Shown: piece after piece, positions 1 to 27,359 of the stretch
How the letters are laid out: every line of letters begins with the position of its first letter
Position numbering within the stretch: the stretch's first letter is position 1
Translations under genes and position numbers: made by a program
IMG/VR virus record: IMGVR_UViG_3300045051_000388
Coordinates: 1-27,359 of that record
Length of the DNA stretch: 27,359 bases
Direction: 5' to 3' (one strand)
DNA from: a virus
Notes under the pieces: model-generated
Seen by the model: only the letters and a program-made list of their open reading frames with translations
The model's database searches: none
What the model was told of the DNA's origin: nothing

Positions 1-177
1 TCGTGGGGATCGGACCCGCTTCTTGCGAGGGGGGGACAAGAGAAGGAGCCAGCGTTCAAGGGCGTCATAGGATACGCTGGTACCTTCACATTGCCGCACA
101 TCGGAGTAGATGTTGGCCTTCTTGTATTTGAGGAAGTCCGCTATCTCTCGGGCGACCCTGGATGCGGCTCGGTTCAC
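1..177 (-). CDS. HNH endonuclease, 5' partial duplicate copy
   Basis: This is the first 59 codons of the HNH gene found complete at 26766-27311, running off the left edge. It starts with GTG at 175-177, overlapping the TGA of the upstream gene as GTGA. The only difference from the other copy is base 98, which makes codon 27 GTG (Val) here and GGG (Gly) there. It is not a second gene but the same gene seen across the circular join. Confidence 0.85.
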   Translation of the reverse strand, partial: MNRAASRVAREIADFLKYKKANIYSDVRQCEGTSVSYDALERWLLLLSPPRKKRVRSPR

Positions 178-225
178 GCAGTCCTTTTCTCGCGGTCCCG
201 AACCACCGCGGCCTTTCCGCTACAT
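1..225. repeat. Left copy of 225-bp terminal direct repeat
   Basis: These bases recur at 27135-27359 with a single difference: A at 98, C at 27232. The repeat spans the 5' part of the HNH gene and the 3' end of the gene at 174-500. The minus operon reads in register across the join, so this is either a genuine short terminal repeat or the overlap left by assembling a circular or permuted genome. Confidence 0.95.
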
Positions 226-500
226 CCGTGGCACAGGTTGTGGGTGAAGCCGTCCCACATCTTGACGGGGTCGAGGAGCGCCTGCCGTTCCCCGCAGGAG
301 TCGCACGGCTCGCCGGCGTAGTCCCCAGCTTCGAACGCTCGGATCTTGGCCACTCGTTCGGCAAAGGACATTTCGAAGCCGTCTTCCATCATGGGTCCCA
401 TGAGCTCCGCCAGCGCACGAACGGTCGAGTCGTTCATATTGAGGCTCCGGCGGATTCTCCGGGTCCGGTGCTTCTGTCGTAGCCATTTGAGAAGGCGCAT
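174..500 (-). CDS. Small Cys-pair (zinc-ribbon-like) protein
   Basis: 108 aa with a very basic N-terminus, an acidic helical middle and a C-terminal metal-site pattern: CDSC, then about 20 residues later CHGC. I do not recognise a named family; a zinc-binding DNA- or protein-interaction role is inferred from the Cys pairs only. Two starts are credible: ATG at 500 with GGAG seven bases upstream, and ATG at 437 (87 aa, beginning MNDSTVRALAEL), also with GGAG seven bases upstream. Its stop overlaps the GTG of the HNH gene by four bases, so the two are probably translationally coupled. Confidence 0.75.
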   Translation of the reverse strand: MRLLKWLRQKHRTRRIRRSLNMNDSTVRALAELMGPMMEDGFEMSFAERVAKIRAFEAGDYAGEPCDSCGERQALLDPVKMWDGFTHNLCHGCSGKAAVVRDREKRTA

Positions 501-670
501 CTTGGATCTCCACAGACGGACCCCACCCTCTTTAGTCCCCCAGTTGGCTAGAGTATAGATACCGAGCCCCGGTAGCCGGGAGGAGCCCGGGCTAGACCGC
601 TGCCTAACTCAGGGTGGAGGGTCCACTCCCTTCCCTGCCCGGCGGCCTTCCTTGGCGATTCAGTCCTTCC
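501..670 (-). other. 170-bp gap with three clustered hairpins
   Basis: No gene of usable length is visible here. Reading the minus strand, three small stem-loops follow each other: GTGGA-ccc-TCCAC, TAGCCcGGG-ctcct-CCCGGCTA with a one-base bulge, and TACCG-gggct-CGGTA. A TATACT follows without a good -35. No U-run follows the hairpins, so a simple intrinsic terminator is unlikely. A structured leader or processing site between the membrane-protein gene and the next gene is possible. Confidence 0.4.
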
Positions 671-883
671 CTAGTCGCTGTAATGGTCGATGATGGGGGT
701 AGGGCTACTCGTAACCGGGTTCATCTGGTCGTAGATCACCTCGATGCTATAGGCGAGCATGAGCCCGCCTATGATGATCATGCCCCACCACAAGTTGAGC
801 CCACCCAACCTCTTGTAGGCCTTGAGTCGGGCCTTGTGTTCCTGTTCCATCTCTTCGGGTGAAGCGGTGCGGAGGATCTGCAT
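671..883 (-). CDS. Small single-TM membrane protein
   Basis: 70 aa. An N-terminal charged helix (EEMEQEHKARLKAYKR) is followed by one hydrophobic segment (roughly residues 31-51, LWWGMIIIGGLMLAYS) and a short polar tail. I chose ATG at 883 because it lies two bases after the TAA of the ERF gene, with GAGG at the end of that gene as ribosome site. Upstream in-frame sequence overlaps the ERF gene and does not look like protein. The function is unknown; an inner-membrane location is inferred. Confidence 0.75.
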   Translation of the reverse strand: MQILRTASPEEMEQEHKARLKAYKRLGGLNLWWGMIIIGGLMLAYSIEVIYDQMNPVTSSPTPIIDHYSD

Positions 884-885
884 GA

Positions 886-1821
886 TTACCTCGCTTTCGC
901 CCAGTGGTGCTTCAGCTTCTGGCCACCGTTTTCGGCATCGATCACGGCCATGGTCTTCTTGGCGTCCTCGTCTCCCTTGAACGCTTCGTGGCTCAGTTGG
1001 CAGGTCCAGTAGTCGTAGCCTCCTTTCTCCTTCGAGGCCCGCTGCTTGATCAAGGGAGCCCCGCAGGCGCAAGTGGTCGGTACCTCCGGTGTCTCGCCTG
1101 GCCACAAGCCTTTGGAAGGCTTCTCCGGGGGCCGTAGAGCCGCGTTGATCTGATCCGATAGCTCCACAGCCAGGGGGCTATATTTGGCGGCCTTATTGGC
1201 CTCGACAGTGGATTCGTACTCTTCCTTGGTTTTCTTGGGACGGGTGGGCTGGCCGGTCATTCGGGCATCGACCTGGCTGTCGGCCTCCGGGTCGTCTTCC
1301 ATGGACACGTTGAGCGCCATGACCCAGGCATACTTGAGACCCGCTGTTTGAGCCTTCATGACAGCCTTATCGCCCCAGTCCTGCCCGGAGCCAAAGGCTG
1401 TAACCTGAATAAAGTCGTCACTGTCTAGATCGGCAATCTGGAGCCTGCATTCCACGGTGATCAGTTGCTCGTTCTTGCCGGATGCGTTTACGCGGTCCTT
1501 GGACTCTGCGATCTTGAAGATTGGTATGGAGATGAGGCGGTTATCAATAAGGGCTTCATTCACCCTCACAAATACCGCTCTAGCAGAGACATAGGAATAC
1601 TTCTGATGTTCGTTGAAAGCGTCTTTTTGAATGGTCGCGCAGTGAGCCGCGACCCGGGATAGCTTTTCCTTGAGGGTGGGAAACGGAGCCATAGCGTGCA
1701 AGGCGTCCTCATCAAACATCTTGGCCGCATTGACTACGAGGTCGCCAGACTCTGAGCGGTCCATTACTACCTTGGGCGGGTTTTTGCCTGCCCATTGAAT
1801 GTTTTCCGTCTCTTCGTTCAT
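886..1821 (-). CDS. erf: ERF-family single-strand DNA annealing protein
   Basis: 311 aa. The ERF-type core runs from about residue 48 to 181: LSRVAAHCATIQKDAF, HQKYSYVSARAVFVRVNEAL, then the hallmark GSGQDWGDKAVMKAQTAGLKYA (146-165, with the DKA-x-KA-x-T pattern) and EDDPEAD. Known members anneal complementary single strands in phage recombination. A linker leads to a C-terminal Cys cluster (CACG at 251-254, C274, H278) that may bind zinc. ATG at 1821 was chosen because it has GGGAG six bases upstream and overlaps the preceding TGA as ATGA; an earlier in-frame start would run further into the upstream gene. It is the only recombination protein visible in the window. Confidence 0.85.
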   Translation of the reverse strand: MNEETENIQWAGKNPPKVVMDRSESGDLVVNAAKMFDEDALHAMAPFPTLKEKLSRVAAHCATIQKDAFNEHQKYSYVSARAVFVRVNEALIDNRLISIPIFKIAESKDRVNASGKNEQLITVECRLQIADLDSDDFIQVTAFGSGQDWGDKAVMKAQTAGLKYAWVMALNVSMEDDPEADSQVDARMTGQPTRPKKTKEEYESTVEANKAAKYSPLAVELSDQINAALRPPEKPSKGLWPGETPEVPTTCACGAPLIKQRASKEKGGYDYWTCQLSHEAFKGDEDAKKTMAVIDAENGGQKLKHHWAKAR

Positions 1822-2012
1822 GACCGTCTCCCGTATTCGTCTCTTGGGCTTGGTTCCCACGGCTCATCGCCGGGTCCGTTTTCGGCCATGTCCACGCAGT
1901 CCGAGTGACACAGGCCGTAGTCTTTGTGCTCTTCGAACATCTGGCCCTCTTCGATCCAGTGTTCGCAGATGTCGCAGACGCTCCTCGAGTCGAGGTCGTG
2001 GTTATCCAACAC
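1818..2012 (-). CDS. Acidic Cys-pair microprotein
   Basis: 64 aa, acidic. A possible zinc knuckle is visible: CDIC near residues 13-16 and CHSDC near 35-39, followed by a Pro/Glu-rich tail. The start is GTG at 2012, with a near-perfect GGAGGTGA ribosome site six bases upstream. It overlaps the preceding gene by 11 bases and the ERF start by four. I do not recognise the family. Its place between two coupled genes supports its being real. Confidence 0.75.
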   Translation of the reverse strand: MLDNHDLDSRSVCDICEHWIEEGQMFEEHKDYGLCHSDCVDMAENGPGDEPWEPSPRDEYGRRS

Positions 2013-2241
2013 GAGTCACCTCCAGATCCGTGGGCAGTTCATCAAGGCACCTGAGAATGGCCGCGGCAAACTCGAATTCATCGGCAGCGTCCACGAAGTA
2101 GCCGCGGGAGCGAAGCCGCTCGGCCAGGCGAATGGCCTCAATGAGCGCGTGGCTCGCGCTACTACGAGGGTAAGTCTTGGTAGAGAGCTCTACCCGCATC
2201 CATTCCCGAAACGCGGGCCTGTCGTTGGTCGCGGGCCTCAT
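2002..2241 (-). CDS. Small helical protein of unknown function
   Basis: 79 aa (MRPATNDRPAFREWMRVEL...). The C-terminal half is predicted helical and amphipathic (ALIEAIRLAERLRSRGYFVDAADEFEFAAAILRCL). No known domain is recognised. ATG at 2241 overlaps the upstream TGA as ATGA. The open frame continues upstream, but that part lies on top of the neighbouring Cys-pair gene and is rejected. Confidence 0.7.
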   Translation of the reverse strand: MRPATNDRPAFREWMRVELSTKTYPRSSASHALIEAIRLAERLRSRGYFVDAADEFEFAAAILRCLDELPTDLEVTRVG

Positions 2242-2501
2242 ATCGCCTCCAGTTCGGACATCCGGTACCCGGACGGCATGGAGTGGTCGATCGCAAAGAG
2301 ATAGGTCCGGCCTGTTCTCTGGCATCGATAGAGGCAAAATCCCATGCGTTGCATGTTGCGACGGTAGCAGCACGGGCACTTCGGCCCGACGCCCACTTCC
2401 CGAGACCTCTCCCAAGCGTCCATTTCCTCGGAAGTCCAATCGGGGAGTGTTGGGCTATCGGTATAGTCTTCGACGTAGGAACTCTGCGGGGCTTGAGCCA
2501 T
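2238..2501 (-). CDS. Zinc-ribbon-like small protein, first gene of early operon
   Basis: 87 aa. An acidic N-terminal half (DSPTLPDWTSEEMDAWERSREVG) is followed by KCPCCYRRNMQRMGFCLYRCQRTGR, which reads like a zinc ribbon with CPCC and CLYRC metal ligands. ATG at 2501 has AAAGGAGG nine bases upstream. The promoter at 2596-2624 lies about 95 bases upstream, giving an untranslated leader and making this the probable first gene of the leftward operon. The in-frame extension to about 2606 has no ribosome site and is not favoured. Confidence 0.78.
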   Translation of the reverse strand: MAQAPQSSYVEDYTDSPTLPDWTSEEMDAWERSREVGVGPKCPCCYRRNMQRMGFCLYRCQRTGRTYLFAIDHSMPSGYRMSELEAI

Positions 2502-2595
2502 GGAGTGGACCCTCCTTTGGTTTACGAGGGGGCGGCCCAAGGATTGCGTGATTCCCCATCCTTCGTCCTCGAGCCGCTTACCCTCTACACCACAT

Positions 2596-2624
2596 ACGAT
2601 ATCCATACTACATGCGCATGTCAA
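2596..2624 (-). promoter_or_regulatory. Sigma70-type promoter of the leftward operon
   Basis: On the minus strand TTGACA (2624-2619, a perfect consensus) is followed after 17 bases by TATCGT (2601-2596, 4/6). Transcription should start near 2589 and run into the Cys-pair gene at 2501. A 12-bp palindrome overlaps the -35 and fills part of the spacer, so repression by a dimeric protein is likely. Confidence 0.65.
2610..2621. promoter_or_regulatory. Palindromic operator candidate, site 1
   Basis: ACATGCGCATGT is a perfect 12-bp palindrome inside the -35/-10 region of the leftward promoter. A one-base variant lies at 2778-2789 in the equivalent place of a second promoter. The flanks (ATCCAT on one side, CA on the other) are also shared. 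Confidence 0.55.
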
Positions 2625-2637
2625 GGGTAAAGATCGG

Positions 2638-2763
2638 CTACTGCTTCTTTTTCTTTAGGCCTTTTAGTCGGTTCTGACGCAACAGCTTACGTCGCTCTTC
2701 AAGAGGGATCTTCGACCACCGGAGATTTGCGAGGGCCTGAGCTGCGGTATTCTTCGAGGACAT
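2638..2763 (-). CDS. 41-aa basic microprotein, probably leaderless
   Basis: A 41-residue frame starts at ATG 2763 and ends at TAG 2638 (MSSKNTAAQALANLRWSKIP, then EERRKLLRQNRLKGLKKKKQ). It resembles the small basic phage proteins that pair an Ala-rich helix with a PEERR helix, but I cannot name a family. There is no Shine-Dalgarno sequence. Instead a TTGACT-18-TAGCAT promoter ends six bases before the ATG, as expected for a leaderless transcript. The poly-Lys tail suggests nucleic-acid contact (inference). Confidence 0.6.
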   Translation of the reverse strand: MSSKNTAAQALANLRWSKIPLEERRKLLRQNRLKGLKKKKQ

Positions 2764-2769
2764 ACATCC

Positions 2770-2799
2770 ATGCTACCACATACGCATGTCAGAAGTCAA
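2770..2799 (-). promoter_or_regulatory. Leaderless-type promoter for the 41-aa gene
   Basis: On the minus strand TTGACT (2799-2794) and TAGCAT (2775-2770) are separated by 18 bases, and ATG 2763 begins six bases after the -10. The -35 overlaps the stop codon of the ribbon-helix-helix-like gene. The spacer contains the second palindromic site. Spacing closely matches the promoter before the glycosyltransferase. Confidence 0.55.
2778..2789. promoter_or_regulatory. Palindromic operator candidate, site 2
   Basis: ACATACGCATGT differs by one base from the perfect palindrome at 2610-2621 and lies wholly within the spacer of the promoter at 2770-2799. The two sites are 168 bases apart. Confidence 0.5.
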
Positions 2800-3026
2800 C
2801 CAGCCTTCTTCTCCCGATCCTTCGGATGCACCCAACTCTCCCGAGGAAACGGTGGGATAAACCGCAACGGTATCCCCAAACTACGCATGTTCCGCCAACA
2901 CATCGTCGCATACTGCTCCATCGTCATCTCATTCGCCTCCGCATCAGCCCTAAATATCTCCTTCTCGTGAGGAGCCATTCCTATCCATATATGGCATCTA
3001 GCCTTAGACTCTTTCCGCTCTGCCAC
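2796..3026 (-). CDS. Ribbon-helix-helix-like candidate regulator
   Basis: 76 aa. The fold pattern is a short strand (ARCHIWIGMAP), helix A (HEKEIFRADAEAN), a turn, and helix B (TMEQYATMCWRNMRSL). This is the layout of Arc/MetJ-type ribbon-helix-helix DNA-binding proteins, whose second helix usually begins with a Ser/Thr-x-x-x-Tyr pattern. A basic tail follows. The start is GTG at 3026 with GGGGAG six bases upstream. The gene sits between the repeat-rich control region and two promoters carrying palindromes, so it is the natural candidate for their repressor (inference). The assignment rests on secondary-structure pattern only. Confidence 0.6.
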   Translation of the reverse strand: MAERKESKARCHIWIGMAPHEKEIFRADAEANEMTMEQYATMCWRNMRSLGIPLRFIPPFPRESWVHPKDREKKAG

Positions 3027-3152
3027 AAAGTGCTCCCCTACCTAACGGTAATTTCTATTTGTCCACTTGAACAAGACTAACACTAACTTGTTGCTACCCT
3101 TGTGCTTACACTTGGCACGTTTCCCTCTATGCGAACCTTGCTTTTTCAATCT

Positions 3153-3167
3153 GCGTGCCTGGCACGC
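3153..3167. repeat. Perfect inverted repeat, 7-bp arms
   Basis: GCGTGCC and GGCACGC flank one T. A half-site, GGCACG, recurs at 3114-3119. A protein-binding site is more likely than a terminator because no T-run follows. Confidence 0.6.
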
Positions 3168-3180
3168 TATTTGAGCATGC

Positions 3181-3196
3181 TTGCATACTTATGCAA
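3181..3196. repeat. Perfect inverted repeat, 7-bp arms
   Basis: TTGCATA and TATGCAA flank CT. GCATGC immediately precedes it. The TATGC core also occurs at 3234-3238, and GTATGCG at 3216-3222, as iterated sites would. Confidence 0.6.
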
Positions 3197-3481
3197 TCTT
3201 GCTCTTTTCCTAAGTGTATGCGTCCCTGCATTTTATGCCCCCCCGGGGGTGTATACCGTCCCCTCACAAAATCGGTGGCGGAGCCTCGCATATACCTTAG
3301 CTTTTTCAAATCGACCCTTTTAGTTGAGCGACTTGAGAACTCTCTGACTCCGGCGGTCGTTTACTTTCGCATCCGCGCTTTGCGCTACTGCTCACTTGCA
3401 CGCAGGGTCCCTGCACCCTACGTGTCTCCTCTTCGCCTCCGCTGATCGCTACGTCTCATCGGGCTAAGGTGTTTTGCATGA

Positions 3482-3502
3482 AATTGACGTTTACAGTCAA
3501 TT
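3482..3502. repeat. Inverted repeat with TTGAC in each arm
   Basis: AATTGAC and GTCAATT flank a seven-base loop. Each arm carries TTGAC, a possible -35 element on either strand, but neither has a good -10. On the minus strand it lies just after the stop at 3514 and could be a weak terminator for that gene, although only TTC follows the stem. Confidence 0.4.
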
Positions 3503-3513
3503 ACAAGATTTGT

Positions 3514-3735
3514 TTACGGTGGATTTATTGAGAGTGGGAGGCCATAAATTCTTTGGCCGTCACGTCGGTTGATGGGTTTCAAGTGGTTTTCGGATGCATT
3601 TTGGGGGGCGCAGGAGAGATGCCGAAGGGCCTTCGTGCGGCGGTCCAGGATGGCGGGTTGGCCCGCGGGGATGGGGAGCCGGCAGGAGACGCAGCGGTTC
3701 GGCCACTTGGTGAAGATCCTCGCGAATCGATCCAT
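3514..3735 (-). CDS. Zinc-ribbon-like small protein
   Basis: 73 aa. The core PNRCVSCRLPIPAGQPAILD followed by RHLSC has the two Cys pairs and the glycine turn of a small zinc ribbon. ATG at 3735 has no Shine-Dalgarno sequence; a TAATCT lies 16 bases upstream, so a very short leader is possible. It is transcribed away from the plus-strand late operon, with 77 bases between the two heads. Family and function are unknown. Confidence 0.65.
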   Translation of the reverse strand: MDRFARIFTKWPNRCVSCRLPIPAGQPAILDRRTKALRHLSCAPQNASENHLKPINRRDGQRIYGLPLSINPP

Positions 3736-3761
3736 GGAAGGAAACGGTATCAGATTAGGGG

Positions 3762-3790
3762 TTGACCGTCACACATAAAAGATGGACATT
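3762..3790 (+). promoter_or_regulatory. Candidate promoter of the late (plus) operon
   Basis: TTGACC (3762-3767), a 17-base spacer and GACATT (3785-3790). An in-frame ATG at 3798 lies seven bases after the -10, so the transcript may be leaderless; a second ATG at 3813 has GGTGAG upstream. The -10 is weak, so this is a candidate only. Confidence 0.4.
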
Positions 3791-3812
3791 GCCCGAAATG
3801 GGTGAGTCCTCG

Positions 3813-4043
3813 ATGAGCCGACAAGCGAAGTGGAGAGAGAAGAAGCAGGTTGCCGGCAAGTGCATCCGCTGCGGGAAGCTGAGGGACTGCGGAAGTACGG
3901 TCTACTGCTACGAGTGCCTGGTGAAGCACCGGGAGAAGCAAAGAGCCCGAGCTGGGTCCCTGGCCTGGACCGGAAGAAGTATCCATGGAAAGAAGTCCCG
4001 AGGCCGCCCCCCCTACGGGAAGGACTCAGTCAATGACGGCTAA
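3813..4043 (+). CDS. Small basic Cys-pair protein
   Basis: 76 aa. A basic N-terminus leads into KCIRCGKLRDCGSTVYCYEC, a CxxC...CxxC zinc-ribbon pattern common in phage microproteins, then a basic helix and a Gly/Lys/Arg tail. ATG 3813 has GGTGAG six bases upstream. An in-frame ATG at 3798 would add five residues and would suit a leaderless message from the promoter at 3762-3790. It is the first gene of the late operon and overlaps the next by 11 bases. No named family is recognised. Confidence 0.7.
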   Translation: MSRQAKWREKKQVAGKCIRCGKLRDCGSTVYCYECLVKHREKQRARAGSLAWTGRSIHGKKSRGRPPYGKDSVNDG

Positions 4044-4215
4044 GGAGCTTTCGGACCGTTTCGACGCTCAGCTCGTCCGGCTCGAAGCCGCCATCCAACG
4101 AGTCGAGGCGCTCCACCTGGAGCAGAGAACCCCCGAGGAGCAGACAAAGGCCATCGATGAGTTCATCCAGAAGTGGCGTGGTGAAAAGTTCTCCGCTCTC
4201 TCCGATGATGAATGA
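4033..4215 (+). CDS. Small coiled-coil protein
   Basis: 60 aa, almost entirely helical and charged (LSDRFDAQLVRLEAAIQRVE with heptad-like Leu/Val spacing), likely a short coiled coil. ATG 4033 has GGAAGGA about eight bases upstream and overlaps the previous gene. No family is recognised. An assembly or adaptor role is possible but not shown. Confidence 0.65.
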   Translation: MTAKELSDRFDAQLVRLEAAIQRVEALHLEQRTPEEQTKAIDEFIQKWRGEKFSALSDDE

Positions 4216-4399
4216 CTGCGGCTTCTGCCAGTACCCGTTCCGTCGGAACTCGGAAGTCATCTCGTTCTCTCCCCAGAAAGACGGCTGGACCGTGGACTTC
4301 CACTGGCTCCCTCGCTACTGTTACCTCTGCTCCTTCCTAGAGGGATTCGAAGCGTACGCGGGATTCAAGCTCACGGACGTGAGCCCCGCCGATGAATGA
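4205..4399 (+). CDS. Small Cys-pair protein
   Basis: 64 aa from ATG 4205 (a second ATG follows directly). CGFC near the N-terminus and CYLC about 30 residues later form a probable zinc site; the rest is aromatic-rich (WTVDFHWLPRY). The start overlaps the upstream gene by 11 bases and the ribosome site is weak, so translation is probably coupled. The family is unknown. Confidence 0.65.
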   Translation: MMNDCGFCQYPFRRNSEVISFSPQKDGWTVDFHWLPRYCYLCSFLEGFEAYAGFKLTDVSPADE

Positions 4400-4442
4400 T
4401 AAATCAGCCGGGTCGCGCCCGGCCCTCCAGGATAAGCGATGA
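4392..4442 (+). CDS. Possible 16-codon linker ORF
   Basis: ATG 4392 to TGA 4442 encodes MNDKSAGSRPALQDKR. It overlaps the upstream stop by eight bases and ends as ATGA with the next start, so it tiles the gap exactly. It may only keep ribosomes moving to the next gene, or be chance. A GCCGGG-tcgcg-CCCGGC hairpin lies inside it. Confidence 0.25.
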   Translation: MNDKSAGSRPALQDKR

Positions 4443-4618
4443 ACCTACCTAGTTGGCTCCTGGACGGAAATCCAGCGAGGCACCGAAGGATGGTCTGGAA
4501 GAGGACACGTCCGGCTAAACTCCGTAGAGAACTCAAAGCCCAGACTAGGAACGGACGAGAGCCGGACCCTGAGTTTATTCAGTTCATCTCCGACCTAGCC
4601 CATGGGATAGACCGATGA
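4439..4618 (+). CDS. Small basic protein before the terminase genes
   Basis: 59 aa (MNLPSWLLDGNPARHRRMVW...), strongly basic in the middle, with a hydrophobic acidic C-terminal helix (PEFIQFISDLAHGID). ATG 4439 has AGGA about eight bases upstream, and its TGA overlaps the terminase small-subunit ATG as ATGA. Size and place just before terS are typical of small packaging-region genes, but no family is recognised. Confidence 0.65.
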   Translation: MNLPSWLLDGNPARHRRMVWKRTRPAKLRRELKAQTRNGREPDPEFIQFISDLAHGIDR

Positions 4619-5091
4619 ACGAACTCCCTGAACTCGTCGCCATCGATGCCCCGCCGATGAGGCTCACAGACCACTTCGGGAACCTGGACCTAGACCTCTG
4701 GCGGCAACAGCTCGACCACAGGCTCGAAGTCATCTCCGAAGCCTTGACGGCGGGACGGCTCAAGACGAAGCGGCAAATCGCCGTCGTTGCCAAACGGCTC
4801 AATGTGAAGCCCCAACACGTCAAACTCTGGATCTCAGACCCCAAAGTCCTCAAACGTGCCGCCCAGTACGCCGTCGCCGGGGCTCTCCCCTATCAGGCTG
4901 AGAAGGCTAAGGAAGACCTAGGCGCCTTCAAGGCTCTTCAGGGTCAGGCTGGCCTAGTCGAAACTGGAACCAAGGTCCAGACCAACGTCGCCATCGACGC
5001 TCGAAGCCGCGGAGACACCGAGTCAGATCGGAAGTTCTTCGAGCAGTACCGGAAACGAGTCGAATCTGCAGTCTCAGACACCGCTTCTTGA
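4615..5091 (+). CDS. terS: Terminase small subunit (probable)
   Basis: 158 aa. Residues about 50-76 (TKRQIAVVAKRLNVKPQHVKLW) read as a helix-turn-helix, the DNA-recognition element usual in terminase small subunits. The remainder is helical and ends in a charged tail (DRKFFEQYRKRVES). It directly precedes the large-subunit ATPase, which is the strongest argument. The protein should recognise the packaging start and form a ring that hands DNA to the large subunit. It ends in TCT TGA C, and the large-subunit frame runs through this stop in the +1 frame. Confidence 0.75.
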   Translation: MNELPELVAIDAPPMRLTDHFGNLDLDLWRQQLDHRLEVISEALTAGRLKTKRQIAVVAKRLNVKPQHVKLWISDPKVLKRAAQYAVAGALPYQAEKAKEDLGAFKALQGQAGLVETGTKVQTNVAIDARSRGDTESDRKFFEQYRKRVESAVSDTAS

Positions 5092-6655
5092 CGAGTTCAG
5101 GGCCCGAGCCCGTACTTCCCCCTGGCTCGCCTACCCTCTAACCGCCGTTCCCAAGCTCCTGCCGTGGCATGAGTCGAAGGCACACTACCGAGTCCTCTCC
5201 GGACCCAACGGAGGAGGCAAATCGACCGCCGGAGCCGCTGATTTCGTCTCCTACCCGCTCGGCTATAACCCCATACGGGACGAACACTATGAGACTCCCA
5301 ACGTCTGCTGGGCCGTCTGCGTCGAGTACAACTCCTCAGGCCGGGTTATGTACCGAAAGATCTCGGACATGCTCCCCAGGGACCGTAACGGTAAGCCACG
5401 ATGGAAGTTCTATAAGCAAGAGCACCTCTTTGTCCTCGATAACGGCTCCCACATAGCCCTGAAAAGCCAAAAAGAGGGCGAATCGAGCCTCTTGGCCGAG
5501 CGATGCAGGGCCATCTGGATTGATGAGGCTATGGGCGGTGACCGAGGAGAAGAAAACTTCGGCGAACTACAGGCCCGAGGGCTCCCCGACGAGCCTTTGG
5601 ACATGCTTTTCACCCTCACACCCAAGATGGACATCGGTTTGGACTGGATGCGCCGTAAACTGTGGTGCGAACCCGGCCAAGAGCCGCACGAGGACTTCAT
5701 CAAGGGCACATATTGCCTTCGGTTCGAGCTGAACGACTGCTTGAAGGAAAACGGAGGCTACCTTTCGAGGGAATACGTAGCCCAGAGGGAGTCAACCGTC
5801 GATCCTGACGAGCGGGAGGCCCGAATCCTGGGGCTCTGGACCCCGTTCATGTCGAGGCCCGCGTTTTCCTTCCGATTGCTCCTAGAGGCCGCAAACCGAG
5901 CCCCCAAAACCGAGACCGTGACGCTCCGGGGCTCCCCGTTCTCGGGATTCAAGAAGGAGGTCGTCTCAGGTGGCCCAAACAAGATGCAAAGGGAGAGGGA
6001 ATCGGCCCACAACTATATCGCAGCTTGGGATCCGAGCTCTGGACTTGGAAAGGGGCACGATAACAGTGCCCTCAGCATATTTGACCGCTCGGACCTATGT
6101 CATGTCTTCTACGCCTCTGCCAACGACATGGGTCCAGACCAGTTCTACCGGCAAATCGTCCTCCCAGCCGCTTCCTACTATAACGAAGCCCTTCTTGCCA
6201 TCGAGGTCAACGGGGAAGGCGGGGCCGCGGCGCTCCAGGCGGCTAGGGACTCGGGATACCAGAACCTCTACATGCAAAAGAACTTAGAGAAGACGGGAGA
6301 CCCCTACCTCGACAAGTGGGGCTGGCGCACCACCGAGCAGTCCCGAGGCCGGATGATGGACGCCATGCAACGGGCCCTGAAAGAGAACAAATGGACCCCT
6401 TCCAGGGACTTAGTCGAGGAGATGGGGCACGTCATGAAGAAAATGATGCCCTCCGGCAAGGTTCGGGTCGAGCACGCTGACGGCTTTCACGATGACCTGA
6501 CCATGGCCTCCGCCATTGCCCTGGCCATCCACTACGAGGAGCCGGTCTACGACTTCCCGAATTTTGCCAAACTCAAGGTCCGCTGGGGCGTCACCGAGTC
6601 CAGGGTGGACCTGCCCATGCTCCCAATGGGTCAAAACGACTCACTTTCCTATTGA
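5066..6655 (+). CDS. terL: Terminase large subunit, non-standard start
   Basis: This is the ATP-driven packaging motor and headful or site-specific nuclease. Counting from CTG 5066 it has 529 residues. Walker A is GPNGGGKST (46-54), Walker B is RAIWIDEA with D153 and E154, and the coupling motif is FTLTP. The RNase H-like nuclease has D322 (WDPSSG), E380 (AIEVNG) and D476-D477 (HDD). All catalytic landmarks are intact. The frame is open from 4958, but the first ATG, GTG or TTG is at 5348, after Walker A. The start drawn here (CTG 5066) is therefore a guess; a +1 frameshift from terS at TCT TGA C, or a sequencing error, are alternatives. Confidence 0.9.
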   Translation: MQSQTPLLDEFRARARTSPWLAYPLTAVPKLLPWHESKAHYRVLSGPNGGGKSTAGAADFVSYPLGYNPIRDEHYETPNVCWAVCVEYNSSGRVMYRKISDMLPRDRNGKPRWKFYKQEHLFVLDNGSHIALKSQKEGESSLLAERCRAIWIDEAMGGDRGEENFGELQARGLPDEPLDMLFTLTPKMDIGLDWMRRKLWCEPGQEPHEDFIKGTYCLRFELNDCLKENGGYLSREYVAQRESTVDPDEREARILGLWTPFMSRPAFSFRLLLEAANRAPKTETVTLRGSPFSGFKKEVVSGGPNKMQRERESAHNYIAAWDPSSGLGKGHDNSALSIFDRSDLCHVFYASANDMGPDQFYRQIVLPAASYYNEALLAIEVNGEGGAAALQAARDSGYQNLYMQKNLEKTGDPYLDKWGWRTTEQSRGRMMDAMQRALKENKWTPSRDLVEEMGHVMKKMMPSGKVRVEHADGFHDDLTMASAIALAIHYEEPVYDFPNFAKLKVRWGVTESRVDLPMLPMGQNDSLSY

Positions 6656-6681
6656 CTGTGACTAAATGGCACGCCTATAAG
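6652..6681 (+). promoter_or_regulatory. Promoter before the glycosyltransferase
   Basis: TTGACT (6652-6657) overlaps the terL stop; after 18 bases comes TATAAG (6676-6681). The GTG start at 6689 lies seven bases later, so the transcript would begin at or next to the start codon. No Shine-Dalgarno sequence is present, consistent with a leaderless message inside the late operon. Confidence 0.6.
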
Positions 6682-6688
6682 TACCGGC

Positions 6689-7174
6689 GTGAGCATAGCC
6701 GTTGTCATCCCTGCCATGGGCCGAAGGTCTCTCGGTGAAGCGGTCTTTTCGGTGGTTGGTCAGCTCACGGACGAAGATCAGCTCATCATCGAGATGGACT
6801 GGCCCCTTACTCTGGACTACGGGAACCGAGTTCGGGATCTTGGAGCCGCCAAATCCAGAACGAGCCATGTGTGGTTTCTGGACGATGACGACTTAGCCCT
6901 CCCCGGGGCGTTGGACGCTATGAGGGCAGCCATTGAGAAAGACGCCTCTACGGGTTGGGTGTTCCGAGTCGAAAGCGGTGGAAGGATTCTTCCAGACCAC
7001 GAGCAGATCAAATATTCGGCTGGATGCCAATGCTACGTCGTCCCCAATCCGGCCCCACCGTGGACTGGGCAGACCGATTCCTCATGGGCCCATGGAATCA
7101 ATGCCAGAATCGGACTGAAGTGGAGCGAGGCGATTATCGCTAAGCTCGGGGTAGGCAAGACGTGGCCAACCTGA
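6689..7174 (+). CDS. Small GT-A (family 2-like) glycosyltransferase
   Basis: 161 aa. The N-terminus MSIAVVIPAMGRRSLGEAVF is the nucleotide-sugar-binding strand and loop of GT-A enzymes. GNRVRDLGAAK and VWFLDDDD (residues 61-68) match the family-2 pattern, with the DxD motif that holds the metal and sugar-nucleotide. At 161 residues it is shorter than usual, so the acceptor domain is minimal. GTG 6689 has a promoter but no ribosome site; the 3' end overlaps the portal gene by 13 bases. It could sugar-modify a virion protein, phage DNA or a host surface polymer; the sequence does not say which. Confidence 0.75.
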   Translation: MSIAVVIPAMGRRSLGEAVFSVVGQLTDEDQLIIEMDWPLTLDYGNRVRDLGAAKSRTSHVWFLDDDDLALPGALDAMRAAIEKDASTGWVFRVESGGRILPDHEQIKYSAGCQCYVVPNPAPPWTGQTDSSWAHGINARIGLKWSEAIIAKLGVGKTWPT

Positions 7175-9087
7175 CGAGCTACGACGAAGCGAGCCAATCC
7201 TCGCTAGATAAGGGCACCAAAGCCGCCGATACCTCGTTTCCCGCATACCGCTACGCCAAAACCCTCGTTGACGCCGCAACCGGAGCCCAAAAAAAGGACT
7301 TCGATACCAACTGGAACACCTTCCTAGGCCGATACAACTGGACCTCGCCCGCATCGAGCGGGGCCAAGATCCTTTCCGACTGGTGCTTCAAGGGCGTCGT
7401 CAATTGGACCTACTCCACGATCAAGACCAAGGCCGCCATGATTCTGGGCGCTCCCACCCAGGTCCATGCCGAGCCGATGGACGACCAGTCCACCTACTAC
7501 GACCGCTTGCTCGTCAAGTCGGCAACCGAGCATCTTCTCAAATCAGTTCGATTCGATGACGTCCGCCGTGACGCCTTTATCTCGGGTTCTGTGACCGGGG
7601 TGGGAGTCTCGATGTGGCAGTACCGCGCGGACTCGATCACCGGAGCGTGGAAGCTGGTTGCGGTCCCAATCAATACGGGCGAGTTCTTCAAGGACCCCGC
7701 CGCAGACTCAATCACCTCTCCAGACTGCCGCTATGTCGTTTGGTCCCCATTGATGGAGATGAGCCGTGTCCGAGAAATCTTCCTCGGCAAGTCGAAGGAC
7801 GTGAAGCCGGATGTCGGAACCCAAACGCCGTCAGGGGTGACCTACACCACTCCGAACGACTCCAATCTACTCTACGGGACTGGGCAGACCATAAAGGACC
7901 CACAGAGAAACCCAGCCACACAGAAGGCGAGAGTCCACTTCGTCTGGATCAAGGATGAGTCCCTTATTGAAGAGATGAGGGACGTTCTCATCTCGGAGCC
8001 CGAGCCCGGGTATACGTGCACATCCTGCGGCAACACGTACTCTCAGGATTCCTTTGAGGGGCCTGCAGACACGTGCCCCATGTGCGACCAGCCGCTTGAG
8101 AACGTCACCATTCCACCCAAAATGAGAACCGACCGGACCATTCGGAAGGCGTACCCCTATGGTCGGCTAATCGTCTATTCCGGTGACGTGCTCCTCTTCG
8201 ACGGGCAAAACCCGTGTGAGTTGGAGTCCGTCTTTCCGTTTGCCGTCTACCACCACGACCGGATACCCGGGAATTTTCTCGGGGTCAATGACGTAGACCT
8301 TCTCTTCCCGCTCCAGGACGCGCAGAACCGCACCGTTGGTCAGATCATTGACTCAACCCGGCTCACGTTGAACGGCGTCTTTGTCTACCCGATTTCGGCC
8401 AAGAGCTTCACCGACATGGGCGTGGCTCCGGGAGAACGGCACCCAACGCCAGATCACCTGACGGATAAGCCGCGTTGGGTGACTCCGACCACCAACATAG
8501 CCATTGCTCAACTCGCCCTCGGCGCTATCAAGGAGCAGTTCATCATTGTGTCTGGGCTGGGGGGCCCGAGCCTGGGCGAAGTCTCGTCTCCTCCCATTTC
8601 AGCTACCGAGGCGGAGATCTCAAACGCTCGGCTTTCGGACCGGATGAAGGCCCACGGAAGAGAGTTCGCAACCTACTGCTCGGACTTCGCGGAGATAGGC
8701 CGTCAGCTTGCGATCCAGTTCTACGGAGGAGAAGAGCAGTCAATCTCCGTGGCTATGCCGGACTCGTCGCTCAAGGATGTCACGATTGAGTGGCAGAAGC
8801 TGCCGAACGTGCGGGTTCGGGTTTCGGTGAATCAGAGCGAGGCGATTAGAGACAAGCAGATCGGCCAGAACATCACCATCGGGATGCAGAACGGCATTCT
8901 CGACTCTCCCTATGCCGAACTCTACCTAGAACTGGTCGGAGCTACGCCTTCTCAGATCAAGGAAGTCATGGATCGGAAGGCACTCCATCAGGAACTCATG
9001 GGCGGCGCGCCCCCTGCCCCGCCACAAGCCGCACCACCGCCAATGGGACTCGTACAAGGAGGAATGCCCAATGAGCCCAATTCCTAG
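7162..9087 (+). CDS. Portal protein
   Basis: 641 aa, the expected size for a podovirus-type portal. The dodecameric portal sits at one capsid vertex, docks the terminase and later the tail. Supporting features are position after terL, the N-terminal helical region, the HHDRIPGNFLGVND segment followed by QDAQNRTVGQIID (typical of portal stem sequences), and a Gln/Pro-rich C-terminus. A zinc-ribbon insertion is visible: C286, C289, C305 and C308 (CTSCG...CPMC). The start is GTG 7162, overlapping the glycosyltransferase, with an AGG-type ribosome site. Confidence 0.88.
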   Translation: MANLTSYDEASQSSLDKGTKAADTSFPAYRYAKTLVDAATGAQKKDFDTNWNTFLGRYNWTSPASSGAKILSDWCFKGVVNWTYSTIKTKAAMILGAPTQVHAEPMDDQSTYYDRLLVKSATEHLLKSVRFDDVRRDAFISGSVTGVGVSMWQYRADSITGAWKLVAVPINTGEFFKDPAADSITSPDCRYVVWSPLMEMSRVREIFLGKSKDVKPDVGTQTPSGVTYTTPNDSNLLYGTGQTIKDPQRNPATQKARVHFVWIKDESLIEEMRDVLISEPEPGYTCTSCGNTYSQDSFEGPADTCPMCDQPLENVTIPPKMRTDRTIRKAYPYGRLIVYSGDVLLFDGQNPCELESVFPFAVYHHDRIPGNFLGVNDVDLLFPLQDAQNRTVGQIIDSTRLTLNGVFVYPISAKSFTDMGVAPGERHPTPDHLTDKPRWVTPTTNIAIAQLALGAIKEQFIIVSGLGGPSLGEVSSPPISATEAEISNARLSDRMKAHGREFATYCSDFAEIGRQLAIQFYGGEEQSISVAMPDSSLKDVTIEWQKLPNVRVRVSVNQSEAIRDKQIGQNITIGMQNGILDSPYAELYLELVGATPSQIKEVMDRKALHQELMGGAPPAPPQAAPPPMGLVQGGMPNEPNS

Positions 9088-9259
9088 CCCGCCCCCAGGC
9101 TACACCTGCGAAATCAAAGGCTTCGATAACGTCCCCACCAGGGCCCCAGACACCATGCCCGGCGGGAACTTCAAGACTACGTTGGCCGATTTCGTGACCG
9201 ATCACTCCAACACCGTGAAGGTCCCGTTCTATGGGCCGAACGTGCCGAAGGGGATGTGA
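9071..9259 (+). CDS. Small protein between portal and scaffold
   Basis: 62 aa, proline-rich, without predicted helices of note (MSPIPSPPPGYTCEIKGFDN...). ATG 9071 lies inside the portal gene, eight bases after AAGGAGG, so it is well translated. No family is recognised. Its position suggests a small virion or assembly component. Confidence 0.65.
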   Translation: MSPIPSPPPGYTCEIKGFDNVPTRAPDTMPGGNFKTTLADFVTDHSNTVKVPFYGPNVPKGM

Positions 9260-9492
9260 TGGTCGAAAAGCCCGCCTTTGCCGACAGCCAAGAGCCGTTC
9301 GGAAGCGAGTACCCGACTACCTCCGCCATGATGAGAGAGGGCGTCTTCCAGATCGATGAGCCGAACGCGCTTCCGACTCCTTGTGAGATGGTGTCCAAGG
9401 AAAACACGTCCACAGACATCCCGAAGTTATCTCGCAATTGGTCCAGTGGAGTTGCCGATCTACCGAACGACAATCTGAACGGGCCCTATTAA
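9259..9492 (+). CDS. Small polar protein between portal and scaffold
   Basis: 77 aa, acidic and polar, without a recognisable domain. ATG 9259 shares one base with the previous stop (TGATG) and has GAAGGGG upstream; GTG 9256 is an alternative start. It lies in the head-morphogenesis block, 12 bases before the scaffold gene. Confidence 0.6.
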   Translation: MVEKPAFADSQEPFGSEYPTTSAMMREGVFQIDEPNALPTPCEMVSKENTSTDIPKLSRNWSSGVADLPNDNLNGPY

Positions 9493-9504
9493 GGAGAGAA
9501 GCAA

Positions 9505-10284
9505 ATGCTCGAAGATCCGAACGCTCCACAGGAACAAGAGCCGGAACCGCCTCCACCGCCCCAGCCGGAGCCGGAACCGCCTCAGATCGACATCGAGTCA
9601 GCGTACCAAGCCATCGCCCAGCACCAAGGGTGGGACCCAAGACTCACGCAGTACGAGCTTCAAGAGATCAAACGGCGTCGGGAAGAACTCGACCGAGAGA
9701 GGCGGGAACTAGAAGCAGAGCGGTCCCGCCGGTACGAGCCTCCCGAGGACAATAATACCGATCCCTATATGAGACGCATGGACCGCTTGGAGCGCATCCT
9801 CGTCGAACGCGAAGAGAGGGAGCGCAAGGAGCGTGACGAACGAGAACTCACCACCCGCGTGGCGAACGATCTCCACGCGTCCTACACGTCCATGGCCCGC
9901 CAAGCTGGAATGACTCGGCAGCAGATGGAAGAGAAGGCCGAGGAAATCTATGAGGTGCTGGCCGACATGTACCCAGTTCCTGGGATGGTGCAGTCGATTG
10001 GCGCGGACCGAGCTGTTCGTAACGCCTTCCGTGTCATCGGAGCGAGCCGCCAGACAGCCCAACGTCCCAACATCAATGGACGAGGCCCGACGGCGGTACG
10101 GACCATTCCAGGTTCTCCACAAGCCTACATTCCTGGGGGTGGGGTCTTGCCCCCCGAAGAGAACCTGTCCGCCGAGCAGATGGAAGGCGAGACAGACGAC
10201 CAATATCGGGCGCGACTGGAACGAATCATTAACGGAGCCAATGTCAAACGGCTTCCTGATGGATACAAAGTCAGTTCGCGCTAG
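9505..10284 (+). CDS. Capsid scaffolding protein (probable)
   Basis: 259 aa. The N-terminus is a Pro/Glu run (EPEPPPPPQPEPEPP), then a long highly charged coiled coil (about residues 55-120, RREELDRERRELEAERSRR and later EREERERKERDEREL). The C-terminus is Gly/Pro-rich with a final basic segment. This composition and the place directly before the major capsid gene are typical of scaffolds, which shape the procapsid and then leave. AAGGAGAG lies upstream of ATG 9505. Confidence 0.78.
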   Translation: MLEDPNAPQEQEPEPPPPPQPEPEPPQIDIESAYQAIAQHQGWDPRLTQYELQEIKRRREELDRERRELEAERSRRYEPPEDNNTDPYMRRMDRLERILVEREERERKERDERELTTRVANDLHASYTSMARQAGMTRQQMEEKAEEIYEVLADMYPVPGMVQSIGADRAVRNAFRVIGASRQTAQRPNINGRGPTAVRTIPGSPQAYIPGGGVLPPEENLSAEQMEGETDDQYRARLERIINGANVKRLPDGYKVSSR

Positions 10285-10297
10285 AGGAGACACGTAG

Positions 10298-11155
10298 TTG
10301 GCGATCAATTACACGACTCAATCGACCGCCGTAAAGGCTCTTCCCGAGCTTTGGGCGGCCCAGCCTGAGTACGCAGTCAACAACCAGTTGGGCTTTGTCC
10401 GCTCCTGCACGGACACTGGCGAGACCTATATCGGCCCCGGCTACAAGATTCACATCCCGATCATCGACGTGATTGCGGCGACCTCTATTGGCGCTGCGAT
10501 GTCGGCAGGCGTTGCCAACTCGGTGGCAGGCACTCCGACCGAGGGCAATACCTCGGGATACACCCCGACCGTGATCTATGCGGCGGTCTACTTCCTCGAG
10601 GACGTGTCGCTGACGATGGCCTACGGCGACATCAAGACGTACACCCCGGCCCTCAGCCAGTCTCTCTATCAGCAGATCGACGTGGACGGGCTCTCTCAGT
10701 TTGCGGGACTCACGCACTCCCAGACGGATGCCGCAGACTTCACCGCAACCAACTGCCAGGCCCTTATTTCCAAGATCATGAACGGTGGCGGAGACAAGGT
10801 GCAACTCGGCCAGTTGGACGGCTGGTATCACCCGCTCAAGTGGGACGCGATCATGTCTGATGCGTCCTTCTACTCGGGTGCGGTGCGTGGAGAGGATAAC
10901 GCTCCCGCCAAGACGGGGACGCTCGGCATGGCGTGGGGTGTGAACTTCAACTTCACGGCCAACGTCCAGACCTCGACCACGCTGCGAAATCTCATCGTCT
11001 CCAAAAAGTCGCTCATTCTGGTTCGGAAGAACCGTCCGAAGATCGAGATGGAGCGCACGGACCTGATCACCAAGGTCGTCGCTTCGACGATGTACAAGTT
11101 CGCCCCTCTCCATCCTGGTACGGGCGGACAGCACATCATCACGACGCTTACGTAA
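10298..11155 (+). CDS. Major capsid protein (HK97-like fold, probable)
   Basis: 285 aa, following the scaffold gene. Strand-rich sequence with YKIHIPIIDVIAA near the N-terminus, an Ala/Ser/Gly-rich region, and a C-terminal LIVSKKSLILVRKNRPKIEM segment that fits the axial-domain strands of HK97-type capsid proteins. There is no visible N-terminal protease-cleaved delta region, consistent with the separate scaffold. The start is TTG 10298, supported by GAGGAG eight bases upstream; no in-frame ATG would give a plausible N-terminus. A TTG start in so abundant a protein is unusual but recurs in this genome. Confidence 0.8.
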   Translation: MAINYTTQSTAVKALPELWAAQPEYAVNNQLGFVRSCTDTGETYIGPGYKIHIPIIDVIAATSIGAAMSAGVANSVAGTPTEGNTSGYTPTVIYAAVYFLEDVSLTMAYGDIKTYTPALSQSLYQQIDVDGLSQFAGLTHSQTDAADFTATNCQALISKIMNGGGDKVQLGQLDGWYHPLKWDAIMSDASFYSGAVRGEDNAPAKTGTLGMAWGVNFNFTANVQTSTTLRNLIVSKKSLILVRKNRPKIEMERTDLITKVVASTMYKFAPLHPGTGGQHIITTLT

Positions 11156-11170
11156 AGAAGGAGGTTTCAG

Positions 11171-11800
11171 GTGGACAAGGGGCCGGTAGACTCGACGCAG
11201 TTCAACCCGAATCGGACTCCGTTCAACTCTCCGGCCCCCCAATTCACCTATATCGACATCCCGCTCCACGGGCGGATGATGGTGAACTCGGACACCAAGG
11301 AGATCGTCCCGATTCCGGGTGAGCCTCCTTTGCCAGCGGTTCCGATTCGGCTTCCCGATGTGCTCATGGATGTTCCGCAGCCCAATGTACGGACCTGCGG
11401 CCCACCGGGGGAAAAGACCGGAGCCGGATGCCTCTGTGCGATGCGCGGCGGTTGTGCCATCTATAACCAGTACGGCAGGGTTGGGCCGAAGAACCTGATT
11501 GTCGAGAAGTTCGGTCGGGTGGACTCGATTCCATGTCATCTCTACTACGTGGGCGTCACGCAGTCCGGTAGAGCCGCCCATGGGGCCGGGTATTCGCTTG
11601 GAGGGTGGAAAATACTTACCGACCGCACCACGACTGAGCACGAGACGAGGGAGCCGGGCACAAGAATCAATCGTAAGTTCAAGATGGAGGTCGATAACTT
11701 AGCCCCATTCTACGACCACCTGAAGCAGCCTGCCGGGGACAAGCCGAAGAAGCGTGGACGCCCGAAGAAGGTAGAGCATGGAACAGCCTCAACCGAATAA
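11171..11800 (+). CDS. Virion-region protein with AT-hook-like tail
   Basis: 209 aa, family unknown. The body is beta-rich with several Cys (CGPPGEKTGAGCLCAMRGGC, about residues 76-95), perhaps a metal or disulfide site. The C-terminus, KPKKRGRPKKVE, has the Arg-Gly-Arg-Pro core of an AT-hook, a minor-groove DNA-binding element. A head protein touching packaged DNA is possible. The start is GTG 11171 with AAGGAGG six bases upstream. It overlaps the next gene by 23 bases. Confidence 0.7.
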   Translation: MDKGPVDSTQFNPNRTPFNSPAPQFTYIDIPLHGRMMVNSDTKEIVPIPGEPPLPAVPIRLPDVLMDVPQPNVRTCGPPGEKTGAGCLCAMRGGCAIYNQYGRVGPKNLIVEKFGRVDSIPCHLYYVGVTQSGRAAHGAGYSLGGWKILTDRTTTEHETREPGTRINRKFKMEVDNLAPFYDHLKQPAGDKPKKRGRPKKVEHGTASTE

Positions 11801-12242
11801 GGAGCCCGACCCTCGGGACGCCAAAATCACTAAGGTAGACCTGATCTCCCAAGACAAGGATGGGAAGATCGAAAAGGTCTACTTTCAGAAGGAAGCTCGG
11901 ATCGTCAAGAAGGACGACGGAACCCAGGAAACGAAGATTGTCGAGCCTTGGGAGATCCGGGCCGAGGGGAGAAAACTCCAGGAGCTGAAAGGTGCGTTCA
12001 AGGACTCAGCACCCCAGATGCTCCATCAGGGGATGAAGGACTGGGAGGCTGGGGGCGGAAATCTGGTAATCACGACCCCGAACGGTACGGACACGATTCG
12101 AGCGGACAAGGAACATCTCTATCGAGGTCGGCCCGGGTTTATGGAATCCAGGGTCCGGCCTGGGATCATGATGGAGCAAATGCCGTGGCACAAGCCCTGC
12201 GGCCATTCGAAATATCAGGCTTGCCACTGTGAGGAGGAATAA
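11778..12242 (+). CDS. Virion-region protein, Cys/His-rich C-terminus
   Basis: 154 aa, acidic and basic charges mixed, no known domain. Residues 10-60 look like strands (KITKVDLISQDKDGKIEKVY). The C-terminus, KPCGHSKYQACHC, has a possible small metal site. ATG 11778 lies within the previous gene, and its TAA overlaps the next ATG (TAATG). It probably belongs to head completion, but this is position only. Confidence 0.65.
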   Translation: MEQPQPNKEPDPRDAKITKVDLISQDKDGKIEKVYFQKEARIVKKDDGTQETKIVEPWEIRAEGRKLQELKGAFKDSAPQMLHQGMKDWEAGGGNLVITTPNGTDTIRADKEHLYRGRPGFMESRVRPGIMMEQMPWHKPCGHSKYQACHCEEE

Positions 12243-12487
12243 TGGCTTCGGTTCTCTATAAGGTCAATGTAGTGGGTGGGCAGAAGGACCGGATCATCCA
12301 GGACACGAACACCGGAACGACGAGCACATTCACACTCGTGGACAAGCCCAATGTCTATAGCATCGGGATTTCCAATCTAACCGCGGCCCGTGCCATGAGT
12401 TCTGGATACGTCCAGTCCACCGGGGTTGTCACCATCAGCGGCTTGACCTCCTCGGATTCGATCTTCTACGTGGTAAGGACTGACTAA
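12242..12487 (+). CDS. Small beta-rich virion protein
   Basis: 81 aa, rich in Thr/Ser/Val/Gly strands (TTSTFTLVDKPNVYSIGISN). GAGGAGGAATA precedes ATG 12242, the strongest ribosome site in this block, suggesting high expression. A capsid decoration protein would fit the size, composition and place downstream of the major capsid gene, but is not demonstrated. Confidence 0.65.
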   Translation: MASVLYKVNVVGGQKDRIIQDTNTGTTSTFTLVDKPNVYSIGISNLTAARAMSSGYVQSTGVVTISGLTSSDSIFYVVRTD

Positions 12488-12831
12488 TGGCCACAACCAA
12501 CCACTACGCGGGAAGCCAGATTACTTTCACCGAAGCCGCTGCCGCGGCTACCGTGACGAGCACGCTACCCGCTCCAGGCGCCGGATTGTCTTGGAGAATC
12601 GATAACGTCAGCTTCTTTTCGGGGGGCGCAATCACAGCCTGGAACATAGAGGTCACGGAGAACGGTGGGACTTCATGCTGGAAGTCGGGATCTACAAGCG
12701 CCGCTAATCCAGGAACCCTGATTGGTCCGATTGCAACCAAGGCCAACGACGCTCCAAAGGTAATCCTGACAGCTTCAGGTGCGGCTTCGTGCCAACTCAA
12801 CGTGGTGGCCACGCTCGTCGGTAGCGGCTGA
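12487..12831 (+). CDS. Small beta-rich virion protein, decoration-like
   Basis: 114 aa, Ala/Thr/Ser-rich and strand-like throughout, for example a jelly-roll-like alternation in SWRIDNVSFFSGGAITAWNI. The start overlaps the previous stop as TAATG. It follows a similar small beta protein, so the pair may be decoration or minor tail components. No family is recognised. Confidence 0.6.
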   Translation: MATTNHYAGSQITFTEAAAAATVTSTLPAPGAGLSWRIDNVSFFSGGAITAWNIEVTENGGTSCWKSGSTSAANPGTLIGPIATKANDAPKVILTASGAASCQLNVVATLVGSG

Positions 12832-12832
12832 T

Positions 12833-13054
12833 ATGTCCGTCAAGTCGGATGCCGAGACAATCATGGATCTCTCACAGAAGATCGTTTCCTTCGAGATCCT
12901 GAAGCAGAAGTTTGTGGCCAATGGGGGCGTAATTCTGGCCGACCCTGACAATCCGGACTCGGCGGTGACTCTCACCACGGCCCAGAAAAACGCTCTCTTG
13001 GCTTTAGAGGCGGGATGGCAGACCCAAATCAAAACCATCTCCGCAGCCTGGTAA
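12833..13054 (+). CDS. Small helical protein before the fibre genes
   Basis: 73 aa, helical in the N-terminal half (ETIMDLSQKIVSFEILKQKF) and again near the end (TTAQKNALLALEAGWQTQI). ATG 12833 follows the previous stop by one base; the ribosome site is weak. The fibre gene starts inside it in another frame. The function is unknown. Confidence 0.65.
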   Translation: MSVKSDAETIMDLSQKIVSFEILKQKFVANGGVILADPDNPDSAVTLTTAQKNALLALEAGWQTQIKTISAAW

Positions 13055-14328
13055 CCCTTGCTCTCTGGATTCTCCTGATGGGGATCACGCAGCCGGGCGG
13101 GGCGGGGACGACCATATTCCTCTATGACGACTCTGACGCCACGAACCACGCCTCGGCTCCGGGGCCTCACACCTTCGCCGAGATTGCGACTGCCTTCCCA
13201 GCCGACTTCGTAGACAACGGCACGAACCAGAAGTCCTATCGAGCCAAGGTATCGGTCCAGATCGGGGACGCGGGAGTCGGCACCGCCACGACCACGCTCC
13301 AAGATACGAACGTCACGGCCATCTGGGACAACACGAAAACTCTGGCCTGGAGAGCCACGCAGCAGACATCCTGGAATCTGAATCTTGGGACCAAGGTAGG
13401 GTCTGGAAACACAGCGTCCGGGAAGGACGGCTGCGTCCTCGTCTTTGGGGCTATCTCCACGATCCGAGGGAACTTGGCCGTCTACGGCGGGGCCATCAAG
13501 ACGACATCGGGAGCCATTAGCTTTATAACCTCTGTCGGGACTGTGACAGACATCCAGAATTGCCTCATTCAGTCCTCGGTCGCCGGAGTGGCGCCGATTG
13601 GCCCCCAGTTCTCCGGAACTGCGAACCTCTACAACATAGACATTTCCCACGCAACAACGTCTCAAGTCCTGTCTCAGTTCACCACTACCTCGGCAGAGCG
13701 GATCACGGTCTGCGCCACGTCTCCGACCACGTTCATACAGTCTGCCATTACGTTCCTATTCATTAAGGATCTGAAAATGATTGGCTCCCCGACCACATCA
13801 GATATTCGGTGGTCTGGAGCGGGACCTACTAACTGGCAGTTTGTGCGTCCCGTATTTACCGGGGCCGCTCCCAAGTTCACCGGAGCCTCTTCGGGCAACC
13901 CGAGCCTGAGTGCCGCAACGTGGGAGTATTGGCTCTGGGACGTGAAGGTTGTAGACGGGGCCGGGGTTCCGATTGCGGGGATTCCAGTCAAGCTCACGGA
14001 CGGAACCGGAGAAGTGCAGGTCAACACGACGACCGTCGCGACGGGGCAGGTAACCTTCGGTAGCGGCATCACAGCCAATGCGGTCAAAGTGATGGACCAC
14101 TACTTGGTGGGAACGACATACACGCAGAGGCACCGGAGCCCGTTCCTCGCGGAGTTCAATACAGGTGCGGGAATGAACGCGAATTACCCGTCCAAGCGGT
14201 ACTACTTCCGGTGGCCCGGCTATGAGTCCATCACCACGAGTTCGGGCACCTTTGAGGACGTAGCAGACATTGTGGCCATGGGTGACCCGAGCGGCGGGCC
14301 AACGAACTGGGTGGAGCTGGCCCTGTGA
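13015..14328 (+). CDS. Tail fibre / receptor-binding protein (probable)
   Basis: 437 aa. After a short N-terminus (with a hydrophobic stretch LVTLALWILL at residues 13-22) comes Ser/Thr/Gly-rich beta sequence. Residues about 145-270 resemble beta-helix coils (AVYGGAIKTTSGAISF, VTDIQNCLIQ). About residues 305-345 (WDVKVVDGAGVPIAGIPVKL) look like a carboxypeptidase-regulatory-like beta-sandwich, a module frequent in surface and fibre proteins. The start is uncertain: ATG 13015 has GAGG close by; ATG 13078 would remove the hydrophobic stretch but lacks a ribosome site. It ends as GTGA with the tailspike gene. Confidence 0.65.
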   Translation: MADPNQNHLRSLVTLALWILLMGITQPGGAGTTIFLYDDSDATNHASAPGPHTFAEIATAFPADFVDNGTNQKSYRAKVSVQIGDAGVGTATTTLQDTNVTAIWDNTKTLAWRATQQTSWNLNLGTKVGSGNTASGKDGCVLVFGAISTIRGNLAVYGGAIKTTSGAISFITSVGTVTDIQNCLIQSSVAGVAPIGPQFSGTANLYNIDISHATTSQVLSQFTTTSAERITVCATSPTTFIQSAITFLFIKDLKMIGSPTTSDIRWSGAGPTNWQFVRPVFTGAAPKFTGASSGNPSLSAATWEYWLWDVKVVDGAGVPIAGIPVKLTDGTGEVQVNTTTVATGQVTFGSGITANAVKVMDHYLVGTTYTQRHRSPFLAEFNTGAGMNANYPSKRYYFRWPGYESITTSSGTFEDVADIVAMGDPSGGPTNWVELAL

Positions 14329-16250
14329 CCACGTTCTCTGGGACCCTGGCGATTCGGGCCATGAAGGACGGTGACTTCCAGGCCACCATATTCCCAGGTA
14401 CAGGGACAGGGCTTCAGGCCGCCATTGACTCTTTAGCGGGTGGCAAGGGGAAAGTGGCAATGGGGCCTGGGACGCTCCAAGTGAGTACCGCGGTCAGCAT
14501 CCACGGCGGGTGCCATTTAGAGGGAGCAGGGCCGGGGCTCACGGTCATCAAGAGGCAAACGGGCACCCTGACCGGAGGAGACGCGGCTTATAGTGGGAAC
14601 CTCCTCCTTGTGACTCCGTTCGGTTCTAACGGGGTGAATCCAAGCGGCGTAGGCCAAGCCCAGGCGGACATCGTTGTCTCAGAACTCACGCTGGATGGGA
14701 ATCAGTCCGCCTTCGCCATCAACCCGGCCACACCCAGGCATATGGGAATCTACGCCACCTGGGTGGATAAGATGACGATCACCAACATCGAGGTGAAGAA
14801 CTTCCTACAGACAGGTATCCAGTTAGACACTTGCCGTGACTCGTTCATCACGGATAGCAACATCCATGACTGCGGGCAGTATGCGAGCGCCAGCGCCCGG
14901 AACGGCATCAGCATCATCGACAACCAGAACGGGACGGGAAACGACTACTCCAGACGGTTCGTGATCGACGGTTGCGTCATAAATACAGTGAATGACGCCG
15001 GAATCGACCTGACGAATATGCAGGATGTTACAGTATCCAACTGCATCTTGAACAACTGCGGCAACGGCTGCGTCGAGATCGAGGGGCACGTTGCAGGTAG
15101 CACTACGATTCGAAACCTCAGATTCTCGAACATCACGGCCTACAACGCTACGAGCTGGTTTGCCACGGTCGGGGCTGACCCAGGAGTCGGTATCTCCCTC
15201 TTTGACATAAGCATTGAGAACGTAGTCTGTAACTTCCACTCGACGCTCCATACGAACGGAGCCGTAGCGGTCGGGATCAACGCCCCGGTCAAGCGGTTCC
15301 GCATGGCTAACTGCTCTTTTTACAACATCAACAGCAAGGGCGACGCCGCCACGAACGGGGTCTATTTCGGGGCAAACTCCACGATCACGGACGGGGAGAT
15401 CCGAGACTGTCTCTTCGAGTATCCGTCCCTGAACTCGAACGGTGACTGCGTTGGCATCAATGTCCGCGGCAGTATCTACAACTTACAGATCAGCGATACG
15501 GTTCTGAGGAACGTCTCAGGGGTCGGGGTCAATGTGGGCCTCGTAGCGAGCGGCGGCACGCTTCAGGACGTGACTATATCGAATGTAACGGTGGACCAGG
15601 GGAATAGCCACGGGTTTTCGATTTACACGACAACGGGCGGTACGGGTCCAGTGAGCCGGGTCATCATGGACGGATGCATCGTGCGGGACTCCTGCCAGCT
15701 TGGAACATCCAGTGCGGCCTTCAACCTGTCTCAGTCCACGAACGCCGCCGGAGACACCCTTAAGGACGTGACGATTCGGGATTGTCACGCGAGGCGTGTG
15801 TCGGGGGTTGGCACCATGACTCAGGGTGTCCGGTTCTTCCAGAACGGGGCCGGGACATTGGACACGATTTACTGTGGCTCGAATATCTTCGACAGCTTGA
15901 CCGGCTCTCATTACGTGGTGGCCAGCGGCACTCCTACCAATGTCAGGCTTGAAGTGCGCGCAGGCAAGGGCTCCAACATCACCGCTGCTGCGACCATATT
16001 CATCCCACCGGATGGTGATGTCTTTCACGTTACTGGGAACACCAACATCACGAACGGCATCACGGTGAATCCGTGGGACAACGGCAGGACCGTCAAACTC
16101 ATCTTTGAGGGCACCCCGACGGTCAGTGATACCGGCACATCCAAGCTCGCCGGTAACTTCGTGGCGGCTGGCACCACCAATGACTTTGACGTTCTCACGC
16201 TTACCTGCGATGGAACCAACTGGTACGAGGTGGCAAGGAGTGTGAACTAA
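14325..16250 (+). CDS. Tailspike, parallel beta-helix (pectate-lyase-like)
   Basis: 641 aa. An N-terminal piece with GLQAAIDSLAGGKGKVAMGP is the usual entry into a pectate-lyase-like spike domain. From about residue 60 to 540 there are repeated beta-helix coils, each with a buried Asn/Cys/Val pattern (DVTVSNCILNNCGNGCVEI, DVTISNVTVDQGNSHG). The last 90 residues form a separate beta domain (NGITVNPWDNGRTVKLIFEG), likely a trimer cap. Such spikes bind and often cut host surface polysaccharide, but I cannot assign catalytic residues. The start is GTG 14325, overlapping the previous stop. Confidence 0.83.
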   Translation: MTTFSGTLAIRAMKDGDFQATIFPGTGTGLQAAIDSLAGGKGKVAMGPGTLQVSTAVSIHGGCHLEGAGPGLTVIKRQTGTLTGGDAAYSGNLLLVTPFGSNGVNPSGVGQAQADIVVSELTLDGNQSAFAINPATPRHMGIYATWVDKMTITNIEVKNFLQTGIQLDTCRDSFITDSNIHDCGQYASASARNGISIIDNQNGTGNDYSRRFVIDGCVINTVNDAGIDLTNMQDVTVSNCILNNCGNGCVEIEGHVAGSTTIRNLRFSNITAYNATSWFATVGADPGVGISLFDISIENVVCNFHSTLHTNGAVAVGINAPVKRFRMANCSFYNINSKGDAATNGVYFGANSTITDGEIRDCLFEYPSLNSNGDCVGINVRGSIYNLQISDTVLRNVSGVGVNVGLVASGGTLQDVTISNVTVDQGNSHGFSIYTTTGGTGPVSRVIMDGCIVRDSCQLGTSSAAFNLSQSTNAAGDTLKDVTIRDCHARRVSGVGTMTQGVRFFQNGAGTLDTIYCGSNIFDSLTGSHYVVASGTPTNVRLEVRAGKGSNITAAATIFIPPDGDVFHVTGNTNITNGITVNPWDNGRTVKLIFEGTPTVSDTGTSKLAGNFVAAGTTNDFDVLTLTCDGTNWYEVARSVN

Positions 16251-16477
16251 TGCCTGCGACCCCGACCCCTTGGACCGAACTCATCGGAGACGCCCCAGCC
16301 TGGCAGGAAGGAATCACCGTCTCAGACGGTGACGACTTCTTTATAGACTTTCTCTTTGAGGGTACAGGAACAACGGCCATCATGCCCTGGACAGGGCCGG
16401 AACTGAGCCTATCCGTGGCCACGCCGGCGACGGAGCTGAGCGTAGCGGCCACGAGCTGGACCGAACTCGTCCTATAG
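16250..16477 (+). CDS. Small protein after the tailspike
   Basis: 75 aa with a W-TEL pattern at both ends (PTPWTELIGDAP and SWTELVL) and an acidic middle (SDGDDFFIDFLFEG). The start overlaps the tailspike stop as TAATG. Proteins with such Trp-Thr repeats occur beside phage fibres, but I do not recognise a family. A chaperone or minor fibre component is possible. Confidence 0.6.
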   Translation: MPATPTPWTELIGDAPAWQEGITVSDGDDFFIDFLFEGTGTTAIMPWTGPELSLSVATPATELSVAATSWTELVL

Positions 16478-16486
16478 GGAGCGAAC

Positions 16487-16660
16487 ATGGCGAACTGGAT
16501 TGCGGCGGCAGTGAAGCATAAGGGCGCGCTCCATCGGTCCCTCAAGGTGCCCATGGGGAAGAAGATTCCACTTGCCGCGCTGGCGATTGCGGCGAAGAAG
16601 GGGGGCAAGATGGGCCAGAGGGCCAGGCTTGCCGAGACCCTTCGAGGGTTTCATAAGTGA
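16487..16660 (+). CDS. 57-aa basic virion-region microprotein
   Basis: ATG 16487 to TGA 16660, basic and helical (MANWIAAAVKHKGALHRSLK, then VPMGKKIP, then an Ala/Lys helix and a final ARLAETLRGF). The motif GALH-x-x-L-x-VP-x-GKKIP followed by AAKKGGK-x-GQRARLA is one I associate with small conserved phage proteins near head-tail genes. GGAG lies five bases upstream, and the stop overlaps the adaptor's GTG as GTGA. The biochemical function is unknown. Confidence 0.75.
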   Translation: MANWIAAAVKHKGALHRSLKVPMGKKIPLAALAIAAKKGGKMGQRARLAETLRGFHK

Positions 16661-17349
16661 GCACCACGGCGGAACTCGTCACCAAGGTAAGGCTCGCGTT
16701 CGGCGAGGATTCAACGTCCGCGACCCAGGTATCAGACGTTCAAATCGTGAGCTTCCTGAATGACCGGCAGATGGAGATCTGTGCCGACACGAACATTCTC
16801 GTTAGCGCCTGGACCGGCTCCTGCGTCGTCGGGCAGAGGGAATACTCGGTCCCCGCGGAGTACCTGACCACGGAGGCCATCCAGCTCTACCGTACCACCG
16901 GGGACCGGGCCCAATGGTGGCTCACGAGGGTCCAGCTAGAGGACTTGGACGCAAGGCGTGGCTCGGGAAGCCCTCGGAAGTTCGCCACCTGGGGGCTCAA
17001 TGTGAGCGGGGACAACTCTCCCGCCTTCTTCGTGGACCCGATTCCCGACGCGAACTCCGCGGCGAACGATTTGATCTGCTACGGACGCCAACTTCCCAAG
17101 ACGATGGTGTCAGGAGGGCAGGGGCCGGAGATTCGCCAGAGGTGGCAGAACGCGCTCGTCATGGGAGCCGCCGCGGACGTGTGCATGCGACTCGCTCCGG
17201 GAGATTCCCAGTCCATAGCCCTCGCGGACCGGTACGAGGCGAAGTGGAGAGCAGCCAAGCAGGAAGCGGAGTCTCAGAACACCCAGGACTTGTACAAGGC
17301 GATGGCGGCAAGGGACACGATGGGGTACGGAAGTGGCTGGCCCTTCTAA
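16657..17349 (+). CDS. Head-tail adaptor (gatekeeper-like)
   Basis: 230 aa, close to the roughly 200 residues of T7 gp11-type adaptors. The N-terminal helices (ELVTKVRLAFGEDSTSATQV and IVSFLNDRQMEICA) are the usual beginning of these proteins; a beta middle follows, and a helical C-terminus (LADRYEAKWRAAKQEAESQN). Adaptors form the ring under the portal to which the nozzle binds. Position directly before the nozzle gene supports this. The start is GTG 16657, coupled to the previous gene. Confidence 0.75.
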   Translation: MSTTAELVTKVRLAFGEDSTSATQVSDVQIVSFLNDRQMEICADTNILVSAWTGSCVVGQREYSVPAEYLTTEAIQLYRTTGDRAQWWLTRVQLEDLDARRGSGSPRKFATWGLNVSGDNSPAFFVDPIPDANSAANDLICYGRQLPKTMVSGGQGPEIRQRWQNALVMGAAADVCMRLAPGDSQSIALADRYEAKWRAAKQEAESQNTQDLYKAMAARDTMGYGSGWPF

Positions 17350-19774
17350 TACGATAGCGTGCATACCCCTCCGGACCGTCACGGACGGCCCTCTCTTTGG
17401 TACGCCTCCCGGGACTTTATCCTCGTTGGTCAATATGGAACTCCAACGTGGGGATAATGGAATGTATGCCGAGGCCAGGGGCGGCCTCGATCGCATGATG
17501 CCTCTGGGCGGGACTGGTGCTAACGCGATCACTCAAGGCGGGTATTCCGCAGTCCATCAAGTCTGCACGTCTACGGGATGGATTCGGACGTTCGACGCCT
17601 CAGCGGGGGTAGGCTCCCAGTATTCAGCCAACTTCCAATTCCACCCAGGATGGTATCAGCCGTTTCCGACGAATTCGGCACTCAATAGCGCCATCTACTT
17701 TGGCTCTGATTCCCCGTTCTCTCGGATTGGCGTCCAAGTTTATAACGCGGCCAATTGGACCGTGACCCTCGTTTATGAGTATTGGAACGGGTCCAACTTC
17801 AACACGGCTCTTACGACCGATGAGACGATAGATTTTACGACCTTTGGAACCAAGACGGCGACTTGGAAGATTCCTACCGATTGGGCCACGACCACTGTCG
17901 GAGACGCAGGGACTGGCAACATCCTCAAATATTGGATGCGGATTCGCGTCTCTGTGAGAACTGCGGTTGTCATCTCTCCGACATTAAACACAGCCTTCGG
18001 CATCTGGAACGGGATGCGGGAGGTTTACGAGGCCAATAACGACTGCCGGACACTCGGACTTGGGGGGACGCTTAGGAGAAGGGGACAGAGCGGCACTACC
18101 GAGGAATGGTTCTCTGTTGGAACGTCCCTATTTAACGGCTCGGCCATGCCTACTCGGCTCTCTTCCTATCGGGGCCGCACTGTCCTCGTGAACGGGCGGG
18201 ACCAAAAGCACTGGGACGGGTATTCCATTCGGGACTTGGGACTGGCCAAGCCAGGCACAGGCACCGTGCTCTCTGCGGTCGGTGGAGCTGCGACCGGATT
18301 CGGCACTCGCGTGACCCGAGTCTGGATTGCGTTTGGATACGGGCCCATTGTCATGCCGGACGGAGGGCACCCAGGATCTCAGTTCGACGCTCAGCCCATG
18401 TACGGATGGAGCCAAGCCACGTATGTGGGAGAGCAAGCCACGACTGCGGGAGCCAATGAGCGCATCCGAGTGGACTGGACGGCTCTCTCCATCAATTCCA
18501 ATGTGTCGGCCCTCGGAATCTACATCACGGACGACCTGACCGGAGTCACTACGAACAAGGCAATCTATCCGGCTCGTCTCTTTGACTGTATGGAGCGGGC
18601 TTACTTTCTCAATCTCCTGACGATTGACCTCGGGTCCTACGGCACCAATCCCACAGACCCGCTTTTCCCGCCCCAAGAGGCGGTGATCTACGACAACACG
18701 CCCCCCAGTCGATGCAAATACATGGGTGTCTTTCAAAACCGGCTCATGCTCGGGGACGATGAGACGTGGTACATCTCAGACGCCTTCCAGCCTGATGTCT
18801 TCTCCACAAAGTCAACGACAGGCTATATCCGGCTCACAAAGGCCGGAGGTGGAAGGAATATGGGCGGGATCGAGTTTGGTTCTCAGTTCGTTATGTTTAC
18901 GGAGGACCAGACCTGGGGTGTCGATTCGATTGACCTCGATACCTACAACCTCTATCCCATTGCCCTGAATATCGGATGTGTGGCCCCGGACGCGGCGGTC
19001 GCGGGAGACGGGCTGTTGGTCTGGCCAGCCCGAGATGGATTCTACGCCTGGGATGGAACCAGGAAGCCGCCCTGGAAGATATCGAAGGACATGGAAACCA
19101 CCTTCTTTAAACTGTCCTACGAGACAATCGGGGGTGCTAGGGCGACGATCCATAACGGTCGCTATGACGTGAGACTGGCTACTCCCAATTACTCATCCAC
19201 GGGGCTTGCGTATCGATTTAGGTTCGATTCAGGAAAGTGGAGCGCGATCACCCTGGCGGGCTTCACATCCACGCTCTTCCCAGTGGCTACGGTCTACGCG
19301 CCGTTGGGGAATAACGACGCAGGATACATCCATCCAGTCTGGGCGAAGGTAGACTACGGGACCGGAGCGGGAGACTACCCCTTATTCCTGGGCGAACTCA
19401 CGACGCAGGACAACGGGACCAATTACACATGTTCCGGGACTATGTATTTCTCTCAGAACCCGTCCGAAGTCTTCTCAGCGAGCAGGGTGATTTGCTATTA
19501 CCAGGCCTCAGATGGCTGGCAGACTCCGACTTTGACGTTAGCGACGGCCGCCCCGATCGGCTCCTCACCTGGGACGCTCGGGACCGGCACCCCAGACCTC
19601 GGGGATGACTACAACATCATCGGTGGAACCTTCTCTCAGGCCAGCCGTGGCACGTCAGACCTGCGAGTCACGTTCTCTGTAGCGTCTCAAGCCTCGGGAA
19701 CTGTGAACGCTCAACGGTTCTTTGGGGGCTTCATTGAGGGCAATGCGAACAAGATTCGGCGGGGTTCGATTTGA
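17333..19774 (+). CDS. Tail nozzle / tubular protein B-like
   Basis: 813 aa, near the roughly 790 residues of T7 gp12. It is strand-rich throughout with propeller-like repeats. The segment MGVFQNRLMLGDDETWYISD, followed by QPDVFSTK, is characteristic of podovirus nozzle or stabilisation proteins, which plug and extend the tail tube. A middle insertion (about residues 100-215) looks like a separate beta-sandwich. The start is GTG 17333, overlapping the adaptor by 17 bases; the ribosome site is modest. Confidence 0.8.
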   Translation: MAGPSNTIACIPLRTVTDGPLFGTPPGTLSSLVNMELQRGDNGMYAEARGGLDRMMPLGGTGANAITQGGYSAVHQVCTSTGWIRTFDASAGVGSQYSANFQFHPGWYQPFPTNSALNSAIYFGSDSPFSRIGVQVYNAANWTVTLVYEYWNGSNFNTALTTDETIDFTTFGTKTATWKIPTDWATTTVGDAGTGNILKYWMRIRVSVRTAVVISPTLNTAFGIWNGMREVYEANNDCRTLGLGGTLRRRGQSGTTEEWFSVGTSLFNGSAMPTRLSSYRGRTVLVNGRDQKHWDGYSIRDLGLAKPGTGTVLSAVGGAATGFGTRVTRVWIAFGYGPIVMPDGGHPGSQFDAQPMYGWSQATYVGEQATTAGANERIRVDWTALSINSNVSALGIYITDDLTGVTTNKAIYPARLFDCMERAYFLNLLTIDLGSYGTNPTDPLFPPQEAVIYDNTPPSRCKYMGVFQNRLMLGDDETWYISDAFQPDVFSTKSTTGYIRLTKAGGGRNMGGIEFGSQFVMFTEDQTWGVDSIDLDTYNLYPIALNIGCVAPDAAVAGDGLLVWPARDGFYAWDGTRKPPWKISKDMETTFFKLSYETIGGARATIHNGRYDVRLATPNYSSTGLAYRFRFDSGKWSAITLAGFTSTLFPVATVYAPLGNNDAGYIHPVWAKVDYGTGAGDYPLFLGELTTQDNGTNYTCSGTMYFSQNPSEVFSASRVICYYQASDGWQTPTLTLATAAPIGSSPGTLGTGTPDLGDDYNIIGGTFSQASRGTSDLRVTFSVASQASGTVNAQRFFGGFIEGNANKIRRGSI

Positions 19775-20097
19775 GCGCCTTTAAGCGGTTTCGGATCACT
19801 TCAAAGGATATGGCCCTTTCGACGGTAAGGCTACAGCCGGGGAGCTTCAAGCGGCCTGGGTCCTATTCGCAGACTCGGACCAATGCGAGAGAGCGAAGGC
19901 TAACCGTGACGTTTCCGGGCACGGCAAACCAACCTACGGTGGTCTTCCACGGTCTTGGGTTCGCACCGTCGGGATATGCCGTTTTGAGTCAGGGCAGCGG
20001 GATCATCTATAACGACACTCCGCTACCGTCCACGAGCCGAGTGATCGTGCTCAAGTCGAACACCGCCAATTTGGTAGCGGACATCCTCGTCCGATAG
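19771..20097 (+). CDS. Small tail-associated beta protein
   Basis: 108 aa with an N-terminal basic stretch and a strand-rich C-terminal half (TVVFHGLGFAPSGYAVLSQG) like a small fibre-attachment or spike-tip domain. TTG 19771 overlaps the nozzle stop as TTGA; an internal ATG (19810) is an alternative start. The function is inferred from position only. Confidence 0.65.
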   Translation: MSAFKRFRITSKDMALSTVRLQPGSFKRPGSYSQTRTNARERRLTVTFPGTANQPTVVFHGLGFAPSGYAVLSQGSGIIYNDTPLPSTSRVIVLKSNTANLVADILVR

Positions 20098-20105
20098 GGG
20101 GAACG

Positions 20106-20648
20106 ATGGGAAAGAGAAACGCCTACGATTACGGGCTCCAAGACCTGCCGGACGAGACGCTTCAAGCCTTGGCTGGGAACCCCCACCTCTACGGGGAGAA
20201 GTCTAGGTTTGCAGCTCAGGAGCTTGCGGGACGACGGGGCATCTACTCCGAGGCAGACCGATACCGGGCTGCGCTTGAGAAGGCTACGTTCGGGGACTTC
20301 GGGAGGCAGTACGGGGCGGGCTTGGGGCAGATCACGAACTACCTGGCTCGGAGTGGGCCCTTGGCCGACTCGGGAGCGGCTACGGCGCTTAGGGCCAAGC
20401 TCGCCAGCCAACTCTACGGGCAGGCTCAATCTAGGATTGGTGGCGGGTATGCGGACTACCTCGCCCAGCTCTTGAAGCAGCGGAGGGGGTACGGGTATCA
20501 GGCGGCACTTCAGAGAATGAGCCAAAACCAGAATCGGAACAAATCGGTCGGAAGTTGGATCGGGTCGGCTCTGGGTGGTGTGGGAGGGGCAATCCTGGGC
20601 GGGCCTGCCGGTGCCGCAGCCGGATACCAGATCGGCGGGAGCCTCTAA
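20106..20648 (+). CDS. Internal virion (ejection) protein, glycine zipper
   Basis: 180 aa. The N-terminal two-thirds are helical and charged; the C-terminus is a glycine-zipper segment (SALGGVGGAILGGPAGAAAG, residues about 154-173) able to insert into membranes. Podovirus ejection proteins leave the capsid before the DNA and build a channel across the host envelope; size and position match the smallest of them. ATG 20106 has GGGG five bases upstream. The gene is followed within one base by the next ejection gene. Confidence 0.72.
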   Translation: MGKRNAYDYGLQDLPDETLQALAGNPHLYGEKSRFAAQELAGRRGIYSEADRYRAALEKATFGDFGRQYGAGLGQITNYLARSGPLADSGAATALRAKLASQLYGQAQSRIGGGYADYLAQLLKQRRGYGYQAALQRMSQNQNRNKSVGSWIGSALGGVGGAILGGPAGAAAGYQIGGSL

Positions 20649-20649
20649 T

Positions 20650-21687
20650 ATGGCCTACGTCCCAGACTGGTTGAATAGCGAGACTCCAGAGGAGCGGGCC
20701 TGGAAGATGCGCGGCATCGCCTTGAATCAGCCTGGAGGCGGGGCCGCAGAGTCCAACTACCGCTCCAACCACGGCTCTGCTCCCTACGAGGAAACACTCA
20801 ACCGGGCCCGGCAGAGGCTTGGCTGGAGAGACATCCTCCTAGGGGCAGCGGCAGGGCTTTCGGCGGGTCCAGGGCTCAATCCGGCATATAGCTTCGGGAG
20901 AGGGTTTGCAGCCTCCTACGGGCGTTCCCAGGCGGCCCACGATGCCGCTATGAAGTATGCCGAGGATCAGGCTCAGAGAAAGGCCGCGGAGGAGGATAAG
21001 GCGTACCAGAGGGAGAAGGACGCGGCATACCTACGGATTGCCGAGAAGAACGCCACCAAGCCGCCGGAGAAGCCCGCGCCTCCGCCCAAGCTGACCAAGG
21101 CCCAGGAGGCTGAGGCCACGCTTGGCAGACCCTTGACTGAGACCGAAAAGCAAATCGTTGCCGGGGTCTACCGGGAGCCCAAGGTCGTGAAGCCTCCCAA
21201 GGCCACCGCACCGCCCAAACCTGGCGCGGCCGAGAAGCCTGCCACAGGAGCGGAGCGGCAGACCCTTGCCTTCTACAACCGGGCCCAAGACGCTTCGAAT
21301 GCAATCGCCAAGATCGAAGACAAGATCAGTGGGGAGAACTGGATAAAGCAGATCCAGCTAGAGCGTGCTCCGAATTGGGCCAAAAGTCCCACGCAGCAGG
21401 TCTACAGACAGGCTCAGAGGGCTTTCACTGAGGCTCGGCTTCGCAAGGAATCCGGGGCCCAGATCTCGGCTAGCGAGTACGAGAACGACGCGAAAACCTA
21501 CTTCGCCCAGCCGGGCGACTCCCAGGATGTCGTGGAACGGAAGCGGAAGTCTAGGCAGGTCGTGTTGAACGGGCTCAAGTTCGGGGCTGGGAAAGCCTAC
21601 AAGGAGTTCTACGGGAACCAGGGCAACGCCGGCCCGCCTACCTCTACCTTCAGCCCAGAGGCAGCTCGGCAAAAGTATGGCTACTAG
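20650..21687 (+). CDS. Internal virion (ejection) protein
   Basis: 345 aa. Layout: a mixed N-terminus, a Gly/Ala-rich segment (ILLGAAAGLSAGPGLNPAYS, about residues 64-83), an Ala/Lys/Glu coiled coil (about 100-140), a Pro/Lys linker, then a conserved-looking C-terminal domain (AFTEARLRKESGAQISASEY, then YFAQPGDSQDVVERKRKSRQ). I have seen this ESGA-x-IS-x-SEYE...YF-x-QPGDS pattern in phage ejection-type proteins. The start at ATG 20650 avoids an upstream extension that only shadows the previous gene. Confidence 0.68.
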   Translation: MAYVPDWLNSETPEERAWKMRGIALNQPGGGAAESNYRSNHGSAPYEETLNRARQRLGWRDILLGAAAGLSAGPGLNPAYSFGRGFAASYGRSQAAHDAAMKYAEDQAQRKAAEEDKAYQREKDAAYLRIAEKNATKPPEKPAPPPKLTKAQEAEATLGRPLTETEKQIVAGVYREPKVVKPPKATAPPKPGAAEKPATGAERQTLAFYNRAQDASNAIAKIEDKISGENWIKQIQLERAPNWAKSPTQQVYRQAQRAFTEARLRKESGAQISASEYENDAKTYFAQPGDSQDVVERKRKSRQVVLNGLKFGAGKAYKEFYGNQGNAGPPTSTFSPEAARQKYGY

Positions 21688-22456
21688 CCTAAGCCCAGAC
21701 CGCCGCTCCCAACTGGACGGCATTGTCCAGAAGATGCAAGCCAACGGGGAGACCGACGACTACATCCAGGGCGTCGTCAACGACTTCAAGACGAAGTACG
21801 CTGCGGCCCCGCCTTCCCCGTTTCGCCCCATTGACGCCATAGGGGCTGCGATGGGAGGGCCAGGCCAAGGACTCCTCAAAATAACGCCGCCGTCCATGCT
21901 CCCAGCCGCGGGAGGCATCATCGGAGGTATTGGTGCCGGAGTCCCTGGCGCGATTGCAGGCGGGGCTCTTGGCCGTGGGGCCGAAGATGTGCTTACGGAA
22001 CGCCCAACCTCATTTGGCCGCATGGCCCAAGAAGGGGCTAGGCAGGGGGCATGGCAGGTCGCGGGCACTGGACTTGGGGTATTGGCAGGAGTGGCGGGCC
22101 GGGAGATCGGACCTCTGGCGTCCAAGGTAGCCAGGATGGGACGGAATCCCATTATTCGAGAACTGTCCAGGACATCTCGCCTCGGGCTTCCGCTTGGTGG
22201 TGCGCTCACTCACGGGATCCCGGGTGCCATGGCTGGAATCGCGCTTCCATTGGCTGGACGTGCCGCGATGGGGGTCGCCATGAGCCCGAAGACGGCGGCT
22301 TTTCTCGGTAGCGAAGCCTTTCGGACCTTTGCCCGGCAGTCTCCAAGGGCAGCCGCGGAACTCTATCGGCAGTTGGTGTTGACCGAGCAACCGGACGCAA
22401 CGCAGCAGCCGACCGTTCGCCCCGGTCGGTCCACCTTGAGGGGTACGCAAAGGTGA
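21677..22456 (+). CDS. Glycine-zipper ejection or membrane-active protein
   Basis: 259 aa. The N-terminus (LDGIVQKMQANGETDDYIQG) matches a short helical motif often found at the start of phage internal proteins. The middle is very Gly/Ala-rich, with two or three membrane-capable zippers (GGIIGGIGAGVPGAIAGGAL; ALTHGIPGAMAGIALPLAG). The start overlaps the previous gene by 11 bases. With its two upstream neighbours it probably forms the DNA-translocation channel. Confidence 0.68.
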   Translation: MATSLSPDRRSQLDGIVQKMQANGETDDYIQGVVNDFKTKYAAAPPSPFRPIDAIGAAMGGPGQGLLKITPPSMLPAAGGIIGGIGAGVPGAIAGGALGRGAEDVLTERPTSFGRMAQEGARQGAWQVAGTGLGVLAGVAGREIGPLASKVARMGRNPIIRELSRTSRLGLPLGGALTHGIPGAMAGIALPLAGRAAMGVAMSPKTAAFLGSEAFRTFARQSPRAAAELYRQLVLTEQPDATQQPTVRPGRSTLRGTQR

Positions 22457-22459
22457 GCC

Positions 22460-22699
22460 TTGACACCTCATGACGCGGCAGACTGGCTCAACATCTTCGG
22501 TAACGCCATCTGGATCTTCTTTAGCGCCGGGGCCCTCTATGCCGGGTTCCGATACCAGTTCAAGGAGCTGAGGAAGGACATCCAAAACGCGAGAGAGGAA
22601 AACGCGAAGGAGCACATAGACATGAAGGCGGACCTCCTCGACCACGAGCACCGGATTCGGGTCGTTGAGTGGCGTCGCCCTGCGCGGGAAGAGGACTGA
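22460..22699 (+). CDS. Holin-like one-TM protein
   Basis: 79 aa. One hydrophobic segment (IFGNAIWIFFSAGALYAGF, about residues 12-30) is followed by a charged coiled coil (KELRKDIQNAREENAKEHID) and a basic end. This resembles XhlA-type or spanin-like lysis helpers, and it lies directly before the endolysin. The start is TTG 22460 with AGGTGAG upstream. Its TGA overlaps the endolysin ATG (TGATG). Confidence 0.65.
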   Translation: MTPHDAADWLNIFGNAIWIFFSAGALYAGFRYQFKELRKDIQNAREENAKEHIDMKADLLDHEHRIRVVEWRRPAREED

Positions 22700-23073
22700 T
22701 GGGTGACCTCTCCGAACACTTCGACCGCTCCGAGTTTGCCTGCAAGTGTGGCTGCGGGAAGGACGACGTAAGTTCCGACCTCGTGTTCCGCCTGGAGCGG
22801 CTCCGTGGGTTCCTTCGGCACCCAATCCACATCCATTCCGGGGTGCGCTGCGAGATGCACAACATCCAGATGGGGGGGAAGCCCGACTCCGCGCATCTGA
22901 CCGGAGAGGCCGCGGACATCGATTGTTCGGAGTCTCACACCCGGTGGCTCATGAAGCACCACATCTACGTCTGGAGCCTGTTCAACCGAGTCGGAAACGG
23001 AGACACGTTCCTCCATGTGGACGTGTCGAAGACTCTGCCCCAGGAGGTTGAATGGAACTATCCGCAATCATGA
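22699..23073 (+). CDS. Endolysin, peptidase M15 family
   Basis: 124 aa, the normal size for a single-domain M15 peptidase. LSEHFDRSEFACKCGCGKDD at the N-terminus is the usual entry motif. Zinc ligands are visible: H66 (SAHLTGEAADID), D73 and H106 (FLHVD). The preceding HSGVRCEMHN helps form the cleft. These enzymes cut peptide cross-links of the cell wall. There is no signal peptide, so release should depend on the neighbouring holin-like proteins. ATG 22699 was chosen by the TGATG overlap; the next gene starts inside its 3' end. Confidence 0.88.
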   Translation: MGDLSEHFDRSEFACKCGCGKDDVSSDLVFRLERLRGFLRHPIHIHSGVRCEMHNIQMGGKPDSAHLTGEAADIDCSESHTRWLMKHHIYVWSLFNRVGNGDTFLHVDVSKTLPQEVEWNYPQS

Positions 23074-23234
23074 ATCTGATTCTGGTGGCCGTTGTTGTGG
23101 GTGCGGTGCTCTACCTCTTCAACATGCTCCCGATTGATGCAACGGTGAAGAAGGTGGCCAACGTGCTAGCTCTGATTGTCATCATCGTCTGGGCCATTCG
23201 CTGGATCATGTCTCACCTAGGAGGTATGCATTGA
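23052..23234 (+). CDS. Two-TM holin-like membrane protein
   Basis: 60 aa, two hydrophobic helices (LILVAVVVGAVLYLFNM and VANVLALIVIIVWAIRWI) joined by a short polar turn (PIDATVKK). This Thr/Lys-turn layout resembles small phage holins. AGGAGG lies four bases before ATG 23052. It overlaps both the endolysin and the next small membrane protein, so the lysis block is tightly coupled. Confidence 0.72.
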   Translation: MELSAIMNLILVAVVVGAVLYLFNMLPIDATVKKVANVLALIVIIVWAIRWIMSHLGGMH

Positions 23235-23398
23235 GCAAGACCACGCTGACCGGAATCCTGACCATTTTGGGCGGGCTCACGACCTACGTCATCGCCTTCA
23301 TTGGGGGCCACGGACAGGACGCGGCAATCATCGCTGCGGTTCTCACGGCCATCTCGACTGGGATCGGTCTCATCAAGGCCGCCGACGCTCCAAAGTGA
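23231..23398 (+). CDS. 55-aa two-TM membrane protein
   Basis: TTG 23231 to TGA 23398, beginning MSKTTLTGILTILGGLTTYV, then GGHGQDAA, then a second hydrophobic helix (IIAAVLTAISTGIGLI). AGGAGG lies six bases upstream, and the start overlaps the previous stop as TTGA. Two small membrane proteins side by side suggest a holin/antiholin or pinholin pair, but which is which cannot be read from the sequence. Confidence 0.7.
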   Translation: MSKTTLTGILTILGGLTTYVIAFIGGHGQDAAIIAAVLTAISTGIGLIKAADAPK

Positions 23399-23496
23399 AG
23401 TTCGGCCTGAGATGGATCGAGAAGGCTGGCAACCTAGTGGGGAAGGTCGTCGATGCGGTCCGAGCCGGGCTTTCGGTCCTGAAGAAGAAGCCCTGA
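23395..23496 (+). CDS. 33-aa amphipathic microprotein
   Basis: GTG 23395 to TGA 23496: MKFGLRWIEKAGNLVGKVVD, then AVRAGLSVLKKKP. It is one continuous basic amphipathic helix, like a membrane-surface or antimicrobial-type peptide. The start overlaps the previous stop as GTGA; no separate ribosome site is present, so translation would be coupled. A lysis-accessory role is inferred from place and composition. Confidence 0.5.
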   Translation: MKFGLRWIEKAGNLVGKVVDAVRAGLSVLKKKP

Positions 23497-23497
23497 T

Positions 23498-23626
23498 TTG
23501 GTCCCCATCTTCCCGGGACTGACCAGACTTGAGACTAAGAAGAAGGTGGCGAAACTGTCTCACGGTAGGGGCTGGGTAGCGGGCAAGCCCCGCGGCCCCT
23601 ACAAGCCCAAGCGGCGTGCCAAGTGA
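23498..23626 (+). CDS. 42-aa basic microprotein
   Basis: TTG 23498 to TGA 23626 (VPIFPGLTRLETKKKVAKLS, then a Gly/Arg/Lys/Pro-rich tail WVAGKPRGPYKPKRRAK). Its stop overlaps the next GTG as GTGA, which supports a real gene; the start is less sure (an internal GTG at 23546 is possible). The function is unknown; the basic tail could bind nucleic acid or the membrane surface. Confidence 0.5.
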   Translation: MVPIFPGLTRLETKKKVAKLSHGRGWVAGKPRGPYKPKRRAK

Positions 23627-23946
23627 GCTACTGGGCTCTTTTCATCGTGCTCGCCTCGATGTCGATGTCGGTCCAGCTGTCCTGGACGAACCCGCCAGAG
23701 GCTGACCTCAAGTCCATGAGGTTCACGGCCTACTGCACGTCGCTGCCGGATACTACGTACACGGAGCCGATGCCGGAATACTTCGGCAGGGATGGAGTCA
23801 TCATTCCAGGGGCTCGGGACTCACTCTCGGTGGCCTTGCCATGTAGGACTGTACAGACAACGTGGCAGTTCGCATGCTGGGCCGTGGACACGGCTGGGAA
23901 CGTCTCAGCGAGGAGCAACGTGGCGACTGTGGCCGTACCTCACTAG
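23623..23946 (+). CDS. Small exported fibronectin-III-like protein
   Basis: 107 aa. The first 16 residues (MSYWALFIVLASMSMS) are hydrophobic, like a signal or anchor segment. The remainder matches a fibronectin type III sandwich: VQLSWTNPPEADLKSMRF at the first strands and QFACWAVDTAGNVSARSNVA at the last, with three Cys. The start is GTG 23623, coupled to the previous gene. Last gene of the late operon; its stop TAG overlaps that of the facing minus gene. Surface display or superinfection exclusion are possible roles, not shown. Confidence 0.62.
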   Translation: MSYWALFIVLASMSMSVQLSWTNPPEADLKSMRFTAYCTSLPDTTYTEPMPEYFGRDGVIIPGARDSLSVALPCRTVQTTWQFACWAVDTAGNVSARSNVATVAVPH

Positions 23947-24161
23947 CGTTTCCTGGCGAGAGAGTCGGCCAATGCGAGCCACAGGCTAAGTTCAACCATC
24001 ATCACGCCGTCGCTGGCCAGGCCTTGAGTAGAGCGCATCAGGTCCGCCTTCTCCTCCAGTTCGGAGGCGATGACGAGCAATGGTTCTGCGGGCCACAACC
24101 CGCCCATGAGCGCCGCCACGTCCCGAATCCTCTCCGCTAGGCTGAGAGATGGGGCGGTCAC
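23943..24161 (-). CDS. Small helical protein, last of leftward operon
   Basis: 72 aa, entirely helical (LAERIRDVAALMGGLWPAEP and LVIASELEEKADLMRSTQGL), no known domain. The start is GTG 24161, overlapping the upstream stop as GTGA, with GAAGG eight bases before it. It faces the late operon, and the two TAG stops share CTAG at 23943-23946. Confidence 0.62.
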   Translation of the reverse strand: MTAPSLSLAERIRDVAALMGGLWPAEPLLVIASELEEKADLMRSTQGLASDGVMMVELSLWLALADSLARKR

Positions 24162-24493
24162 GGACGAGCCTTCATATCTTCAATGAAGGTGGACTCGTTT
24201 GCGCCTTCTCCGGCAGCGATCCATCCTCCAGCGGGAGACAGAACTCCAGCGAGCCAGCCGTTGTAGAAAATGGCGGCATGGACTGGAGCTACATCCGGGC
24301 ATCCCATAGAGCCTTCCGGTTCCGCGTGTATTGGTGCGTCGGTACCGTTCAAGACAACGGCCCACGGTCCAACTGTCTCGGTCACCACCTTCCCCTTGAC
24401 TGGTGCGTGCCCGCGGGCCTGCATCAGTTCTGCCATGGCAACAAACGCCTCGCTGATTCCAGTCTTATCTACTTGCTCACCAATCGTGGTCAC
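24158..24493 (-). CDS. Unknown operon protein, beta-rich C-terminal half
   Basis: 111 aa. An N-terminal helix (EAFVAMAELMQARGHAPVKG) is followed by strands (GPWAVVLNGTDAPIHAEPEG, AAIFYNGWLAGVLSPAGGWI) and a short acidic tail. I do not recognise the family. The start is GTG 24493 with GGAGG four bases upstream; it overlaps genes on both sides by four bases, so it sits firmly in the operon. Confidence 0.65.
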   Translation of the reverse strand: MTTIGEQVDKTGISEAFVAMAELMQARGHAPVKGKVVTETVGPWAVVLNGTDAPIHAEPEGSMGCPDVAPVHAAIFYNGWLAGVLSPAGGWIAAGEGANESTFIEDMKARP

Positions 24494-24831
24494 GTTCCCT
24501 CCTTGAGCACTTCATCCAGAGCGGCGAGCCACGACTTGAAAACGTCAGCTAATACGTGACCAGGACCCGCAAAGGCGATGGTGATTGCGAGGTCATCCCT
24601 GACCTTCTGGATTGCTTCCCGGTTCTGGCGAAGGCGGAACTCAATGCGATCAGCCGCGCGATACAATCGCACGTACTCAATCGCTCGCTCTAGGGTGTCC
24701 ACGTCCATAGGCTCGGTCATCGGAGCAGGTCCTTCGAGAGCATGTCGAGCGCCCACTTCGGCCACTGGCTGAGCAGTTCCGGGCATAGGTGTCCGACCAC
24801 GCGGCCGCTTCCGTTCAAAATAGGAATCCAT
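24490..24831 (-). CDS. Unknown helical operon protein
   Basis: 113 aa. A basic Pro-rich N-terminus (MDSYFERKRPRGRTPMPG) leads to a helical domain (DVDTLERAIEYVRLYRAADR, then RLRQNREAIQKVRDDLAITI). ATG 24831 lies one base after the upstream stop, with GGGGGAG seven bases upstream; this ribosome site is part of the 24-bp repeat at 24841-24864. ATG 24720 (76 aa) is an alternative start with AAGGA ten bases upstream. Confidence 0.62.
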   Translation of the reverse strand: MDSYFERKRPRGRTPMPGTAQPVAEVGARHALEGPAPMTEPMDVDTLERAIEYVRLYRAADRIEFRLRQNREAIQKVRDDLAITIAFAGPGHVLADVFKSWLAALDEVLKEGT

Positions 24832-24832
24832 C

Positions 24833-25159
24833 TCACTTCTCCCCCTCCTTCGATGGCTCGGCCTTCTTCCCTGGATACTGGCCGCTCGTCGTGTCTCGGA
24901 ACTCGGGTGGCTTCGCTGGCTCGGTGAGGGCCCCCTCCTTCGATGGCTCGGCCTCTGTCCGTCTATGCCATTCCAGGTATTCCGATGTTTGCAGAACATC
25001 GCTCCAAAACGGATGGCGTTCCGGCAGATTGCGCGGCTTCCCATCTTTACGTATAGGGCACGGGCCAAAGAAGCTATGCAACTCGAAGAAGACCTTGCCG
25101 CAGCGGTAGGGGCCGTCCGAGATGCTAACTATGGCGTTCCCGACGTGGTAGCAGGTCAC
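24833..25159 (-). CDS. Unknown protein with repeated Pro/Lys/Glu tail
   Basis: 108 aa. The N-terminal 65 residues (VGNAIVSISDGPYRCGKVFF, then PFWSDVLQTSEYLEWHRR) look globular with three Cys; the tail is disordered and carries AEPSKEG twice, encoded by a 24-bp perfect DNA repeat. The start is GTG 25159, overlapping the previous TGA as GTGA, with GAGGGA upstream. No family is recognised. Confidence 0.65.
   Translation of the reverse strand: MTCYHVGNAIVSISDGPYRCGKVFFELHSFFGPCPIRKDGKPRNLPERHPFWSDVLQTSEYLEWHRRTEAEPSKEGALTEPAKPPEFRDTTSGQYPGKKAEPSKEGEK
24841..24955. repeat. 24-bp perfect direct repeat pair
   Basis: Copies lie at 24841-24864 and 24932-24955, 91 bases apart. On the minus strand each encodes AEPSKEG and contains an AAGGAGGGGG ribosome-site sequence; only the 24841 copy precedes a start codon (24831). 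Nearby, a 22-base imperfect repeat with core GCTCGGTGAGGGC occurs at 24911 and 25161, so the segment seems to have grown by local duplication. Confidence 0.75.
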
Positions 25160-25530
25160 GGCTTCCCTCGCTCGGTGAGGGCGCGGAGGACTTCGTTGTC
25201 GGCGTCGATCTGCGCCCATTCCCCACAGGTGCATGGGGTGTTACTGGTAATACAATCTTCGGCTGGGCAGCCGTACCCATGGTCCCAAGCCCCACGTTGC
25301 TTCTCGGGTATGCGCCGTCGCAATATGCCGACTATTTCCGCCCGTTCCTTCTCGTAGCGTTCGACTTGGGCTCGGAGTTCGCGCCGAAGCTCAACGACAC
25401 ACTCGGGGCACCCGCTAGCCTGGAGCGGATCCCACTTCCCGTGCGTGTTGCAGTAGTACGTGAAAGGGACCGGCGGCCCATCTTTCTCCTGAGCCTGCAC
25501 GCTTTCGCGCCCATCAGGTGATTGGCTCAC
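25156..25530 (-). CDS. Cys-rich, zinc-binding-like operon protein
   Basis: 124 aa. The first metal-site pattern is YYCNTHGKWDPLQASGCPEC, followed by a charged coiled coil (RRELRAQVERYEKERAEIVG) and a second Cys/His cluster (GYGCPAEDC, then TPCTCGEW). Two zinc sites joined by a coiled coil suggest a dimeric adaptor (inference). The start is GTG 25530, after the previous TAG by one base, with GGAAG ten bases upstream. An in-frame extension to 25818 shadows the next gene and is rejected. Confidence 0.68.
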   Translation of the reverse strand: MSQSPDGRESVQAQEKDGPPVPFTYYCNTHGKWDPLQASGCPECVVELRRELRAQVERYEKERAEIVGILRRRIPEKQRGAWDHGYGCPAEDCITSNTPCTCGEWAQIDADNEVLRALTERGKP

Positions 25531-25531
25531 G

Positions 25532-25873
25532 CTATCGCAGCTTCCGGTCCCCTTCTCCTGGCGTTCGATCGACGGGCTCGTAGGTCGCCTCGAAGATGTC
25601 TGGCTTGCAGGGGTAGAACTCGCCCTTGATGCCCTTGATGATCCAGTCTCCGGGGCACACGGTGTGGCCCCCTTCCAGCGTGTCGATCCATCCGTGCTCA
25701 TGCCAGCGGACGCCGCACGAGTGTAGAGTTTGGCCTGCGTACTCTGGCTCCGGGCGACGGAAGTATCGGACGATTCGCCCCTCTCGTTTGGGGTCGCCGT
25801 CCTCCGGGTGGTCCCCATTCACATACCAGCGATGGGCCTCAATCACTACGGGCTTCTTCCGGTATTTCGCCAT
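25532..25873 (-). CDS. Conserved phage protein of unknown function
   Basis: 113 aa. The pattern MAKYRKKPVVIEAHRW at the start and TVCPGDWIIKGIKGEFYPCK followed by PDIFEATYEPV near the end is a widespread phage family I recognise by sequence but whose function is unknown to me. ATG 25873 is preferred over ATG 25879 because GGAGG then lies eight bases upstream. The protein looks compact and beta-rich. Confidence 0.82.
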   Translation of the reverse strand: MAKYRKKPVVIEAHRWYVNGDHPEDGDPKREGRIVRYFRRPEPEYAGQTLHSCGVRWHEHGWIDTLEGGHTVCPGDWIIKGIKGEFYPCKPDIFEATYEPVDRTPGEGDRKLR

Positions 25874-25890
25874 CTTCATCGCCTCCAGGG

Positions 25891-26160
25891 TTAGTGACGG
25901 CTCAAATAGCCGGAGCCGGAGCCGGAGCCGTCGCCGTAGCCGTAGCCGTAGCCGTAGCCGTCGCCGGAGCCGGAGCCGTAGCCGTAGCCGTCGCCGTAGC
26001 CGGAGCCGTAGCCGTCGCCGGAGCCGGAGCCGTCGCCGTAGCCGTAGCCGTAGCCGTAGCCGTCGCCGTAGCCGGAGCCGTAGCCGGAGCCGTAGCCGTA
26101 GCCGGAGCCGTAGCCGTCGCCGGACGTATGGCTATCCTCTCCTAGAGATGCTTGGACCAT
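25891..26160 (-). CDS. Gly-Tyr/Ser/Asp dipeptide-repeat protein
   Basis: 89 aa: a 13-residue head (MVQASLGEDSHTS), then 36 uninterrupted Gly-X dipeptides where X is Tyr (18), Ser (11) or Asp (7), then LSRH. Glycine is GGC throughout, and X codons are TAC, TCC or GAC except the last, TAT. The protein should be disordered, acidic and tyrosine-rich, comparable in composition to phase-separating or adhesive low-complexity sequences. ATG 26160 has GGAGG four bases upstream and lies 19 bases inside the preceding gene, which argues for a real gene. The function is unknown. Confidence 0.72.
   Translation of the reverse strand: MVQASLGEDSHTSGDGYGSGYGYGSGYGSGYGDGYGYGYGYGDGSGSGDGYGSGYGDGYGYGSGSGDGYGYGYGYGDGSGSGSGYLSRH
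25906..26121. repeat. 216-bp hexanucleotide tract, 36 units
   Basis: Exactly 36 hexamers, on the plus strand GCCGTA, GCCGGA or GCCGTC in mixed order (the last unit is GCCATA in coding sense terms). A block of four Tyr units followed by Asp, Ser, Ser occurs twice (units 11-17 and 28-34). Unit gain or loss changes protein length by two residues without shifting the frame, so length variation is expected. Confidence 0.85.
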
Positions 26161-26465
26161 TTCCCCTCCACGCAGTCCATCGTGGCGATCACGGTCAGGC
26201 GATGGAACCGGAGCGTTGGGCACTTGTCGAGCTTCGTGTCTGAGGTAGGGCCGCCTTCGGCAATCTCGCCGAGTCCTTTCTTCGTGCCCCAAATTCTGAC
26301 CACCGAGGCATCGGTCAATGTACACTCGTCGCCGTCCTGCTTGTAGCGGCCCACAGCGACCCAGCCTCGCTGGAGAATGACGATCTTCACGTCGGAGTTC
26401 CCATTACTCCTGCAAAGCTCGGCCTTGAGTTCCCGCTTCTGGTCCTCGGTCAGTTCGACTTTCAT
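26142..26465 (-). CDS. Conserved phage protein of unknown function
   Basis: 107 aa. The sequence KIVILQRGWVAVGRYKQDGD, then TLTDASVVRIWGTKKGLGEI and a C-terminal CPTLRFHRLTVIATMDCVEG, is a conserved phage family (DUF6948-like in my reading, not verified); small beta-rich protein, role unknown. ATG 26465 has AAGGAG upstream. It overlaps the Gly-Tyr repeat gene by 19 bases. Confidence 0.78.
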   Translation of the reverse strand: MKVELTEDQKRELKAELCRSNGNSDVKIVILQRGWVAVGRYKQDGDECTLTDASVVRIWGTKKGLGEIAEGGPTSDTKLDKCPTLRFHRLTVIATMDCVEGKWSKHL

Positions 26466-26597
26466 GGTTCTCCTTTCCAGGGTTAGTGACGGCTCGCGGG
26501 CCCGGCGTTCGGACTCTGGGGTTTGGCTAGCACCAACCTTTGGAGTATCCGGGCACTTTCACTCCTCGGCGCTATGCTAGTCGCGCCGCCGCGAGCC
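26466..26597 (-). other. 132-bp gap with possible leader peptide
   Basis: This holds the second copy of the 20-bp repeat and a minute frame at 26527-26556 (MPGYSKGWC, from GTG with GAGGAG five bases upstream). No longer gene is supported. A frame ending in ASRH at the repeat resembles the LSRH end of the Gly-Tyr gene, as if a gene end had been copied. Confidence 0.3.
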
Positions 26598-26765
26598 TCA
26601 CAGCTTCTTCTCCCTATTCGCTTCTAGAGCCACACCCTCAAGCCTGAACTCGTCGATGTGGGCCACGTTCATCGGCCAGCCGAGCCCTGTATGCATCCAC
26701 CAGCGGCGACATTCGGGCTTGCAACCGCAACGGTCCCACTTCTTCCTCGATAGAAGGGCCAGCAT
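26598..26765 (-). CDS. 55-aa Cys-containing microprotein
   Basis: ATG 26765 to TGA 26598. It begins MLALLSRKKWDRCGCKPECR, continues RWWMHTGLGWPMN, and ends in an acidic helix and a basic tail. CGCKPEC could bind a metal or form disulfides. The start directly follows the HNH stop (TAGATG), with GGAAG upstream. No family is recognised. Confidence 0.65.
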   Translation of the reverse strand: MLALLSRKKWDRCGCKPECRRWWMHTGLGWPMNVAHIDEFRLEGVALEANREKKL

Positions 26766-27311
26766 CTAGAGCTTCTTCCTTTCCGCCTCTAAATAGGCTC
26801 TCACGAGTTCCGGGTCGGTCTTGCGGGGCTTGGTGAACTTGAGCAGGTCGAGCTTCGTCACGACTTCAGGCCCAACCTCCGCCTTCCACCATTTGAGCAT
26901 TGCATCTCCAGCCCCTGGTGAGGCGTCGTGCCATCTCATGTGGCAGGCTCGGCATAGGACGAGCGAGTTGAGGAGGTTCCAGCGAAGCACCCTTGACCGC
27001 CGCGAGTGGACGTGCGCCCAATCGAATAGCCCGCTCTCCTTGCCGCACTTGCGGCATTTGTTCCCGTCCCGCAGGAACACGACCTCCCTACAGAGGGCAT
27101 CCAGTTCCTTCACCGTCGCCCGTCTCTTAGCGGCTCGTGGGGATCGGACCCGCTTCTTGCGAGGGGGGGACAAGAGAAGGAGCCAGCGTTCAAGGGCGTC
27201 ATAGGATACGCTGGTACCTTCACATTGCCGCCCATCGGAGTAGATGTTGGCCTTCTTGTATTTGAGGAAGTCCGCTATCTCTCGGGCGACCCTGGATGCG
27301 GCTCGGTTCAC
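26766..27311 (-). CDS. HNH endonuclease
   Basis: 181 aa. A basic N-terminal region (PPRKKRVRSPRAAKRR at 49-64) is followed by the HNH nuclease core: C86-x-x-C89 (CRKCG), WAHVHSRR with H100 and H102, N112/N115, and C120-x-x-C123-H124 (CRACH) to H128. The two Cys pairs hold the structural zinc, and the beta-beta-alpha-metal motif cuts DNA. In many phages an HNH protein assists terminase at packaging ends; a free-standing homing nuclease is the alternative. The start is GTG 27311 (GTGA overlap with the upstream gene, seen intact at 174-177). Confidence 0.85.
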   Translation of the reverse strand: MNRAASRVAREIADFLKYKKANIYSDGRQCEGTSVSYDALERWLLLLSPPRKKRVRSPRAAKRRATVKELDALCREVVFLRDGNKCRKCGKESGLFDWAHVHSRRSRVLRWNLLNSLVLCRACHMRWHDASPGAGDAMLKWWKAEVGPEVVTKLDLLKFTKPRKTDPELVRAYLEAERKKL

Positions 27312-27359
27312 GCAGTCCTTTTCTCGCGGTCCCGAACCACCGCGGCCTTTCCGCTACAT
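27135..27359. repeat. Right copy of 225-bp terminal direct repeat
   Basis: This matches 1-225 except C at 27232 versus A at 98. It contains the first 59 codons of the HNH gene and the tail of the gene upstream of it. Confidence 0.95.
27308..27359 (-). CDS. Cys-pair protein, C-terminal fragment (duplicate)
   Basis: The last codons and stop of the gene at 174-500, repeated here because of the terminal repeat. The 5' part runs off the right edge and is found at 226-500. Confidence 0.8.
   Translation of the reverse strand, partial: CSGKAAVVRDREKRTA

Follow-up and report, generated by a model that had tools for sequence, protein, structure and literature searches.

The window, by which we mean the whole 27,359-base stretch of an IMG/VR virus record analyzed here, carries a gene for a large terminase subunit (terL) whose frame runs open through 4958-6655, or 565 codons in a stop-to-stop ORF listing. 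The features of this locus are given below.

4615..5091, + strand: gene in the terS position, with an ATG start and a TGA stop at 5089-5091, from the ORF list
5066..5068, + strand: CTG proposed as the terL start, 45 codons before Walker A and the only near-cognate codon in the 43- to 57-codon range of its relatives
5066..5091, + strand: overlap of 26 bases between the 3′ end of terS and the proposed start of terL, with the phase seen in relatives
5066..6655, + strand: terL, large terminase subunit, 529 amino acids from the proposed start (PHROG 2, PF03237, alignment A2)
5201..5227, + strand: Walker A, GPNGGGKST, read directly and invariant in alignment A2
5510..5527, + strand: Walker B-like AIWIDE, read directly, its D and E invariant in alignment A2

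By profile, the frame at 4958-6655 encodes a genuine TerL with both ATPase and nuclease domains. Its product matched the terminase large subunit family PHROG 2 (E = 5e-15) and, above the cut-off, Pfam Terminase_6N (PF03237), and the profile of its family matched solved terminase nucleases (3c6a, E = 3.7e-06; gp17 structures 3ezk and 3cpe more weakly). Its identity to the relatives in alignment A2 was 68 to 89%. The protein encoded at 4615-5091 found no match in PHROG or Pfam searches, and "terS" (small terminase subunit) is therefore a positional name only, given by position and synteny: an 82% identical orthologue lies directly 5′ of terL in the relatives L002 and L008.

A codon scan and the ORF listing agreed with the preliminary description that the terL frame holds no ATG, GTG, or TTG until the ATG at 5348, and that Walker A lies near 5200 (GPNGGGKS begins at 5201), i.e., 5′ of that ATG. 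A start at 5348 would delete Walker A together with an invariant N-terminal block and was rejected. With ATG, GTG, and TTG making up 3.8% of codons across all frames of the window, a run of 130 codons without any of them has a chance of about 0.6%. Up to Walker A, the only near-cognate codons in the frame are CTG 4964, ATC 5027, CTG 5066, and CTG 5159. When the window was checked against the genome of L002 for genes that lack a start where one would be needed, terL was flagged by 126 codons and was the sole gene that would lose its core. Three other likely genes were flagged by only 12 to 31 codons, each where the sequence is shared with an upstream ORF, and the remaining flags were frames nested in or opposite flagged genes. 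The comparison with L002 also revealed 41 bases (24488-24528) that are 100% identical to 12475-12515 of that genome amid far more diverged sequence, possibly a conserved control element. Simple sequence lies at about 25891-26145, with GYGDGYGSG-type repeats on the − strand and RSRSRSR or AVAVAG on the + strand.

To place the N terminus, we collected relatives from IMG/VR with TerL, the upstream protein, and the alignment as queries, and found 13 distinct relatives that are 59 to 89% identical over most of TerL. All 13 start terL at a canonical codon 43 to 57 codons before Walker A: ATG in eight (L003, L004, L010, L013, L019, L024, L025, and L027), GTG in three (L006, L028, and L030), and TTG in two (L002 and L026). 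The starts of L025 and L030 were read separately because of their variant Walker A. In the nine relatives measured, the overlap of terL with the upstream ORF has a length of 20, 23, 26, or 32 bases, and its phase never varies. L002 (89%), which is the nearest relative, starts at a TTG at −43 codons with an overlap of 20 bases, two codons from the CTG of the window. In L006 and L007, the TAG that ends the upstream ORF is followed at once by the GTG of terL. In L003, the gene 5′ of terL is not terS, yet it too overlaps terL, by 32 bases; we read this gene as a glycosyltransferase-like ORF. Outside IMG/VR, no relative came up when 84,980 genomes of bacteria and archaea were searched by profile, so that no prophage or host could be assigned, and phage GenBank records gave only distant matches to the nuclease domain, which are uninformative for the N terminus of TerL.

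Gene content around terL differs among these phages. The glycosyltransferase-like ORF (MSIxVxIPxxGR..., with a DDDD motif seen by eye) follows terL in the window, at 6689-7174, and stands between terS and terL in L003, at 3511-3990, with the overlap onto terL kept. In L006, a short membrane-protein-like ORF (1056-1151) that begins with GTG, reads VNWLWIVLAFFIFSGVFLVGYLCGAMLGRDE, and ends in the abutting TAG lies between terS and terL; L007 has such an ORF just before terL as well.

Within the range where its homologues start, the window has no canonical start but an in-frame CTG, at 5066. This codon is the only near-cognate one between −43 and −57 codons; it stands at −45 codons, and its overlap with terS has a length and phase found among the relatives. 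We consider that translation of terL probably begins independently, in its own frame, at CTG 5066, with a probability of roughly 0.7. This was one of the options named beforehand, and the position, overlap length, and phase in the relatives back it. The chance of meeting a CTG somewhere within a 15-codon range is about 19%, so its presence is by itself modest evidence, and for this reason the case rests on position, phase, and overlap taken together with the exclusion of other options. The residues encoded around the junction fit this placement: PLL in the terL frame, just before the terS stop, matches PL(L/Y) or LL before (D/E)E(Y/F) in the relatives, and these residues belong to TerL because in L003 and L010 they fall 3′ of the stop of the upstream gene. 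Translation from CTG 5066 would yield (f)M-QSQTPLLDEFRARARTSPWLAYP..., a protein of 529 amino acids whose expected N-terminal peptide is MQSQTPLLDEFR. The CTG would presumably be recognized by the initiator tRNA, at the start of the last 26 bases of terS, stop codon included.

A start farther upstream does not agree with how the sequence has evolved. Over 4958-5065, the window and L002 differ at 19 sites, distributed 3/3/13 on the first, second, and third codon positions of terS. In the terL frame, these 13 third-position changes become second-position changes; that frame is therefore not under selection there, whereas changes over 5092-6550 fall 51/24/173 on the terL codon positions, the usual pattern. 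Since 4958-5065 varies only as terS, TerL coding does not extend up to CTG 4964, and this codon, which had also been put forward as a start, was rejected. ATC 5027, as an example of another near-cognate codon, is in frame and only one codon outside the family range (−58 codons), but bacteria do not usually start at ATC, the terL frame is not conserved around it, and the resulting overlap of 65 bases would be twice the largest one measured. We thus regard initiation at such a codon as very unlikely. Closer to the junction, 17 of the 30 bases at 5051-5080 differ from L002, while the adjoining 30-base blocks are 90 to 97% identical; the tail of terS and the N terminus of TerL vary freely.

The preliminary description had also raised a programmed +1 frameshift at TCT TGA C that would fuse terS to terL. 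The terS gene ends in GCT TCT TGA C, and terL lies in the +1 frame of terS. As in the RF2 (prfB) frameshift, UGA C closes the zero frame, but unlike in RF2, the codon before it is not CUU, no SD-like (AGG-like) element lies just upstream as a stimulator, and the arrangement is not conserved in relatives. Their stops and preceding codons vary (TCT TGA G, TCC TGA A, TCC TGA C, ACT TAG C, GAG TGA C, and GGC TGA G), every relative has a terL start of its own, a different gene precedes terL in L003, and the abutting TAG and GTG make a fusion impossible in L006 and L007. A terS-terL fusion would in addition lose the conserved PLL residues. Taken together, these points make the frameshift highly improbable.

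A one-base assembly indel that conceals an ordinary start, the third of the earlier proposals, is conceivable for a contig from a metagenomic assembly. However, the alignment of the window with L002 is free of gaps over 4615-5360, terS is intact up to its stop, and the terS-terL phase matches the one seen wherever the genes overlap elsewhere in the family. Because a base lost or gained would shift the phase away from that of the family, we rejected this explanation and give it next to no weight. The preliminary description had stated that its observation would be refuted by homologues whose start is normal here. The 13 relatives are such homologues, and they refute recoding and the indel but not initiation at CTG 5066.

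On the other hand, the codon itself may mislead. A single substitution would turn the CTG into a canonical start, the relatives start terL canonically without exception, and a switch from AUG to CUG is very rare in prokaryotes (2 of 61,358 AUG starts; PMC5622118). Codon 5066 could therefore be canonical in the real population and CTG by a consensus error, or the sampled genome could have a start substitution that cripples terL. Against this, terL is otherwise intact and the contig bears no sign of decay; we consider such an error or substitution unlikely, though it deserves real weight. An IMG/VR search for a near-identical junction, with the first base of the codon left free, returned no match.

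CTG as the terL start is seen in none of the 13 relatives. CUG has 0.86% of the activity of AUG in E. coli and accounts for 0.024% of bacterial starts (PMC11497404). The predicted Shine-Dalgarno (SD) pairing of the window terL is also weak (−3.5 kcal/mol, near the background mean of −3.4), so that no compensating site is present. This weakness is shared by the group: predicted anti-SD pairing was weaker at its terL starts than at 21 other genes of the window (median, −3.5 versus −6.3 kcal/mol; Mann-Whitney P = 0.0003), in a comparison that sets the terL starts of relatives against the other genes of one phage and uses an E. coli-type anti-SD sequence, which may not be that of the host. The proximity of stop and start is conserved as well, as overlaps of 20 to 32 bases in nine relatives, by abutment in L006 and L007, and in L003 despite its different upstream gene. 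Weak ribosome-binding sites and a conserved overlap suggest that terL is translationally coupled to the upstream gene. Ribosomes that have just completed terS would probably get to the terL start close by before they are fully recycled, and this would help initiation where both the start codon and the ribosome-binding site are weak.

Backward coupling over 34 to 38 nucleotides is documented for the coat and lysis genes of phage fr (PMC10666635, PMC12548453). There, as in the window, the downstream start lies tens of bases before the upstream stop, consistent with reinitiation after termination, but fr is an RNA phage whose coupling was shown by experiment, whereas that of the window terL is inferred. 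In experiments with natural gene pairs, coupling favored overlaps of 1 to 8 nucleotides, which argues against the 26-base case (PMC10666635). A more speculative idea, which we hold tentatively and think has a minority chance of being right, is that the CTG start of this phage lineage, made workable by reinitiation from terS termination, keeps the amount of packaging motor low and in constant proportion to the small subunit.

A CTG start for terL is uncommon but not new; on the evidence of sequence comparison, the gene pair would be of a familiar type with a rare start codon rather than a novel form of recoding. Rare CUG initiation is known in bacteria and phages, and ORF10 of phiB124-14, as annotated, likewise has CTG at its start position (PMC3338817); the window terL differs in being an essential packaging gene with a start inferred from relatives. 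Compared with the terS-terL pairs of the same phage group (L002, L004, L010, L019, L024, and L026 to L028, with L003 having another upstream gene), the window has CTG where these have ATG, GTG, or TTG. In all of them, as in the window, terL begins before the upstream gene has ended, with an overlap of 20 to 32 bases in the same phase, and the SD is mostly weak.

For annotation, gene finders limited to ATG, GTG, and TTG would put the terL start at 5348 and cut off Walker A, leaving a core phage marker gene truncated. If the CTG is real, nature would have provided a clean test of whether start-codon choice becomes less strict under termination-reinitiation. In other respects, the locus changes nothing in the understanding of how terminases work.
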